Source of the DNA: Moraxella sp.
GTDB taxonomy: Bacteria; Pseudomonadota; Gammaproteobacteria; Pseudomonadales; Moraxellaceae
DNA: 64,000 nt
Reading direction: 5' to 3'
NCBI GenBank assembly: GCA_030528385.1
Contig: JAUMYZ010000009.1
Coordinates: forward strand, 1 to 64,000
Below the pieces are notes generated by a model. The model did not search any database. It was not told where the DNA came from and saw only the letters and a program-made list of their open reading frames with translations. Within the stretch, counting starts at the first letter, position 1. Each line of letters begins with the position of its first letter. This document shows positions 1-64,000 of this stretch, in pieces. A program made the position numbers and the translations under genes.

Positions 1-70
1 CACTCTTCTAATCCGACTGTTTCAAAGATTTAGTTAGATTAGGGGTTGTTTGGTTTAAGACCAAAAGTTT

Positions 71-91
71 TTACATCACTTTATGGTGTAA
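71..91. promoter_or_regulatory. Palindromic operator 1 upstream of the HTH gene
   Basis: A 21-bp dyad with 8-bp arms, TTACATCA-N5-TGGTGTAA, has one mismatch between the arms. It shares the arm sequence with a second dyad at 132-152. Dyads of this size are typical binding sites for dimeric Cro/CI-type repressors, so the adjacent HTH protein is the likely ligand. Binding is inferred, not shown. Confidence 0.6.
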
Positions 92-131
92 AAAATAGCA
101 AAAAAATTTTGCTGCTTTCTTACAAAGAGTA

Positions 132-152
132 TTACACCATAAAACGGTGTAA
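132..152. promoter_or_regulatory. Palindromic operator 2 upstream of the HTH gene
   Basis: The second 21-bp dyad, TTACACCA-N5-CGGTGTAA, lies 21 bp before the ATG at 173. Its centre is 61 bp from the centre of operator 1, close to six helical turns, so both sites could be contacted from the same DNA face. Its position between any promoter and the start codon suits autorepression. Confidence 0.6.
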
Positions 153-172
153 AAAATCAAGGGTTTTTTGTG

Positions 173-487
173 ATGATTAAACAAATTTTTGATAAAGCGA
201 TTGAAAAAGCTGGCAACCAAGAGAAATTGGCTGAAAGATTAGGCATTACCCAACAAAGAGTGAGTACATTTAAAAACTACAAAGGGAAAGGTTTAAAGCC
301 TAGTGATACACTCATTGCCGAACTGGCAATTTATATTGGCATGAACCCATTAGAAGCAATTTTGCTATGCAAAGCGGAAACAGAAGGCAAAGAAAAAGCC
401 ACGCTTTGGGAAACGTGGCTTTCAGAATATTGGCACTCCATAGGGGATTCGAACCCCTGTTACCGCCGTGAAAGGGCGATGTCCTAG
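173..487 (+). CDS. Phage-type helix-turn-helix DNA-binding protein (DUF3693-like), tail fused to tRNA antisense
   Basis: A 104-residue protein starting at ATG 173, with AAGGG about 9 bp upstream; a GTG at 170 is also in frame. Residues about 16-45 (EKLAERLGITQQRVSTFKN) form a Cro/CI-type helix-turn-helix. The following segment, with IGMNPLEAILLCKAE and a later W, resembles the DUF3693 region of small regulators found in filamentous-phage-like elements. The likely role is autorepression through the two dyads at 71-91 and 132-152. The C-terminal part is odd: codons from about 395 onward run through the hairpin terminator of the convergent tRNA-Glu gene, and the last 18 or so residues are read from the antisense of the tRNA itself. 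The native C-terminus has therefore probably been replaced, perhaps by integration at the tRNA. The family call is by eye; expression is unproven. Confidence 0.6.
   Translation: MIKQIFDKAIEKAGNQEKLAERLGITQQRVSTFKNYKGKGLKPSDTLIAELAIYIGMNPLEAILLCKAETEGKEKATLWETWLSEYWHSIGDSNPCYRRERAMS
388..422 (-). terminator. Rho-independent terminator of tRNA-Glu
   Basis: On the minus strand a perfect 9-bp stem (AAAGCCACG / CGTGGCTTT, loop of 10) is followed by TTTTTCTTT. It lies 9 nt beyond the CCA end of tRNA-Glu and therefore most simply ends that transcript. It also lies within the C-terminal coding part of the plus-strand HTH gene. Confidence 0.8.
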
Positions 488-506
488 GCCTCTAGACGAA
501 TGGAGC
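431..506 (-). tRNA. tRNA-Glu (anticodon UUC)
   Basis: The reverse complement folds as a standard 76-nt cloverleaf. The acceptor arms are GCTCCAT and ATGGAGT (the first pair is G-U), the anticodon loop is CTTTCAC with anticodon TTC, the T-loop is GTTCGAATC, and the 3' CCA is encoded (431-433). It has its own promoter (582-609), a leader hairpin and a terminator (388-422), so it is a single-gene transcription unit. Confidence 0.95.
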
Positions 507-543
507 GCAAGGACATAAAACCAATCATCTGATTGTTTTATTG

Positions 544-609
544 ACTTTCGGCGCTTTCACCGTTGTTCCGAAAGTGAGCCTATTATAACAAATAAATTTA
601 AATGGTCAA
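544..609 (-). promoter_or_regulatory. Promoter and leader hairpin of tRNA-Glu
   Basis: On the minus strand TTGACC (604-609) and TATAAT (582-587) are separated by 16 bp, an excellent sigma-70 promoter. Just downstream an 8-bp perfect stem (ACTTTCGG / CCGAAAGT, 544-551 and 568-575, loop of 16) lies at the predicted 5' end of the precursor, about 38 nt before the mature tRNA. The promoter call is strong; any role of the hairpin, such as guiding processing, is unknown. Confidence 0.75.
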
Positions 610-644
610 GCATTTTTTGATTTTTTGCTGATAAACTCAGCCAG

Positions 645-1133
645 TCAATCTTTAAAGTTGTTAAATTGCAGGGGCACACCAAAAGATTTGGATTTGACAA
701 ATGCCATTGCTTGTTGTAGGTTGTCTTTTTTCTTGTCGCTGACGCGAATTTTATCGCCTTGAATGCTGGCAGAGACTTTTAGGTCGCTTTCTTTGAGTGC
801 TTTGCTGATTTTTTTGGCGGTATCGCTGTCCAACCCGTCTTTGAGCTTGATGAGTTGTTTGTTGTGTTTGCCCGACGTGGTTTTGTCTTGTGGCTCAAGC
901 GATTGTAGGTCTACGCCGCGTTTGATGAGTTGTTTTTCAAAGATGGCATAAACGTTATCGGTTTGTAATTCGTTGTCGGTGGTGATGGTTACGGTTTTGG
1001 CTTTTTCGTTGAGCTCTACGCTGATGTCGCTGCCCTTAAAATCAAAACGTGTGGCGATTTCTTTGTTGGTGTTGTTGATGGCATTTTTGATTTCAATGAG
1101 TTGCAATTCAGAAACGATGTCAAAAGATGGCAT
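645..1133 (-). CDS. yajQ: YajQ family nucleotide-binding protein
   Basis: This 162-residue protein matches the usual YajQ length (about 163). It starts [10 protein letters not shown] at ATG 1133, with AGGAG upstream, and ends VPLQFNNFKD. The interior carries the family's NKEIATRFDFKGSD segment and two ferredoxin-like halves. YajQ proteins are cytoplasmic and bind nucleotides or RNA; in some species they bind cyclic di-GMP and affect transcription, which cannot be judged here. The start lies inside the end of rnt, overlapping by 14 bp, so pyrC, rnt and yajQ are probably co-transcribed. Longer upstream extensions of the frame overlap rnt and lack a ribosome site. Confidence 0.92.
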   Translation of the reverse strand: MPSFDIVSELQLIEIKNAINNTNKEIATRFDFKGSDISVELNEKAKTVTITTDNELQTDNVYAIFEKQLIKRGVDLQSLEPQDKTTSGKHNKQLIKLKDGLDSDTAKKISKALKESDLKVSASIQGDKIRVSDKKKDNLQQAMAFVKSKSFGVPLQFNNFKD

Positions 1134-1788
1134 GGTTTTCTCCTTGAGATGTGCTAGGTAGCATGGATATTTGGTTAAAAATACGACAAAATAACTCAGC
1201 AGTTTTTTGGGTGTCATAAAGCGCAGAGTGGGCATTTTGGTTGTCAAATTCAATGCCAGCGAGCACACAAGCCCGAGCCAGTACGGTATGCCCAACCGCC
1301 AATGCGGACAAACTGGCGGTGTCTAGCACGCTAAACGCATGAAAAGGTGAGTGGTTTTTGCTGTTGGTGCGGGCAATGGCGGCGTTTAAAAACCCCAAAT
1401 CAAAATGAGCATTGTGTCCTACAAGCACGCATTGCCGACAGCCATATTGTTTTTTGACGGCTTTGAGTGCCTTGAAAATGCGCCTTAGCGCCGTTTTTTC
1501 GTCTTCGGCGATGGCTTTGCGAAAAGGGCTATCGGGGTTGATGCCTGTAAATTCTAACGAAGATTTTTCTAAATTGGCACCAGCAAAAGGCTCAATGTGG
1601 GCGTTTAGCGCTTCGCCTTGGTAGAGTTTGCCATCATCGTTCATCAAAATTGGCACGCAGGCAATCTCTAGCAGTGCGTCAGTTTGGGCGTTAAAGCCTG
1701 CCGTTTCTACATCAAGTGCCACAGGCAAAAATCCACGAAAACGCTTGGCAAGCGCACTTGTTGTGGGCAATTTGGTTTCTTGGTTCAT
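1120..1788 (-). CDS. rnt: Ribonuclease T (DEDDh exonuclease)
   Basis: A 222-residue 3'-5' exoribonuclease that trims tRNA and other stable RNA 3' ends, the final step of maturation. The DEDDh residues are visible: D-x-E in LDVETAGF (about residues 26-28), then [11 protein letters not shown], and [13 protein letters not shown] near the C-terminus supplying the last His and Asp. RNase T family members are about 200-225 residues. ATG 1788 overlaps the pyrC stop as ATGA, which decides the start over the in-frame ATG at 1800. The gene sits between pyrC and yajQ on one strand; in Acinetobacter and relatives rnt is commonly beside pyrC. Confidence 0.92.
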
Positions 1789-2843
1789 TGCACTGTCCAT
1801 GCGATTGTTTGTCCTGCCCATAATGGGGTCAGCGTTTTTCCATCAAGATAAGGGTAGCTGTGGGCGATGGTTTGTTGTTGTTTGACCAAAGTGATGGTAC
1901 TGGTGTTGATGGGCAAGCCATAAAACTCTGCACCAAAGCGGCTGGCAAAATTCTCCAGTTTGTCCAGTGCGTTCATTTGTTCAAAGGCGGTGGCGTACAA
2001 GGGCAAAGCATGAACGGCGCTATAACAGCCAGCACAGCCACAAGCGGCTTCTTTGGTATCGGTGGCGTGTGGGGCAGAGTCTGTGCCCAAGAAAAATTTA
2101 GGGTTACCCGATGTGGCAACTTCTAACAGGCGTGTTTGATGGTTGGCGCGCTTTAAAATGGGCAAACAATAAAAGTGTGGCTTGACGCCACCAACCAATA
2201 AATGGTTGCGGTTGAATAACAAATGTTGTGGCGTGATGGTGGCGGCGACATGTGTATCTTGTGCCAAACAAAAATCGGCAGCGTCAGCGGTGGTAATGTG
2301 CTCCATGACGATTTTTAGTTGGGGAAAGTTTTTGATAATCACACTAAGCACATCGTCCAAAAAGCGCTTTTCGCGGTCAAAGATGTCCACATCGTGATGG
2401 GTAACTTCACCATGCACCAATAAGGGCAGTGCGTATTTTTGCATGGCTTCAAAGACGGACGAGCGCCCCAAAATATCGGTTACGCCGTCTGCTGAATTGG
2501 TGGTTGCGCCAGCAGGATAGAGTTTGACTGCTGACACCACGCCTGTGGCAACGGCGTCCTTGATGTCGTCAGCGTCAGTTTGGTCGGTCAGATACAACAC
2601 CATGCGTGGGTCAAAAGCGCGTTTGCGCTCGTCGCTGATGGCGCTGTTGTTAAGGGCGGTCAAAATGCGTTCACGATAAGCCAGCGCGTCTTTGGCGGTC
2701 TTGACAGGTGGCACAAGATTGGGCATACAAATCACGCGATTAAAGCTGCCAGCGGCGTGTGCTACGGTGGTGTCTAGGGCTTGGTTGTCTCTTAGGTGGA
2801 TGTGCCAATCGTCTGGCTGAATTATTGTTAGGGTGGTCATCAT
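1785..2843 (-). CDS. pyrC: Dihydroorotase, class II
   Basis: A 352-residue zinc amidohydrolase that closes carbamoyl-aspartate to dihydroorotate, the third step of de novo pyrimidine synthesis. The metal motif WHIHLRD is at residues 13-19; the bridging, carboxylated lysine is K107 in [13 protein letters not shown]. Further metal ligands are in LLVHGEV and VMEHITT, and the catalytic Asp is in FLGTDSAPH. Length and the order of motifs fit the E. coli-type short PyrC. Two adjacent ATGs (2843 and 2840) are possible starts and the ribosome site is weak. It is the first gene of a pyrC-rnt-yajQ cluster. No regulatory pyrimidine leader was recognised. Confidence 0.95.
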
Positions 2844-3025
2844 AAGGTTCGGCGATAGCTAAAAAGGCTATTATTAAGCCTATGATGTGTTTTGTCAAGC
2901 CAGATTGTGGCAATTTCTGTTGGTAGGCATTGGCTCTGGTGGTTTGGGTGATGTGTCAGAACAGTAGGATTGTGTGGCACACACAACAGATAAAATGACA
3001 TGCCTTGGTGATGGAGTGCCTATGA

Positions 3026-3113
3026 TGGCGGAAGCGGTGAGATTCGAACTCACGGATGGTCTCCCATCGCCGGTTTTCAAGACCGGTGCATTCAACCGCT
3101 CTGCCACGCTTCC
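3026..3113 (-). tRNA. tRNA-Ser (anticodon UGA), copy 2
   Basis: An 88-nt class II tRNA on the minus strand. It has acceptor GGAAGCG pairing with CGCTTCC, an anticodon stem CCGGT/ACCGG with loop carrying TGA, a long variable arm (CGATGGGAGACCATC) and an encoded CCA (3026-3028). It is base-for-base identical to the upstream copy at 3142-3229 and is separated from it by 28 bp. Confidence 0.95.
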
Positions 3114-3141
3114 AAAAAGAGAAAAAAGATAAGACAAATGA

Positions 3142-3229
3142 TGGCGGAAGCGGTGAGATTCGAACTCACGGATGGTCTCCCATCGCCGGTTTTCAAGACC
3201 GGTGCATTCAACCGCTCTGCCACGCTTCC
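3142..3229 (-). tRNA. tRNA-Ser (anticodon UGA), copy 1
   Basis: An 88-nt class II tRNA with anticodon TGA, a long variable arm and an encoded CCA (3142-3144). It lies directly downstream of a strong promoter (3240-3267) and is the first of two identical tandem genes with a 116-bp period. Both copies are probably cut from one precursor. Confidence 0.95.
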
Positions 3230-3239
3230 GTAGGCGTGT

Positions 3240-3267
3240 ATTATATACTTTTTTTGTTAGAATGCAA
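3240..3267 (-). promoter_or_regulatory. Promoter of the tandem tRNA-Ser genes
   Basis: On the minus strand TTGCAT (3262-3267) and TATAAT (3240-3245) are spaced by 16 bp, with the -10 box about 10 bp before the first tRNA nucleotide. This is a near-consensus sigma-70 promoter, with an A-rich spacer. Confidence 0.8.
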
Positions 3268-3619
3268 GCGCTTTTGTGGTTTATTTGGTAAATCTTTGTG
3301 GCTGAGCAAATTTGTCCCAAAAGCATTGTTGTATTGACAACAAATCTCTAAGCGTCCATTTTGCTTTTGATACGTTGTATCTAGGATGGCGGTATTGGGT
3401 GTTGGCAGCTTGAATGGCATAATTATGCCGCCACCGACAATGTCAGTTGTATGGCAGTGGATTTGTGCATAAGTTTGCCCAAATAAAAGAACCCATGGCG
3501 GGTTTTGGGCTCATTTTAATTCACGAGCCGTTGCGGTGCTCAATAGGGGCAATGCAGATAACGCGCACATCACTTTAGATGTCAAGAGTTTTGTCAAAAT
3601 GGGTGTAAGTGATGAGCCG
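3268..3619. other. Intergenic stretch without a convincing gene
   Basis: About 350 bp between the tRNA-Ser promoter and the end of the ydcF-like gene. It holds a hairpin (see 3482-3512) that may end the ydcF transcript. A 59-codon minus-strand frame (3241-3420) lacks a good ribosome site and runs into the tRNA promoter. Nothing else was recognised. Confidence 0.5.
3482..3512 (-). terminator. Probable terminator after the ydcF-like gene
   Basis: On the minus strand AACCC-gccat-GGGTT is followed by CTTTTATTT. An alternative longer pairing, GAGCCC with GGGTTC, is possible. It lies about 110 nt beyond the stop codon of the ydcF-like gene. The stem is short, so the call is moderate. Confidence 0.5.
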
Positions 3620-4351
3620 TTAATTGTAAAAACTAAAGCTGCTGACTTGGCGTCTGGGCGTGCTAATTTCTTCAATGCTGATGTTGTGGTAGCTGCGACA
3701 GTTGTTTTGTGGGGAGATGATGTCTCTGGCTAGGGCGATAAACTCATAAACCACCCTGCGACTGTGAATCAGATTTTGTTTGGGACTTAGCCAACCAAGC
3801 GACACAGCCAAAGGCGCGTCATGGGGGTGGGTGCTGACACCAGCAAGGGCAAATTGTCTGCGTGCTCGCGCCATATGATAGCGGTCAGTAACCAAATAAA
3901 CGTCGGTGGGCAGTTCATGATGGTGAAGCAATTTGGCGGTAAAAATGGCGTTTTCACAAGTGTTCATGCTGGCGTTTTCGCCAATCACGATGGGTTTGTT
4001 GGTGTCAGTCGCCGTCAAATAGTCGCGCAGCCAAGGCGATTCGACGCCGCTGGTGATGATGGGCAATGATGTTTGTTGTGAGAGCATGAGCGCATGAGCG
4101 GCGCGCGCTTGGCTGTAATGGTTGAGAATGATGGTGGGGGGTGTTTGTTTGTTGTTGGTAAGTCCACCGCCCAAGACCACAATGCTGCTGGGCGTGTTGG
4201 TGCTGGTTGTCAGCGTTATATTGGAAAAAATGGACAACAACATCACACCAAGGTTGGCAAATAAAGGCGTCAATGGCAACACACCCATCAAAAGCAGCGC
4301 AATCAACAATCTCAACAGCGGTCGCCATATTCTGAGCGTTGCCAAACTCAC
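3620..4351 (-). CDS. YdcF/ElyC-like DUF218 membrane protein
   Basis: A 243-residue protein with two N-terminal hydrophobic segments (about residues 12-28 and 32-46) followed by a DUF218 domain. That domain begins SSIVVLGGGL and contains IITSGVES, ENASMNTCENA and YLVTDRYHMARARRQF. ElyC, SanA and YdcF proteins share this domain; ElyC affects envelope and peptidoglycan precursor metabolism in E. coli, but the reaction is unsettled. The start is GTG 4351, which overlaps the murB stop codon as GTGA, so translation is probably coupled to murB. That neighbour supports an envelope role, by inference. Confidence 0.8.
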   Translation of the reverse strand: MSLATLRIWRPLLRLLIALLLMGVLPLTPLFANLGVMLLSIFSNITLTTSTNTPSSIVVLGGGLTNNKQTPPTIILNHYSQARAAHALMLSQQTSLPIITSGVESPWLRDYLTATDTNKPIVIGENASMNTCENAIFTAKLLHHHELPTDVYLVTDRYHMARARRQFALAGVSTHPHDAPLAVSLGWLSPKQNLIHSRRVVYEFIALARDIISPQNNCRSYHNISIEEISTPRRQVSSFSFYN

Positions 4352-5409
4352 CAGACTGCCCCTTGAGCACTAACCCAAACAGGCTCACGCACAAGCATGA
4401 TGCCAAATTTGTCTTTTATCTGTTGGGTGATGAGTGTTTGGGCTGCGTCAATGTCTGCTTGTGTGGCGCGATAAGGCGTGTGATTGGTCAGCACTAGGGC
4501 TTGGTGTGTGTGGGTGAGTATGGGAAACACCCCTTTGCCCTTAAGACCTGCTTGGTCAATGAGCCAGCCAGCAGGAATTTTGACCAAATGGTCATCAACA
4601 GCGTAGCAGGGCAGCTTGGCAAACGTTTGTTTAAGCTGTTGATAATTGTCAATAGTGATAATGGGATTTTGAAAAAAGCTGCCGCAGTTTGGCAAATCTT
4701 CAGGATTGGGCAGTTTGCTTTGACGAATTTGAATGACCGCCAAAAACACGTCGGTTGGGGTGATGGTGGTGCGACCGTGTTTGATGGCAATGTGCCGAGC
4801 GACACTGGCAACGTCGCCATAGCTGGTGATGAGTTTGTTGGGGTCTTTGTGCAATGTAAAGACAACACGGCTAATCAAATAGCGATTGGGGTGTTGCTTG
4901 AACAGACTATGGCGATAGGCAAATTGGCACGCACGCTTGTCAAAGATAAGACGCTCGCCAGTTTCTAGGTCATAAGCCACAACGTGGTCAATTAAATCAG
5001 AGACTTGCACGCCATAGGCGCCGATATTTTGAATGGGGCTGGCTCCAACCAAACCTGGAATCAGTGCCAAGTTTTCTAGCCCAAACCAGCCATGAGACAA
5101 GCAGTGCTGCACAAAACTGTGCCAATGTTGTCCGCCGCCAACACTCAGTGTGATGTGCTCGGCTTGTTCTTCAAGAACATCAATGCCCATAAATTTGGGC
5201 AGCAACACACAAGCGCGCAGGCGACTTGGTAAAATCACATTGCTGCCCCCTGACAACACAAATGGCGCTAAGTTTTGTGTTTTGGCGTGGGCGATGGCGG
5301 CGGCAATTTGTGCTTCATTTTCAAGCGCGATGGCAACGTCTGCCACACACGACAACGCCATGGTGTTGCAATAAGATAAATCGTGATTGAAAAAAATGTC
5401 CGGCTGCAT
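4348..5409 (-). CDS. murB: UDP-N-acetylenolpyruvoylglucosamine reductase
   Basis: A 353-residue FAD enzyme that reduces UDP-GlcNAc-enolpyruvate to UDP-MurNAc, the second committed step of peptidoglycan precursor synthesis in the cytoplasm. Family motifs in order: VLSGGSNVIL (FAD-binding), LENLALIPGLVGASPIQNIGAYG, YRHSLFK, and NCGSFFQNPI with the catalytic Ser. The presence of the YRHSLF block points to the longer type I (E. coli-like) MurB, in line with its length. ATG 5409 (MQPDIFF) lies 7 bp after the phosphatase gene stop; upstream in-frame sequence overlaps that gene and has no MurB character. It is coupled to the ydcF-like gene downstream. Confidence 0.95.
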   Translation of the reverse strand: MQPDIFFNHDLSYCNTMALSCVADVAIALENEAQIAAAIAHAKTQNLAPFVLSGGSNVILPSRLRACVLLPKFMGIDVLEEQAEHITLSVGGGQHWHSFVQHCLSHGWFGLENLALIPGLVGASPIQNIGAYGVQVSDLIDHVVAYDLETGERLIFDKRACQFAYRHSLFKQHPNRYLISRVVFTLHKDPNKLITSYGDVASVARHIAIKHGRTTITPTDVFLAVIQIRQSKLPNPEDLPNCGSFFQNPIITIDNYQQLKQTFAKLPCYAVDDHLVKIPAGWLIDQAGLKGKGVFPILTHTHQALVLTNHTPYRATQADIDAAQTLITQQIKDKFGIMLVREPVWVSAQGAVW

Positions 5410-5416
5410 GGGTGTC

Positions 5417-5878
5417 CTATTTTGCTTGATTGAGCCAAAGGTTGAGCCAATGGTCGCTGGCGCGCTGAATGTGGGCAAACATCTCATCAAAATCGTTGAG
5501 CGTGCCATAATAAGGGTCGGCAACTGGCAGGCGGTCAAAAAGCATGATATGCGCCATGCCATCGCTGGGAGCTAGGCGTTGTAAGTCGCTCAAGTTGTGA
5601 TTGTCCATCGCAAAAATCACATCAAAATCATAAAAATCTTGAACGCTGACTTGTCTGGCGCGTAGCCCAGTCAATTGATAAGCAAGTTTTTGACCGGCTT
5701 GTATGGCGCGTTTGTCTGGTGGTGAACCAACGTGATAATTGGCTGTGCCTGCTGAGTCAAAACGTATCTTTAGTCCCTTATTTTTGGCTTTGGCGGTCAT
5801 CACCGCTTCGGCAGATGGCGAGCGACAAATATTGCCAAGGCAAACAAACAAAACAGATGTGGGTGCATTCATGGTCAT
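5417..5878 (-). CDS. Low-molecular-weight protein-tyrosine phosphatase
   Basis: A 153-residue cytoplasmic phosphatase. The P-loop VCLGNICRSPSAEA supplies the nucleophile Cys and the phosphate-binding Arg of C-x5-R-S. The general-acid Asp is in VADPYYG. The family averages about 155 residues. In polysaccharide loci such enzymes (Wzb, Ptp) act on tyrosine kinases, but this gene is beside hslR and murB, so its partner is unknown. Two in-frame ATGs (5878 and 5872) are close together and neither has a strong ribosome site; a TTG at 5884 is also in frame. Confidence 0.9.
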   Translation of the reverse strand: MTMNAPTSVLFVCLGNICRSPSAEAVMTAKAKNKGLKIRFDSAGTANYHVGSPPDKRAIQAGQKLAYQLTGLRARQVSVQDFYDFDVIFAMDNHNLSDLQRLAPSDGMAHIMLFDRLPVADPYYGTLNDFDEMFAHIQRASDHWLNLWLNQAK

Positions 5879-5911
5879 CAACAAAAGAGATTTTGTTTGA
5901 TTGTACCACTT

Positions 5912-6319
5912 TTACCATTGATTTTGAAATTTTTGTAAGTCGCGGCGTTGTTTTTTGTCGGGTTTGCTGCTTGGGCGTGCCAAATTTTGCAGTCGGCGCT
6001 GCTGGGCAAAAAATGCTCGCAACTCTTGGCTCTCTGGGGTTTCTTCATAAAGTGTGGCGGCGGCGGTGGCGTTGCTCCGAGTTTCGGATAAGGCTTTGAT
6101 GACAATGGTTTTTTGTTCTTGTACGCTGGCGCTGCCTTGACGAATGGTCAACACGTCGCCCACGCGCAATTCTTTGCTGGTTTTGATTTTTTGACCGTTC
6201 ATGTGGACTTTGCCGCCTTCTATCGCTTCTTTGGCAAGGGTACGGGTGCGAAAAAAGCGCGCCGCCCACAGCCATTTGTCGGCGCGCAGTTTGTCTGATA
6301 TGGTGGGTTGTTGTGTCAT
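5912..6319 (-). CDS. hslR: S4-domain RNA-binding heat shock protein Hsp15
   Basis: A 135-residue basic protein with an N-terminal S4 domain: LRADKWLWAARFFRTRTLA, GGKVHMNGQKIKTSKEL and VGDVLTIR. The charged tail ends PDKKQRRDLQKFQ. Hsp15 binds free 50S subunits that carry nascent chain and peptidyl-tRNA and helps recycle them after stress. ATG 6319 (MTQQPT) is preferred to the in-frame TTG at 6337, although neither has a clear ribosome site. It is the first gene of hslR-phosphatase-murB-ydcF, with 33 bp to the next gene. Confidence 0.88.
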   Translation of the reverse strand: MTQQPTISDKLRADKWLWAARFFRTRTLAKEAIEGGKVHMNGQKIKTSKELRVGDVLTIRQGSASVQEQKTIVIKALSETRSNATAAATLYEETPESQELRAFFAQQRRLQNLARPSSKPDKKQRRDLQKFQNQW

Positions 6320-6352
6320 GGCGTTGTTTGTTGTCAAAAGTTGCTATAGGTT

Positions 6353-6378
6353 GTATAAAAGACGGCTGCAGTCGTCTG
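6353..6378 (-). terminator. Rho-independent terminator after argS
   Basis: On the minus strand AGACGACTG/CAGCCGTCT forms an 18-nt near-perfect dyad (6360-6377; one non-Watson-Crick pair), followed directly by TTTTAT. It lies about 60 nt past the argS stop and separates argS from hslR. Confidence 0.7.
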
Positions 6379-6438
6379 GACTGCCCAAAGACCGCGCCGA
6401 TAAGTCAAAGTTTGCCAAAGCGTTTGGCGTATTTTGGC

Positions 6439-8166
6439 TTACATTTGTTCAACCGTCTTAATGCCCAACAAATCCAAGCCTTGTTTGAGCGTGCGCGCGG
6501 TTAAAGCACAAAGTTGTAAGCGGCTTTGTTTGGTGGGGTCAGCGGCGCTAAGAATGGGGCAACTTTCATAAAACGATGAAAAAGCCCCCGCCAGTTCATA
6601 AAGATATTGGCACAAAAGGTGTGGCGTGCCGTCTTTGGCAACCAAAGTAACCGCTTCTTCAAACTGCAGCAGCTTAAGCGCCAAAGCGCGTTCTTTGTCT
6701 TCGTTTAGAATAATGTCGCCAGAAAGCTCTTTGGCACTGATGTTGGCTTTATTAAAAATGGAACAAATGCGCGTATAAGCATATTGCACATATGGGGCGG
6801 TGTTGCCTTCAAAGCTGAGCATGGTGTCCCAGTCAAACACATAGTCTGTGGTGCGATTTTTGGACAAATCGGCGTATTTGACCGCGCCAATGGCGAGCGC
6901 TTCAACCACCGCGGTTTTTTGTGCACCTGTGAGTGCGGGGTTTTTTTGGCTGATGAGTGTGTCGGCACGCGATAGGGCTTCGTCCAACAAGTCGTTGAGC
7001 TTGATGGTGTCGCCTGTGCGCGTTTTAAAGGGTTTGCCATCTTTGCCGAGCATCATGCCAAAATGGTGGTGCTCAAGAGCAAACTCATCAGGCACATAAC
7101 CTGCTTTGCGCGTAATTGTCCATGCTTGCTGGGCGTGTTGAATTTGGCGCGCGTCGGTAAACAGTAAGACGCGCTGTGCCCCCAGCGTTTCGTAGCGGTA
7201 TTTGGCGGCGGCAATGTCGGTGGTGGTGTACAAAAATCCACCATCTTGCTTTTGGATAATCACGCCCAAGGGCTTGCCTTCTTTGTTGCTAAATTCATCA
7301 AGAAACACCACTAACGCGCCATTGTCTTTGACTGCCAGACCTTGGGCTTGCAGGTCATCGGCGATGTCTTGGAGCATGGGGTTGTACAAACTTTCGCCCA
7401 TCACGTCGTTGGGGCTTAGACTCACATTGAGTCTGTCATAGCTTTTTTGGTTTTGTGCCATGGTGATGTCCACCAGTTTTTGCCACATACTTAGGCAATA
7501 TTCATCACCACTTTGTAGCAGTACCACATAATGGCGTGCCTTTTGGGCAAAGACTTCATCACGGTCGTAACAGGCTTTGGCGGCGCGATAAAACGCTTCT
7601 AAATCGCTCAAATCCATGTCGTTGGCTTGCTCATTTTGCATTTTTTCCAGATAAGCGATGAGCATGCCAAATTGTGTGCCCCAGTCGCCGACATGGTTGG
7701 CGCGAATGACTTTGTTGCCCAAAAATTCAAGGGTGCGCACCACCGCATCGCCGATGATGGTAGAGCGCAGATGTCCTACGTGCATTTCTTTGGCGACATT
7801 GGGAGACGAATAATCCACCACCACCGTCTGGGTGTGCTGTGGGTGAATGCCCAGTTTGTCATCAGTCAAAGCGGCTTGGGCAAGGCTGCCAAGTGTGCTG
7901 TCTTTTAAAAAGATGTTGATAAAGCCCGCCCCTGCAATTTCAAGTTTATCGGCGATGTTGGCGATGTCAAGTTCATTTAAAACGGCTGCGGCGAAGTCTC
8001 TGGGGTTTTTGCCCAGTTTTTTGGCAGCTGCCATCATGCCATTGGCTTGATAATCGCCAAATTGGGGTTTGCTTGATTGGCGCACTAGGGCTTGGCAGTT
8101 GGCGTCTGCGCCCGCTTTTATCATGGCTTGTTGGATTTTGTTGGAAAGTTGTTGTTGGATATTCAC
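6439..8166 (-). CDS. argS: Arginyl-tRNA synthetase
   Basis: A 575-residue class I aminoacyl-tRNA synthetase that charges tRNA-Arg in the cytoplasm. The N-terminal arginyl domain (about residues 1-100) is followed by the HIGH-type motif [18 protein letters not shown] and the core. [19 protein letters not shown] takes the place of a canonical KMSK, as is normal in E. coli-type ArgS. The C-terminal DALR anticodon-binding domain ends at [10 protein letters not shown]. The start is GTG 8166 (MNIQQQLS after initiation): AGGTGG lies 5-6 bp upstream, and the length then equals the family norm. The frame continues further upstream, but that part has no ArgS character. Confidence 0.95.
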
Positions 8167-8349
8167 AAACCCACCTATGTCATTTGTCAAAAACAGTTGC
8201 CATGATATCAAAAAATCGGTCAATTTGGAAAAATTTCTTGGCTTTTGTTGGGTTGTTTGGGCAGATGTTGGCAAATGGCGTGGACGGTTGCGCCATCATT
8301 GGCTTTGCGCTATGATTGATGTAGATTTTGCTGGTGATAGGGAGTGATG

Positions 8350-9030
8350 ATGGCGTCGGTGTTGGTGGTGGAAGACGAATTGGCAATTCAGCGTTTGGTG
8401 GAGTTTTGTTTGCAGCAGGCGGGATTTGTGGTACAAACTGCACAAAATGCCGAAGTGGCAAAAGCGATGATTGATGATAAATTGCCAGATGTGGTGGTGC
8501 TAGATTGGATGTTGCCAGCGATGTCTGGCATTGAATTTTTACAAAGGCTTAGGTGTGATAAACGCACCAAAGAGTTGCCCATCATTTTGCTGACGGCTCG
8601 CGGTGATGAGACGGACAAGGAGTTGGGGCTCAATTTGGGGGCGGACGATTATATTGTCAAACCCTTTTCAAACAAAGAATTTGTCGCGCGTATCAAGGCG
8701 CTGCTGCGACGGGTTGCGCCACAAAAACAAAGCGACACGGTGCATTTTGGTCAACTAACTTTGTGCCCCAATCGGCGCACGGTCAAAGTTGGGGAGATGG
8801 TGTTGAGTTTTGGGTTGTCTGAATTTAGGTTGCTGCATTTTTTTATGACTCACCCCAATCGCATTTATAGTCGCCGTCAGCTGCTTGATTTGGTGTGGGG
8901 CGACCATGTGTTTATTGAAGAGCGAACCGTTGATGTGCAGGTGGGTCGCCTGCGCCGCGAATTACAAAAATTTGCTTTGCATGGCTACATCCAGACGGTG
9001 CGTGGCGTGGGCTACTGCTTTGGTGGGTGA
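8350..9030 (+). CDS. phoB: Phosphate regulon response regulator
   Basis: A 226-residue OmpR/PhoB-type response regulator. The receiver domain (about 1-118) has the acidic pocket VVEDE, phospho-acceptor D52 in VVLDWMLP, the Thr in LLTARGD and the Lys in DYIVKPFS. The C-terminal winged helix (about 128-226) ends RTVDVQVGRLRRELQKF and QTVRGVGYCF. The tripeptide layout and the phoR partner 3 bp downstream identify PhoB, which activates phosphate-scavenging genes. ATG 8350 (MASVLVVEDE) has AGGGAG 6 bp upstream; ATG 8347 and GTG 8344 are alternatives. I could not find a clear Pho box in the argS-phoB interval. Confidence 0.92.
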   Translation: MASVLVVEDELAIQRLVEFCLQQAGFVVQTAQNAEVAKAMIDDKLPDVVVLDWMLPAMSGIEFLQRLRCDKRTKELPIILLTARGDETDKELGLNLGADDYIVKPFSNKEFVARIKALLRRVAPQKQSDTVHFGQLTLCPNRRTVKVGEMVLSFGLSEFRLLHFFMTHPNRIYSRRQLLDLVWGDHVFIEERTVDVQVGRLRRELQKFALHGYIQTVRGVGYCFGG

Positions 9031-9033
9031 ACG

Positions 9034-10371
9034 ATGGCGGTGGTGTGGTATGGCGTCTTGATTTTGGTGCTGCTTGCTTTTGTGGCGATATTGGCTGCCA
9101 TGGTTGCTGGGGTGTATTGGTCGCTGCTGATGGTAACAGCGGTGCTTTTGGCGGTTGTGGTGTATCATTTGTATTGTTTGCACTGGCTGATACGATGGCT
9201 CAAATCACCAACCACCCACCCGCCCACAAGGCTGGGGGTGTGGCAACATGTGTTTGGGGAGTTGGTACAACAGCACAAAAAACAAGAAAAATACAAACGT
9301 CAACTTAAAGCCATGATAGAGCGCTTTAATCGCATGATAACTGCCATCCCTTGTGCGGTGATGATGATAGACAAAAGCGGCAAAATCAGCTGGCATAATG
9401 CTTTGGCAAAAAATTATTTTAAGTTGTCAAAAACCAACAAAAGACAAAAAATCAAGCACTGTCTAAGCGCGTTTGATGATGGTGGGTTGTCAGAGAACAT
9501 CAAACAAGGGCATGAAATCAAAGGCATAAAAATTCAGTCCGATGAACGCACGTTGCTGCTAAGCATTATCCCTGTTGAAGCCAAAGCCAGTATGCTTATT
9601 GCTTATGACATCACCATTGGTGAGCAGCTTGATGTGAGCAAAAACGCTTTTGTTGCCAATGTGTCGCACGAGCTACGCACGCCTTTGACGGCGATTTATG
9701 GGTTTTTGGAAATCATGCAAGACACGCCTGATTTGGAGATGGCGCTCAGACAAGATTTTGTGGGTTTAATGCAAAAAGAAAGCAAACGCATGCTTGATTT
9801 GGTGGAAGACTTGTTGATTTTGTCGCGCTTAGAAAATGACGAGCATTATTGTCAGCATTTTGAGCCAGTGGATTTGTCGGCATTGACCATCAGTGCGGCA
9901 CAAGATGCCAAAGCGATGGGCACAGCCCATCAAATCACCACTGGCATTGATGCAGATTTGTGGGTTTTTGGCGGTTATAAAGAACTCTACAGCGTGGTGA
10001 GCAACTTAATCGTCAACGCCATACACCACACCAAAGACGGCACGCCAATTCATATTTCATTGACCAAACAAGGCAAGCAGGTGTTATTTGCGGTGCAAGA
10101 TTGGGGCGAAGGCATTGCCAAAAAACACCTAAAACACCTGACGGAACGCTTTTATCGGGTGGATAAGGGCAGAAGTCGCCAAACTGGGGGCAGTGGACTG
10201 GGTTTGGCGATTGTCAAGCACACACTGACAAGACACAAAGCCACGCTGGACATTCAAAGCGCCCTTGGGCAAGGCAGCACATTTAGTGTGGTGTTTGATG
10301 CGTGTCAGGGTGTTGATGGTGGTTTGTTGGTGCGCCATCAGGACAAACAAGGCGAAGCGAAGTTATTTTAA
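9034..10371 (+). CDS. phoR: Phosphate regulon sensor histidine kinase
   Basis: A 445-residue membrane histidine kinase. Two hydrophobic segments (about residues 4-25 and 29-50) form the membrane anchor with almost no periplasmic loop, as in PhoR. A basic linker and a PAS domain (about 95-195, including AIPCAVMMIDKSGKISWHN) follow. The HisKA motif FVANVSHELRTPL contains phospho-acceptor H212. The ATPase has NLIVNAIHHT (N box), QDWGEGI (G1), FYRVDKGRS (F) and GGSGLGLAIVK (G2). The gene follows phoB by 3 bp. Its 3' end overlaps the convergent ilvA stop by 9 bp. Confidence 0.92.
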   Translation: MAVVWYGVLILVLLAFVAILAAMVAGVYWSLLMVTAVLLAVVVYHLYCLHWLIRWLKSPTTHPPTRLGVWQHVFGELVQQHKKQEKYKRQLKAMIERFNRMITAIPCAVMMIDKSGKISWHNALAKNYFKLSKTNKRQKIKHCLSAFDDGGLSENIKQGHEIKGIKIQSDERTLLLSIIPVEAKASMLIAYDITIGEQLDVSKNAFVANVSHELRTPLTAIYGFLEIMQDTPDLEMALRQDFVGLMQKESKRMLDLVEDLLILSRLENDEHYCQHFEPVDLSALTISAAQDAKAMGTAHQITTGIDADLWVFGGYKELYSVVSNLIVNAIHHTKDGTPIHISLTKQGKQVLFAVQDWGEGIAKKHLKHLTERFYRVDKGRSRQTGGSGLGLAIVKHTLTRHKATLDIQSALGQGSTFSVVFDACQGVDGGLLVRHQDKQGEAKLF

Positions 10372-11907
10372 AAACAGCTGATAACCTGTGTTGTCTGTCA
10401 GGGCGTTGCACTGATAACCAATCTCGCCCAGCGCGTCCACAATTTGGCGACTGCTGCCAATGGACGCTTGCAGTCCTACCAAAATGCGCCCTTCGGCCGC
10501 CCCATGATTGCGGTAGTGAAATAAGGTGATGTTAAAGTCTTGTCCGAGCTTTTCTAAGAAGTTGAGCAGTGCCCCAGGGCGTTCAGGGAAAATCACCCGA
10601 AACAGTTGTTCATTATTAAGGCGGGCATGACCACCAATCAGGTAGCGAATGTGCGTTTTGGCGGTTTCGTCATCGGTCAAATCAACGCTGGTATAACCTT
10701 GATTGTCCAACGCTTGTTTGATAGTGGTACGCTCTTTTTGTCCTTCTTTTAGGGCAATGCCGACAAAAATATGAGCAACATTTGGACAAGTGGCGTCAAA
10801 ACGGTAGTTAAATTCGGTGATGTTACGCCCTTGTAGGGTGCGACAAAAGTCTAAAAACGCCCCTGTTTTTTCGGGGATTTGTACCGCAAAAATCGCTTCT
10901 TTTTGTTCACCAATCTCGGTGCGTTCGGCGATATAACGCAAGCGGTCAAAATTCATGTTTGCCCCTGAGACGATGGCAACCATGTTTTTGCCTGTCAAGC
11001 GGTGCGTTTGCACGTATTTTTTTAGCCCTGCCAACGCCAGTGCTCCAGATGGTTCAACAATGTGGCGATTTTCTTCAAAAATGTCTTTGACGGACGCACA
11101 AATTTCATCGTTACTGCACGTAACGACATCGTCAATCACCTTGCCTTGACCGTTTGATTTGGGTAAATTGGCAATCTCAAAGGGCAATTGACCGATTTGG
11201 GCAACCGCCACACCGTCAGCAAACAAACTCACCTGCGACAGTCGGGTTCGTTCACCGTCTTGTAGGGCGACATTTAGGCAAGCTGAACCTTCAGATTCTA
11301 CGGCGATGACTTTGACATGGGGGGCGATTTCCCCCAAAAACGCCGCAATCCCTGCCACCAAGCCACCACCGCCAACTGGCACAAACACATATTCTAGCTC
11401 TCGCCAGTCTTGGGAGAGCTCTAAGGCGACTGTGCCTTGCCCTGCGATAACCAACTCGTCATCATAAGGGGCGATGTAGGTTAGACCGTCTGCTTTTGCT
11501 TTGTCTATGGCAAAGCGGTTGGCTTCATCAAAACTGTCGCCATGCAAATGCACCGTACCGCCAAAGGCTTTGACCGCTTGCACTTTGATGTCGGGCGTGG
11601 TCTTTGGCATGACAATTAAGTTGTTTAGCCCCAAGCGATGTGCCGAATAAGCAACGCCTTGGGCGTGGTTGCCCGCAGAAGCACAGATGATGCCTTTGGC
11701 TTTTTGTTCGTCTGATAATTGGCTGATACGGTTATAAGCCCCACGCAGTTTAAAACTAAATACTGGCTGTAAGTCTTCACGTTTTAGGCGAATGTCGTTG
11801 CCAAAGCGGGTGGATAATTTGTCTGCTTTGTCAAGCGGGGTGCGTATGGCAACATCATAAACGGTGGCGGTGATGATGGAGCGGACATAATCGGGCAGGG
11901 TGGTCAT
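10363..11907 (-). CDS. ilvA: Threonine ammonia-lyase, biosynthetic
   Basis: A 514-residue PLP enzyme that deaminates threonine to 2-oxobutanoate, the first step of isoleucine synthesis. The PLP lysine is K53 in VFSFKLRGAYNR; the glycine-rich phosphate loop is VPVGGGGLVAGI. The C-terminal third carries two ACT-like regulatory domains (EKTGAFLDFCRTL and PERPGALLNFLEKL), which in IlvA bind isoleucine and valine. The length equals E. coli IlvA (514). It is a single gene, convergent with phoR and overlapping it by 9 bp. Confidence 0.95.
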   Translation of the reverse strand: MTTLPDYVRSIITATVYDVAIRTPLDKADKLSTRFGNDIRLKREDLQPVFSFKLRGAYNRISQLSDEQKAKGIICASAGNHAQGVAYSAHRLGLNNLIVMPKTTPDIKVQAVKAFGGTVHLHGDSFDEANRFAIDKAKADGLTYIAPYDDELVIAGQGTVALELSQDWRELEYVFVPVGGGGLVAGIAAFLGEIAPHVKVIAVESEGSACLNVALQDGERTRLSQVSLFADGVAVAQIGQLPFEIANLPKSNGQGKVIDDVVTCSNDEICASVKDIFEENRHIVEPSGALALAGLKKYVQTHRLTGKNMVAIVSGANMNFDRLRYIAERTEIGEQKEAIFAVQIPEKTGAFLDFCRTLQGRNITEFNYRFDATCPNVAHIFVGIALKEGQKERTTIKQALDNQGYTSVDLTDDETAKTHIRYLIGGHARLNNEQLFRVIFPERPGALLNFLEKLGQDFNITLFHYRNHGAAEGRILVGLQASIGSSRQIVDALGEIGYQCNALTDNTGYQLFLK

Positions 11908-11931
11908 GAGGTTTTCTCTTGTTGTTTGATT

Positions 11932-12492
11932 TTACCAATCGCGAATGGTAGTTTGGGTCTTATGAACCTTTTTGGTCAGTTTAAATTTTTTGGTTTTCTC
12001 GTCCCAAAGGTACATATTAAAGGTGTATTTTTCAAGATATTGATTGCTATTGCCAATCTGTTCATTTTCACAATCACGAGTTACAAACAGGCGGCTGTTT
12101 GGAAAAAAGACCACCCGTTCATTTTCCAAAGGGTTATCAAACTTATGGCTGCAACCAAGATCGTAGGGTGTATTCTCGCCAATGGGCAAGCCATACACTT
12201 TGCCAGTGCTTTTATCCACCATTGCACCCATGATGCACCCTGCACCACACCCCCAAATGCCAACCATATATTTACCAGCAAAACCAACTGTGCCATCGTG
12301 GTGAATATCACGAATGCGTGTGCGAAAAAACCACCAATCATCACTTTTGGTTAGTTTTAATGGAGCTTTTTTGCCTGTATAAACTTTGATAGGGTATTTG
12401 TTAAAATCATAACCTGCCACAGTTTTGGCGTAGGCGAAAGTTGTTAATAATGGCAAAAGTAAAAGTGATAGTGTTAAAGCCAGTTTGTTCAT
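11932..12492 (-). CDS. Secreted protein of unknown function
   Basis: A 186-residue protein not recognised as a named family. It has a clear signal peptide (KLALTLSLLLLPLLTTFAYA, cleavage probably after residue 22), so the mature part is periplasmic or exported. The mature domain is rich in Trp/Phe and contains a Cys-Gly cluster (GIWGCGAGCIMGAMVD) plus two later Cys (LGCSHKF and TRDCENE), so two disulphides are possible. ATG 12492 has AAGGA at the normal distance. It stands alone between yebC and ilvA. No catalytic motif could be assigned. Confidence 0.75.
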   Translation of the reverse strand: MNKLALTLSLLLLPLLTTFAYAKTVAGYDFNKYPIKVYTGKKAPLKLTKSDDWWFFRTRIRDIHHDGTVGFAGKYMVGIWGCGAGCIMGAMVDKSTGKVYGLPIGENTPYDLGCSHKFDNPLENERVVFFPNSRLFVTRDCENEQIGNSNQYLEKYTFNMYLWDEKTKKFKLTKKVHKTQTTIRDW

Positions 12493-12551
12493 GACATTTT
12501 CCTTAATGAGTTCTCATTGACCATCTTCTTATTTGCCATTAGTTTTATCAA

Positions 12552-13301
12552 CTAGGCATTTAGCTCATTCATCACCGCATCACTAAAATTGACATTGGTA
12601 TAAACTTCTTGCACGTCATCCAAATCTTCTAACATATCAATCATTTTTAGCACTTTTTGGGCGTCATCAAGATTATCAATATCAGCACTGGTGGACGGCG
12701 ACATGGTAACTTCGGCATTGTCCGCTTTTAAACCAGCTTCTGCCAAAGCGTCCATCACTGCCCCAAAGTCATTGGGCTCGGTGATGACAAGCAAGCTCTC
12801 ACCATCGTTTTCAATGTCGCTTGCTCCTGCTTCTAGGGCAATCTCCATCACTTGCTCTTCTAGCGAAACATCACCAAAGACAATCTCACCGCGTTTGCTA
12901 AACAAATACGCCACCGAGCCAGATGTGCCAAGGTTGCCACCGTGTTTGCTAAAGGCGTGGCGAACTTCGCCCACCGTGCGATTGACGTTATCGGTCATGG
13001 TCTCTACAATCACCGCCACACCGCCCACGCCATAGCCTTCGTAGGTGATTTCTTGGACGTTGTCGCCTTCACCACCGCCTTGACCGCGTTCAATGGCACG
13101 CTTGATGACATCTTTGGTCATGTTGGCGGCGTTGGCTTTTTCTAGCACGGCACGCAGGCGGGGATTGTTGGCAGGGTCAGGGTCGCCACCTTTGCTGGCG
13201 GAGACGATTTCACGGATAATCTTGGTAAAGATTTTGCCCTTTGCGGCGTCTTGTTTGGCTTTACGATGTTTGATGTTTGCCCATTTACTATGACCTGCCA
13301 T
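12552..13301 (-). CDS. yebC: YebC/PmpR family transcription or translation factor
   Basis: A 249-residue TACO1/YebC-family protein. It starts with the invariant [19 protein letters not shown]. The central block contains [19 protein letters not shown] and ERGQGG, followed by [13 protein letters not shown] and [18 protein letters not shown]. YebC proteins were described as DNA-binding regulators and more recently as factors that relieve ribosome stalling at proline stretches. The C-terminus ([12 protein letters not shown]) is intact. It is monocistronic, with 59 bp to the gene downstream. Confidence 0.93.
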
Positions 13302-13412
13302 AATGCACCTTGTAAAAACGCATCAAAAGCACCAGCGATGCTCTTGATAAACAATTAAAAACTAAAACAGCCGATTATTATAGCGTTTTTGTGAAGATTT
13401 TTCCATTGGCTT

Positions 13413-15065
13413 TTAATCGCTGGGGCTGTGCTCTGGCGATGTCGGCTCTGCGGCCGTGTCAGAATTGATGTCAAATAACAGCGCCAGCATTGCTTGTAAG
13501 TAGTTGTCATCACTGTTTTTTAGGCGCTCTAGCAGCACATTTTTGTAGGCAAAAACATTGACGCTGTTTTGGGCATTTGGCGTTCGTGCGCTTGGCGGCA
13601 GACGGTTAAATTCGCCCATGTCTTTGTGTTTTTGTATGTGGGTAAAGCTGTCTACAAAAATGGGTTCACCGCCAGTAAGCGTTTTAAATTGTCCCCCTTG
13701 CAAATTAAAATCGCCAAAATAATGACGCTGATGCAGCCATGAAAGTTTGCCATTGTTGATGCCATAATGGGTGATGGCGGCATAAGGCGCTGGTTGCTGG
13801 CTGTTTTGATTGGTGTTGGCGGTGTAGTCGTCAATCTTGTTTTTTAGGTACAAAAACAAGGCGCGCATCAAAAATTCGCTGTTGATGTTTGGCGCTTGCT
13901 TGTCGTGCCCATCATGGCTGTCTGTGATGTTGGCAATTTCAATGACGCTGTGTCCTTCGCTGATGGTTCTTTCAAAAAAAGTGGGCGTCTGTTGGGCAAG
14001 TGTGGGATATTTGGCGGTGATGGTGTTGTACAAAGTGTCAGCAAAGACATAATCGCCATAGGCTTTGTCTTGGGGGCTGGTTTGTTGTTTGATGATTTGG
14101 GGGGTTTGTTTGATGGTGTTGATGGTGCTGCTGGGCAGCGTTTGTTCAACAAAGGGCAGCTCAAACCTTGCTGGCTCAAGTGCCTGAAAATCGGCGCTGT
14201 TTAGGGCAGCAAAGCGTTCTTTTTGGGCGTCTAAAAGGGCTCTGAGCAGGTCTTTGGCGAACTCTGTTGGCAAGCTGCCATCGTTGATAGGTACAAACAG
14301 CCACTTGTTATGCCATGTATCGCCAAGGCTTTTGTCAATAAATTGGCTGTTGGCAAGGGCAAAATTGTCTGCCCACAAATAAACGCCTTGGGCATTGATG
14401 TCAAGATAAATGGGCTGAGCCAATGAAGCGCTTAAGTTTTTGGCGCGATAGCTTATCATGGGCAGGGCGCTGATTTTGCCTTGAAATGGTGCATAACTGC
14501 CTACCACAGAAAATTTGCTCGGTTTTAGCAGGTATTCGCGCAGCAGTTGGGCTTTTTTGGCGTCCAGTTTGGTGAGCGATGTGTCTGCTGCGTCATTGTC
14601 AATGCCTGTTTGTAACTGTGTTGCAAAGGCTTGGCTCTGCTTTGGGGTGATTGGGGCGTTGTGTTGATAAAATTCACCAAAATCAAAGGCTGGATAATTG
14701 TGGCTTGCTTTTTGTGCTTCTTGGCAGTCAAGATAATCATCGCGAATTTTTTGGCGTTGGTTTGTATAAAGGTCATCGCTGATGTCGTGTTTGTGCTGTT
14801 TGGCAAGTTTGGCCAGAGCGACGTAGGCGTTGTCATGCAAGGTGGCACAGTCGGCGGTGTCTGTTTGTTGTGCCACTTGGTGCGGCTGGTTTAGAACGTA
14901 GACATCGGTCTGGTAGCCAAACGCTGAGCGCAGTTGTGCGCTGATGGCTTTTGTTGCTTGGTCTTTGGCATTGCCTTGAAAAGCTGGTGCAGGCGTGTTT
15001 GTGGTGGCGCAAGCCGTCAGCAGCGCACTGGCAATGGTCAAACTTAAGGGTTTAATAAATTTCAT
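13413..15065 (-). CDS. Lipoprotein of unknown function, paralogue 1
   Basis: A 550-residue protein I could not assign. ATG 15065 (MKFIKPLSL) gives a signal peptide with lipobox LLTAC and Cys19, so it should be a lipidated envelope protein; Ala follows Cys, which suits outer-membrane sorting by the usual rule. The mature part is Gln/Ala/Asn-rich, largely helical by eye, with three Cys besides the lipidated one (at about 73 and 114 in the N-terminal third). A segment at about 217-280 (QPIYLDINAQGVYLW and onward) resembles residues 494-560 of the larger lipoprotein encoded 29 bp upstream. The two genes probably form an operon. The C-terminus ends with an acidic/Ser/Pro tail. Confidence 0.8.
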   Translation of the reverse strand: MKFIKPLSLTIASALLTACATTNTPAPAFQGNAKDQATKAISAQLRSAFGYQTDVYVLNQPHQVAQQTDTADCATLHDNAYVALAKLAKQHKHDISDDLYTNQRQKIRDDYLDCQEAQKASHNYPAFDFGEFYQHNAPITPKQSQAFATQLQTGIDNDAADTSLTKLDAKKAQLLREYLLKPSKFSVVGSYAPFQGKISALPMISYRAKNLSASLAQPIYLDINAQGVYLWADNFALANSQFIDKSLGDTWHNKWLFVPINDGSLPTEFAKDLLRALLDAQKERFAALNSADFQALEPARFELPFVEQTLPSSTINTIKQTPQIIKQQTSPQDKAYGDYVFADTLYNTITAKYPTLAQQTPTFFERTISEGHSVIEIANITDSHDGHDKQAPNINSEFLMRALFLYLKNKIDDYTANTNQNSQQPAPYAAITHYGINNGKLSWLHQRHYFGDFNLQGGQFKTLTGGEPIFVDSFTHIQKHKDMGEFNRLPPSARTPNAQNSVNVFAYKNVLLERLKNSDDNYLQAMLALLFDINSDTAAEPTSPEHSPSD

Positions 15066-15094
15066 GATGGTATCCTGTATCTGATGACAACTTC

Positions 15095-17491
15095 TCACCA
15101 AAATAGTTGCTCGGCTTCGGTGGCGTCTTGTGTGCTTGTTGCCTTTTGAGTGGTTGGTCGGTCATAAAAGCAGCGTGCGTCTTGGGCTTGCTGTTTTAGG
15201 CGATAATCGTTGATGTGTCCACTGAGCCATGCTGAGCCATCAAAACTGGCACGCTGAGCAAAAGTGTGTGCAAATTGTTCGTGCAAAGCGTGTTTGTCAA
15301 ACAAAGTTTTGTCATAACGTATTTGATTGACCGACTGGGTGCGCAGATTGTATATGTCGCTGTCAAACGATGTGATGTGTTGTGCGCCGATGAGCTTGCC
15401 TTTGGTGTCAAGATACAAATAACTTGCGCCATCAAAACTTAGCGGCAACAAACCTTCAATGATTTGTAACAACCCACCCACATCGCTGGTGCGATAAGCG
15501 CTGTTGATGGCGGCAAAATTGTCAATCAGTGTTTTGAGTTTGTCGGCTTGAAAGTCGCCTTGTTTGATGTTTTGGCGGGGACGGTCTTTGGGGGCGACGC
15601 TGTCAGGATAAAGCTGTGGGTTGGCGTCCACATAAGCCTTGAGCTCAGCAACAACGTGCTTGGCGATGGTGGCATAGACGATGCCAAGCTCTTTGCTGCT
15701 CAGTTCAAGTTTGATGGCGCGCCGCGCCCCAATTTCTTTAGCAAACAAATCACCACCGATGTCCACAGGAGTAAATTTTTCGTTGTGGATATGTTGGTAG
15801 GCCTTGTTCATGCCAGAGATGATGGCTTGATAAATCAGCGAGCTGGGGATTTTTTGGGCAAGTTCTTTGGGCAAAGCAAAAGTCATCAGCCCGTTGGGAA
15901 CGTCTTGGGGCAATGGGGCGTATTTGGGGGCTGTCAGAGCAACAAAGGGCAAAATTGCCGACACGTCTGCTGTGGCAACGCCTTGCTCAAAATCCATGTT
16001 GATGGGCAGCTGCGCCGATTGGCTGGCGGTTGGCGAATGAAAATCCAAAGAATAAAGCAGCCGAGTTTGTTGTTTTTGTGGGTTGTGGTGCGCCAAACTG
16101 GTGATGGATAAGTGATTGTATTGGTACAGGTTTTGGGCGTGGATTTGCTCAGGCGTTTGTTTGACATAATCAAGCATGCTGCTTAACATGCTGCCATAAA
16201 TGCCAAATTCCCCCGTAGGTGGCGTCGCGTCGGTGTCATTGTTTGGGGAGCGTTTAGCTTTCATGTCCTTGTAAGCATTTAGCCAGCCACCAATGCCTTG
16301 ATATTTGGCAAAGTTGTCATCGCTGTCGCTAAAGTCTGTATAAAACAGCGTCTGTTCGTTGTCTGCCATGGCGGTTTTGGCGCTGGTAAAGTCGCTGGCA
16401 AGTTCTGGTGCTTTGTCATTGCCTAGCAAAGGGTATAAGGCACTGGTGGTGCAGTTGGCATAGTCCACATAACTTTGGGCGTATGCGCTGCTGTGATGTT
16501 GGTAGTTTTTGCCTTGGGCGTATAGGGTGTTTAGTTTGTCTTGATGCTGATTTAGACAGACTTTGACCGCCTGAAAGGCTTGGAGTTCTTTTTGTGGTGA
16601 GTGATTGTCGGTATACACACTGGGTTCTAAGCGCCGATTGACATGGTGCAGCAAATCGCACGCTTCATAGTTGGCATATAAGACATCGTGTGCGTTTTGT
16701 GATTGGTTGGCGTGTCCAAGCAGCCCATCAAAGCCTTTTTTGTAGTCGGCAACACAGCGGTTGATGTGCTTGATGTCGCCGATTTGGTAGCCTTGTGCTT
16801 GCAGCAGCAGCTGGTTGGCGGCTTCTTTTAGTTGTGCTTGACAGTTGTTAAGTGCGTTTTTGGTTGATTTGGTGCTGCTTTTTGACATGGCAAATTGGGC
16901 TTGATAAACGCAGTTGTTGCCAGCGTGCTGCCTGATGTCGTCAATGTCATCATAGAGTGCTTGATAATCGTCGCTCATGCCCACAGCGCGTGTAACGGTC
17001 TTGACGGTGGCGCCTGTCATTTCGTCATCAAAGCGTAAATAAGGCAACTCACCCAAATCAGTGCCCAGCGCGTCATCACCACCGCTGGGGTATAAATAGT
17101 CAATGGCGCGGCGAAATGATGTGTCTTGGTAGCTGCTGCTTAGTTTGTTTTGGCGGTATTCGTTGGTTTTGATGACGCTTGTCCAAATGTTGCTGGCGTT
17201 TTTATCTATGCTGTCTGGGTGGTCAATGGGCAGGACTTGATAATAATGTGTAGAAACCACAAAACGCTCAGCTGCCATGTGGGTTTTTAGCGCGTCCAAA
17301 AGTTCGTTTTTGGCTTGGGTGGACAAAGCGTGCTCGCTATTTGTAAACAAGGCTTGAGCACTGGGGGGAATGGCGCTTTGATTGGTGGGGTGGCTTTGGT
17401 GACGATTTTGGCAGGCGCCAACCATCAAGGCGCCAACCATAATGGCGCAAAGTTTGGGCACAAAATGTTTGGACATAAAGCAAGCAAGCAT
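15095..17491 (-). CDS. Large lipoprotein of unknown function, paralogue 2
   Basis: A 798-residue protein of no family known to me. The start ATG 17491 has AGGAA 8 bp upstream; ATG 17476 is possible. The lipobox MVGAC gives lipidated Cys27. The mature N-terminal half (about 60-400) has six or so scattered Cys in a helical, YxxxC-like pattern (NNCVYQ, NNCQAQ, INRCVADY, YEACDLL, KVCLNQ, YANCTTS), suggesting disulphide-linked helical repeats. The part from about 480 on resembles the neighbouring lipoprotein (QLPINMDFEQGV... against QPIYLDINAQGV...). A later block has YLYLDTKGKLIGAQ. It is the promoter-proximal member of the pair. Confidence 0.8.
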   Translation of the reverse strand: MLACFMSKHFVPKLCAIMVGALMVGACQNRHQSHPTNQSAIPPSAQALFTNSEHALSTQAKNELLDALKTHMAAERFVVSTHYYQVLPIDHPDSIDKNASNIWTSVIKTNEYRQNKLSSSYQDTSFRRAIDYLYPSGGDDALGTDLGELPYLRFDDEMTGATVKTVTRAVGMSDDYQALYDDIDDIRQHAGNNCVYQAQFAMSKSSTKSTKNALNNCQAQLKEAANQLLLQAQGYQIGDIKHINRCVADYKKGFDGLLGHANQSQNAHDVLYANYEACDLLHHVNRRLEPSVYTDNHSPQKELQAFQAVKVCLNQHQDKLNTLYAQGKNYQHHSSAYAQSYVDYANCTTSALYPLLGNDKAPELASDFTSAKTAMADNEQTLFYTDFSDSDDNFAKYQGIGGWLNAYKDMKAKRSPNNDTDATPPTGEFGIYGSMLSSMLDYVKQTPEQIHAQNLYQYNHLSITSLAHHNPQKQQTRLLYSLDFHSPTASQSAQLPINMDFEQGVATADVSAILPFVALTAPKYAPLPQDVPNGLMTFALPKELAQKIPSSLIYQAIISGMNKAYQHIHNEKFTPVDIGGDLFAKEIGARRAIKLELSSKELGIVYATIAKHVVAELKAYVDANPQLYPDSVAPKDRPRQNIKQGDFQADKLKTLIDNFAAINSAYRTSDVGGLLQIIEGLLPLSFDGASYLYLDTKGKLIGAQHITSFDSDIYNLRTQSVNQIRYDKTLFDKHALHEQFAHTFAQRASFDGSAWLSGHINDYRLKQQAQDARCFYDRPTTQKATSTQDATEAEQLFW

Positions 17492-17596
17492 GATAATTCC
17501 TTTGTGTTGCTGAATTTTGCCATTATACACAAAGATTTGTATATAAAACATAGCTTTGTTATTATTTGTTAAGGTTTTATTTCAAAAGGAACGGGC

Positions 17597-18358
17597 ATGA
17601 CAAAAAAACTGACCTTGGCACAAATGCACCAAATCGCTGATGGTTGCCCCATTGATTTTGCTGGGGTGCTGACAACCTTTGCAGCGACCGACGAGACGGG
17701 TTATTTGGGTTTTGGTGGCAGTCTGAACCCTGCAACCTTATTGCACGCTTATCGTTGTGGGGTGTTTCCTTGGTTTAATGAAGGTGAGCCAGTTTGTTGG
17801 TGGTCGCCCAGTCCGCGCTGTGTGATGGTGCCAGAGCGTTTTGTGCCCAGCAAGTCTTTGGTGCGCCGTGCCAAAAAGCAGGCTTGGACACTGACCACCA
17901 ACGTGGCGTTTGACCAAGTCATACAAGCGTGCAGCGCGCCCAGAGCTTATACAGCAGACACTTGGATAACCCACAAGATGAAGCACGCTTATCAGCAGCT
18001 GCACCGTTTGGGCGTGGCAGTCAGCGTTGAAGTTTGGCAAAACCAACCACAACGCAGCGCACTGATTGGTGGTTTGTATGGCGTAAATATTGGCGCTGTT
18101 TTTTGTGGGGAGAGCATGTTTTATAAGACCACAGACGCATCCAAAGTGGCGTTTTGGGGATTGATGGCGTGGTGCCAACAACAAGGCATTCAACTGGTGG
18201 ATTGTCAGCTTAAAAACGCGCATTTGATGAGTTTGGGCGCACAGCTGCTGCCACGCCATGAGTTTTTGGGTCAGCTTGCTTTGCTGGTGTCCATGCCCAG
18301 CGACGGTTTGGGTGGTCAAAGGCAACAAATGTCAAGCGCACAGCTGGCACAACGCTGA
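17597..18358 (+). CDS. aat: Leucyl/phenylalanyl-tRNA--protein transferase
   Basis: A 253-residue cytoplasmic enzyme that adds Leu or Phe from charged tRNA to proteins with N-terminal Arg or Lys, marking them for ClpS/ClpAP (N-end rule). Family motifs: GYLGFGGSLNPATLLHAYRCGVFPW, WWSPSPRCVM, TADTWITHKMKHAYQQLHRLG, and IGGLYGVNIGAVFCGESMF (acetyltransferase-like core). It ends with VDCQLKNAHLMSLGA and a short variable tail. ATG 17597 has AAAGGA upstream. It is convergent with hflX, with 8 bp between stops. Confidence 0.95.
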   Translation: MTKKLTLAQMHQIADGCPIDFAGVLTTFAATDETGYLGFGGSLNPATLLHAYRCGVFPWFNEGEPVCWWSPSPRCVMVPERFVPSKSLVRRAKKQAWTLTTNVAFDQVIQACSAPRAYTADTWITHKMKHAYQQLHRLGVAVSVEVWQNQPQRSALIGGLYGVNIGAVFCGESMFYKTTDASKVAFWGLMAWCQQQGIQLVDCQLKNAHLMSLGAQLLPRHEFLGQLALLVSMPSDGLGGQRQQMSSAQLAQR

Positions 18359-18366
18359 CCGTTTGT

Positions 18367-19701
18367 TTAGGGTTTTTCAAAGTCTTCAAGCACCACCACC
18401 AGCGTTTTGGCTTCGTGCGGGGGCAGCACATCAAAGGGATTTAGATTGTGCTTGCCAAGCAAGGCTTGTAATTTGTCTTTGGCAAGGGTGATGGTCAGTT
18501 GTTCTTGCCCTGTGTCGTCATAGTCGCTGTGCTTGATGACGCCAAGCTCATGCAAGGTGTTTTTAAGTTGTCCTGCTTGATAGGGCAAGTGAAGATGATA
18601 AGTGGACAGCCTGCCAGTGAGCAGCTCGCTGACGGCTTGTGTGAGTTTGTCCATGCCTGTGCCATCGCGTGCCGAGACATAGACCCGAGCGGGCACTCCT
18701 GTTTCTTTGTAATAAATGCCTGCAGGCTCGCCACTTTTGTCAATTTTATTATAAACCAGCAGGACGGGGGCGCTGGCATGGATTTGCGCAAGGACGCTAT
18801 TGACGGCGTCTATCTGTTCGTGCATGTCAGGACTGGCACTGTCAATGACATGAAGAAGCAAATCGGCTTCTAGGGTTTCTTCTAAAGTGGCATGAAAACT
18901 CTCTACCAACTCATGGGGCAGATGGCGCACAAAACCCACCGTGTCTGCCAGCACCACCGTGCCAACGCCCGCCCATTGGACGCGGCGCAAGGTGGGGTCA
19001 AGTGTGGCAAATAATTGGTCAGCAGCATAAATGCGCTCATCTGCCAAGCGATTAAACAAAGTGGATTTGCCTGCGTTGGTGTAGCCCACCAAAGAAATGG
19101 TTGGCACATCGGACTTTTGGCGCTTGGCGCGTCCTTGGGCTCGGGTTTGTTTGACTTTGCTGAGTTTGTTGTTGAGTTGATTGACGCGGATTTGTAATAA
19201 TCGGCGGTCGGTTTCTAGCTGAGTTTCGCCAGGTCCGCGCAGACCAATCCCGCCTTTTTGGCGCTCAAGGTGTGTCCAGCCGCGCACCAGTCGGGTAGAA
19301 AGGTGGTTGAGCTGAGCAAGTTCTACTTGTAATTTGCCTTCATAAGTTTTGGCGCGTTGGGCAAAAATGTCCAAAATCAAACCAGTGCGGTCAAGCACTC
19401 GGCATTGAATCAAGGCTTCTAGGTTGCGTTCTTGGCTGGGGCTAAGATTGTGGTTAAAAATGACGATGTCGGCTTGATGGTGCTCAACCGCTTGGGCGAT
19501 TTCTTCGGCTTTGCCTGTGCCAACAAAATATTTGGGGTGGGGCTTGCTTCTGCTGCCTGTGATGATGGTCAGCTCGTTTGCTCCCGCCGAATGCGCCAGT
19601 AAGCGAAATTCTTCTAAATCGTCAGGGTCGCTGATTTGCTGAATGTCAAGGTGTACTAAAATGGCATTTTCGCCGCCTTCGTGCCTGTCAAAATAGTGCA
19701 A
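18367..19701 (-). CDS. hflX: Ribosome-associated GTPase HflX
   Basis: A 444-residue GTPase that rescues and splits stalled 70S ribosomes, for example under heat stress. The N-terminal HflX domain contains YFVGTGKAEEI and FNHNLSPSQERNLE; a glycine-rich linker GGIGLRGPGETQLETDRR follows. The G domain has G1 GYTNAGKST (about 206-214), G3 DTVGF and G4 NKID. The start is TTG 19701, with AAGGA 6 bp upstream; no ATG is available nearby without losing conserved sequence. A TATAAT lies on the minus strand at 19741-19746. Unlike in E. coli it is not next to hfq or miaA here. Confidence 0.93.
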   Translation of the reverse strand: MHYFDRHEGGENAILVHLDIQQISDPDDLEEFRLLAHSAGANELTIITGSRSKPHPKYFVGTGKAEEIAQAVEHHQADIVIFNHNLSPSQERNLEALIQCRVLDRTGLILDIFAQRAKTYEGKLQVELAQLNHLSTRLVRGWTHLERQKGGIGLRGPGETQLETDRRLLQIRVNQLNNKLSKVKQTRAQGRAKRQKSDVPTISLVGYTNAGKSTLFNRLADERIYAADQLFATLDPTLRRVQWAGVGTVVLADTVGFVRHLPHELVESFHATLEETLEADLLLHVIDSASPDMHEQIDAVNSVLAQIHASAPVLLVYNKIDKSGEPAGIYYKETGVPARVYVSARDGTGMDKLTQAVSELLTGRLSTYHLHLPYQAGQLKNTLHELGVIKHSDYDDTGQEQLTITLAKDKLQALLGKHNLNPFDVLPPHEAKTLVVVLEDFEKP

Positions 19702-20076
19702 AGGATGTCCTTAATCTTGGTGTGTGCTTTGTCTTATGGTATTATAAAGTATTTTGATGAAAAAGCGGCAGAAATTTTTGCCAATGCCGGACTGATACAG
19801 GCAAAGCGCGCCAAAATACAAACATCTTAAAACAGCTTTGTTGGTGCAGCAAGCCAAAAGGTCAACTAAACAAACCCCAACCAACAAATGCCTTGGGCTA
19901 CAGGCAAAGAGATTGATTGTGCTCAGACCGTTTGTTCTAACCAAATTTGACAAACGATTGCCCAAATAACCAATAAACAATCAAAACAAGGTCGTCTTGC
20001 CAAAACTTGTATCAAAAAACCAAGAGCGGTGCTGACAAAGTGGCTGATATTGTCAGCCAATCAATCAAAGGTACGT
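19702..20076. other. Intergenic region between divergent hflX and folP
   Basis: About 375 bp between two divergent genes. It contains a minus-strand TATAAT (19741-19746) placed to serve hflX. An 89-codon Cys/Leu-rich minus-strand frame (19711-19980) lacks a ribosome site and family character. No RNA gene or repeat was recognised. Confidence 0.5.
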
Positions 20077-20961
20077 ATGTTAGTTAAAAAATTGCCCAGT
20101 CGTGTGCTGCAGTTTCGCCACAAAACTTTGGATTTGTCCGCCCCAAAAGTGATGGGTGTGCTCAATGTAACGCCCGATTCGTTCAGCGATGGCGGTCGCT
20201 TTAATACGCTTGATGGCGCTTTGGCGCATTGTGAACAAATGCTAACTTATGGTGTGGATATTGTGGACATTGGCGGAGAGTCCACGCGCCCCAATGCTCC
20301 AAAGGTGAGCACTGACGAAGAGCTGTCGCGCGTTGTGCCTGTGGTGTGTGCGCTGCGTCGTCGGTTTGGCGATGAGTTGTGGTTGTCGCTGGATACCAGC
20401 ACTCCAGCGGTCATGCAGGCGGGTATTGAAGCGGGCGCAGACATGGTCAATGATGTGCGTGCGCTGCGCCGTGATGGGGCGGCGGTCATGGTGGCAAAAT
20501 TGGCGTGCCCTGTGGTGCTCATGCACAGTCGCGGTGAGCCAGACACGATGGACAAGCTCACAACTTATCAAGATGTGATTGCTGACATCAAATCAGAGCT
20601 TGGGGCTGACATTGCGCGTGCCGTTGCTGCTGGCATTTGTCAAGACAATATCGTGATTGATGTGGGCATGGGCTTTGCTAAGCGTCATTTGCATCACGTG
20701 GCGCTTATGCAGCGTTTGGACGAGTTGATTGCTCATTTTGAGCTGCCCATGTTGTTTGGGGTATCGCGCAAGCGTTTTTTGGGTGAAATTTTAAGCGGCA
20801 GCGGGCTTGATTACTTGCAACAAAACACGCCAGCAGACAGAGACGTGATTGGTGTGATGGCGCATTTATTGGCAATACAACAAGGCGCGAGCATTGTGCG
20901 TGTGCACGATGTCAAACACATGGTGCAAGCAATCGCACTATACCAAGCGCTCCAAGGGTGA
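20077..20961 (+). CDS. folP: Dihydropteroate synthase
   Basis: A 294-residue TIM-barrel enzyme joining 6-hydroxymethyl-dihydropterin pyrophosphate and p-aminobenzoate, the sulfonamide target in folate synthesis. Motifs: MGVLNVTPDSFSDGG, VDIGGESTRP, LSLDTSTPAVM, DMVNDVRAL, VVLMHSRGEPDTM and FGVSRKRFLGEI. ATG 20077 follows AAAGG by about 6 bp; an in-frame GTG at 20029 adds 16 residues without family character. One loop reads VIDVGMGFAKRHLHH where most relatives have D-P-G-x-G-F-x-K. The gene stands alone, without ftsH or glmM beside it. Confidence 0.93.
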   Translation: MLVKKLPSRVLQFRHKTLDLSAPKVMGVLNVTPDSFSDGGRFNTLDGALAHCEQMLTYGVDIVDIGGESTRPNAPKVSTDEELSRVVPVVCALRRRFGDELWLSLDTSTPAVMQAGIEAGADMVNDVRALRRDGAAVMVAKLACPVVLMHSRGEPDTMDKLTTYQDVIADIKSELGADIARAVAAGICQDNIVIDVGMGFAKRHLHHVALMQRLDELIAHFELPMLFGVSRKRFLGEILSGSGLDYLQQNTPADRDVIGVMAHLLAIQQGASIVRVHDVKHMVQAIALYQALQG

Positions 20962-20993
20962 GTTGGTGCTTGGTATGGCTGGCTTTGGGTGGG

Positions 20994-21833
20994 TTATTTA
21001 AAGGGCTTGATAGAAAGATTGCTGTCTTTGATGTTCCAAATATAATAGTCGCCCCCTTCAACAATGCGCACTTGCTCGGCGATTTGGTGGTTGTCTGGGT
21101 GCTTGATTTGCAGCGCCTTTAGGCGCGACAGTGCGGCGCTCTTTTTGTCGTCCAACAGCTCGGTTTGGGCAAGGCTTTGCTCGGCTTCCAAATAACCCAA
21201 AGACGCGGCTTTGTCTAGGTACTTCTTGCCTTCTTTAAAACCGCCTGCTTCACTAATCATCATGCCGTACAAGAAATTGGCTTCTGCATGATTGGGCATG
21301 AGCTTGATGGCTTTTGCCATGTGGTTGTTGGCGCGCAAAGCATAATCTGTGCCGATGTTTAGATTTCTTGCCATGCCGTTGATTTTGGCGGCGCGCAGCA
21401 CCACGTCAAAAGACGCGTTGGCAGCGCTGGCATAAGGTTCAAGCCAGTCTGACAGGTGTTTGATGTTTTCGCTGCCCACGTATTCGGCGGTGCGGTTGGG
21501 AAAGTTGGTGGGGTAGTGGCGTGCATTGGGGGCGATGTCTTCAATAAATTCATCAATCAAAGTTACGTCCAGCTGGGTGTTGGCGTGTTTGTCAGCTGGG
21601 ATAAGCACCGTTTTGATTTGCTCAACGTTATCAGCGACCGCACTGATACTAGGCACGCCGGCAACGGGAGTGGTCAGTATGTTGGCGGCGTCTGTGTGTT
21701 TGACAAAGCGGGTGAGCTCGCCGCGCATGACGGGTGATAGATGGGTGGTGATTTGTTGGTTGATATGAGCAAAGCTGCTTTGGTGGACACCACCAAACAA
21801 TAACAGGCTTAGGACGAAAGCGATTTTGTGCAT
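20994..21833 (-). CDS. Secreted TPR/Sel1-like repeat protein
   Basis: A 279-residue protein with an N-terminal signal peptide (HKIAFVLSLLLFGGVHQSSFA) and a C-terminal tetratricopeptide-like region (about 145-255: MAKAIKLMPNHAEANFLYGMMISEAGGFKEG, then KKYLDKAASLGYLEAEQSLAQ). The first part has no motif I recognise. It is probably periplasmic and a binding scaffold; partner unknown. ATG 21833 is preceded by GGAT at about 6 bp, better than the upstream in-frame ATG at 21857. It is convergent with folP, 32 bp apart. Confidence 0.75.
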   Translation of the reverse strand: MHKIAFVLSLLLFGGVHQSSFAHINQQITTHLSPVMRGELTRFVKHTDAANILTTPVAGVPSISAVADNVEQIKTVLIPADKHANTQLDVTLIDEFIEDIAPNARHYPTNFPNRTAEYVGSENIKHLSDWLEPYASAANASFDVVLRAAKINGMARNLNIGTDYALRANNHMAKAIKLMPNHAEANFLYGMMISEAGGFKEGKKYLDKAASLGYLEAEQSLAQTELLDDKKSAALSRLKALQIKHPDNHQIAEQVRIVEGGDYYIWNIKDSNLSIKPFK

Positions 21834-21952
21834 GACGTATCCAAAAATAGTTGTCAAAATTGCCCAAATTCTAACAAAATTATCTTAAAACTGTACAAAT
21901 AAACGCTACACTCTGGGGGCAAATTGTTGTATTTGTGTAATTTGTTTGGTGT

Positions 21953-23290
21953 CTATAAAGGTGCAGGCTCTTGGGTTGGGGTCATGCTGTCTTTGTGTTG
22001 ATTGAGCTTGTGGTACAAAAAAACACCAAAAAAAGCATTGATGACGCCTGTGAGCAAAAATAACTGCGGCAGCGACAGTCCAAGTTTGGCCAAGATGATG
22101 ATGGAGAAAATCGCTGACGCCACCATAAATAAGGCATTAAAAATGTTATTGACCCCCACCACGCGCGAGCGATGACTGATGGGCGCATAAGCCTGCATAA
22201 AGGCATACAGCGGCACAATGTATACGCCCCCAGCCAATCCCAAAAAGAACAGGTCTGCCAAGACGCGTTTGACGCCAGTCAGTTGCAGCAGCTCGGCAAC
22301 CGCGTAAGTGCCATGAGCGTTGCTGCTGGGTGCATTGATGTCAATGTGCGACAGTGTCCAATACAAATCAAGGGCAAAGACGCTCAAACCCACAATGCCA
22401 ATGGGCAAGAGTTTTAGGCTGATTTGGTTTTTGGTGAGCGATTTGCACAGCAGTGAGCCCAGCGCTGTGCCCACCGAAAATAAAGTTAAGAGCAAAATTA
22501 CCACCGATTCGTCGCCGTGCAAAATGATTTTGCTAAATTCTGGCACTTGGGTCAAAAAGGTTGCCCCATAAAACCAAAACCAGCTGTTGCCCAAAATGAT
22601 AAAAAACAACAAAGGCAAGCCGTATAAATAGCGAATCAGTGCAATGCTGGTGCTAAAAATGTTGTAATTGATGGTCAGGTGTTTGGCGTGTGAGACGGTG
22701 GCAGGGACGAAACTGGACGCAACAAAACCGAGCGTTGCCACAACCAGCGTGATGACACATATCCACATCAGTGAGTTGTCCAGTTGGGTGAGCATGCCCG
22801 CCATCATCATGCCTGTCAAAATGGCAAGGCTGGTGCCTGTCTGAAAGATGCCATTGGCGCCCACCAGTTCATCTTTGTGCATGGCTTCGGGCAAATAGGC
22901 GTATTTGACAGGTCCAAAAAAAGTAGATTGCGTGCCCATCAAAAACAGCGCCACAAACAACAGCCAATAAATCTCAAAGATAAAACCAATGCTGGCAATC
23001 GCCATAATCACCATTTCCAAAAATTTGATGGCGCGGGTGAGCAGGGCTTTTTCGTATTTGTCGGCAACCTGTCCTGCCAGCGCCGAAAACAAAAAATAAG
23101 GCAAAATAAACAACATGGCTGCTAGGTTATTAAGTAGGCTGATTTTCATGCCCAGTTTGGCAGCGGCGCTATAAGTGAGCACCAAAATCAGCGCTTGTTT
23201 AAAGACGTTGTCATTAAATGCCCCCAAAAATTGGGTAAAAAACATGGCGCTAAAACGGCGGTGTTTGAATAAAACAAATTGAGATGTCAT
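21953..23290 (-). CDS. lplT: Lysophospholipid transporter LplT (MFS)
   Basis: A 445-residue, about 12-helix major-facilitator protein. The opening FKHRRFSAMFFTQFLGAFNDNVFKQALILVL and MGTQSTFFGPVKYAYLPE are hallmarks of LplT and of the transporter half of LplT-Aas fusions. LplT flips lysophospholipids, mainly lyso-PE, from the outer to the inner leaflet of the inner membrane for re-acylation by Aas. No acyltransferase/acyl-ACP synthetase gene is adjacent here, unlike the lplT-aas pair of E. coli. ATG 23290 (MTSQFVLF) is chosen over 23305. The C-terminal tail is short and polar. Confidence 0.88.
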   Translation of the reverse strand: MTSQFVLFKHRRFSAMFFTQFLGAFNDNVFKQALILVLTYSAAAKLGMKISLLNNLAAMLFILPYFLFSALAGQVADKYEKALLTRAIKFLEMVIMAIASIGFIFEIYWLLFVALFLMGTQSTFFGPVKYAYLPEAMHKDELVGANGIFQTGTSLAILTGMMMAGMLTQLDNSLMWICVITLVVATLGFVASSFVPATVSHAKHLTINYNIFSTSIALIRYLYGLPLLFFIILGNSWFWFYGATFLTQVPEFSKIILHGDESVVILLLTLFSVGTALGSLLCKSLTKNQISLKLLPIGIVGLSVFALDLYWTLSHIDINAPSSNAHGTYAVAELLQLTGVKRVLADLFFLGLAGGVYIVPLYAFMQAYAPISHRSRVVGVNNIFNALFMVASAIFSIIILAKLGLSLPQLFLLTGVINAFFGVFLYHKLNQHKDSMTPTQEPAPL

Positions 23291-23464
23291 GGTATTGCCC
23301 AGCACTGTCCAGCAAAATCGTGATGATGTCCAAAAATATCAAGGCGACTTTTTATTGTGAAAATTGGTTGTTATAATAGCAGAAATTTTTTGGATTTTTT
23401 GTTTACTGTTGTAAGTTGTTGGATAAATTGACGGCAATGGGCGGTGAACTGACCATAAGTGGTG

Positions 23465-26170
23465 ATGATGAAACATAAGACGCCTATACTGACCTGTTTG
23501 TTATTTAACATAATCAAGTTTTGTCATTTGATGGTGCTGCTATTACCAGCGGCAGCACTCACAAACGAACCACAAACAGCCAATGACGCCAACACAAGTG
23601 CGACACAAGCGCCGCCCATAGATTTGCTTAGCCCTGAGCAAATTGAACAAAAATTGTACATGGTGGCACAAGACAAAGGTTTGGACGGTGATTTTGACGG
23701 GGCGCCGATTTCGTATATTGGCAATCAAGACAGCCCTGTTGGGCTTGATGTGAATGCCATCACGCGCCTGCCAACTTTACAAAGCGTGAGCAATGAGTAT
23801 GCCAGTACGACCACAGGGCTTGACCCACAGGCCTATATTCCCACGTATCAGCATCAAGGCGCGCACAATGCCACAAAAACCGACATAGACAAGCCAAAAC
23901 AAGTGGGTCTGATAAAAAGGCTGTATAATCGCTTGTTCAATGATGGCGTGGACAGCGTGGTCAGGGTCAAAGCCCACATATATTATGACGCCCAAAACCA
24001 AGACAAAATCACCGACACCAGCCAACTGACCAAACTTGGGCGCAAAGACAATAAACAAGAGCCATTTGCCAACATTAAGGCGGCTTTAGAAGACATGAGC
24101 GCCCAAAGTGTGGCGGATTTTCGTGGTTCTGTGGCGCGTATCCGACAAACGGTCAATGCCGCAGCGCGTGCGGTGGGTTATTATGACATGGATTTTAGTA
24201 TCACCAAGGCAGGTGTGGGCGAAGTAAATGTCATTATTCATCGTTTGGGCGAGCCTGTGCGCGTGGATAATTGGGTACTTGATGTTCGTGGCGATGGTTT
24301 GTATAACCCTGCGTATTTGCAAGTGGTGCAAGACGCCAATCCCAAAAAAGGCGACATTTTTCATCATGGCGCTTATGAAGCCACCAAGTCGGCACTGAAC
24401 GATGTCAGCGGCGAAGAAGGCTATTTTGACAGCAAATGGCTTGACAGTTCGGTTGATGTGATTTTGCCTGACAACATTGCCGATGTCAGCTTGATTTATG
24501 ACACAGGTCAGCAGTATGTTTTTGATGAAGTGGTGTTTTTTACCATTGACCCCCAAACCAACAGCTTGACCACAGACCCCGACAAACTGCCCGTCAAGCC
24601 AGAGCTGCTCAAAAAACTGCTGACCTTTGACATGGGCGACGCCTATAACCGCAGCGCCACTCGCGAACTAAGCAACAGTTTGCTGGCAACGGGTTATTTT
24701 AACGCCGTCAATACCCAAACGGTGCTGCCTAGCAAAGACGTGGAAGCGGGCATTGGTTTTGAACAAAGCGCAGGCTCGCCAGAAGAGCCAACAGGTCAAG
24801 ACATTGCCTTAGAAGATGGCACCAATGCTTATGTTGCGCCGCTTGAATTTAGCACATCACAAGCCATCAGCGATAAATTGGCTTTGGTCGCCCAAAAGGC
24901 TGAGCAATTGTACAATGCCCCTGATGACCGTTTGCTCATTACTGACAGCGCTCAGCAGTCCAAAAATATCCTAGGGCGCATCAGCGACGCTGTGAGCAAC
25001 ATTGCCAAACTTATTTTGCCAGATGAGTCTGGTGATGTGCTCCCCAAACTTGATGATGGCAATAAAACAGAAGATTTGCAAGGGCGCAAAACCCCCCAAC
25101 AAGTGTATCAAGACAAAAAAGTGCCGCTGTACATATTTGTGATGTCAGACAAGCCCCGAGACGCTGAGTTGGGTATGGGTTGGGGTTCTGACAGTGGTAC
25201 ACGTTTTATTGGTAAATTTACGCACAATTTGCTTGACAAAAAAGGCACGCAAGCAGGTCTTGATGTGCGTCTGTCGCAACACCAAAAGGGGGTGAATACT
25301 TATGTAACGCGTCCCATCAGCCACCCCTTAAATGACAAAGCCAAAGCCAATTTGTCCTATAAAGAAGAGTCCATCAACCAAGGCGCGGGCAATTTTGATT
25401 TGTCCACCAAGACGCTAGAAACAGGCATTAGCCGCCACCTTATCAAAGACAATGGTGTCAGTCATACCTACTCGTTGCGTTATCGCTTGGATGAATTACA
25501 AACCCACGCCCCAAGAGAAGTGTGGCAAGATTTGCCTGTGCAGTTTTTAAGTGGCAATCCCACCCAAGAAGCGCTGCTGGCAGGTTATGCGATGAACAAA
25601 ACCGTCGCCGACAATCTGGTCAATCCCATGCGTGGCTATCGGCAGTACCTAGCGCTAGAAGCAGGCGTCAAAGGCGTGCTCACAGACACCAATATGGCCA
25701 TCGCCAAAGCGGGCATCAGCGGTGTGTACAGCTTTGGCAACAACAGTTATGGCAAAGACCGCGCCCATCAGTTGATTGGTGCGCTCCAAGGCGGTTATAT
25801 TTGGGCGAATAATTTTGATGCGGTGCCTTATAAACTGCGCTTTTTTGCAGGGGGCGACCAAAGTATCCGTGGCTACAGCTACCAAAGTTTGTCGCCGTTG
25901 TCGGACAAGGGGTATTTGACTGGCGGGCAGGCTTTGGCGGTGGCGAGCGCTGAGTATAATTACGAAGTGCTTAAAGATGTGCGTTTGGGTGTTTTTGCTG
26001 ATGTGGGCAATGCTTATGACAAGCGCTTTAGCAACCAAACCAAGATAGGCGCTGGGGTGGGACTGCGTTGGGCAAGTCCTGTGGGGCAAGTGCGCATTGA
26101 TGTGGCAACGGGCGTCCAAGAAAAAAATCACCCCATCAAACTGCACTTTTTTATTGGCACTCCGTTTTAG
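23465..26170 (+). CDS. tamA: Translocation and assembly module protein TamA (Omp85 family)
   Basis: A 901-residue outer-membrane protein, far longer than E. coli TamA (577). A signal peptide (about 1-32) is followed by a 130-residue low-similarity extension. POTRA-like domains then run from about 165 to 425 (AARAVGYYDMDFSI, GEEGYFDSKW, LLATGYFNAVNTQTVLP). The barrel opens KKVPLYIFVMSDKPRDAELGMGWGSDSGTR, has FFAGGDQSIRGYSYQSLSP (the Omp85 RGY motif) and ends in Phe. About 130 extra residues (about 423-551) sit between GYFNAV and the last POTRA strand. It acts with TamB. Start ATG 23465 or 23468; tamB follows by 69 bp. Confidence 0.9.
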   Translation: MMKHKTPILTCLLFNIIKFCHLMVLLLPAAALTNEPQTANDANTSATQAPPIDLLSPEQIEQKLYMVAQDKGLDGDFDGAPISYIGNQDSPVGLDVNAITRLPTLQSVSNEYASTTTGLDPQAYIPTYQHQGAHNATKTDIDKPKQVGLIKRLYNRLFNDGVDSVVRVKAHIYYDAQNQDKITDTSQLTKLGRKDNKQEPFANIKAALEDMSAQSVADFRGSVARIRQTVNAAARAVGYYDMDFSITKAGVGEVNVIIHRLGEPVRVDNWVLDVRGDGLYNPAYLQVVQDANPKKGDIFHHGAYEATKSALNDVSGEEGYFDSKWLDSSVDVILPDNIADVSLIYDTGQQYVFDEVVFFTIDPQTNSLTTDPDKLPVKPELLKKLLTFDMGDAYNRSATRELSNSLLATGYFNAVNTQTVLPSKDVEAGIGFEQSAGSPEEPTGQDIALEDGTNAYVAPLEFSTSQAISDKLALVAQKAEQLYNAPDDRLLITDSAQQSKNILGRISDAVSNIAKLILPDESGDVLPKLDDGNKTEDLQGRKTPQQVYQDKKVPLYIFVMSDKPRDAELGMGWGSDSGTRFIGKFTHNLLDKKGTQAGLDVRLSQHQKGVNTYVTRPISHPLNDKAKANLSYKEESINQGAGNFDLSTKTLETGISRHLIKDNGVSHTYSLRYRLDELQTHAPREVWQDLPVQFLSGNPTQEALLAGYAMNKTVADNLVNPMRGYRQYLALEAGVKGVLTDTNMAIAKAGISGVYSFGNNSYGKDRAHQLIGALQGGYIWANNFDAVPYKLRFFAGGDQSIRGYSYQSLSPLSDKGYLTGGQALAVASAEYNYEVLKDVRLGVFADVGNAYDKRFSNQTKIGAGVGLRWASPVGQVRIDVATGVQEKNHPIKLHFFIGTPF

Positions 26171-26239
26171 CGGCTGCCACATGACATTGAAAATCCTGCT
26201 TAGTTGTGTTTTAATGACAAATTTTGATACCGTTCTTTT

Positions 26240-29200
26240 ATGAGCCAGCCACCCCAAATCACCCCAGCCACCCCACCAACAAAACCACCTGCCAAAAAGT
26301 GGCTCAGCCATGTATTGTTTGTGCTATTGACACTGCTGGTGGTGATGGCGCTGGTGTGCGTGCTGTTTTTTTATGCGCTTGGCACGCAGGCGGGCACGGC
26401 GTTTGTCATTGAACAAATCAGCCAACGAACAAACATCAAACTTCGCTACGGTCAAGGCAACTTGCGCGATGGCTTGTGGGTGTCTGATGTGCAACTAAGC
26501 CCCAGCGATACGCTGACCATCAAAGTCAATAAAGCCTATGTGTCGCTTGGTTGGCGGGCGCTTTTTATGAAGCAAGTGCACTTGGTGGACACCCAAATTG
26601 ATACGCTACAAATCATTGACAAAGTGCCGCCAACAGGTGAGCCGTTTGCTTATCAACCGATTTCCATGCCAGTGGCTTTGTATGTCAATAATGCTCATGT
26701 CAAGACGGTCAGCTACCAGCAAGCCACACAAGCGCCACTTGAGTTGTATGACATCAAACTTGCTCAAGGCAAATGGGCAGACACCAGACTTTGGGTGGGC
26801 GGCGGTCAGCTGCAGTACGCCCAAGACGTGATGATAACCAATATCAAAGGTCAGATGGATTTTGTGGGGCATTATCCGTTGGATATCAAGGCTGATGTGG
26901 ACGTAGCACCGCTCAAGGATAATTATTTTGACACCCTAAGCGTCCATGCCAAAGGCACACTAAAGCGCACCACAGGCACGCTTGCGGGCAAATACAACCA
27001 ATATCCTGTGCAAGGCGATTTTGTGGCACAAAGCCTAGACGATAATCTGCCTTTTGAGACGCGATTGGTGTTTGATGAAGTGCTGCTGCCTTATGCCGAA
27101 GAACAAAACATCGTCCTAAAAAACGGCGTGCTTTATGCCCAAGGCGTGTTAGATAAGATTGAGCTGCGCCTAAACACCCACCTAAGCGCCAAAGACATTC
27201 CAACGGGGCATTATGCTGGGCGTGGACTGGTGTACGATGGGGGTATGAGCGTTGACACTTTGGTGGCAAAAACCGCCAGCGGACAGCTGAACGCCAGCGG
27301 TAAGATGTCTTGGGTGGACGAGTTTGAACTAAACGCCAAGATTGACGGCAAGGGTTATCAAATACGCGACGCTTTGCCCCTTGAGTACAAAGAGTATCAG
27401 GCGTATTTGCCAAAAACACTGTACGGCAGCTTGGGTGTGGAATATGTGTATTTGGACAAAAAGCGTAACCAAACGCGTTTGGCGGTTGAACTAAATCAAC
27501 AAGACGGCGAAAAAGTGCGTATCAGCCTTGCTCAGTCCCAAGAAAAAGCCAACGCCCCTTGGCACATCAGCGCCGATTGGCAAAACTTGGTGCGCGCAGG
27601 CGTGCCGCAGCTTGAACACATCAGCAGTCAGCACGGTCGTGCCAACATTCGCCTAGAAGAAGGGCGCACCTTTATTGATGCCAACGCCCAAATCCAACAA
27701 CTGTCGGTCGCTCCCAAAGGAGAATACATCATCAAGGCCAACATAGAAAAAGGCGAGCGCATTCATCTTGAGCATTTTGTTTATCAAGGGGTGATGGGTG
27801 ATTTGTCGGGCAGGGGCAGGATTGATTTGGCAACCGTCAAAACTCCCCTAAAGTGGCAATTTGACCTAAAAACCCATCGGCTGTTGCCCAACGCCTATTT
27901 TAACGCGCCAAACAAAACGCCATTGTCTGTCATCAGTGGGCGGGTGCTGGCAACAGGGCGTATGCGCGATACCAAGCAAGGGCAGCGCCATGATGTTGAG
28001 CTGACAAACAGCGATTTGACCGCCACCATCAATGACAAAGACCGCATTCACTTGGTGGGTAATGCCAGTGGCAGCGTTGTTTTGCAAGGCGATACATTGA
28101 CTCATCTTGACGCCAAGTTTGATGGCAGTGCCCAGCAGTCGCTGCTGCCCCAGATTGAGCGCACCAAGCTTGGTGTGTGGGTGCAGGGCAATTTGGACAA
28201 GCTGCAGATTTTAAAATTCACCGCTTTTAACTCATCGGCAAAAGTGTCGGCAGCAGGGCAGGTGGGCTTGACAGATGGTATAGATTGGCAGATAAAAGCC
28301 AGAATTGATGAGCTAGACAGCGCAAAATTTGTCAAAAATGACCAGCTGATTGCCAAAATCACTGGCGACTTGGACACTAAGGGGGCATACAAAAACAACC
28401 AACTGCGCACCATCAGCGCCAAATTTGATGGACAAGTGCTCAACAAACATCTGCCAAATGGCAAATTAAGCGCCGATATTGTGGGCAATGGGCGCAAACT
28501 TGTCATCAATCGCCTAAGCCACACTGGACAAATGGGGGATTTGCAATTAAAGGGCAATGTCAATCTTGGCACGTTGTCTGTGGACATGCATGCGCAAAGC
28601 AAGCGCTTTAATGTCGCCGCTTTTGTGGCTGGCATGAGCAGTGAGCTGACAGGTGGCTTTGATTTTGCAGGCAGTTTTGGCGGTCAAACCAAATCACTGT
28701 CGGTTCAGCGCTTAGACATCAAGGGTCAGCTAAATGCACAGCCGTTTAGTGCCAGCGGGGCATTGATGGCAAAACTGACCATTCCTGACAACCTGACTGC
28801 CTATTTTAAGCGACTAAAAACCGCCGCCACGCCACCCAAATCCACAGATGAATTGGTGAATTTGCAGCGCCAGATAGAAGCCAACACCCGTCAGACCCAG
28901 CAGATAATCAAGCAGCTAAAAGCGGACAATTTACACGTCAGCATGGGCGACAATTTTGTCAAAATGCACGGCAGCGAACAACAACTTACCACCGCCTTAC
29001 AAATCAATAAGTTGAGCCAAATTCTGCCAAGTGCGCGTGGCATGATTGCAGGTGGTGTGATTTTGGTGAATGACGCCAACGCCTTACCAACTTTATACAT
29101 TGACCTAAAAGCAGACGATGTGCGCACCGCTGATGGCATTGTCCAAAAGGTCAATGTGCTGGGCAAAATTGAGAACTTGGCGCACTCGCCCAGTCAGTTG

Positions 29201-31201
29201 CTTGTGGAGATTGACGACATCATTGCTTTTGGTAAGGTGGTCAAATCGGCGCGCATAGATTTTCGCGGCACTCAACAAAACCACCAGCTCAGTGTGCTTG
29301 CCAACGGTTTGGATGTTGCAACTCAAGCACGGATTGATGGTGGCTATGACGACGTCAAGGGTATGTATCGGGGCATTTTGGCACAAGGACAAGTCAAAAG
29401 CAAGTTTGGACTGCTGACACAAAAACAGCCCAGCCAGTTTGCTTATCACATCAAAGATGGCAGCATACAGGTGGCGCCACACTGCTGGCAAACTTCTGCC
29501 ACAAAAGCAGGCGGCACAGGACTGGTGTGTTTGCAAGACACGTTAAGCTATTCATCAAAAGCGGGCAATGTCAATGTGGTGCTGCAAAATCTGGATACGG
29601 CGGTATTGTCGCCAGCTTTGCCCAGTGATATTGTCTGGAAGTCTGCGCTCAATGGCAAGGTTCAAGCCCGCTGGCAACATGGCGCAGTCCCACAAATCAA
29701 TGCGGTGTTGTATTCAGACAATGGACGCGTGGGCGTAACCCAAGATGACACAGGTTATGTGGAAATGCCTTATGAGCGTGTCTCGTTGATTGCCCAAAGC
29801 GTGCCAACAGGACTCAAACTGCGCACCGACATTGCGGGCGTGGCAGGACGTGGCTATATAGATGTGTTGATTGACCCGTACAAAGCCAATAAGCCCATTG
29901 CAGGAGCGATGGCGGTCAATGAAGTCAATTTGGCGGTGCTGCGTCCATTTTTCCCCAATTTACAGGCTCTGTCTGGCTCGGCAAGCATGGCAGGCGGTGT
30001 GGGCGGCACGCTAAGCAGACCGCTGTTCTTTGGCAATGCTGAGCTCAAGGGCGGACGCGTGGCGGTTGTGGGTGTGCCCCTAAGTTTGAATGATATTGAG
30101 CTTACTGGCACCATTCGCGGCACACAAGCGCAGTTGGACGGCACGTTTTATAGCGGTGAAGGGCGGGGGACTTTGACAGGATATGTGGATTGGCAAAGTG
30201 AGCTGCAAGCCAAAATTGGCGTCTCGGGCAAGCAGCTGACCATTGACAGTCCGCCCATGCTGATGGCGCAGTTTAGTCCAGACATTGAAGTCATTATCAG
30301 ACCACCACAAAAGTACGTCAAGGTACAAGGCGTGATATCGTTGCCATCGGCAACCATTCGCCCACCTGACGCCAGCGCCGATATTGTTGCACAATCTGAT
30401 GACGTGGTGGTGATTGACCGCCGTTTGACAGGCAATGTGGCACAGATGTTAAAAGTGTCTGCGCCTTGGAGTATCAATGCCGATATTGGGCTAGATTTGG
30501 GCGATGACGTGGTGTTTCGTGGTTTTGGTGCCAGATTGCCATTGGCGGGCGCGTTGCACTTGACCCAAAGTGGGCGTGGCGCCATGCAGGCGCGCGGAGT
30601 GGTGCAAGTTGCCAAACGTGCCAAGGTTGATGGCATTGGACAAAACCTTGAGCTAAACTATGCCCAAATACGCTTTAATGGCAACATGCTAAACCCCAGA
30701 TTGTCTATTGAAGGCGAAAAACAAATAGAAGGACAAACGGTGGGTTTGCGTATCAAAGGCACAGCCAGCAGTCCTGAAATTACCGTCTTTAATGACGCAG
30801 GGCTGACCGAACAGCAAGCGATGAATGCGCTCATCACAGGGCGTATCAGTGAAGCCAGCGACGCACAAACGTCAGAACAAACCTTTCGTTCACAAGTAAC
30901 CAACAATCTGGCGGCAGCGGGTTTGAGTCTTGGATTGTCTGGCACGCACAACATCACCAATCAAATTGGCAGCGCGCTGGGTTTGGAGAGTCTGACGGTG
31001 GACGCTTCGGGCAGTTCAAGCGATACCAGCGTCAATATCACAGGTTATATCAGTCCAGATTTGTATATCCGCTATGGCGTGGGTGTGTTTAGTGCCGAGT
31101 CCAGTTTGTCCATGCGTTATCAGCTGACCCGCCGTATCTACATAGAAGCCACCCGAGCCACCGAAAATGTGGTGGACGTGATTTATCGGTGGAAATTTTG
31201 A
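26240..31201 (+). CDS. tamB: Translocation and assembly module protein TamB (AsmA-like)
   Basis: A 1653-residue protein with one N-terminal membrane helix (about residues 22-50, WLSHVLFVLLTLLVVMALVC) and a very long beta-rich periplasmic part made of irregular repeats. It ends in the DUF490 domain: EGQTVGLRIKGTASSPEITVFND, LTEQQAMNALITGR, LGLESLTVDASG, YGVGVFSAESSLSMRYQLT and a final Phe. TamB spans the periplasm to reach TamA and is linked both to autotransporter assembly and to anterograde phospholipid transport. It is longer than E. coli TamB (1259). A short coiled region (LQRQIEANTRQTQQIIKQLK, about 875-895) interrupts the repeats. Confidence 0.93.
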   Translation: MSQPPQITPATPPTKPPAKKWLSHVLFVLLTLLVVMALVCVLFFYALGTQAGTAFVIEQISQRTNIKLRYGQGNLRDGLWVSDVQLSPSDTLTIKVNKAYVSLGWRALFMKQVHLVDTQIDTLQIIDKVPPTGEPFAYQPISMPVALYVNNAHVKTVSYQQATQAPLELYDIKLAQGKWADTRLWVGGGQLQYAQDVMITNIKGQMDFVGHYPLDIKADVDVAPLKDNYFDTLSVHAKGTLKRTTGTLAGKYNQYPVQGDFVAQSLDDNLPFETRLVFDEVLLPYAEEQNIVLKNGVLYAQGVLDKIELRLNTHLSAKDIPTGHYAGRGLVYDGGMSVDTLVAKTASGQLNASGKMSWVDEFELNAKIDGKGYQIRDALPLEYKEYQAYLPKTLYGSLGVEYVYLDKKRNQTRLAVELNQQDGEKVRISLAQSQEKANAPWHISADWQNLVRAGVPQLEHISSQHGRANIRLEEGRTFIDANAQIQQLSVAPKGEYIIKANIEKGERIHLEHFVYQGVMGDLSGRGRIDLATVKTPLKWQFDLKTHRLLPNAYFNAPNKTPLSVISGRVLATGRMRDTKQGQRHDVELTNSDLTATINDKDRIHLVGNASGSVVLQGDTLTHLDAKFDGSAQQSLLPQIERTKLGVWVQGNLDKLQILKFTAFNSSAKVSAAGQVGLTDGIDWQIKARIDELDSAKFVKNDQLIAKITGDLDTKGAYKNNQLRTISAKFDGQVLNKHLPNGKLSADIVGNGRKLVINRLSHTGQMGDLQLKGNVNLGTLSVDMHAQSKRFNVAAFVAGMSSELTGGFDFAGSFGGQTKSLSVQRLDIKGQLNAQPFSASGALMAKLTIPDNLTAYFKRLKTAATPPKSTDELVNLQRQIEANTRQTQQIIKQLKADNLHVSMGDNFVKMHGSEQQLTTALQINKLSQILPSARGMIAGGVILVNDANALPTLYIDLKADDVRTADGIVQKVNVLGKIENLAHSPSQLLVEIDDIIAFGKVVKSARIDFRGTQQNHQLSVLANGLDVATQARIDGGYDDVKGMYRGILAQGQVKSKFGLLTQKQPSQFAYHIKDGSIQVAPHCWQTSATKAGGTGLVCLQDTLSYSSKAGNVNVVLQNLDTAVLSPALPSDIVWKSALNGKVQARWQHGAVPQINAVLYSDNGRVGVTQDDTGYVEMPYERVSLIAQSVPTGLKLRTDIAGVAGRGYIDVLIDPYKANKPIAGAMAVNEVNLAVLRPFFPNLQALSGSASMAGGVGGTLSRPLFFGNAELKGGRVAVVGVPLSLNDIELTGTIRGTQAQLDGTFYSGEGRGTLTGYVDWQSELQAKIGVSGKQLTIDSPPMLMAQFSPDIEVIIRPPQKYVKVQGVISLPSATIRPPDASADIVAQSDDVVVIDRRLTGNVAQMLKVSAPWSINADIGLDLGDDVVFRGFGARLPLAGALHLTQSGRGAMQARGVVQVAKRAKVDGIGQNLELNYAQIRFNGNMLNPRLSIEGEKQIEGQTVGLRIKGTASSPEITVFNDAGLTEQQAMNALITGRISEASDAQTSEQTFRSQVTNNLAAAGLSLGLSGTHNITNQIGSALGLESLTVDASGSSSDTSVNITGYISPDLYIRYGVGVFSAESSLSMRYQLTRRIYIEATRATENVVDVIYRWKF

Positions 31202-31281
31202 TGGGTGAAAATGGGTGAAAATTTATCCCAAAAACCAAAAAACACCGACAAACGGCGCTCTTTGGTGTGGAGGAGAAGAAA

Positions 31282-31449
31282 TTATTTGGTTAAAATCAGG
31301 CGGTTGTTGCGAGTCAGGCGCAAACGATACTCTTCACCTTGATGCTCAATGCGCACTTCCTTGGTCAGCGCAAACAGATTTTGTGAATGCAAGGTGGGCA
31401 GGCGAGTGTTATCACGGTTGCTAAAATAGCGGGCGATAGTCATAGTCAT
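31282..31449 (-). CDS. hemP: Hemin uptake protein HemP
   Basis: A 55-residue protein, too short for many gene finders. The C-terminal half EVRIEHQGEEYRLRLTRNNR followed by LILTK is the HemP/HmuP signature. HemP proteins are small regulators required for heme-receptor expression in several proteobacteria and are usually Fur-controlled. ATG 31449 has AAGGA about 7 bp upstream (a second ATG two codons on is possible). Upstream lie an 8-bp inverted repeat and a Fur-like box (31571-31589). No hemin receptor or transporter gene is adjacent, so this copy is an orphan. Confidence 0.88.
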   Translation of the reverse strand: MTMTIARYFSNRDNTRLPTLHSQNLFALTKEVRIEHQGEEYRLRLTRNNRLILTK

Positions 31450-31524
31450 GGCGATTTTCCTTCTATGGTGGGTTACGGGTATTTTCCCGAGCCACATTGG
31501 CTTAAACTTTGAACTTCTTACGCA

Positions 31525-31551
31525 ACTAAGTTGATTGACTGATAACTTAGT
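31525..31551. promoter_or_regulatory. Inverted repeat upstream of hemP
   Basis: Perfect 8-bp arms, ACTAAGTT and AACTTAGT, separated by 11 bp (31525-31532 and 31544-31551). They overlap TATACT on the minus strand (31549-31554), which could be the hemP -10 box. It could be an operator or an mRNA hairpin; function is inferred. Confidence 0.5.
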
Positions 31552-31570
31552 ATAATGATTATTGATGTTA

Positions 31571-31589
31571 AATAATAACAATTATCATT
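31571..31589 (-). promoter_or_regulatory. Fur-box-like site upstream of hemP
   Basis: On the minus strand AATGATAATTGTTATTATT resembles the Fur consensus GATAATGATAATCATTATC: the TGATAAT-n-ATTATCA core matches well. Its position upstream of hemP, a gene normally repressed by Fur with iron, supports the call. Confidence 0.6.
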
Positions 31590-31666
31590 TGTGCTAATGA
31601 TAGCAAATTTTTAGAATATTGCAAATATAAATTGCAAAATTTGATAAAATTTATTGATTTTAAGAC

Positions 31667-31697
31667 AAACGGTATATTTTCTAGGATAAACGGTATA
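31667..31697. promoter_or_regulatory. Direct repeat pair before the MutT/ThiE gene
   Basis: AAACGGTATA occurs at 31667-31676 and again at 31688-31697, exactly 21 bp apart (two helical turns), ending 10 bp before the start codon at 31707. This layout suits an activator or repressor binding two same-face sites. No regulator is identified. Confidence 0.4.
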
Positions 31698-31706
31698 AAT
31701 CAGCCT

Positions 31707-32705
31707 ATGACGATTAAAAAACAGACAGTTGAAGTGGCGATTGCGGTGCTTGTGTTTGCCGATGAGTTGTTGTTGGCAAGGCGACACAGCCATCAGCACC
31801 AAGGTGGCAAACTGGAATTTGTGGGGGGTAAGATTGACAGGGGTGAAACGCCAAGGGCAGCGCTGGTGCGCGAAGTCAACGAAGAAATTGGCTTGGATAT
31901 CACCAATAATGTCAGCAGCAAACTGGGTCGTATTTATCATGATTATGCCGACAAATCGGTGTGTTTGCACGTGTATCAAGTGTTGCTTAGCGACCAGCAA
32001 TATCAAGCGTATCAAGATAAAACGGTGGGACTGGATGGACAAGCTATTGGTTTTTATAAAAAAAGCTGGGTGCTGACGCAGACAGACGACTTTCCGCAGG
32101 CCAATCAGTCCATATTTACTTGGCTAAAGTTGCCGCCAGTGCTGGTAATCAGTCATGCTTTGTCGGCGTTTCAAGACGTTGAAAAATGGGCGGCTTATTA
32201 TGCCCAACGATTGCCTTGCAATGCTGTTTTGTCAATTCGTTTGCAAACCGACCAGTCAACCGCTTGGCAGGCAATACTTGCATTATCTTTGCTAAGAGAT
32301 GACTTGGTATTTATTTTACCTTGGCATATGCACCAAGACACACCCAAAGACTTTAGTGCTAAGGTGTTGGCGCTGCATTTGACCCATCAAGCGCTTTTGG
32401 CGTTGGATTTGTCCATAGCCGATTTGCCCACGTTGCCCCTGATTGCCAGCTGCCATGACGTGGAAAGCATCAAAAAAGCCAATTTGTGCGCCAAATCATT
32501 GCCGATGTTGGGTATTTTTTTGTCGCCTGTGCTGCCCACTCAAAGCCACCCCCAAGCGCCAGTTTTGGGTTGGGACAAGTTTGCCCAGCTTGCCAAGTTG
32601 TCTGATGTGCCTGTGGTTGCTTTGGGTGGTCTGTCCGTTCAAGCGTTGCCACAGGCGTTGGCTCATGGCGCGGTGGCGGTCAGTGGCATTCGGCAGTTTT
32701 GTTGA
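31707..32705 (+). CDS. MutT-type NUDIX hydrolase fused to a thiamine-phosphate-synthase-like domain
   Basis: A 332-residue two-domain protein. Residues about 8-150 are a MutT NUDIX domain with the box GGKIDRGETPRAALVREVNEEIG, which hydrolyses nucleoside diphosphates linked to X, typically 8-oxo-dGTP. Residues about 155-332 resemble ThiE/TenI: IASCHDVESIKKA, GIFLSPVLPT followed by GWDKFAQLA, and VPVVALGGLSVQALP. This fusion is common in Pseudomonas and Acinetobacter; the second domain's role there is unclear. ATG 31707 (MTIKKQTVEVA) is chosen because the preceding 25 in-frame codons are AT-rich and unlike the family. It is divergent from hemP. Confidence 0.85.
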   Translation: MTIKKQTVEVAIAVLVFADELLLARRHSHQHQGGKLEFVGGKIDRGETPRAALVREVNEEIGLDITNNVSSKLGRIYHDYADKSVCLHVYQVLLSDQQYQAYQDKTVGLDGQAIGFYKKSWVLTQTDDFPQANQSIFTWLKLPPVLVISHALSAFQDVEKWAAYYAQRLPCNAVLSIRLQTDQSTAWQAILALSLLRDDLVFILPWHMHQDTPKDFSAKVLALHLTHQALLALDLSIADLPTLPLIASCHDVESIKKANLCAKSLPMLGIFLSPVLPTQSHPQAPVLGWDKFAQLAKLSDVPVVALGGLSVQALPQALAHGAVAVSGIRQFC

Positions 32706-32774
32706 TGGGTAGTCATTTTTTTTAGAAATACCCTTATTTCTTAAATTGATTAACATTGTCAAAACCCCTGTTTT

Positions 32775-32820
32775 GTTTTACAATCTCAAGAGTTTTGTAT
32801 AATTTTAATTTGACAAAGGG
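32775..32820 (+). promoter_or_regulatory. Promoter and ribosome site of gap
   Basis: A consensus TATAAT lies at 32798-32803; upstream TTTTAC is a weak -35 with short spacing. AAAGGG (32815-32820) sits 6 bp before the ATG at 32827. Confidence 0.5.
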
Positions 32821-32826
32821 TATCTT

Positions 32827-34167
32827 ATGAGTGTATATCAGCAGTATTTGGGCACACGCAAAGTCCAAGAACACCAAGCGGTTACATTGGTGGCAGTGCT
32901 TGGGGCGCTAAGCGCCAATCAAGTGGAGCTGTTGTTTTTTGGGGAACGCATCGCCCTTGATGTGTCGGCGATTTTGGCGCAACATACAAAGGCGGGCATT
33001 GACATTAAAAATAGTCTAAGTTTTGCAACAGCTTTGGCAAACAAAGACTTGGCAAACATCACCATTGATTTGGGTCAAGCCATCAAAGCTGGCAAAACGG
33101 CGGACGATTTTGTCAGTGGTCAAGAAGCGCCTGCCACCGATGTGGTGCTGTACGGCTTTGGGCGCATTGGGCGTATTTTGGCGCGTCTACTGATGAGTCG
33201 CTCTGCTTCTGATAAGGGCTTGCAGCTCAAGGCGATTGTGGTACGTCCAGCGGGCGATGGCGACCTTGCCAAGCGTGCCAGTTTGCTTGAACGTGATAGC
33301 GTACATGGTTGGTTTAATGGCAGTGTACAGATTGACACAGAAAATAACGGCATGATTGTCAACGGTCGCTTTGTGCAGATGATTTATGCGTCTGACCCCA
33401 GCGAGATTGATTATAGCGCCTATGGCATTGACAACGCCATCGTCATTGACAACACAGGCAAATGGAAAGACGAAGCAGGCTTGGGCAAACACTTAGCCAG
33501 CAAAGGCGTGGCAAAGGTGCTACTCACCGCCCCTGCCAAAGGCGACATCAAAAACGTGGTCTATGGCGTCAATGACGACACCATCGGCGATGATAAAATC
33601 GTCTCGGCGGCCAGCTGCACCACCAACGCCATCACACCAACCCTAAAAGTGCTGCACGACGAATTTGGTATTGTCAATGGGCATATGGAGACAGTGCACG
33701 CCTTTACCAACGACCAAAACTTGGTGGACAACCATCACAAAGCCGACCGTCGTGGACGCGCCGCGCCCCTAAATATGGTGATGACCAGCACTGGCGCAGC
33801 GTCTGCGGTGTCCAAAGCAATCCCCGAGCTTAAAGGTAAACTCACAGGCAATGCCATTCGCGTACCCACACCCAATGTGTCCTTGGCGATTTTAAATCTT
33901 AATTTTGAAAAGGCAGTCGGTTCAGCCGATGAGCTTAATGCCTTTATTAAGGCCAAAGCCGACAGCGAGCAGTGGCAAGCGCAAATTGCTTATTCTGACA
34001 GTCCAGAAGCGGTGTCCACCGATTTTGTGGGTTGTGAAAAAGTGGCGATTTTTGATGCCAAAGCCACCATCACCCAAGACAATCGCGCCACCCTTTATGT
34101 TTGGTATGACAACGAGATGGGTTATAGCACACAAGTACTGCGTGTGGCAGAAGTGATGGCAAAATAA
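32827..34167 (+). CDS. gap: Glyceraldehyde-3-phosphate dehydrogenase, long form
   Basis: A 446-residue GAPDH, about 110 residues longer than the standard enzyme. Residues 1-100 are an N-terminal extension; the Rossmann motif LYGFGRIGRILARLL is at about 109-123 and the catalytic Cys264 in SAASCTTNAITP. The catalytic His lies in HAFTNDQNL and the C-terminal motif is WYDNEMGYSTQVLR. Long GAPDHs of this type are known in Pseudomonas and Acinetobacter, where the gluconeogenic direction is thought to dominate. It catalyses the reversible oxidation of glyceraldehyde-3-phosphate in the cytoplasm. It is monocistronic, with its own TATAAT. Confidence 0.93.
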   Translation: MSVYQQYLGTRKVQEHQAVTLVAVLGALSANQVELLFFGERIALDVSAILAQHTKAGIDIKNSLSFATALANKDLANITIDLGQAIKAGKTADDFVSGQEAPATDVVLYGFGRIGRILARLLMSRSASDKGLQLKAIVVRPAGDGDLAKRASLLERDSVHGWFNGSVQIDTENNGMIVNGRFVQMIYASDPSEIDYSAYGIDNAIVIDNTGKWKDEAGLGKHLASKGVAKVLLTAPAKGDIKNVVYGVNDDTIGDDKIVSAASCTTNAITPTLKVLHDEFGIVNGHMETVHAFTNDQNLVDNHHKADRRGRAAPLNMVMTSTGAASAVSKAIPELKGKLTGNAIRVPTPNVSLAILNLNFEKAVGSADELNAFIKAKADSEQWQAQIAYSDSPEAVSTDFVGCEKVAIFDAKATITQDNRATLYVWYDNEMGYSTQVLRVAEVMAK

Positions 34168-34177
34168 CTACCAAATA

Positions 34178-34217
34178 ACCACAGTTTGTGGTATGATGTC
34201 AACATAAACTGTGGTAT
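34178..34217. repeat. Small dyad and repeat between gap and the SH3 gene
   Basis: ACCACA-GTT-TGTGGT (34178-34192) is a perfect dyad just after gap. TGTGGTAT recurs at 34187-34194 and 34210-34217. No T-run follows, so it is not a typical terminator; it may be an operator or a leader structure for the next gene. Confidence 0.4.
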
Positions 34218-34235
34218 CAACAGAAGGAGTGTGTG

Positions 34236-34541
34236 ATGAGACTGCTTAAACCGTTTGCTGTGGCATTGGCGTTTGCGCTGTCAGCGACTTCGCTGAACGC
34301 GGCATCTGCTGCTGAGTTTTGTATGGTTACTGACCCTACAGATACGCCACTTAATGTCCGTGCAGCACCAAGCAACAAAGGCAAGGTCTTGGACACCATT
34401 GAAAACGAAAGCATTGTTATCATTGCTAAGTACAGCAAAAACAAAAAATGGGCATACATCAAAGATGCCGACACCAAACAAAATATTGGTTGGGTGTATC
34501 GTGAATATCTAAGCTGTTCGCCTTCTTTGAAAAACCGATAA
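34236..34541 (+). CDS. Secreted bacterial SH3-domain protein
   Basis: A 101-residue protein with a signal peptide (about residues 1-25, ending SAASAA) and one SH3-type domain: TPLNVRAAPSNKGKVLDTI, WAYIKD, IGWVYREYLSC. Such domains bind peptidoglycan or peptides in the envelope. Two Cys (near residues 30 and 95) could form a disulphide closing the domain. ATG 34236 has AAGGAG 6 bp upstream. It is monocistronic and faces pncB, with a shared bidirectional terminator at 34570-34594. Confidence 0.8.
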   Translation: MRLLKPFAVALAFALSATSLNAASAAEFCMVTDPTDTPLNVRAAPSNKGKVLDTIENESIVIIAKYSKNKKWAYIKDADTKQNIGWVYREYLSCSPSLKNR

Positions 34542-34569
34542 ACTGGTTTTTGTGAAATTGATGTATAAA

Positions 34570-34594
34570 AATAGGGCATATCTTATGCCCTATT
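34570..34594. terminator. Bidirectional terminator between the SH3 gene and pncB
   Basis: A perfect 11-bp stem, AATAGGGCATA / TATGCCCTATT, with a 3-nt loop. The minus strand continues into a TTTTTAT run for pncB, whose stop is 5 bp upstream; the plus strand is followed by CTATTTATT. Confidence 0.85.
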
Positions 34595-34598
34595 CTAT

Positions 34599-35819
34599 TT
34601 ATTCACTTTTAATATCAAATACTTGTCGCAGATACGCCAAATAAGTGTTGTCTTGTATCATGGTTTTGCCAGGGCTGTCAGAGAGCTTGGCAACGGGCTG
34701 ACCATTGCACTCCACCAGTTTTAGGACGATGTTTAGTTGGGTTAGCCCCATGTCGTTGGTGAGATTGGTGCCGATACCAAAGCTGGTTTTGGTGCGTGAT
34801 TTGAAATACTCGTGCAAATCCCATGCTTTTTGTATGGTCAGACCGTCGCTAAAGACCAGTATCTTGCTTTGGGGGTCAATTCTAAGTTTTTGATAATGGT
34901 TGATGGCTTTTTCACCCCACGCATAGGGGTCGCCACTGTCATGACGCAAGCCATCAAAGAGCTTGGCAAAATACAAATCAAAATCTCTTAAAAATGCGTC
35001 CATGCCCACCACATCGGTCAAAGCAATGCCCAAATCGCCGCGGTACTCGCGCACCCAAGATTCCAGCGCCGCTTTTTGGCTGTCTCTTAGGCGCACATCA
35101 AGCGCTTGAAAGGCTTGCATGAATTCGTGTGCCATCGTGCCAATGGGTGCCAGCCCCAACTCTTTGGCAAGATACACATTGGACGTGCCCTTAAAAATGC
35201 TGGGTGCTTCTTTGGCAAGGCTTTTGACCACATGATAATGCCATGTTTTAGAATAGCGTCTTCTGGTGCCAAAATCGGCAATGGCAAAACGGTTGTCATG
35301 CGGATTTTGTTGTTGTTTTTGTTCGTATTGTTTAAGCAAGGCGATTTTGTCGTCAAGGCGTTTTTGTCCTTCGTCAAGCACCACATCGCTGTGCAAACGC
35401 TGATAATACAGCTCATTGATGATGCTGAGCACAAAAATCTCAAAAAACATCGCTTGTATCATCGGGCCTTTGATTTTGACGTCTAGGCGTTCTTCGTCAT
35501 CAATGCTGACTTCAACAAAACGTCTTTTGAGCTGAAATAATTCCAAATAATCCACAAAATCAGATTTGATGAACCGCAGTCCGCGCAAGTAGTCCAGCTC
35601 ATCTTGACTGAAGTTTAGACCACACAAAAAGTCAAGCTGTGTCTCTAAATCTTCTTTGATTTGGTGGAGCGGGTAGGCGGTTTGATGGTTGTTGCGACAG
35701 CGAAAGTGATAGACGCTGTGGGTCTGGGGGAACTGATGGAGCATCGTTTGCAACATCGTGAATTTGTACAAATCATTATCTAGCAGTGATGAGATAATGG
35801 GTGTGGCATGGTGGGTCAT
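34599..35819 (-). CDS. pncB: Nicotinate phosphoribosyltransferase
   Basis: A 406-residue enzyme that makes nicotinate mononucleotide from nicotinate and PRPP in NAD salvage. Motifs include [14 protein letters not shown] near the N-terminus, [52 protein letters not shown] with the His region, [14 protein letters not shown], and [29 protein letters not shown] near the end completes the phosphate-binding site. The length equals E. coli PncB (400). It is a single gene ending in a strong bidirectional hairpin and is divergent from lipB. Confidence 0.95.
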
Positions 35820-35928
35820 GACATACTCACTTAAATGATGGGTTGGATAACTAAAAAGTTAGTCATATCATACCGAAAAATGATAAAATTTTCATGCTTT
35901 TATTTGGTTTTGGTGATGATTGATAACA

Positions 35929-36660
35929 ATGACGCACTCTCTTAACTTACAAAACATACAAACAGACACTTTGCAGTGGCAAAATCTAAAAACGTCGCTG
36001 CATGTTCACGCAAAATACAACGCCACCCATGAAGCGATGGTTGCGCGGATATTGGCGCGCACGACAGACAAAAAACAAGGCGTGTTTTGTCCTGATGAAT
36101 TGTGGATTGTGGAACACCAAGATGTCTATACACTTGGTCAAGCGGGCAAAGAAGAGCATATTTTGTACCACACGAACACACCAATCATCAAAACTGACCG
36201 CGGCGGGCAAGTAACGTGGCATGGCACGGGGCAACTGGTGGTGTACTGGTTGTGGGATTTGTGTCAGCTTGGCATGGGCGTGCGCGATTTGGTCAGTCAT
36301 GCCGAGCAGTCCATAGAAGACGTGGTTGGTGAGTATTTGCCGACTGGCTTGTTTGCCAAAGCGCGCCGTGATGCACCAGGGGTATACATTTATCATGATG
36401 ATGGCGATATGCTGGGCAAGATTGCCAGTTTGGGATTTAAAATAAAACAAGGTTTTAGCTATCATGGCGTTGCCATCAATCTTATCAATGAATTGTCGCC
36501 ATTTCATGCCATCAATCCTTGTGGTTATGCGAACATGCCTATGGTCAAGCTGGCAAATTTTGGGCGCTTTGGTGCTGCGGACATTGAACAATTTATTCAC
36601 AAATTTATTCACAATATTCATCATCGGCACAACAAGACGATTGCACTTAGAGCGGTTTGA
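35929..36660 (+). CDS. lipB: Octanoyl-ACP:protein octanoyltransferase
   Basis: A 243-residue enzyme that transfers octanoate from acyl carrier protein to lipoyl domains, before LipA inserts sulfur. The signature TDRGGQVTWHGTGQLVVYWL (about 89-108), K164 in GKIASLGFKI and the nucleophile C198 in INPCGYANMPM are present. It is about 30 residues longer than E. coli LipB, mostly at the N-terminus. ATG 35929 is used; an in-frame TTG at 35920 adds three residues. lipA is not in the window. ppa follows 51 bp downstream. Confidence 0.93.
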   Translation: MTHSLNLQNIQTDTLQWQNLKTSLHVHAKYNATHEAMVARILARTTDKKQGVFCPDELWIVEHQDVYTLGQAGKEEHILYHTNTPIIKTDRGGQVTWHGTGQLVVYWLWDLCQLGMGVRDLVSHAEQSIEDVVGEYLPTGLFAKARRDAPGVYIYHDDGDMLGKIASLGFKIKQGFSYHGVAINLINELSPFHAINPCGYANMPMVKLANFGRFGAADIEQFIHKFIHNIHHRHNKTIALRAV

Positions 36661-36711
36661 TATTACAATGTTGGGGTTTGATTGATTTTAGACGTGAATT
36701 TTGGAGTTGTT

Positions 36712-37242
36712 ATGGCAGATTTTAATCAAATTTTGGACGCAGGCGATGTTGATGGTGGCATGATTAACGTTGTGGTAGAAATTCCCACGGGCTCAAACCA
36801 TAAGATTGAATGGAATCGTAAGTTGGCGTGCTTTGAGCTTGACCGTGTGGAGCCAGCCATTTTTACCAAACCCTGCAACTACGGCTTTATTCCGCAGACA
36901 TTGGACGAAGATGGCGACGAATTGGACGCGTTGATTATCACTGAGCAGCCGCTGAGCACGGGCGTTTTTTTGCAAGCTAGGGTCATTGGTGTGATGAAGT
37001 TTGTTGATGATGGCGAAGTGGATGACAAAATCATCGTTGTGCCAGCGGATGACCGCAACAATGGCAACGCTTATCAAAGCCTTGATGATTTGCCAAAGCA
37101 GTTGCTTAAACAACTGGAGTTTCATTTTAACCACTACAAAGACCTAAAAAAAGCAGGCACAACGGTGGTACAGGGCTTTTTTGGCATTGACGAAGCCAAA
37201 GAAGTGATTAAAGACAGCCAACAACGTTGGACAAAGAAATAA
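36712..37242 (+). CDS. ppa: Inorganic pyrophosphatase, family I
   Basis: A 176-residue soluble enzyme hydrolysing pyrophosphate, pulling biosynthetic reactions forward. Active-site blocks: VVEIPTGSNHKIEW, YGFIPQTLDEDGDELDALI (the D-x-D-x-x-D metal site) and DDKIIVVPADD, then FFNHYKDLKK-type FHFNHYKDLKKAG. ATG 36712 (MADFNQIL) has GGAG at 5-6 bp; an upstream in-frame start lacks family sequence. It ends in a strong terminator (37256-37279). Confidence 0.95.
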   Translation: MADFNQILDAGDVDGGMINVVVEIPTGSNHKIEWNRKLACFELDRVEPAIFTKPCNYGFIPQTLDEDGDELDALIITEQPLSTGVFLQARVIGVMKFVDDGEVDDKIIVVPADDRNNGNAYQSLDDLPKQLLKQLEFHFNHYKDLKKAGTTVVQGFFGIDEAKEVIKDSQQRWTKK

Positions 37243-37255
37243 ATGCTGTAAAAAT

Positions 37256-37279
37256 AGCCCCGATTTTGGGGCTTTTTTA
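37256..37279 (+). terminator. Rho-independent terminator after ppa
   Basis: AGCCCC-GATTTT-GGGGCT followed by TTTTTTA, 13 bp after the ppa stop codon: a 6-bp GC-rich stem and a clean T-run. Confidence 0.9.
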
Positions 37280-37376
37280 TCATTGCGACGAGTATGTATG
37301 ACCAAATGCCAATCATCAGTTTGGACACGCCATTTTTGATTTATCAAGCAATCAGCCATTTATGAATGAGTAAATC

Positions 37377-37844
37377 ATGACCCCCGCCATTCGCCTATTA
37401 AAAAAGCAAAACATCGCTCACAGCGTTCATGAGTACGAACATGACCCGAGCAACAGCAATTTTGGGTTAGAAGCGTGTGAAAAGCTGGGACTGTCTGCCG
37501 ATGAAGTGTTTAAAACTTTGCTGACCACCGATAGCAAACAGTATTTTGTCGCCATTTTGCCCGTACAAAACACGCTCAATCTTAAAAAGATGGCAAGTGT
37601 CGTGGGTGTTAAAAAACTGAGCATGGCAAACCCAAACGATGCTGAGCGTATCACAGGCTATATTGTGGGCGGGATTAGTCCCATTGCCCAAAAAAGGCGT
37701 TTAAAAACAGTCATCCACACCAATGCCGAGCAACTGGATAAAATGTATGTCAGTGGCGGTCGGCGTGGGCTAGATGTTGGGCTTGCGCCTGATGATTTGG
37801 CGCAACTGCTGCCAGCAGGGTTTGTGGACATTGTTGATGACTAA
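37377..37844 (+). CDS. ybaK: Cys-tRNA(Pro)/Cys-tRNA(Cys) deacylase YbaK
   Basis: A 155-residue editing-domain protein that clears cysteine wrongly attached to tRNA-Pro. Family features: MTPAIRLLKKQNIAHSVHEYEHD at the N-terminus, LGLSADEVFKTLL, the Lys-containing LNLKKMASVVGVKKLSMA, and GYIVGGISPIAQKR with the conserved G-G-x-S/P loop. It ends GGRRGLDVGLAPDDL. It is convergent with the rfb cluster (21 bp to rfbC) and marks the border of the glycolipid locus. Confidence 0.93.
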   Translation: MTPAIRLLKKQNIAHSVHEYEHDPSNSNFGLEACEKLGLSADEVFKTLLTTDSKQYFVAILPVQNTLNLKKMASVVGVKKLSMANPNDAERITGYIVGGISPIAQKRRLKTVIHTNAEQLDKMYVSGGRRGLDVGLAPDDLAQLLPAGFVDIVDD

Positions 37845-37865
37845 TTTGTTGAAGCTGACAGTTTG

Positions 37866-38435
37866 TTAAGACATCTCAAAAACTTCAGCTTGTGCAAAAT
37901 TGGGAGCGTTTTTGTCTTTATCAGTCAACTTAATGATTGATGTGTCTATGGGCCAATCAATCTTTAGCGTACTGTCGCTCCACACAATGCTGCGCTCACT
38001 GTCTTGATGATAAAAATCTGTGGTTTTGTATAAAAATTGTGTATTGTCTTCTAAAGCAACAAACCCGTGCGCAAACCCTGTAGGAATCCAAAATTGGCGA
38101 TGGTTTGCCGCGCTAAGCTCCACACCCACCCATTGCCCAAAGGTTGGCGAGTGCTTGCGAATGTCTGCCGCCACGTCCCAAGCGCGACCTTGTACCACGC
38201 GCACCAGTTTGCCTTGAGCATGGGGGGTTAGCTGATAATGCAGTCCACGCAGCACCCCTTTTGCCGACAAAGAATGATTGTCCTGCACAAAAGTTACGAC
38301 ATCAAAACCGCGTTGCGTCAGCGCTTGATTGAAGGTTCGTTCATTAAAACTTTCCATAAACCAGCCACGCTCATCGCCAAAAATGCGTGGCTCAAAAATC
38401 AGCAGCTCTGGGATTTTGGTGTCAATCACGTTCAT
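37866..38435 (-). CDS. rfbC: dTDP-4-dehydrorhamnose 3,5-epimerase
   Basis: A 189-residue cupin enzyme, third step of dTDP-L-rhamnose synthesis. Motifs: [43 protein letters not shown] (with the catalytic His), [27 protein letters not shown], and [26 protein letters not shown] 38435 overlaps the rfbA stop as ATGA. It is the last gene of rfbB-rfbD-rfbA-rfbC and closes the glycolipid locus. Confidence 0.96.
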
Positions 38436-39325
38436 GAGTGTGCCTTATTTTCTTGATGAAGTTTGAGTAAATATTGACCATATCCTGTTTTTTGAAAAAA
38501 CTTGGCTTGTCTTAACAGTCCTTCGTCATCAATCCAGTGGTTGGCGTGGGCAATCTCTTCTAGACAAGCAATTTTAAGCCCTTGACGGTGTTCAATGGTT
38601 TGTACAAATTGACTGGCTTCTAGTAGACTGTCGTGTGTGCCCGTGTCCAGCCACGCAAAACCACGACCCAGCAATTCCACATTTAGTTGCTGCTGTTGCA
38701 AATAGATGTTGTTAACATCAGTGATTTCTAGCTCGCCGCGATGAGAAGGTTTGATGTTTTTGGCAATTTCTACAACTTGATTGTCATAAAAATAAAGACC
38801 TGTTACCGCGTAGTTGGATTTGGGATTTTGGGGTTTTTCTTCAATGCTTAACGCTTTGCCGTGTTGGTCAAATGCCACCACACCAAAACGCTTTGGGTCA
38901 TTGACATAATAGCCAAAAACGGTTGCTCCAGTTGTTTGGTGGGACGCACGGCGTAATTGCTTGCTAAAATGCTGACCATAAAAAATATTGTCCCCCAAAA
39001 TCAAGCAAACATTGTCATCGCCAATAAACGTCTCGCCCAAGATAAACGCTTCTGCCAAGCCATTGGGGTTGGGCTGTACTTTATAGGATAGACGAAGTCC
39101 AATGTGCTCACCTGTGCCAAGCAGTTTTTCAAAATTTGGCAAATCTTCAGGGGTTGAAATGATTAAAACATCACGAATGCCAGCGAGCATTAGTACAGAC
39201 AATGGATAATAAATCATTGGTTTGTCATAGATAGGCAGCAGCTGTTTTGATACGCCCATCGTGATGGGATAAAGGCGCGTGCCAGAACCACCCGCCAAAA
39301 TAATGCCTTTACGATTGTTGGTCAT
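38432..39325 (-). CDS. rfbA: Glucose-1-phosphate thymidylyltransferase
   Basis: A 297-residue nucleotidyltransferase making dTDP-glucose from glucose-1-phosphate and dTTP, first step of the rhamnose pathway. The pyrophosphorylase signature [16 protein letters not shown] opens the protein; [26 protein letters not shown] and [20 protein letters not shown] follow. ATG 39325 (MTNNRKG) has GGAG upstream and overlaps rfbD by 17 bp. The sequence is complete and standard for RmlA. Confidence 0.96.
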
Positions 39326-40220
39326 GGATAAGTTCTCCAAGCACTTGTTCCACACCTTGTTGCCAGTGTGGCAAATGCAAATCAAAGGTTTGTTGTAGTT
39401 TTTGTGTGTTTAGTCGTGAGTTGTGTGGGCGCCGAGCGGCACTTTGATAGTCTGCTGTACCGATGGCATTGACTTGTCGCACTTTAAGCATCAGACCCAT
39501 TTTATCGGCGGTGGCAAAAATAAAAGTGGCATAATCATACCAAGAGCATGCACCTTGGGCGGCAAGATGATAATGTCCAAATCTTGTATGTGCAGGCTTT
39601 AGTTGTTGATGGCGAAGAACTTGACTGGTGATGTCAGCAATCAAGCTGGCGCTGGTAGGACTGCCGATTTGGTCGTCAATGACGTTGAGTGTCTCTTGTG
39701 TTGTGGCAAGTTTAAGCATGGTTTTAAGAAAGTTATTGCCATGCAGACCATATACCCAGCTGGTGCGAAAATTGATAAAATCTGCACCACTGCTTTCTAG
39801 TGCCAGCTCGCCATCGCGCTTGCTTTGTCCATAAACGTTGATGGGATTGGGCTTGCTGTTTTCTGTCCAAGCGGTATCACCTGTGCCATCAAACACATAG
39901 TCTGTAGAATAATGAATGAGTAAAGCGCGATGTTGTTTGGTCAACTCTGCCAAGTGTTTTACTGACAAATGATTGATTAAATTGGCTTTTTGTGGCTCGG
40001 CTTGGGCTTTGTCCACCGCGGTATAAGCGCAGGCATTGACGACGATGTCAGGACAGACACTCGCAAACACTTGGGCGATGGCATCAAAATTGGTTACATC
40101 ACCGCACAGTCCATCGGTATTTTTATGACGGTCTAAGGCGATGACTTCTCCAAGGGGCTGTAGGCTGCGATTAAGTTCCCAGCCAACTTGTCCATTTTTG
40201 CCCAGCAGTAAAATTTTCAT
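39309..40220 (-). CDS. rfbD: dTDP-4-dehydrorhamnose reductase
   Basis: A 303-residue NADPH-dependent short-chain reductase, last step to dTDP-L-rhamnose. The Rossmann motif [17 protein letters not shown] is at the N-terminus. It also has [27 protein letters not shown], and the catalytic Tyr-x3-Lys in [16 protein letters not shown] 40220 overlaps the rfbB stop (ATGA). A longer upstream frame would overlap rfbB and is not needed. Confidence 0.96.
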
Positions 40221-41296
40221 TGGTTGTCCGACCCTTGATATTGCTTGTTTAGCCATTGTTGATATTCGCCGCTTTGGACATGATTGACCCATGTTTGATT
40301 GTCTAAGTACCATTGTACCGTTTTGCGCAGTCCAGTGGTAAAGGTTTCTTGGGGAACCCAGCCCAATTCTTGTTTGATTTTACTGGCGTCAATGGCATAG
40401 CGCACATCGTGCCCTGCGCGGTCTTTGACATGGGTGATTAACTTGGCATAATTTGCCACGCCTTGGGGCTTGTTGGGAGCAAGCTCTTCTAGCAGGGCGC
40501 AAATGGCTTTAACGACATCAATATTTTTTTGTTCGTTATGCCCGCCAATGTTATAAGTTTGACCAATGTTGGCAGTGGTTGCCACCAGACACAAGGCTCG
40601 TGCATGGTCTTCTACATAGAGCCAATCACGAATTTGTAAGCCATTGCCATAAATGGGCAAAGGCTTGCCTTGTAGGGCGTTTAAGATGGTCAGGGGAATG
40701 AGTTTTTCGGGAAAATGATAAGGGCCATAGTTGTTGGAGCAATTGGTCATCACCACAGGCAAGCCATAAGTTCTGTGCCATGCCCGCACCAAATGGTCGG
40801 AGCTGGCTTTGCTGGCAGAATAAGGCGAGCTTGGTGCGTAGGCGGTAGTTTCGGTAAACAGCTCATCGCTGCCGTCCAAATCGCCATACACTTCATCTGT
40901 GGAAACGTGATGAAAGCGAAAAGTGGCTTTTTTGGCATTAGCAAGTTTGTCATAATAGTGGCGCGCCACTTCCAGCAGCGTATAAGTGCCGATGATGTTG
41001 GTTTGTATAAAAGCGTCAGCACCAACGATAGAGCGGTCCACATGGCTTTCTGCTGCCAAGTGCATGACAATGTCGGGAGCAAAACCGTCAAATAATCGCT
41101 GTATTTGTGGGCGATTGCAAATGTCGGTTTGTGAAAACTGATAACGCGGACTGTCTGATACACACAACAAAGATTCTAAATTGCCCGCATAGGTGAGTTT
41201 GTCCACGTTTAGCACGCGATGGTCGGTGTTTTGGATAAGATGGCGAATGACTGCCGAACCAATAAAGCCAGCGCCGCCTGTAATAAGAATGTTCAT
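40217..41296 (-). CDS. rfbB: dTDP-glucose 4,6-dehydratase
   Basis: A 359-residue NAD-dependent extended SDR converting dTDP-glucose to dTDP-4-keto-6-deoxyglucose. Motifs: [40 protein letters not shown] (catalytic Thr-Asp-Glu), [15 protein letters not shown] (Tyr-x3-Lys) and [15 protein letters not shown]. It is the first rfb gene, 41 bp downstream of the glycosyltransferase at 41338-42858, probably on the same long minus-strand transcript. Confidence 0.96.
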
Positions 41297-41337
41297 AAAT
41301 TTCTAACACACTCAATGATTGTCATGATTGGTTGGGG

Positions 41338-42858
41338 TTAATTATTTGGTTTGGACAATACCCGAACGTTGTCATAATATTTGGTCTTGTATGCTTGCTG
41401 TGATAAATTGGGAAAATAACCATCAATGATTTCCAAAGATGACATAAAATGTTCCCAACTATGACGCGTTTGCAAAAGATGAACGCTGTATTGCCATGCT
41501 GCAAAGAGTTTGTCTGGGTTGTTTAATAAGGTTTTTATTTTTAAATGGACATCAAAATCACCAACATCATCAAGCAAACATTGCTCACAAATCAGCTCGC
41601 CAACCCCACCAACATCACAAGCAATGACTGGCAGACCGTGAGTAATGGCTTCAATCAGTACATTGGGCAAGCCATCATATTGTGATGTGTACAAAAAACA
41701 TGAATACTGCCGCTTATTGGCGATGGCTGCAAATGAATCGTATTTACCAAAATATTTGACATTGGGCAGTTGTTTGAGTTTTTCCAAAATTGTTTGACAG
41801 GCTGGATCCAATTCTCCATACACATGAAATTGATGTTCTGGCATGTTTTTGGCGATTTGATATAATAAATTTGGACGTTTTTGTTTGGTAAAACGACTTG
41901 CCCAAAGAATGGGTGCATTGCTGACAGCGCAATATTTATTTAACTGACCCAAGAAAGGAAAATAAATGCTATAAAGCAGATGAGACAATCCAGTAAGCGA
42001 CCGTTGTGTTGTGGCATACGATGTTGTATCACAAATAATGCCATCTAATACAGAATGTGTTTCTGCAAGATATTTTGGCGCGTAACCAAAAAAGATATTG
42101 GGCTCACTGGTTTCATCTTCACAAAAAATGCTGGCAAATAATTTTTTGTGCATGACCGTTAATTGTTTGCCAAATCTTTTATAAACTTCCCAGCCCAATT
42201 CAGAATTGATATTATGAATGGTTTGACATGAAGATTGTAATAAGATTCTGGCAAGCAATTCAATCTTTTTATCAAAAGAAAGTGGCTTGGCAAATTTACC
42301 AAGGTCAAGGTATGTTACCAAATTGGGCAGTTTATCAATCCAAGGCGATGTGGCGTATTCTGTGGTAATAAGCAATGTTTTATGGCCTTTTTTGTGCGCA
42401 GCATTGATGTGGTGTAATGTGCCCAAATCAGCGCCACCGCGTTTTAGCCAAGGTGCCAAAAAAATCACATCAAAATCAAGTGAATGCAGATGTCGCATAA
42501 TCAATCCATATACCGCGCCAAGACTGTGTGGCTCAATATACTGCGGTGGATTGTATTGATGGATTGTGATGTTTGTTAAAAATTGCTGTGATGGCTGTAA
42601 AGCAAATTCAATTTTTCCCAGTTCGGACAATTCATTGAGCAAATAAGGGTCAATGTCGTTGGTGTTGACATAGGGTATGGACAATGCTTTGGGAGTTTTT
42701 GGCCACCAAGCTCTGTGCTCAATGCGATAACCGATGTTTTTTAATTTGCTTTTAGTTTTACTTTGGGGCAATAAATTGACAAAAAATGGGTCTAAAAAGT
42801 ATTTCCATAATGTTCTTACAATGGATTTTATTAGGGATTTGAGTGGATTTTTTTTCAT
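41338..42858 (-). CDS. Glycosyltransferase, family 4 type (GT-B fold)
   Basis: A 506-residue predicted glycosyltransferase. The C-terminal half has the GT4 layout: ILWASRFTKQKRPNLLYQIAKNMP, FHVYGELDP, VKYFGKYDSF and SQYDGLPNVLIEAITHGLPVIACDVGGVGELI (the E-x7-E type nucleotide-sugar site). The N-terminal half contains FLAPWLKRGGADLGTLHHI, a glycine-rich acceptor-side loop. Sugar and acceptor are unknown. A basic N-terminus (MKKNPLKSLIKS) may help membrane attachment. It is AT-richer than the flanking housekeeping genes and is followed by rfbB. Confidence 0.85.
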   Translation of the reverse strand: MKKNPLKSLIKSIVRTLWKYFLDPFFVNLLPQSKTKSKLKNIGYRIEHRAWWPKTPKALSIPYVNTNDIDPYLLNELSELGKIEFALQPSQQFLTNITIHQYNPPQYIEPHSLGAVYGLIMRHLHSLDFDVIFLAPWLKRGGADLGTLHHINAAHKKGHKTLLITTEYATSPWIDKLPNLVTYLDLGKFAKPLSFDKKIELLARILLQSSCQTIHNINSELGWEVYKRFGKQLTVMHKKLFASIFCEDETSEPNIFFGYAPKYLAETHSVLDGIICDTTSYATTQRSLTGLSHLLYSIYFPFLGQLNKYCAVSNAPILWASRFTKQKRPNLLYQIAKNMPEHQFHVYGELDPACQTILEKLKQLPNVKYFGKYDSFAAIANKRQYSCFLYTSQYDGLPNVLIEAITHGLPVIACDVGGVGELICEQCLLDDVGDFDVHLKIKTLLNNPDKLFAAWQYSVHLLQTRHSWEHFMSSLEIIDGYFPNLSQQAYKTKYYDNVRVLSKPNN

Positions 42859-42887
42859 TTTAAAACCTTAATAATAACCTTATTAAC

Positions 42888-43628
42888 TTAAACCCTAATA
42901 TTATCAAAAAATGACGAAGGCGGAACAAAAGAATTATAAGCAATGTGTTCAGTCAGCATTGAATTTTCGCGTCTTCTATAAAACATATAGGTGTCTTTGA
43001 TTGGGGTCAATTCTATATTTGCAGCAATGCATCTTAGATTAAAATCCCAATCTTCAAAAGCAAACTTGCTATTTTTACCAATACTTTCATGAAATGGGTG
43101 ATTTTGGTATATCCAAGTGGGTGCAAAAGAAGCGTAAGTCCAAAAATGATAATTCAACATCTGTATCATGGGAAGATGTCGGCTGTTGGTGATTGTTTGA
43201 CTTTCTGCTTTGATACCAAAGCTGATGATTTTTTCTGGAAAGCACAATATGGGTTGCTGGCTAATAATTTGTGCTTTTAACATTTCTTCAATGCGATTGG
43301 CACTAAAAAAATCATCGCCATCATTAAATCCGACATATTCAGTTTTGGTATGGTCTATGCCCACATTTCTGGCTGCAGATAATGAGCCAAAATCTGTTTC
43401 AATCATTTGGTCGTTTTTGGCACCACTTTTTTGAACAAAATTGGACACAATACGCTTGGTAAGTTTGTCTGCATTGTCAAGCACACAAATTAAATCAACC
43501 CTATTGCCCTGTAAAGCAGAATAGTCTCTTATGCGCTGAAATCCTAATAGGCTTTTGTGCGCATAAACGCCTTCGTTATGAAAATTGATGATGATGGTTG
43601 CAGGCGGCAACTTTGAGTTTTCTTGCAT
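42888..43628 (-). CDS. Glycosyltransferase, family 2 type (GT-A fold)
   Basis: A 246-residue GT2-like protein. Features: ATIIINFHNEGVYAHKSL at the N-terminus, SLSAARNVGIDHTKTEYVGFNDGDDFFS with the D-x-D metal site, and FAFEDWDFNLRCIAANI with the catalytic ED. Donor and acceptor cannot be read from the sequence. It lies between two other glycosyltransferase genes with about 30-bp gaps, so it is part of the same transcription unit. The base composition is AT-rich. Confidence 0.8.
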   Translation of the reverse strand: MQENSKLPPATIIINFHNEGVYAHKSLLGFQRIRDYSALQGNRVDLICVLDNADKLTKRIVSNFVQKSGAKNDQMIETDFGSLSAARNVGIDHTKTEYVGFNDGDDFFSANRIEEMLKAQIISQQPILCFPEKIISFGIKAESQTITNSRHLPMIQMLNYHFWTYASFAPTWIYQNHPFHESIGKNSKFAFEDWDFNLRCIAANIELTPIKDTYMFYRRRENSMLTEHIAYNSFVPPSSFFDNIRV

Positions 43629-43659
43629 AATTTAGATTCCAAAATATTGATACGTGCTT

Positions 43660-44457
43660 TTATGAGAAAAGTTTAATGAGTTTCTTGAGCCAAGATTTTT
43701 TATTTTTTTGATTGTACAGTAAATCAAAAAAACCAAGTTGATGTTTCATGTATAAATCACTGTGTTTGATATAAATCTTTTGCCAGCTGGTGCGTTCTTG
43801 GTTGCGGTCATTGAGCAGTTGATTGGTGATGGATGTTTTGTCTAGGCGTTTGCGATAATAAAACAAAATTTCGTCCAATCTAATCACTTCTCCACCGTGT
43901 TGCAATAAACGAATCCAATAATCCCAATCTTCATGAGAACTTAAACTTTCATCAAATCCCCCCAAGTGATTGAAATCGTCTTTTCTAATCAGTGCCAAAG
44001 CGTCTATTTTGTTTCCCAGCAACAAATCACAAAAATCAATATAAGGTGGCAATTTCCATTCGCCTGTTTCGGCTTCAAACAATTCAGCTTTGGTATAAAC
44101 CAATTTACAACTTGGGTTGGACAATAAAACAGGAACGGTTTTTTTAAGATAGTCGGGTTTGATTTTATTGTCCGCGTCCAAAAAAAGCAAAAATTCTCCT
44201 GTGGCAAGTTTTGCGCCGACATTGCGAGTGGCTGCCAAACCTTTATTTTTTTGATGAATGTAGTGAATATCGGGCTTATTTTCTAGTAATTTTTCTACAA
44301 ACAGTGTGCTTGATACGGTGGAGCCGTCATTGACTAAAATCATTTCAAAGTTACGATAACATTGTGCTTCAACAGAAGCCAAGGCTTCTTCAATGTATTT
44401 TTCACAGTTGTAATAAGGAATGACCACAGAAACAAGTGGTGAAGTGCCAGTATTCAT
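43660..44457 (-). CDS. Glycosyltransferase, family 2
   Basis: A 265-residue GT2 enzyme. Classic blocks are present: VSVVIPYYNCEKYIEEALASV, MILVNDGST, LAATRNVGAKLATGEFLLFLDADN (D-x-D) and SSHEDWDYWIRLLQHG (catalytic region). The short basic C-terminus (KKSWLKKLIKLFS) looks amphipathic and could hold it at the inner membrane. It starts 21 bp after msbA ends. Sugar specificity is unknown. Confidence 0.87.
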   Translation of the reverse strand: MNTGTSPLVSVVIPYYNCEKYIEEALASVEAQCYRNFEMILVNDGSTVSSTLFVEKLLENKPDIHYIHQKNKGLAATRNVGAKLATGEFLLFLDADNKIKPDYLKKTVPVLLSNPSCKLVYTKAELFEAETGEWKLPPYIDFCDLLLGNKIDALALIRKDDFNHLGGFDESLSSHEDWDYWIRLLQHGGEVIRLDEILFYYRKRLDKTSITNQLLNDRNQERTSWQKIYIKHSDLYMKHQLGFFDLLYNQKNKKSWLKKLIKLFS

Positions 44458-44478
44458 GATGTTATCCGTATTAAATAT

Positions 44479-46326
44479 TTAGTGATTGCTGCTTAAGTTG
44501 CGTAATTTTGCATAATAACCGTGTTGCTTTAGTAGGGTTTGGTGTGAGCCTTCTTCAATAATTTTGCCTTCATCCATGACAATAATGCGGTCTGCCTGTT
44601 CAATGGTGGTTAGGCGGTGAGCAACAATAATGCTGGTGCGTCCTTTCATTAGGTGTTCAAGTGCTTGTTGTACTAGGCGTTCTGATTCGTTGTCCAGTGC
44701 GCTGGTGGCTTCATCAAGCAACAAAATGGGCGCATCTTTTAAAATTGCTCGGGCGATAGACACGCGCTGTCGTTGTCCGCCTGAAAGTTGACTGCCATTG
44801 GCACCAATGGGTTGGTGCAATCCCATGGGGTGCTTATTGACCACTTCTAATAAGTTTGCCGCCTTTAGAGCTTGCATGACTTCATCTTCGCTGGCGTTGG
44901 GGCGGGCATAGCGCACATTTTCTAATAAGGTGTCATCAAATAAAAAGATGTCTTGAGAAACCAACGCAAATTGTAAGCGCAGATTGGTCAGTGTCAACTC
45001 TTTGATGTCCACACCATCTAACAAAACCGTGCCTGCGCTGGGACTAATAAAGCGTGGCAATAAATTGACCACCGTACTTTTGCCTGAGCCAGAACGCCCA
45101 ACAAGGGCGACTTTTTCACCTGCGCTGATATTTAGGTTAAAATCATCTAAGGCCTTGCGATTTTCGGTTTTATATTGTACATCAATATGGCAAAACTGCA
45201 AGTTGCCAGCAACCTTTTGTAGTTCGCGTTTGCCTGTGTCTTCTTCGGGTTTGGTGTCCAAAAATTCGCACACAGAATCGGCTGCCAAAAACATGGTTTG
45301 CATGGGAATGCTGATGTTGGCAAGGTTTTTGATGGGGCCAAACATTTGCATCATGGCAACAATAAATGCCATAAATTCACCAATGGTGGTAATGCCATTT
45401 TGACTTTGCCATAAAGCAATAAAAATGACCACTGCCAATGCAAGTGAGCCAATCACTTCACTGATGGGTGAACGAGCCGCCATGGCTTGAGTGATTTTTT
45501 TATTTAATCTGACGATGGTGCCATTGACGTAGGCAAAACGCTGCGTCGCTTGGTTTTGACCGCCGAACAGTTTGACCACGCGATGTCCTTGGTGGGTTTC
45601 ATTGACGGTGTTGTTTAAGGAACCAATGCTTAGTTGGGCGCTATTGATGATGTCTTTTAAGCGATTGCGATAATAGCGAGAAAGCATGGATAAAATAGGA
45701 AACATCACCAAAATAATCAAAGTCAGTTGCCAATTTAGATAAAAAAGCACAAATATTAAGCCAATCACAATCAGTGTGTCGCGTGTCAAAACAATAAACA
45801 CGTTGCTGGCATTGTTGATGGAGTTTTCTGCCATTTGTACCATGTTCATCAAGATATGACCAGACGGTGTCTCTTGATGGTATTGTGAAGATAGGGTGAG
45901 CATTTTATCAAACATGTCGCGGCGCAAATGACTGATGGCAACAACCGCCACCCAAGTCATCAAATACTGACTGACAAATCGGCAAATGCCACGAAAAATG
46001 ACCAGCGTCATAAAGAATAATGGCACAATCCATATTTTATTTGTCGTCCCCCAAATCAGATGATGAAAACTTTCTTTATAATGATTTATTGTGGCCAATA
46101 GACCATCGGCTTGCTGCACAGGAGCAATGCCATCGGGAATGGCAAAACCTTGATTGACTAGTGGTGCAATAAATGCTGCCAGATAACTTTCGGTCAATGC
46201 CACACCAACAATCGCCAATAGCGCAAAAAAAACCCGCCATTTATAAGGTTTGACATACGTCATCAAACGCATAAAACTGTGGGTGTCTTGTTTGGTAAAT
46301 AAACCAAAAGTGAGTTTTTCTATCAT
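44479..46326 (-). CDS. msbA: Lipid A-core flippase (ABC transporter)
   Basis: A 615-residue half-transporter with an N-terminal six-helix domain (about 1-345) and a C-terminal nucleotide-binding domain. Walker A is GRSGSGKST, the signature LSGGQRQRVSIARAIL, Walker B LLLDEATSALD and the H-loop IVAHRLTT. MsbA dimers flip lipid A-core across the inner membrane. The placement among glycosyltransferases rather than next to lpxK supports a lipooligosaccharide role for the locus. A less likely alternative is a different lipid-linked-glycan exporter. The N-terminal extension is about 30 residues longer than E. coli MsbA (582). Confidence 0.88.
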   Translation of the reverse strand: MIEKLTFGLFTKQDTHSFMRLMTYVKPYKWRVFFALLAIVGVALTESYLAAFIAPLVNQGFAIPDGIAPVQQADGLLATINHYKESFHHLIWGTTNKIWIVPLFFMTLVIFRGICRFVSQYLMTWVAVVAISHLRRDMFDKMLTLSSQYHQETPSGHILMNMVQMAENSINNASNVFIVLTRDTLIVIGLIFVLFYLNWQLTLIILVMFPILSMLSRYYRNRLKDIINSAQLSIGSLNNTVNETHQGHRVVKLFGGQNQATQRFAYVNGTIVRLNKKITQAMAARSPISEVIGSLALAVVIFIALWQSQNGITTIGEFMAFIVAMMQMFGPIKNLANISIPMQTMFLAADSVCEFLDTKPEEDTGKRELQKVAGNLQFCHIDVQYKTENRKALDDFNLNISAGEKVALVGRSGSGKSTVVNLLPRFISPSAGTVLLDGVDIKELTLTNLRLQFALVSQDIFLFDDTLLENVRYARPNASEDEVMQALKAANLLEVVNKHPMGLHQPIGANGSQLSGGQRQRVSIARAILKDAPILLLDEATSALDNESERLVQQALEHLMKGRTSIIVAHRLTTIEQADRIIVMDEGKIIEEGSHQTLLKQHGYYAKLRNLSSNH

Positions 46327-46395
46327 GGGTGTCTTTTAGTCAGTGGGTGCTTTTGGATGGGTAAAATGATAAGTAAGTAGTGGGTGATTTATTTA

Positions 46396-47187
46396 TCAAG
46401 ATTTGATTCTTTTTAAATAACTTCTGCGCCATTTTAATAAAGTTTGGCTTTTAAAGAGTGTATTTTTTATTTGGCTGCCACTGACATAAAAGTTGGAACA
46501 TAAAGGAAAAAAATCATTGACGGCTTTTCTTTTTTGTTGCAAAGCAATGTAATTATTTTGTGCGTCATAATAGCTTTGAGTTAATTTGCCGCTGCTTTTA
46601 TGTAAAAGGTGAAAGTTGATGACATAACAAGCAAGTCCCAGCGCATAGGCGTTTTGGCACAAATCAAGGGCGTATAAATGAAAGCCAGATAGCACTTGTG
46701 ATGACATTGCAAATCGATGTTTTCTGTTGAGAACCATAAAATTTTCGTCCAGACTCATCACTTGGGCGGGCAGCTCACCAATATGCTCATTTTGCATGGT
46801 TGGGTCAGTAATTCGCACCTTAAGGCGGCTGCTGTTGTCTTTTCCTGCGTTGCCTGCCACCGCCCACGCACCATCTAGCATTTCAAGTTCTGCCAGACAT
46901 TTGTCCAATACAGCGCGTTTGTCGTCATGAAACAAAATGTCTTGATGACAAAAAATCAAATATTCGCCTTGCGCTTCTTGTAAAGCTCGGTTAATGCCGC
47001 TATAACCATCAAAGTGATTGCTTCGTTGATTGTCAAAATACAAAAATTCAACATCGTCGCCATCAAATCCTGCCTTTTTGGCGCTGTCAACCATTTGCAT
47101 GTATTCAGCAAAATCTGTTACAAGTGTACAAAAGGTGTATTTTTTGGCAAAATAAATGTCGTTAATGATGACTCTAGGCTGAGACAT
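46396..47187 (-). CDS. Glycosyltransferase-like protein (Glyco_tranf_2_5 type)
   Basis: A 263-residue GT-A-like protein. Key segments are GYSGINRALQEAQGEYLIFCHQDILF (the HQD/I motif typical of this group) and GAWAVAGNAG. AMSSQVLSGFHLYALDLCQNA and FHLLHKSSG follow, supplying a conserved His. Members of this group occur in capsule and LPS loci. The donor is unknown. ATG 47187 has AGGAG at a good distance. It is divergent from the plus-strand gene at 47300 and is 69 bp upstream of msbA. Confidence 0.78.
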   Translation of the reverse strand: MSQPRVIINDIYFAKKYTFCTLVTDFAEYMQMVDSAKKAGFDGDDVEFLYFDNQRSNHFDGYSGINRALQEAQGEYLIFCHQDILFHDDKRAVLDKCLAELEMLDGAWAVAGNAGKDNSSRLKVRITDPTMQNEHIGELPAQVMSLDENFMVLNRKHRFAMSSQVLSGFHLYALDLCQNAYALGLACYVINFHLLHKSSGKLTQSYYDAQNNYIALQQKRKAVNDFFPLCSNFYVSGSQIKNTLFKSQTLLKWRRSYLKRIKS

Positions 47188-47299
47188 AAAAACTCCTAGT
47201 GAAAAAAGCAGTCTTTCGTGGTTTTTTTGTGATAAAAGTGTTAGTATATGGGATTTTATGCTGACACTTATGTAAAAATTGTCTGGATTTGGGTTGTTT

Positions 47300-48184
47300 A
47301 TGAAATTTTCTATTCTGGTGGTTAATTATAACACCGAACAACATATTCACCAATTATTAAGTGAGTTGTCCAAACAAACTCTAAGCAAAGATAAATGGCA
47401 AGTCATCATCGTCAATAACAATCAAAATGATGTGTTAGGTGATACGCTTGTCTGCTTTGACCAAAGCATTCACCTAAAAATCATCACTTCGCCACAAAAT
47501 ATTGGCTTTGGGCGTGCGATGAATTTGGCGGCGCAACACGCAAATGGTGAACATTTGTTAATTACCAACCCTGATATTGTCATAAAAAACGACAAGTTTT
47601 TGAGTGAATTTTTGCACCACTTACAAAAAACGCCAAACTATGGTGTGGCAACTTGTCAACTTCTAAATGACAAAGGCGAAGACAAATCTGAGTTTTATGA
47701 CTTTGAATTTTGCGAGCGACTGGGAGTGGCGGAGCGCATTGCTTGGTTTAGTGGCGCTTTTTTGGCAATTTGCAAAGAAACGTATCAACGCATTAAAGGG
47801 TTTGACCCCGATTTTTTTATGTATTGTGAAGATGAAGATTTGTGTTTGCGCGTCGGGCGTTTGGGGCTGTCTTTATTAAAAATCAATGAATTGTCCTTGT
47901 ATCACCAAGGTGGGGCAAGTGAGCCGCTAAAAGGTTATGATTTTTTTTATCGCTGGTTTCGCTCACAACTTTTGTTTGCTTATAAACATTTTGATAAAAC
48001 AAAGTTTGATGGTCTTTTGCAGCAGCTACAAAACAAATCTGCCAAAAAACTCAAAATTTATCAGAGCATTGCCTTTTTGCCAATAGCGCGTTATAAAACC
48101 AAACAAAATCAATGGCAAGCAATGTCAGATGTGGTACAAAAAACCCAAAAACAAGGCGCAGATTGGCTGTATTTTCGCCCTTAA
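47300..48184 (+). CDS. Glycosyltransferase family 2, rhamnosyltransferase-like
   Basis: A 294-residue GT2 protein. FSILVVNYNTEQHIHQLLSE, NIGFGRAMNLAAQHANGEHLL with ITNPDIVI, RIAWFSGAFLAICKETY, and FDPDFFMYCEDEDLCLRVGRLG are the blocks of the WbbL/RfbF rhamnosyltransferase group. With rfbBDAC nearby, L-rhamnose is the best-guess donor, by inference. ATG 47300 is used. It and the next gene lie on the plus strand, opposite to the rest of the locus. Confidence 0.85.
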   Translation: MKFSILVVNYNTEQHIHQLLSELSKQTLSKDKWQVIIVNNNQNDVLGDTLVCFDQSIHLKIITSPQNIGFGRAMNLAAQHANGEHLLITNPDIVIKNDKFLSEFLHHLQKTPNYGVATCQLLNDKGEDKSEFYDFEFCERLGVAERIAWFSGAFLAICKETYQRIKGFDPDFFMYCEDEDLCLRVGRLGLSLLKINELSLYHQGGASEPLKGYDFFYRWFRSQLLFAYKHFDKTKFDGLLQQLQNKSAKKLKIYQSIAFLPIARYKTKQNQWQAMSDVVQKTQKQGADWLYFRP

Positions 48185-48223
48185 AATGTATATAAACTTT
48201 TGTTGCCAATAGCAAGGAAACTC

Positions 48224-48922
48224 ATGAACAATCCAGTCGTGCGTGATGACATCACGTTGTGTCTAACCATCGGCAAACGCCCCAATGAATTAAGGCAGAC
48301 GTTACAAAGTCTGTTGTCCAAAGTGCAGTTTAAACACATCATTGCCATCAATGATTTTGGCGATGAAGCGACCAATGCGGTTTTTTGTGCATTGTGTCCA
48401 CAAGGTGAGCTAATCAGTTTGGGTTATCATCTGGGACATCATCGGGCGGTGGACTTGATGTATGCTAAAATTGCCACGCCTTATGTGCTGCACTGTGAAG
48501 ACGATTGGTTGTTTGATTCTGTGCCCGAATTTGACTGTATTTTAAGATTTTTGGCAAGCGAACCAAACATCAGCATGGTATGTTTGCGCAAAATGTCGGA
48601 CATGAATTTTGATGAGCAACAGCAAAGTCAAATCATCCATCGTTCTACGGGGTACTTAGACATTGTAGAGACACACGCAATCCATGATCAGTGGTATGGT
48701 TATACTTTTAATCCACACATTGCCAGTATCAATACATGGAAAGCGTGGGCGCCTTTTGCCAGATTTAAAAAAGAAAGGCACATCTCCCGAACATTGCGTC
48801 GCCAAAACAAACATTTGGTTTATTTGGAGCAGGGAAATTGCCATCACATTGGTTTTAGCAGCATTGCCAACCCCCAACCAGCCACACTGCTAGGAAAAAT
48901 AAAGGTCAAACTTTTTGGTTAG
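48224..48922 (+). CDS. Glycosyltransferase-like GT-A protein
   Basis: A 232-residue protein with GT-A character: DDITLCLTIGKRPNELRQTLQSLL at the N-terminus, YHLGHHRAVDLMYAKIATPYV and HCEDDWLF (D-x-D equivalent). GYTFNPHIASINTW resembles an acceptor loop. The family is not certain. ATG 48224 has AAGGA 5-6 bp upstream and follows the rhamnosyltransferase-like gene by 39 bp. Its stop overlaps the convergent two-domain transferase by 4 bp. Confidence 0.72.
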   Translation: MNNPVVRDDITLCLTIGKRPNELRQTLQSLLSKVQFKHIIAINDFGDEATNAVFCALCPQGELISLGYHLGHHRAVDLMYAKIATPYVLHCEDDWLFDSVPEFDCILRFLASEPNISMVCLRKMSDMNFDEQQQSQIIHRSTGYLDIVETHAIHDQWYGYTFNPHIASINTWKAWAPFARFKKERHISRTLRRQNKHLVYLEQGNCHHIGFSSIANPQPATLLGKIKVKLFG

Positions 48923-50520
48923 GGATTGGGGTTTTCTTGCTTCATTTGCCATAATATCACGTACTTGTCCAGCGTGTACCCAAAAGAAGCACACGCCAAA
49001 ATAAAACCATATACGCCACCCATAAAATCAGCACGGATAAAGTATTCGCGAACAAAGCAAAACCATGAATGCAATAAGATGCCAGCAATGGAAGTTTTTT
49101 TGCCTTTTTGGTGTTTCTCGTTTGCCCAATCATGGCTGTAGCGAACGTTTTTATACAAAAAATGGTGCAGATTGTCGTTGGTCAGGTGAGAAAGATAACC
49201 TGCCAAAACTTGGGTCGGTGCACCTTGCTGGTCAAGTGATTCGTGCACTTCTAGGTCAGAATAGGTGAATTGTTTATTGGCGTACAGGCGAGCCAACTTG
49301 TCGGTATACCAAGCCTTTGGCTGAACTTCTATGCCACAAAATGTGTTGACGCGGGCGACTGCAAACACCTTGTCTGTTTGTAGGGGCTGGCTAAGCACGT
49401 GGGCAATGGCTTGGCGCAAAGTTTGGTCAAGGCGTTCATCGGCGTCCAAAACCAACACATAATCGGATGTGGCATGGCTTTGTGCAAGTTGGCGCTGTCG
49501 TCCAAAACCTTGCCAATCGGTATTAACAAACCATTTTGCACCAAACTGCTGGGCAATCTCTTGGCTGTGGTCGGTGCTGCCACTGTCTAAGATGATGATT
49601 TCGTCGGCAATATCATGCACAGTGTCCAAACAAACTTTTAAATGCTTGCTTTCATTTTTGACAATCATCACCAAAGATAAAGTAGATTTTTTATTAGATA
49701 AATCAATAGGTTGTAATTTTTTTGCCATATCCACTGAGTTTAAAAAAGCGGTTTTGGCTTGATTGTGGCTCAAATCATAAAGGCAGGCATATTTATTGAA
49801 AGTATATTGGCTAAATAATAAAGCATAAAGCAGCCCATAGCGTCCTTGTAAAAATCGCCCATCAAACAGGTATTGTTTAAAAAATGCCCACAGCGGATTT
49901 AAGACAATTTGGTGGGGGACGCTTTTTTTGCCTTGTTTGTGGCGGTCATCTGCCCATGCTTTGGCGTATTGCAGACGTTTTTCTAGCCAAAATTTGGGCG
50001 TGGGGGCGGTGTGATGTTCCAAAAAACCAGTCAGTTTTGCGGTATTGGCACCATCTAGCGCCACAGATTCATGCACCAAGTTATTGTTGTATTGGAACTT
50101 TTTGGGGTATAAGCGCCAATGGGCTTTGACGCCCCAGTACGGATTGTCAATTTGCTGACCAAAAACAAAATCTAGCCGTTTAATGCCGTAAACTGTGTTG
50201 GCAGGCGCGTTATTGATGGTCTGTAAAATGCTGTTTTTGAGCGTCGGAGTAACAACTTCGTCGGCATCAAGTGTTAAAATCCAGTCGCCAGTGGCATGGC
50301 TTTGTGCAAGTTGGCGCTGTCGTCCAAAACCTTGCCAATCGGTATTAACAAACCATTTTGCACCAAACTGCTGGGCAATCTCTTGGCTGTGGTCGGTGCT
50401 GCCACTGTCTAAGATGATGATTTCGTCGGCAAAATCTGCCACACTTGGCAGCGACAACGTCAAATTGTGTGCTTCATTTTTAACAATCATCACCACAGAT
50501 AAACGATACGCTTTTGTCAT
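48919..50520 (-). CDS. Two-domain family 2 glycosyltransferase (LgtF/WaaE type, Lgt3-like)
   Basis: A 533-residue protein made of two complete WaaE/LgtF-type GT2 domains. Domain 1 (about 5-265) opens SVVMIVKNEAHN, with DxD in LTLDADEVV (D85/D87); domain 2 (about 280-533) opens SLVMIVKNESKH, with LVLDADERL. LgtF-family enzymes add glucose to the lipooligosaccharide inner core; Moraxella catarrhalis Lgt3 is reported to have two transferase domains, so this is probably its counterpart. Each domain carries the same DEIIILDSGSTDHS stretch; at the DNA level 142 bp are identical (49469-49610 and 50291-50432) while the rest of the halves differ widely. ATG 50520 has AGGA upstream. Confidence 0.88.
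   Translation of the reverse strand: MTKAYRLSVVMIVKNEAHNLTLSLPSVADFADEIIILDSGSTDHSQEIAQQFGAKWFVNTDWQGFGRQRQLAQSHATGDWILTLDADEVVTPTLKNSILQTINNAPANTVYGIKRLDFVFGQQIDNPYWGVKAHWRLYPKKFQYNNNLVHESVALDGANTAKLTGFLEHHTAPTPKFWLEKRLQYAKAWADDRHKQGKKSVPHQIVLNPLWAFFKQYLFDGRFLQGRYGLLYALLFSQYTFNKYACLYDLSHNQAKTAFLNSVDMAKKLQPIDLSNKKSTLSLVMIVKNESKHLKVCLDTVHDIADEIIILDSGSTDHSQEIAQQFGAKWFVNTDWQGFGRQRQLAQSHATSDYVLVLDADERLDQTLRQAIAHVLSQPLQTDKVFAVARVNTFCGIEVQPKAWYTDKLARLYANKQFTYSDLEVHESLDQQGAPTQVLAGYLSHLTNDNLHHFLYKNVRYSHDWANEKHQKGKKTSIAGILLHSWFCFVREYFIRADFMGGVYGFILACASFGYTLDKYVILWQMKQENPNP
49469..49610. repeat. 142-bp perfect intragenic repeat, copy in domain 2
   Basis: Identical base for base to 50291-50432 and in the same orientation. 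It encodes residues about 304-350 of the two-domain transferase. Sequence similarity drops sharply on both sides, which points to recent gene conversion or duplication and not to general conservation. Confidence 0.95.
50291..50432. repeat. 142-bp perfect intragenic repeat, copy in domain 1
   Basis: Partner of 49469-49610, with an offset of 822 bp, which is exactly 274 codons. It encodes residues about 30-76. Recombination between the copies would delete one domain-equivalent and keep the reading frame. Confidence 0.95.
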
Positions 50521-50545
50521 CTTGGCTTCCTATTAACCTGCTGAT

Positions 50546-52108
50546 TTATTGATTTAATGTGGCCAATTCTTGAGATGTTGGTTTTAGTAGGGCACCGTCA
50601 AATTTTTCTATGTTGTGATAATCATCAATTTTATTGCCAAATATCTTAACCATAGACAGGGATTGGGCTTGATGGTGATTAATAAAGGTGTTATTGGCTT
50701 GATTGTTTGTTTTGATGCCCAGCCATTCAGACAAAAACCACACAAAACCAAATCCTGTGATGATGTCGTGATTGGTTGTTTGCTCAATATCGTCAGAAGA
50801 GAGTTTGAATAAGGGCACTTGTAGCGAAAATTGTGATAAGCCGTGTTTGAGCTCCCGAGCCGTCAGCGCATGGTCGGACAGGTAAATCATGCTAAAGGGT
50901 TGTTTGTTGTTTTGTAAGCTGGCATATAACTCTTGCAAAAATATATCAGTTTGTAATAGACTTGATAAATAGTCCGACAAATAAGTATCTTGGAAAGTAA
51001 ATTTGGGTCTGTTAACGTCTACTCGCCGTGCAAAACGCGCATGCGAGCCCATTAAATGGACGATGATTAACTTTGGCTGTTTGTTGGGTTGGGCAAGAAC
51101 CCGATTGATTTCTTCTAGCAGCTCATAATCGTAGTGATTGCCCGTTGGTTTGGCTTCTTTAAGATAATACTGCTGGTCGGCATGATTGGCAATATAAGCC
51201 ACTTCGTTTTCATGTTCACCCAATTTGTCTTGATTGGAAATCCAAAAGGTCTGCATATTTGCTTTTTTGGCAAGGGTGATGACGTTATTGTGATATTCTA
51301 CTTCTGATGGGTTGGGAATGCTAAAAAACCTTGGTATGGATAAGGTGGTATAGGCCGCTGGCGCGATAAGCTGCGTGTATTTTGTGCCGTTGACATTCTC
51401 TAAAAAAGGCGACGTTTTGACAGGATAGCCATAGGCCGACAGATAGTTTCGTGAAGCACTCTCGCCCATCACAATCACATAATTTTGATAATGGGGCTGG
51501 TGGTGGGTGATTTGCCATGTGTCTTTTTTGTGTAACATCTCCTGCATTTTTTGTTGGTTGTCATGATAAATACGATATTGATGCAGTGAATGGGGGAAAA
51601 TATTTAACAGCTCTGAATAATCCATGCGCAGCTGTCGGTGTTTGACGGAAAAAATATTTACCACAAATAAGGCGATGAGCAAACACGCAAAAATTTGAAA
51701 AAAACGCCGCTGTTTTTTTGTGCTTTTTATGTGTTTGGTCAAAAAAAACACCACGCCACTAAGCGCCAGTAGCACAACAAAAGACAAAATGGTATAAGTG
51801 TCTGCAAACTCTGTGGCTTCAAGGGCATTGGTTTGTAACAGCGACGCTATCATGCCCACATTGGGGTAGCCGTATTGTAAGCCGATGGGTGCAAACAAAA
51901 TCCAAGCCATCATCAAAGGCAAAAAACAACCAAATACCCAAGGCTTAAGCCATAAACAATTTATCAACAGCCACAGCAATAAAATGTCATGAAAGCGCGG
52001 TGTGGCGCCAGACACCCCCCAACACAACAAAGTGGCAAACAAAAAATTTCCCAAAAAAATGAAATGGTTATAATGGGGCTTGTTGACCAAGCGTGTTATT
52101 ATTGCCAT
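50546..52108 (-). CDS. Phosphoethanolamine-transferase-like sulfatase-fold membrane enzyme
   Basis: A 520-residue protein. The N-terminal 155 residues hold about five membrane helices; the rest is a periplasmic alkaline-phosphatase/sulfatase-type domain. Motifs: VIVMGESASRNYLSAYGYPVKTSPFL (nucleophile region), FWISNQDKLGEHENEV, LIIVHLMGSHARF (H-x-x-G-S-H) and IYLSDHALTARE (S-D-H). EptA/MCR/CptA enzymes move phosphoethanolamine from phosphatidylethanolamine to lipid A, core sugar or glycan. Here the nucleophile position reads GES-A-S, and SDHA replaces the usual SDHG, so the group transferred is uncertain. ATG 52108 overlaps the upstream gene by 10 bp. Confidence 0.75.
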   Translation of the reverse strand: MAIITRLVNKPHYNHFIFLGNFLFATLLCWGVSGATPRFHDILLLWLLINCLWLKPWVFGCFLPLMMAWILFAPIGLQYGYPNVGMIASLLQTNALEATEFADTYTILSFVVLLALSGVVFFLTKHIKSTKKQRRFFQIFACLLIALFVVNIFSVKHRQLRMDYSELLNIFPHSLHQYRIYHDNQQKMQEMLHKKDTWQITHHQPHYQNYVIVMGESASRNYLSAYGYPVKTSPFLENVNGTKYTQLIAPAAYTTLSIPRFFSIPNPSEVEYHNNVITLAKKANMQTFWISNQDKLGEHENEVAYIANHADQQYYLKEAKPTGNHYDYELLEEINRVLAQPNKQPKLIIVHLMGSHARFARRVDVNRPKFTFQDTYLSDYLSSLLQTDIFLQELYASLQNNKQPFSMIYLSDHALTARELKHGLSQFSLQVPLFKLSSDDIEQTTNHDIITGFGFVWFLSEWLGIKTNNQANNTFINHHQAQSLSMVKIFGNKIDDYHNIEKFDGALLKPTSQELATLNQ

Positions 52109-52866
52109 GCTTGTTTAATCCACTTGCTTGGCAGCACATAGCGATACCATTTGCCCCCACCGCCACTGATGGCGTCTGGTGGGTTGATTTCCCCATGAAA
52201 AACGACAATTTTTGCCCCAATGGGTTTTTTGGGGGGAATAAAATAGGCTAGGGGGATTTTTTGTAGACAGTGGTATTTAAAGCTGACGCACCATGAGCTG
52301 TCCCAATATTCTAAATGATGGTGCTCGCGCAAGTAGTTGGACAAAAACGCCTGTTCGTGGCGGACTTGCTTGCGAATCTTTTCAAAGTTTTGTTCAAAAT
52401 GGCTTAACAGGTTGGGATAGGTGTTTTGCCCAACTTTAAAGCGATACACCGAGCTGTTGCCCACCATGCGCCACGGCTTTTTCCAATCACGGATAATTAG
52501 TACGCTGTCATCATGCACCGCTTTGTGGCTAAAAAAGCAGTCAATATTGTCCACAATGACAATGTCAATGTCCAAAAACAGTGCCGTGCCTTTTAAATCA
52601 TACAGCTCTGGTTTAAAAGTGGTGAGTTTTTTCCAGCCCCGTTCAGGCAAGCCATCAGGCAGGTTTAATTCTGGAATGGGCAGACAGCGAATTTCTGGAT
52701 AAATGCCCGCTGGGTCGTCGGTGAGACACACCATTTCAAAGGGTAAAGTCAAATGGCGACTGACCATGCGATACAGACGATTGACGTATTCGGCAGAATA
52801 TTTGTTGCCCCATTTCATACACAAAATGTAGTTTTTGTCGGTGGTGTGGTTAGTGGTGCTTGACAT
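52099..52866 (-). CDS. Glycosyltransferase-like protein with DxD motif
   Basis: A 255-residue protein with NYILCMKWGNKYSAEYVNRLY at the N-terminus and GTALFLDIDIVIVDNIDCFF, a D-x-D of the GT8-like kind. VGNSSVYRFKVGQNTY, HEQAFLSNYLREH and KIVVFHGEINPP (terminal His) follow. The order start-DxD-QxFL-HG is that of GT8-type retaining transferases, but the exact family is not certain. ATG 52866 has AAGGAG at 7 bp and overlaps the acyltransferase gene by 17 bp. It is followed by the phosphoethanolamine-transferase-like gene with a 10-bp overlap. Confidence 0.75.
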   Translation of the reverse strand: MSSTTNHTTDKNYILCMKWGNKYSAEYVNRLYRMVSRHLTLPFEMVCLTDDPAGIYPEIRCLPIPELNLPDGLPERGWKKLTTFKPELYDLKGTALFLDIDIVIVDNIDCFFSHKAVHDDSVLIIRDWKKPWRMVGNSSVYRFKVGQNTYPNLLSHFEQNFEKIRKQVRHEQAFLSNYLREHHHLEYWDSSWCVSFKYHCLQKIPLAYFIPPKKPIGAKIVVFHGEINPPDAISGGGGKWYRYVLPSKWIKQAWQ

Positions 52867-53776
52867 CACTTGCTCCTTGGCGGGGGATTTGAGCCAGCTC
52901 TTCGCCACTTAGTGCATAAATATTATCCACATTGGGCACGTGCTTAAAACGCCGATAACCCCACATATATTGATGGGGGAAGCGATTGACCATTTGGACG
53001 ATTTCGTCATTTAGGGCAGTGGTGGCAACCGTCATGTCTTTGTCATAGAGTTTGGGGTTGTCCAAGTTATCACAATAAATGTCAAAGCCTTGTCCGTCAT
53101 CGCGGCGCACGCAGGTTAAGCCAATCAGCGCACAGCCTGTTTTGTTGGCAAGTTTGGGCGTCAGCGTGCTTGACAGCGTCAGCACACCGAAAAAAGGCAC
53201 CACCACACCCCCTGAAAGGTCTGGCACATGGTCGGGCAAGATGATACTAAAGCCACCTTCTTTTAGGGTTTTAAAAATTGCTTTGACGCCTGTGCCATCG
53301 GTGGGGACAAGGGTGGCATTTAGGCGTTGTCTGCCTGCCAGCACAAATTCATTTGCCCGTGCGCCTTTGACGGGTTTGTACATGATGGTCGGTGCACCAA
53401 ACTGATTTAGCCATGCATTCATCATCTCCCAAGTGCCAAGATGGGGCACAATCGCCAACATACCTTTTGGGTTGTTTAGTGCCTGTATGAGCAGTTCTTG
53501 GTTGTGTACACTGTGGATTTGTTCTATACTCCACTCTGGCGGCATTGCCCAGCATTTGGCAGATTCCACCGCCGTTAGGCATTGATGGCGAATGACACGG
53601 CGAACCAACGCCAATCGCTCACACTCGTCCATCTCTGGATAAGCCAAGCATAGGTTGGTGTGGATGGTGGCAAACAACTTGGAGCGGGGCAGGGCGCTCA
53701 TTAAAGTGCTTGCCAAAAGCGCCAATGCTCGTAGCACAAACATTGGCACGTAGGCAATCAGATAAAAAGCGTTCAT
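52850..53776 (-). CDS. LpxL/HtrB-family lipid A acyltransferase
   Basis: A 308-residue membrane-anchored acyltransferase. One N-terminal hydrophobic helix (about 4-28) precedes the catalytic H112-x4-E117 motif in VPHLGTWEMMN. The family block DHVPDLSGGVVVPFFG follows, and HQYMWGYRRFK near the C-terminus matches the hallmark HxQYxWxxKRF end. LpxL-type enzymes add secondary acyl chains (laurate/myristate) to lipid A. Which position is acylated cannot be read. It starts 10 bp after aspS and overlaps the glycosyltransferase downstream. Confidence 0.85.
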   Translation of the reverse strand: MNAFYLIAYVPMFVLRALALLASTLMSALPRSKLFATIHTNLCLAYPEMDECERLALVRRVIRHQCLTAVESAKCWAMPPEWSIEQIHSVHNQELLIQALNNPKGMLAIVPHLGTWEMMNAWLNQFGAPTIMYKPVKGARANEFVLAGRQRLNATLVPTDGTGVKAIFKTLKEGGFSIILPDHVPDLSGGVVVPFFGVLTLSSTLTPKLANKTGCALIGLTCVRRDDGQGFDIYCDNLDNPKLYDKDMTVATTALNDEIVQMVNRFPHQYMWGYRRFKHVPNVDNIYALSGEELAQIPRQGASDVKHH

Positions 53777-53785
53777 AAACACCGA

Positions 53786-55582
53786 TTAGCTGTTTTGCTC
53801 TTTTTCGCGCACACGAATGCCCAGTTCACGCAGTTGCTTGCTGTCTACGACGGCAGGGGCGTCTGTAAGCGGACATTCAGCGGTTTTGGTCTTAGGAAAG
53901 GCAATGACATCACGAATGGAGCTTGCCCCAGTCATCAGCATGACCAAACGGTCAAGACCAAATGCCAATCCGCCATGTGGTGGCGCGCCGTATTTTAGGG
54001 CGTTTAACAGGAAGCTAAATTTCTCTTCGGCTTCGGCTTCGCTAATGCCCAGCGCTTCAAACACCGCCTTTTGCATTTCTAAGGTATTGATACGCAGCGA
54101 ACCCCCGCCAATCTCTGTGCCATTTAATACCATGTCATAAGCGATAGACAGGGCGGTTTCAGGCGAGTTTTTCATCTCTTCTACCGTGCCTTTGGGGCGA
54201 GTAAAGGGGTGGTGCATGCTTGTCCACTTACCATCGTCCGTTTCTTCAAACATCGGAAAATCCACAACCCACAGCGGCGCCCACTCGCATGTTGCCATGT
54301 TCAAATCATGACCGATTTTGACACGCAACGCCCCCATGGCGTCATTGACGACTTTGGCTTTGTCTGCCCCAAAGAAAATGATGTCGCCATTTTTAGCTTC
54401 GGTACGGCGAATAAGCTCCACCAAAACGTCATTGCTCATGTTTTTGATGATGGGTGATTGTAGTCCTGAGTCTTTGTCCACGCCGTTGTTGATGTTGGCG
54501 GTATCATTGACTTTGATATAAGCCAGACCCTTTGCCCCATAAATGCCGACAAACTTGGTGTAGTCGTCAATTTGTTTGCGGGTAATTTGTCCGCCGTTGG
54601 GGATACGCAGGGCAACGACACGACCTTTGGGGTCTTGGGCAGGCACAGAAAACACTTTAAATTCCACGTCGTGCATGATGTCAGCCACGTCCACAAGTTT
54701 TAGTGGAATGCGTAAATCTGGCTTGTCGGAAGCATAATCACGCATGGCATCGGCATAACTCATACGCGGAAAATCATCAAATTCCACGTCCAGCATGTTT
54801 TTAAACAAATCTTTGGTTAAGCCTTCGGCGATGTTCATGATGTCGTTATCGTCCAAAAATGACGTTTCAATGTCAATTTGGGTAAATTCAGGCTGGCGGT
54901 CGGCACGCAAATCTTCATCACGAAAGCATTTGGCGATTTGATAATAGCGGTCAAAACCTGCCACCATCAGCAGTTGCTTAAATAACTGTGGCGACTGGGG
55001 CAGGGCAAAAAACTCGCCTTGATGGGTGCGAGATGGCACCAAATAATCGCGAGCGCCTTCTGGCGTGGCGCGGGTCAAAATGGGGGTTTCTACGTCCAAA
55101 AAGCCCAGATTGTCCAAATAACGGCGAATGGTTGATGTGGCTTTGGCGCGAAACACCATGCGTTCTTGCATTTCGGGGCGACGCATGTCCAAAAAGCGAT
55201 ACTTTAAACGCAGCTCTTCTGAAACACTGGTAAATTCATCGTTAAGCTGAAATGGTGGGGTTTCGCTGGTGGCAAGCGTGTCAATCTCTTTGGCAAGCAG
55301 CTCTACTTGACCGCTTTTCATGTTTTTGTTTTCGGTGCCTTCATAACGGCGACGTACTCGTCCTGTGATTTTTAGCACGTATTCAGAACGGGCTTTGTCG
55401 GCGGTGGCAAAGGCTTCGGGCGTGTCTGGGTCAATCACAACTTGGAGCAGCCCTTCACGGTCGCGCATGTCCAAAAAAATGACGCCACCGTGGTCTCGGC
55501 GACGATGTACCCAACCGACAATGGTAATGGTTTGGTCAAGAAGTTCTTCGGTAACAAGACCGCAATAATGTGTGCGCATCAT
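53786..55582 (-). CDS. aspS: Aspartyl-tRNA synthetase
   Basis: A 598-residue class II synthetase. It has the N-terminal OB-fold anticodon domain ([21 protein letters not shown]) and motif 1 region [23 protein letters not shown]. Motif 2 is [20 protein letters not shown], a bacterial GAD insertion follows, and motif 3 is [12 protein letters not shown]. The length equals E. coli AspS (590). Two adjacent ATGs (55582 and 55579) start it. The acyltransferase gene follows by 9 bp, so aspS may lead the minus-strand glycolipid transcription unit, a possible link of housekeeping and envelope expression. Confidence 0.96.
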
Positions 55583-55710
55583 GATTCATTGCCTTTTATG
55601 ATTTTTAAGATGAAAATATTTACCAAAAACGCTACATTATGCCTGTTAATAATCAATGGCGCAAGATGTGTGATGGATTTTTTTGTGAACGTTGCTAAGA
55701 TAAGGCGGTT

Positions 55711-55848
55711 ATGATGGGTGTTTGCCAAGGTTGTCAGCAGTCAAATAAAGTGCATGAACGTTATGGCAATTTATTGACAATCCTAAGATTGGCTGTTACT
55801 CTTGCGTTGTTTTTGTATGTTTTTTGGTATAAATTTTTGTACGATTAA
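55711..55848 (+). CDS. Small CxxC single-helix membrane peptide
   Basis: A 45-residue reading frame, not previously recognised by me. ATG 55711 has AAGGCGG 4-5 bp upstream. The N-terminus carries a C-x-x-C pair (GVCQGCQQ); residues about 21-42 are one hydrophobic helix (LLTILRLAVTLALFLYVFWY), followed by KFLYD. It ends 18 bp before the K+/H+ antiporter start and is probably co-transcribed with it. The CxxC could bind metal or act in redox; it could also be a chance frame. The good ribosome site and the membrane helix argue for a real gene. Confidence 0.55.
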   Translation: MMGVCQGCQQSNKVHERYGNLLTILRLAVTLALFLYVFWYKFLYD

Positions 55849-55866
55849 GGGGGTACGAATCATTAT

Positions 55867-57723
55867 ATGGATACTTTAAACATTCTTTATTTGGTGGCAT
55901 CCGTACTGATTTTTTTGAGCATCATGACCAGTACGTTGTCTGCGCGCTTGGGTGTGCCTTTGTTGCTCTTTTTTTTGGGCGTGGGCATGCTTGCTGGCGA
56001 AGAAGGGGTGTTGGGTATTCGTTTTGAAGAGTATTCATTGGCAAACTTTATTGGGCAGGCGGCGCTGGCGTGCATTTTGCTTGATGGCGGTTTAAGAACC
56101 GCTTTGCGTTCGTTTCGTGTGGGACTAAGACCTGCCATTGTGTTGGCAAGTTGGGGGGTGTTTGCCACCGTTGCCACACTGGGCTTGTTCATCACTTGGC
56201 TGCTTGATGTGGATTGGCGTTTGGGCATGCTGATGGCCGCCATTGTGGGCAGTACCGATGCAGCGGCGGTGTTTAGTTTGCTTAGAAATGGCGGCGTCAA
56301 GCTCAACGACCGCGTGCAAGCCACATTAGAGATTGAGTCTGGTGCAAATGACCCAATGGCAATTTTGTTGGTCGGGGTGATGATTGCCTTCAATCTTGAC
56401 CCACAAAGTCAAGGGGTGCTTAGCATTATTTTGCTGCTTATCAAACAAATTGGTATTGGTTTGTTGATGGGGCTGGTGTTTGGCTTTTTGTTATCAAAGC
56501 TGTTGCCCAAAATTCATCTGGCAGAAGGCATGTACGCCATTTTGATTGTCTCGGCAGGCATGGCGGTGTTTGGCGCAACCAACTTGCTTGGTGGCAGTGG
56601 TTTTTTGGCGGTGTACCTAGCAGGCGTGGTGATTGGCAACACCAAAGTGCGTGCCACCGAACACGTGTTGCGGGTGATGGACAGTTTTGCGTGGCTGTCG
56701 CAAGCGGTGCTTTTTGTGGTGCTTGGACTGCTGGTAACGCCGTCTAGCCTATGGAGTGTGTGGCACTCGTCGTTATTTATCTTTTTGTTTTTGCTTTTTG
56801 TGGCGCGCCCTTGTGCGGTGGCAACCAGTCTTGTGCCCTTTGGCTTTAAAGTTAAGGAAATTGGCTTTATTTCTTGGGTGGGGCTGCGCGGAGCTGTGCC
56901 AATCACCTTGGCGATTATCCCTGTAATGGGCGGTGTGGTGGGCGCTGACTTGGCATTTAACATCACCTTTGGGGTGGTGATTTTGTCCTTGTTGGCGCAG
57001 GGCGCTACCATTCCACTGATGTCGCGAGCGTTTCAGGTGTGGGTGCCAACCGACAGTGAGCCCAAAGCCGAACATGAAATCTGGGTTGCAGACCAAGCCA
57101 GCATTACTTTGTACGAATTTGAAGTCAAGACAGGCGCTTTTGCCATCGGTCGCCACCCAAAAAACATCTCTACCAAGCTGACTTTGAGTGAAATGGCGGT
57201 ATTTGCGGTGGTGCGCCACCATAAGCTGCTTAGCGTCAATGATGACACCACCTTAAAACTGGGTGATGTGGTGTGGTATGCCATCTCAAGCAGTGATGCC
57301 AAAATTATCGCCAAAATATTTAACAACTCTGCCACCCAATACAAGAAGAACAGCGAGTTTTATGGGGATTGGCTGCTGTCGCCGCACGTGCGCATTGCCG
57401 ATTTGCCATTTTATCATTTGGTTACTCGGGCAATGAATCAAAACAAATTAAGCAAAATTGCCCCTGTGGCAAACGCTTTGGACGCTTTGAGCTTGCCAAG
57501 GGCAAGTGTGGGTTTGTCAGGTATTGACGATGAGCTGCTAGAAAAACTGCGTTTGTTTCAAGACAGAACCATCAGTGAGCTCATGCTTGAATACCTGACC
57601 GCCGAACCTGTTAAAGGCGACAGTGTGCGCCTAAATGACACATGGTCATTGATTGTCAAGGACGTTGATGAACGCGGACGTTTGCTGGTCATTGGGTTAA
57701 AAAATAAAATCACCAAAGAATGA
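55867..57723 (+). CDS. nhaP2: Potassium/proton antiporter, CvrA/NhaP2 type
   Basis: A 618-residue CPA1-family antiporter. About 12-13 membrane helices fill residues 1-395, with the ion site region ESGANDPMAILLVGVM and LRGAVPITLAIIPV. A cytoplasmic tail follows with an RCK-C domain (about 415-490, TLYEFEVKTGAFAIG... LKLGDVVWY). It is then completed by a CorC/HlyC-like domain (about 530-618, LNDTWSLIVKDVDERGRLLVIG). NhaP2/CvrA exports K+ in exchange for protons and protects volume at low osmolarity. There is a GGGGG tract 13 bp before the ATG but no ideal ribosome site, so coupling to the small upstream peptide is possible. Confidence 0.9.
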   Translation: MDTLNILYLVASVLIFLSIMTSTLSARLGVPLLLFFLGVGMLAGEEGVLGIRFEEYSLANFIGQAALACILLDGGLRTALRSFRVGLRPAIVLASWGVFATVATLGLFITWLLDVDWRLGMLMAAIVGSTDAAAVFSLLRNGGVKLNDRVQATLEIESGANDPMAILLVGVMIAFNLDPQSQGVLSIILLLIKQIGIGLLMGLVFGFLLSKLLPKIHLAEGMYAILIVSAGMAVFGATNLLGGSGFLAVYLAGVVIGNTKVRATEHVLRVMDSFAWLSQAVLFVVLGLLVTPSSLWSVWHSSLFIFLFLLFVARPCAVATSLVPFGFKVKEIGFISWVGLRGAVPITLAIIPVMGGVVGADLAFNITFGVVILSLLAQGATIPLMSRAFQVWVPTDSEPKAEHEIWVADQASITLYEFEVKTGAFAIGRHPKNISTKLTLSEMAVFAVVRHHKLLSVNDDTTLKLGDVVWYAISSSDAKIIAKIFNNSATQYKKNSEFYGDWLLSPHVRIADLPFYHLVTRAMNQNKLSKIAPVANALDALSLPRASVGLSGIDDELLEKLRLFQDRTISELMLEYLTAEPVKGDSVRLNDTWSLIVKDVDERGRLLVIGLKNKITKE

Positions 57724-57787
57724 GTTTTGACTTTTAATTTTAGATTTTGTCCTTATCTTTATTTATCATCAACCAACAGAGTGATTT

Positions 57788-58744
57788 ATGTTATTTTTTT
57801 CTAAAAAACCCATTGAGATGAACGTCATTCATCTAAACAAACTCCAAAAAGAGCGCCAAGAACAATTCAAAGAAATCACCAAAGGCAATAAGGCTTCGTG
57901 TTGCTCGCTTGCTAAGTTGCGCACTCTTAAAAAGAACAAAGACAAGCCAACCACAAACAAAAAGTCAGACAAACGCGTTTTTGTGTTGGATTTTGATGGT
58001 GACATCAAAGCCAGTGGCGTCAAACACTTCAGAGAAGAAATCAGCAACATCATCAGCCTTGCCAAAGCTGGCGATGAAGTGGTGGTGCGCCTAGAAAGTG
58101 GTGGTGGTCAAGTCAATGGTTATGGTCTGGCAGCCGCTCAACTTGTGCGTCTCAAACAAGCAGGTTTGTTATTGACCGTTTGTGTGGACAAGATTGCTGC
58201 CAGCGGCGGTTATATGATGGCGTGTGTGGCAAATAAGGTTTTGGCGAGCGATTTTGCCGTCATTGGTTCGGTGGGTGTGGTTTCGCAGCTGCCCAATTTT
58301 CACGAATTTTTAAAAAAGCACCACATCGGTGTTGAGATGTTTACCGCAGGCGAGTATAAGCGCACAGTAACCATGTTCGGCGAAAATGACGACAAAGACC
58401 GCGCCAAATATCAAGAAGAGCTAGACCGTATTCATGAGTTGTTTCAAGCGTTCATCAAAACCCACAGACCAGCACTTGACGTAGAAAAAATCGCCACTGG
58501 TGAGTTTTGGTTTGGGGCTGACGCTTTGGCACTGGGCTTGGTTGATGAGATTTGCACGTCCGACAGTTATTTATTGTCTTTGCTTGATGAGCATGATGTC
58601 TTTGTTCTGGCGTTGCATAGCAAACCAACGCTGGCAGAAAAATTGGGTCTGAACGAACACCTTGGTCATGGCGTCAAAGCGTTGATAGAAAGCGCAGAAA
58701 AGACCCTTTTGACGGCGTTTAGAACAAATACACCACTAAGTTAG
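57788..58744 (+). CDS. sohB: SohB-like S49-family peptidase without membrane anchor
   Basis: A 318-residue serine protease of the SohB/SppA clan. The catalytic Ser lies in DKIAASGGYMMACVANKV and the catalytic Lys in TAGEYKRTVTMFGENDD; LESGGGQVNGYGLAAAQLVRL and GSVGVVSQLPNFHEFL are typical SohB blocks. E. coli SohB begins with a membrane helix; here the first 60 residues are charged and helical with a Cys-Cys (ASCCSL) and no hydrophobic segment, so it may be cytoplasmic or need a partner for membrane contact. It follows nhaP2 by 64 bp. ATG 57788 is the only sensible start. Confidence 0.88.
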   Translation: MLFFSKKPIEMNVIHLNKLQKERQEQFKEITKGNKASCCSLAKLRTLKKNKDKPTTNKKSDKRVFVLDFDGDIKASGVKHFREEISNIISLAKAGDEVVVRLESGGGQVNGYGLAAAQLVRLKQAGLLLTVCVDKIAASGGYMMACVANKVLASDFAVIGSVGVVSQLPNFHEFLKKHHIGVEMFTAGEYKRTVTMFGENDDKDRAKYQEELDRIHELFQAFIKTHRPALDVEKIATGEFWFGADALALGLVDEICTSDSYLLSLLDEHDVFVLALHSKPTLAEKLGLNEHLGHGVKALIESAEKTLLTAFRTNTPLS

Positions 58745-58839
58745 TGATTGTATGCCCAAAAATATTAGAATTTTGTACTTAAGTAGGCTAAAATGGCGGA
58801 TTTGTGCGTTGATTCGCTATTTTTGTTTTGGGTGTAGAG

Positions 58840-59694
58840 ATGAAAAAACTAGAAGAGCTGTTCGCCAAAGCCGACAAATTTGGACGCGTATTGGCAAATC
58901 GTTTTAATAAAATCAAAGACTTAAATGACATTCGCGGCATAGGGCAGGGCAAGACGGTGCTCATCACAGGGGCGAGCTCTGGTCTGGGGGCGATGATGGC
59001 GCGTAAGTTTGCGTTTTTGGGTTATGATTTGGCAATTTGTGCCAGACGCCTTGAGCGACTTGACGCCCTAAAGGCTGAGCTAGAAAGAGCCTACGGCATT
59101 AAGGTTTATACTCAGAGTCTAGATGTGGGCATTTATGACGATGTGTTTGATGTGTTTGAAGCTTTTGTTCAGCAAGCGGGCAAAATTGATAAAATCATTG
59201 TCAATGCAGGCATCGGCGACAGTCGTGTGATAGGGCATGGGCGCTTTGCCATCAACAAAACCACTGCCGAAATCAACTTTATTGCGGCGCTGGCACAGTG
59301 TGAAGCGGCAATGCAGATTTTTCGCCGCCAAAATCATGGGCACTTGGTGGTGATTTCTAGCATGTCAGCAGTGCGTGGGCTGCCCAGACATCTGACCACT
59401 TATGCCGCCGCTAAAGCAGGGCTGGCACATTTGGCTGAAGGCATACGCGCCGATACCATGCAAGAAAAACTCCCCATCGATGTTTCTACCATTTATCCTG
59501 GCTATGTGCGCACCGATTTGAATATTGGCGCCAAATACTTGCCCTTTGAAGTGGAAGAAGACGAAGGGGCGGACGTGATTGTTAAGGCCATTGAAGCCAA
59601 AGCAGATGAAGCCTTTGTGCCTTTGTGGCCTTGGTATCCGATTGGTCTGGGCATGAAGTATTTGCCGCTGCGACTGATTACCAAATTTATCTGA
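58840..59694 (+). CDS. Short-chain dehydrogenase/reductase
   Basis: A 284-residue classical SDR. The cofactor motif TGASSGLGAMMA is at about 45-56, IVNAGIG corresponds to NNAG, and the catalytic Ser-Tyr-Lys lie in VISSMSAVRG and TTYAAAKAG. The 40-residue N-terminal lead-in is helical and charged. ATG 58840 follows GTAGAG; an in-frame start at 58828 is less likely. Substrate unknown. It ends in a strong terminator (59720-59747). Confidence 0.88.
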   Translation: MKKLEELFAKADKFGRVLANRFNKIKDLNDIRGIGQGKTVLITGASSGLGAMMARKFAFLGYDLAICARRLERLDALKAELERAYGIKVYTQSLDVGIYDDVFDVFEAFVQQAGKIDKIIVNAGIGDSRVIGHGRFAINKTTAEINFIAALAQCEAAMQIFRRQNHGHLVVISSMSAVRGLPRHLTTYAAAKAGLAHLAEGIRADTMQEKLPIDVSTIYPGYVRTDLNIGAKYLPFEVEEDEGADVIVKAIEAKADEAFVPLWPWYPIGLGMKYLPLRLITKFI

Positions 59695-59719
59695 CACAAC
59701 CTTGAGTTAACCCAAGTCA

Positions 59720-59747
59720 AAATGCCATAAACTCTTGGCATTTTTTT
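59720..59747 (+). terminator. Rho-independent terminator after the SDR gene
   Basis: AAATGCCA-N8-TGGCATTT followed by TTTT: an 8-bp perfect stem with a T-run, 26 bp after the stop codon. Confidence 0.85.
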
Positions 59748-59838
59748 GATTTCTAATTTATTTAACATAATCTATTCTTTTTATTAAAAACAAAAAAAGA
59801 AATCAAACACAAAACAAATATTAAAATCACCAAAACAA

Positions 59839-59896
59839 ACATACACATACACATACAAATTTAAGAATATTTCTTATTCGGTCTTTATGTTATAAT
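59839..59896 (+). promoter_or_regulatory. Promoter region of the hydrolase-zapE-gpsA run
   Basis: It contains three tandem copies of ACATAC (59839-59856), then a small dyad AAGAA-TAT-TTCTT (59863-59875), then TATAAT (59891-59896) about 29 bp before the start codon at 59925. No good -35 lies at normal spacing, so the promoter may need an activator. It is the only clear promoter for the next five genes. Confidence 0.5.
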
Positions 59897-59924
59897 GCTG
59901 CCTAAACAAGCATTGGCTTAACGC

Positions 59925-60560
59925 ATGAAAAACCAAACACCCACCCGTCTTATCAGTGCGCCACATCTGGGTCATGATGGCGTGTTAGAAGTTGATGCTT
60001 TGTGGCAAGACAGTGATAAATTGGCGCTGCTTTGTCATCCCAATCCACTGGCTGGTGGCAACATGTTAAACAAAGTTGTTACCACCATGTATCGTTTTGC
60101 CAGAGACCACAAAATGAGCGTGGTGCGTTTTAATTATCGCGGGGTGGGCAAGTCCAGTGGTCGGATACAATATGGGGTGGGCGAGTTTGTAGATACTTTG
60201 TGTGTCTTGTCTTGGGCGCTGCAACAAACCCAAGCCCAAAAGCTGTGGCTTGGCGGTTTTTCTTTTGGTGGTTTTATTGCGTGTCGGTTGGCAGATGTGT
60301 TATTGACTACTAGGCGCTTTGATGTTGTGTTGGACAAACTCACTTTGATTGCACCATCTGTTGAAAAAAACAACCCGACCACTTTGGTATTGGACAAACA
60401 ACGGACGCGGCTGATTTATGCCGATGATGACGAATTTGTCAGTCCAGACAGCATGGCAAATTTTGCGCGCCAATTTGACATCCACAAGGTGGTTGTGCCA
60501 CAGGCGGGTCATTTTTTTCACGGCAAATTATCACAGCTTTATCAGTTATTAGAAGTTTAG
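59925..60560 (+). CDS. Alpha/beta hydrolase, YP_dienelactone-like
   Basis: A 211-residue small alpha/beta hydrolase. The early block LLCHPNPLAGGNMLNKVV and VVRFNYRGVGKSSG are typical of the group. The nucleophile elbow is GGFSFGGFIA; the acid lies in IYADDDEFVSP and the His in QAGHFFHGKL. Proteins like this are widespread beside zapE-like or uncharacterised genes and their substrate is unknown. It starts a tight plus-strand run: 3 bp separate it from zapE. Confidence 0.85.
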   Translation: MKNQTPTRLISAPHLGHDGVLEVDALWQDSDKLALLCHPNPLAGGNMLNKVVTTMYRFARDHKMSVVRFNYRGVGKSSGRIQYGVGEFVDTLCVLSWALQQTQAQKLWLGGFSFGGFIACRLADVLLTTRRFDVVLDKLTLIAPSVEKNNPTTLVLDKQRTRLIYADDDEFVSPDSMANFARQFDIHKVVVPQAGHFFHGKLSQLYQLLEV

Positions 60561-60563
60561 ATT

Positions 60564-61667
60564 ATGAATCATTCAGTGCAAACCCCCATGCAACGCTATC
60601 AAGCGGCTTTGGCAACGGGCAACTTCAGTCATGACGACGTGCAAGTGGCGGCGGTGGCTTATTTGGACGATTTGCACCAGCAAATCATTGCACATCAAAA
60701 ACAAAAACAAGGATTTTTTGCCAGCTTATTTAAAAGCAAATCCAAGCCACCCAAGGGCTTGTACATGTGGGGTGGAGTGGGGCGCGGCAAAACATGGCTG
60801 ATGGACATGTTTTATGACAGTTTGACCATCAAACAAAAAATGCGCCTGCATTTTCATCATTTCATGCAGCGTGTTCAAAAAGAGTTGGTCAAACTTCAAG
60901 GTCAAGCCAATCCCTTACAAAAGGTTGCTGACATCATTGCCAGCGAAGCGGTGGTCATCTGTTTTGATGAATTTTTTGTGTCCAATGTGTCTGATGCGAT
61001 GATTCTGGGCGATTTGTTTACCATGTTGTTTGAGCGGGGTATTACTTTGGTTGCCACATCAAACATTGAGCCATCGAGTCTGTACAAGAATGGCATTCAC
61101 CGCGACCGCTTTTTGCCAGCGATTGTACAGGTACAAGCCAACGTTACCGTGATGAACATTGATGCTGGCGTGGATTATCGTCTAAGATTGCTAAAACAAG
61201 CCAAACTCTACAGTCATCCCTTATCAGCAGAGACAGATGGCTGGCTTAGCGAACGTTTTGATGTTTTGGCAGGCGACCAAACGGTCAGCACCGACCCCAT
61301 CACCATTGGCGGGCGCAGTATCGCCGTCAATAAACGCACCGAAACCATGCTACTGACTGATTTTCGTGCTTTGTGCATGCAGCCGCGTTCAGCCGCAGAT
61401 TTTATTGAAATTGCCAACGATTTTAACACTGTGTTGATTGACAATGTGCCTGCTTTGACCGACATGTTGATGGATCCAACTCGGCGTTTTATTTATTTGG
61501 TTGATGAATTTTATGACCGCAAAGTCAAACTGCTGGTGCGCGCCGAACAATCAATTTTGGAAATTTATCAAGGACAAAAATTGGCATTTGAAATTGAACG
61601 CACCCGTTCACGCCTGCTGGAGATGCAGTCTGAAGAATATTTATCACAAGAACACAAATTGGACTAA
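60564..61667 (+). CDS. zapE: Cell division ATPase ZapE (AFG1-like)
   Basis: A 367-residue AAA-like P-loop ATPase. Walker A is WGGVGRGKTWLMD, followed by LHFHHFMQRVQKEL; Walker B is VICFDEFFVSNVSDAMIL. The sensor-like LVATSNIEPSSLYKNG and RFIYLVDEFYDRKVKLL are family marks. ZapE acts at the Z-ring in late division in E. coli and is homologous to mitochondrial Afg1/LACE1. The length fits (E. coli 375). It is flanked by the hydrolase and the nitroreductase with 3-bp gaps, so all three are co-translated on one mRNA. Confidence 0.92.
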   Translation: MNHSVQTPMQRYQAALATGNFSHDDVQVAAVAYLDDLHQQIIAHQKQKQGFFASLFKSKSKPPKGLYMWGGVGRGKTWLMDMFYDSLTIKQKMRLHFHHFMQRVQKELVKLQGQANPLQKVADIIASEAVVICFDEFFVSNVSDAMILGDLFTMLFERGITLVATSNIEPSSLYKNGIHRDRFLPAIVQVQANVTVMNIDAGVDYRLRLLKQAKLYSHPLSAETDGWLSERFDVLAGDQTVSTDPITIGGRSIAVNKRTETMLLTDFRALCMQPRSAADFIEIANDFNTVLIDNVPALTDMLMDPTRRFIYLVDEFYDRKVKLLVRAEQSILEIYQGQKLAFEIERTRSRLLEMQSEEYLSQEHKLD

Positions 61668-61670
61668 ACT

Positions 61671-62270
61671 ATGAACCATCACGCTATGATTGAGTTGATT
61701 CATGCGCGCCGCAGTATTGGTAATTTGTCGTTGCCAATACCCAATGATGATGAGCTGACCGTTGCGCTCAACTGCGCCATTACCGCGCCCGACCACAGAC
61801 AACTCAAGCCTTGGCAGCTTGTGGTGATGACAGGCGATGCGTTGGTTGAATTTGGCGAAGTTTTGTTACAAGCAGGCATTGCCAAAGCCCAAAAAGACCA
61901 AGAAACTTTGGACGAAGCCACGCGCACCAAGTTGCTTGGTCTGCCCAAACGCGCACCAATGATTGTCATGGTTGCCACCAATACCAAAACACACCCAAAA
62001 GTACCCCCATTTGAACAGCTGCTAAGCACAGGGGCGTTGGTACAAAACCTGTTGCTGGCTTTGCAGGCTCTAGGGTATCGCAGCATTTGGCGCACGGGTT
62101 TGTTGATGAATGAACCGCTTGTTAAAGCGCATTTTGGCATTAAGACCAAAGACACCATTTGTGGGTTTATTTATGTGGGCTCCAGCGACATTGTCATGCC
62201 CAGCCGTGATGTGATTGCACTGGATGAAATCGTGCATTTTAAAAGCAGCGCAACAAGGGGACAACAATGA
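61671..62270 (+). CDS. Nitroreductase family protein, YdjA type
   Basis: A 199-residue FMN-binding flavoprotein. IHARRSIGNL at the N-terminus (phosphate-contacting Arg), APDHRQLKPWQLVVM, LLSTGALVQNLLLALQALGYRSIWRTG and CGFIYVGS are the blocks of the compact YdjA group. Physiological substrates are unknown. It lies 3 bp after zapE; its stop overlaps the gpsA start as ATGA. Confidence 0.88.
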   Translation: MNHHAMIELIHARRSIGNLSLPIPNDDELTVALNCAITAPDHRQLKPWQLVVMTGDALVEFGEVLLQAGIAKAQKDQETLDEATRTKLLGLPKRAPMIVMVATNTKTHPKVPPFEQLLSTGALVQNLLLALQALGYRSIWRTGLLMNEPLVKAHFGIKTKDTICGFIYVGSSDIVMPSRDVIALDEIVHFKSSATRGQQ

Positions 62271-63583
62271 AACTGCCAAAAGCGACCGACAACCCAAAAG
62301 TCAAAAAAATCGTTGATGTTGCCAATCAGGGTTTGGACGAAGCCAAGCACTTGATAGAAAAAGCCAAAGAAACAGGACTTGAAAGTTTAGAAGCGGCGGA
62401 GCAGGGGATTTTTGCCAACATCGCCCAGTTTGTTAAAAAACAAAAAAAACCAACCCCTGCAGTGAACAGCGACAAAGCAATGATGATACCTTTGCGCATT
62501 GCCATACTTGGTGGGGGCAGTTTTGGCAGCGCCATGGCAAACATCGCCACCAAAAATGGTTGCTTGGTTAGCATGTGGGTCAGAGACAAACGCACCGCCA
62601 AAGCACTACAAAAAACCCACATCAACAAAAAATACCTGCCCAATCATAAACTTGATGAGCGCATTAATTTTAGTCATGATTTGGCACAAACCGTCAAAAA
62701 CAAAGACCTGATTTTTGTGGTTGTGCCAAGCTCAGCGGTGCGTGAGACCTTGCGCAACATTGCCCCTTTTATCACCCACCAAGCGGTGGTTTCTTTGACC
62801 AAAGGCATTGAGATGGGCAGCTTTGCTTTGATGAGTGAGATTATTGCCCAAGAGTTGCCCCAAGTCGCCTACGGGGTGATTAGTGGCCCAAACTTGGCTC
62901 AAGAAATCATGGACAACATGCCATCGGCAACGGTCATTGCCAGCCAGTCAGAAAATTTACGCATCGCTGTACAAACCGCTCTGCACAGCGCTTTTTTTAG
63001 GGTGTTTGCTTCAGACGATGTCAAAGGTGTGGAGATGGGTGGCGCACTCAAAAACATCTATGCGGTGGCAATGGGCATGGCAAGTGCTTATCAAGTGGGA
63101 GAAAACACCAAAGCCTTGCTTTTGACCAGAGCGTTGGCGGAGATGAGCCGTTTTGGGGTGGCGGTAGGCGCCAATCCCTTGACATTTTTGGGTTTGTCTG
63201 GCGTGGGCGATTTGTATGCCACCTGCAATTCAAGTTTGAGCAGAAATTACCAAATCGGCAACATGCTTGGCAAAGGCATGGCGCTAGATGAAGCCATCAA
63301 ACGACTTGGGCAAACCGCCGAAGGCATCAACACCATCAAGGCGGTGCACCAGCAAGCCAGCAAACTTGGGGTTTATATGCCCATCACTCACGCCTTGCAC
63401 GCTGTGCTGTTTGAAAACAAATCGGCGCTGGGCGTGGCGCTCAATTTGATGGAAACGGGTTTTCGCAGCGATGTTGAATTTGTCATGCCCCACGATGAAA
63501 GCAACGCCAAGCTCTCCAAAGAATTTGACAAAGTGCTGCAAGCCAGTCGCAACAGCAAACCACACAACCAATCAAACAACTAG
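62267..63583 (+). CDS. gpsA: Glycerol-3-phosphate dehydrogenase [NAD(P)+] with N-terminal helical extension
   Basis: A 438-residue protein. Residues from about 75 on are a complete GpsA making sn-glycerol-3-phosphate for phospholipids: IAILGGGSFGSAMANIA (dinucleotide site), VVPSSAVRETL, LTKGIEM, GPNLAQEIM, and the catalytic Lys in VEMGGALKNIYAVAMGM. GLSGVGDLYATCNSSLSRNY is also standard. The first 72 residues are extra: an amphipathic, Lys/Glu/Ala-rich helical region (VANQGLDEAKHLIEKAKE and onward). ATG 62267 has AAGGGG upstream and overlaps the previous stop. Internal ATGs at 62480/62483 would give a normal-length enzyme but lack a ribosome site. Confidence 0.9.
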   Translation: MKLPKATDNPKVKKIVDVANQGLDEAKHLIEKAKETGLESLEAAEQGIFANIAQFVKKQKKPTPAVNSDKAMMIPLRIAILGGGSFGSAMANIATKNGCLVSMWVRDKRTAKALQKTHINKKYLPNHKLDERINFSHDLAQTVKNKDLIFVVVPSSAVRETLRNIAPFITHQAVVSLTKGIEMGSFALMSEIIAQELPQVAYGVISGPNLAQEIMDNMPSATVIASQSENLRIAVQTALHSAFFRVFASDDVKGVEMGGALKNIYAVAMGMASAYQVGENTKALLLTRALAEMSRFGVAVGANPLTFLGLSGVGDLYATCNSSLSRNYQIGNMLGKGMALDEAIKRLGQTAEGINTIKAVHQQASKLGVYMPITHALHAVLFENKSALGVALNLMETGFRSDVEFVMPHDESNAKLSKEFDKVLQASRNSKPHNQSNN

Positions 63584-63590
63584 GTCAACC

Positions 63591-64000
63591 ATGAAACTAA
63601 TTTTTGTTCGCCACGGTCAAGCAACCGCCTATTGTGATTTTGACGCAGGGCGCAATCTCACCGAATTTGGTCAAAAACAAGCCAATGAAACTGCCAAACA
63701 ACTCTTGGCACATTATGCACCCGACATGATTGTCGCCAGCCCCTTTAATCGCGCCGAACAAACCGCCAAAGCCATTTATGCGCTCGCCTGCCAACAAGGG
63801 CAAACGCCCCAGTGGCTAACCTTGTCCAGCATTACCCCAGACGATGACCCCAAAGCCGCTTTGGACGACATTGCCAATCTTGTCGGTGATGGCGATGACG
63901 ATTTGTGTATGGTGGTCGTTTGTCATATGCCCATCGTTTCGCGCATGGTAGAAATTTTGAATGGTCAAAATCAAGCACCCTTTGCGTTGGCGCAGTACAA
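63591..64000 (+). CDS. sixA: Phosphohistidine phosphatase SixA (cut by the window end)
   Basis: At least 136 residues; no stop codon before the window edge. The histidine-phosphatase signature is FVRHGQATA with the RHG motif, and the second His lies in VVVCHMPIVSRM. The spacing and the small size (about 150-160 expected) match SixA and not larger phosphoglycerate mutases. SixA removes phosphate from phospho-His, for example on the nitrogen-PTS in E. coli. ATG 63591 is 7 bp after the gpsA stop, with AGGT upstream. gpsA-sixA adjacency is known in relatives such as Acinetobacter. Confidence 0.85.
   Translation, partial: MKLIFVRHGQATAYCDFDAGRNLTEFGQKQANETAKQLLAHYAPDMIVASPFNRAEQTAKAIYALACQQGQTPQWLTLSSITPDDDPKAALDDIANLVGDGDDDLCMVVVCHMPIVSRMVEILNGQNQAPFALAQY

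Follow-up and report, generated by a model that had tools for sequence, protein, structure and literature searches.

The two-domain gene, its setting and its internal repeat

The window, which is the whole stretch of 64,000 nucleotides of Moraxella sp. DNA analysed here, encodes a two-domain glycosyltransferase in what looks like an outer-core lipooligosaccharide (LOS) locus, and the neighbouring genes fit such a locus (Table 1). Along the window, MsbA is followed by glycosyltransferases, the two-domain gene, an EptA-like gene, the gene at 52099-52908, an LpxL-like gene and aspS. The EptA-like gene (50546-52108) encodes a sulfatase-family protein resembling phosphoethanolamine transferases (CptA/EptA), with scores below the NCBIfam cut-offs listed. 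Two plus-strand genes lie at 47279-48922 amid minus-strand genes; one is a GT2 gene, one has a sub-cutoff TIGR04440 match only, and the second of the two shares 4 nt with the 3' end of the two-domain gene. The product of the 52099-52908 gene has no Pfam or NCBIfam match, and its homologues beside a two- or single-domain transferase are 65-86% identical to it.

We compared this setting across 18 loci, leaving aside L042 (the match on contig 5 of the source genome) and letting some genomes enter twice. Eight of the 18 keep aspS, lpxL and the homologue of the 52099-52908 gene in order beside the transferase gene, and in two aspS lies 4-5 kb away on the other side. The OC locus of Acinetobacter baumannii is described as lying between ilvE and aspS (PMC4172580). 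The weak match on contig 5 was considered as a second twin gene and rejected, since its 555-aa open reading frame consists, by eye, of an unrelated first half and one GT2-like half.

Table 1. Coordinates of the features discussed, in window numbering
Feature	Position	Strand	Remarks
MsbA lipid A exporter	44479..46326	-	TIGR02203 above cut-off
Two-domain GT2 glycosyltransferase, 533 aa	48919..50520	-	Pfam PF00535, two stretches
C-domain DXD motif (DADE, residues 359-362)	49435..49446	-	From the translation; just beyond the tract
Homogenised tract, C-domain copy	49469..49610	-	Gene nt 911-1052, codons 304-351; identical to the N copy; probable recipient
N-domain DXD motif (DADE, residues 85-88)	50257..50268	-	From the translation; just beyond the tract
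Homogenised tract, N-domain copy	50291..50432	-	Gene nt 89-230; identical to the C copy; A31 and S45 of N type; probable donor
Probable glycosyltransferase (guess from position)	52099..52908	-	Next to a two- or single-domain gene at 11 of the 18 loci compared
LpxL/HtrB-like lipid A acyltransferase	52850..53782	-	PF03279 above cut-off; below NCBIfam cut-offs
Probable aspS	53786..55582	-	Sequence recognition

The whole 533-aa protein scores 143 bits with PF00535 against a cut-off of 23.3, and each GT2 domain has an LDSGSTD and a DADE (DXD) motif, the motif pairs being 274 codons apart. With a PF00535 domain and a DXD motif found twice, the protein is predicted to be a GT2 enzyme of the GT-A type in both halves. 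Chondroitin synthase (PDB 2z86/2z87), a two-domain GT-A polymerase making a glycosaminoglycan, gives a distant profile match to residues 280-386 with E about 1e-6.

The two copies of the tract agree at all 142 of their bases, and the identity cannot be extended by a single base on either side. The N copy spans base 2 of codon 30 to base 2 of codon 77 and the C copy the same positions plus 274 codons, so both are read in the same frame. An earlier note on this DNA had pointed out the perfect repeat, third codon positions included, its in-frame offset of 822 bp or 274 codons, and the strong difference of the flanks, and our analysis agrees on all three. All 46 whole codons are the same in both copies, the coordinates give the same spacing, and the nucleotide identity between the N and C halves of the gene is 67% for residues 7-29, 99% for residues 30-77, 41% for residues 78-120 and 45% for residues 121-256. 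A DNA search of the whole draft of the source genome (2.05 Mb, 99.98% complete) found no copy of the tract besides these two.

Given the amino acids and the codon usage of ten neighbouring open reading frames, the probability that all 46 whole codons agree is about 10^-16.7. In L010, the nearest relative, the corresponding N-domain segment is only 81% nucleotide-identical to the tract, which indicates that the tract DNA itself is not fixed by constraint. It follows from these two observations that the copying is younger than the separation from the closest species in the sample. The sequence thus points, as the earlier note had it, to one copy having been recently overwritten by the other, with synonymous sites that agree and are homogenised within and not between species.

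Recurrence, limits and probable direction of the copying

We searched 299 genomes of the family, one per species and the source genome included, with a match threshold of E 1e-60 or better. A match was found in 32 genomes, 27 with a two-domain and five with a single-domain gene. The 22 genomes of the genus (source included) comprise 13 with a two-domain gene, four with a single-domain gene, one with a weak match only and four with none (E 0.001); three of the five with a weak match or none are drafts that are 86-93% complete or contaminated. L030 and L035 duplicate the genes of L006 and L008; they entered a 29-row test and were removed from the 27-row tests and the trees. L003, L004, L005, L007 and L009 are not separate rows, and L011, L013, L015, L020 and L022 stand for them. 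The names of the Psychrobacter and Acinetobacter groups rest on P. luti (L006) and A. pseudolwoffii (L008).

In the 27 two-domain genes we compared every N half both with the C half of the same gene and with those of all other species, using 10,000 permutations. We found that in residues 30-77 the own pairs are 76.4% identical in nucleotides and the cross-species pairs 69.6% (reached by 0/10,000 permutations), while identical synonymous codons amount to 61.9% versus 48.4% (0/10,000). The nucleotide excess is still seen when the window, L018 and L034 are left out (73.9 versus 69.0%, 0/10,000). It is 83.8 versus 76.3% in the 13 Moraxella genes (0/10,000) and 69.5 versus 66.6% in the 14 genes outside Moraxella, L034 included (30/10,000), and for the 12 genes from Psychrobacter and Acinetobacter on their own it is not significant (67.4 versus 66.5%, 918/10,000). 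The homogenisation signal belongs to Moraxella and one further genus, not to Psychrobacter or Acinetobacter.

Outside the tract there is no nucleotide excess over the 27 species in residues 78-120 (48.1 versus 47.8%) or 121-256 (46.4 versus 46.1%). Residues 7-29 have a small own-pair excess in the 27 species (58.7 versus 56.7%, 4/10,000), and residues 121-256 a slight one in the 13 Moraxella genes (45.9 versus 45.3%, 365/10,000). Identical codons are in excess outside the tract as well, with 50.5 versus 46.4% in residues 121-256 (2/10,000) and 51.0 versus 44.2% in residues 7-29 (13/10,000), probably through shared codon usage, and hence the identical-codon measure is no clean control.

Seven of the 27 species, namely the window, L010, L011, L012, L014, L018 and L034, exceed every cross-species value in their row and column, L012 and L014 by less than 2 points over the next value. 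L010 and L011 may share one conversion event. In residues 24-90 the longest exact runs between a gene's own N and C halves are 142 nt in the window, 65 nt in L018, 54 nt in L021 and 45 nt in L014. The longest run in 156 cross-species Moraxella pairs is 40 nt, so that these four of 13 Moraxella genes stand above that range and the other nine fall within it. L034 has an own run of 67 nt. The earlier note had proposed to look at the identity of the repeat in relatives; the own-pair excess does recur there, with no other perfect run longer than 67 nt.

Trees were made from the 27 N and 27 C domain rows, for the tract and for the part outside it. Outside the tract, all N domains form one clade and all C domains another (SH-aLRT 100, quick tree). 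In the tract, the N and C labels need 10 changes versus one outside, and the N and C copies of the same gene are sisters in the window (support 100/96), L018 (100/98) and L034 (100/99). A tract tree constrained to keep the N rows together is rejected (AU p 1.4e-4). As reconstructed, the tree of the tract conflicts with that of the flanks. Among the 27 species, 36 alignment columns outside the tract distinguish every N domain from every C domain, and none inside it does; domain-specific residues stand just past the tract, at 80, 83 and 89.

The direction of copying can be judged from two sites. In 14 other species, 13 N domains have A at residue 31, where 12 C domains have V, and 13 N domains have S at residue 45, where 13 C domains have T. 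Both halves of the window gene carry the A31 and S45 types, so N probably overwrote C in the window. T45 in an N domain occurs in L018 alone, where C therefore probably overwrote N. The copying thus probably runs in both directions, with markers that are not absolute, since among the 26 other C domains of a wider set four carry A31 and four carry S45 (counted by eye).

We predicted the 3D structure of the protein, with a mean pLDDT of 82.4 from seven aligned sequences. In this model residues 30-77 cover a strand (33-38), a helix (45-51), a second strand (55-58) and a second helix (65-74). The tract ends before the strand 80-85, at whose end the N-domain DXD motif lies, and the C-domain DXD motif lies at the end of the strand 354-359. 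The model suggests that the tract is one beta-alpha-beta-alpha unit ahead of the DXD strand. In GT-A enzymes this beta-alpha-beta-alpha part is the nucleotide-sugar binding side. We infer that the unit could be shared by both halves, that its conservation leaves the DNA similar enough to recombine, and that the onset of divergence or selection marks the point at which copying ends.

Domain number, assembly and constraint as alternatives

The earlier note had read the repeat as a possible recombination switch, in which the 142-bp direct repeat drives deletion or expansion by 822 bp and so alters the number of domains and the branching of the LOS. We consider this very improbable. A perfect in-frame direct repeat of 142 bp is a good recombination substrate at which rare deletions are expected, the 259 residues given for the deletion product are correct arithmetic (533-274), and the number of domains does vary between species, with 13 two-domain and four single-domain cases among the 22 genus genomes. 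However, no form shorter or longer by 822 bp was seen in the 32 matching of 299 family genomes, with one genome per species. The three-domain product of unequal exchange that the note had foreseen did not turn up in these 32 genomes, since their open frames have at most 582 aa, and each of the 27 two-domain genes carries two motif sets and no more. The chimeric single-domain form, with an N head and a C tail, occurs in none of the 31 matching genomes examined; this count sets aside G053, the fifth single-domain match, which comes from another genus and has 43% identity over query residues 267-530. The four single-domain genes of the genus were considered as deletion products and rejected, as they align with N domains to their ends and form one group beside the clade of all N domains (support 81). 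The absence of perfect runs above 67 nt from the other two-domain genes argues that the long repeat is not conserved. Overall, the comparison gives no support for a switch that is used or selected.

An assembly artefact, in which two similar copies were collapsed into one sequence, is very improbable. The source assembly is a 20-contig draft, and a short read is about as long as the 142-bp tract, but the flanks and the reading frame are intact at both copies, and a less perfect pattern recurs in other assemblies, including the one-contig G012 (45 nt) and G004 (54 nt).

Functional constraint alone can hardly explain why the two halves resemble each other in this segment. No other part of either half is as well conserved, and this holds between species too (69.6% cross-species N-C nucleotide identity over 27 species). 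Against constraint alone stand synonymous codons that are homogenised more within than between species, a 19% nucleotide difference between the window tract and its N counterpart in L010, the nearest relative, and the N/C conflict between the trees of tract and flanks. The case that the earlier note had named as its refutation, constraint with diverged synonymous sites, does not hold in the window, where these sites agree. Constraint is likely the reason why the identity starts high enough for conversion.

Probable gene conversion of a donor-binding unit, and mosaic relatives

We regard it as highly probable that a shared donor-binding module undergoes recurrent gene conversion within the gene, and that the repeat in the window is the footprint of a recent ectopic conversion. 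An ancient fusion or duplication would have led to the two-domain GT2 enzyme now found in Moraxella, Psychrobacter and Acinetobacter. Both halves would have retained a similar donor-binding beta-alpha-beta-alpha unit (residues 30-77), near enough for homologous recombination, while the parts behind the unit would have diverged to about 45% nucleotide identity between halves. In Moraxella and the related genus, the unit would have been copied again and again between the halves of one gene, with the copied stretch ending where the domain-specific residues start (positions 80, 83 and 89). The outcome would be concerted evolution of the donor-binding side, with acceptor sides that remain distinct. 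The analysis shows the identity of the copies, its recurrence, the limits of the tract and the conflict between the trees. We infer that RecA-type recombination is the copying route and that both halves use the same sugar donor; neutrality or selection may have set the limits of the tract. A member of the ComEC family (PF03772) is found in the source genome, which is compatible with natural transformation but says little, as it is also found in 10 of 14 control genomes.

Conversion of this kind would turn a curious repeat into a measurable process: in a probable surface-sugar enzyme, a unit the size of a subdomain evolves in concert and the parts next to it diverge. It may guide functional work by pointing to the part of a two-domain GT2 enzyme that may be exchanged between two acceptor specificities. 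It also serves as a warning that trees of whole domains from these genes combine different histories. What looks new is that the homogenisation is confined to a subdomain and recurs inside one such gene; no paper on gene conversion inside a two-domain bacterial glycosyltransferase was found among the matches listed for open-licence PubMed Central titles and abstract openings.

Some relatives of the gene are mosaics. The single-domain gene L024 (L044:10563-11321) consists of a head of the M. lacunata type and a different body. It adjoins the same neighbours as the two-domain gene, namely aspS, lpxL and the homologue of the 52099-52908 gene, and a 4.8-kb stretch ending inside it aligns to M. lacunata with 90% identity overall. 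In a breakpoint test of its first 570 nt, with 8 of 141 informative sites set aside as being like neither side, 121 of the remaining 133 fit one breakpoint at residues 52-80, which 0 of 2000 shuffles reach. To the left of the breakpoint 23 of 29 sites are of the N type of the M. lacunata group, and to the right 98 of 104 are like the single-domain gene L023. Past about codon 190 it is only 50-83% like L023, so that more than one exchange is likely. In the pair L010 and L011, identity is 87.9% in residues 7-351 and 72.6% afterwards, with the drop near residue 362. In L032 and L037 (L052 and L053; two genomes of one genus) the C domain looks as if replaced: the N domains are 97.1% identical in nucleotides (residues 7-235) and the C domains 61.9% (residues 352-526), with a break near residue 255-262, outside the tract. 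These three cases suggest that some exchanges, not all, use the seam of the tract.

We speculate, quite tentatively, that the donor-binding unit is a standard exchangeable joint, kept as such by continual conversion between the two halves, with a seam near its end and the DXD motif at which acceptor-binding bodies are swapped. Near-identity of the unit within a gene, and its likeness from species to species, would let these bodies swap between LOS glycosyltransferases. If this somewhat doubtful extension were true, conversion would maintain the evolvability of LOS structure, and the breaks in L024 and in L010/L011 would be its products, while that in L032/L037 would not.

Several known systems can be set beside the proposed conversion. 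Lgt3 of M. catarrhalis is described as having two domains, A1 and A2, each with a DXD motif, and as adding glucose to the LOS inner core (PMC12373483). Its likeness to our gene, two glycosyltransferase domains with a DXD motif each, is one of description only, and the passages describing it make no mention of gene conversion (PMC12373483). The AT/KS and A/C domains of polyketide and nonribosomal peptide synthases are reported to evolve in concert by internal recombination, with repeated catalytic domains that are homogenised and cluster by gene cluster and not by position (PMC4256081). Unlike these synthases, the enzyme studied here has a 48-residue part of each domain homogenised and the rest of each domain distinct.

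In the OC loci of A. baumannii, GtrOC5/GtrOC29 and GtrOC19a-c are described as sharing a head and differing in the remainder, which is ascribed to recombination (PMC4172580); GtrOC5 and GtrOC29 are given as Glyco_transf_25 proteins (PMC10327509). The exchange there is between gene clusters of different strains, and the account of these genes does not mention homogenisation between two domains of one gene (PMC4172580). The likeness lies in an LOS locus bordered by aspS and in a mosaic of head and remainder such as that of L024 (PMC4172580).
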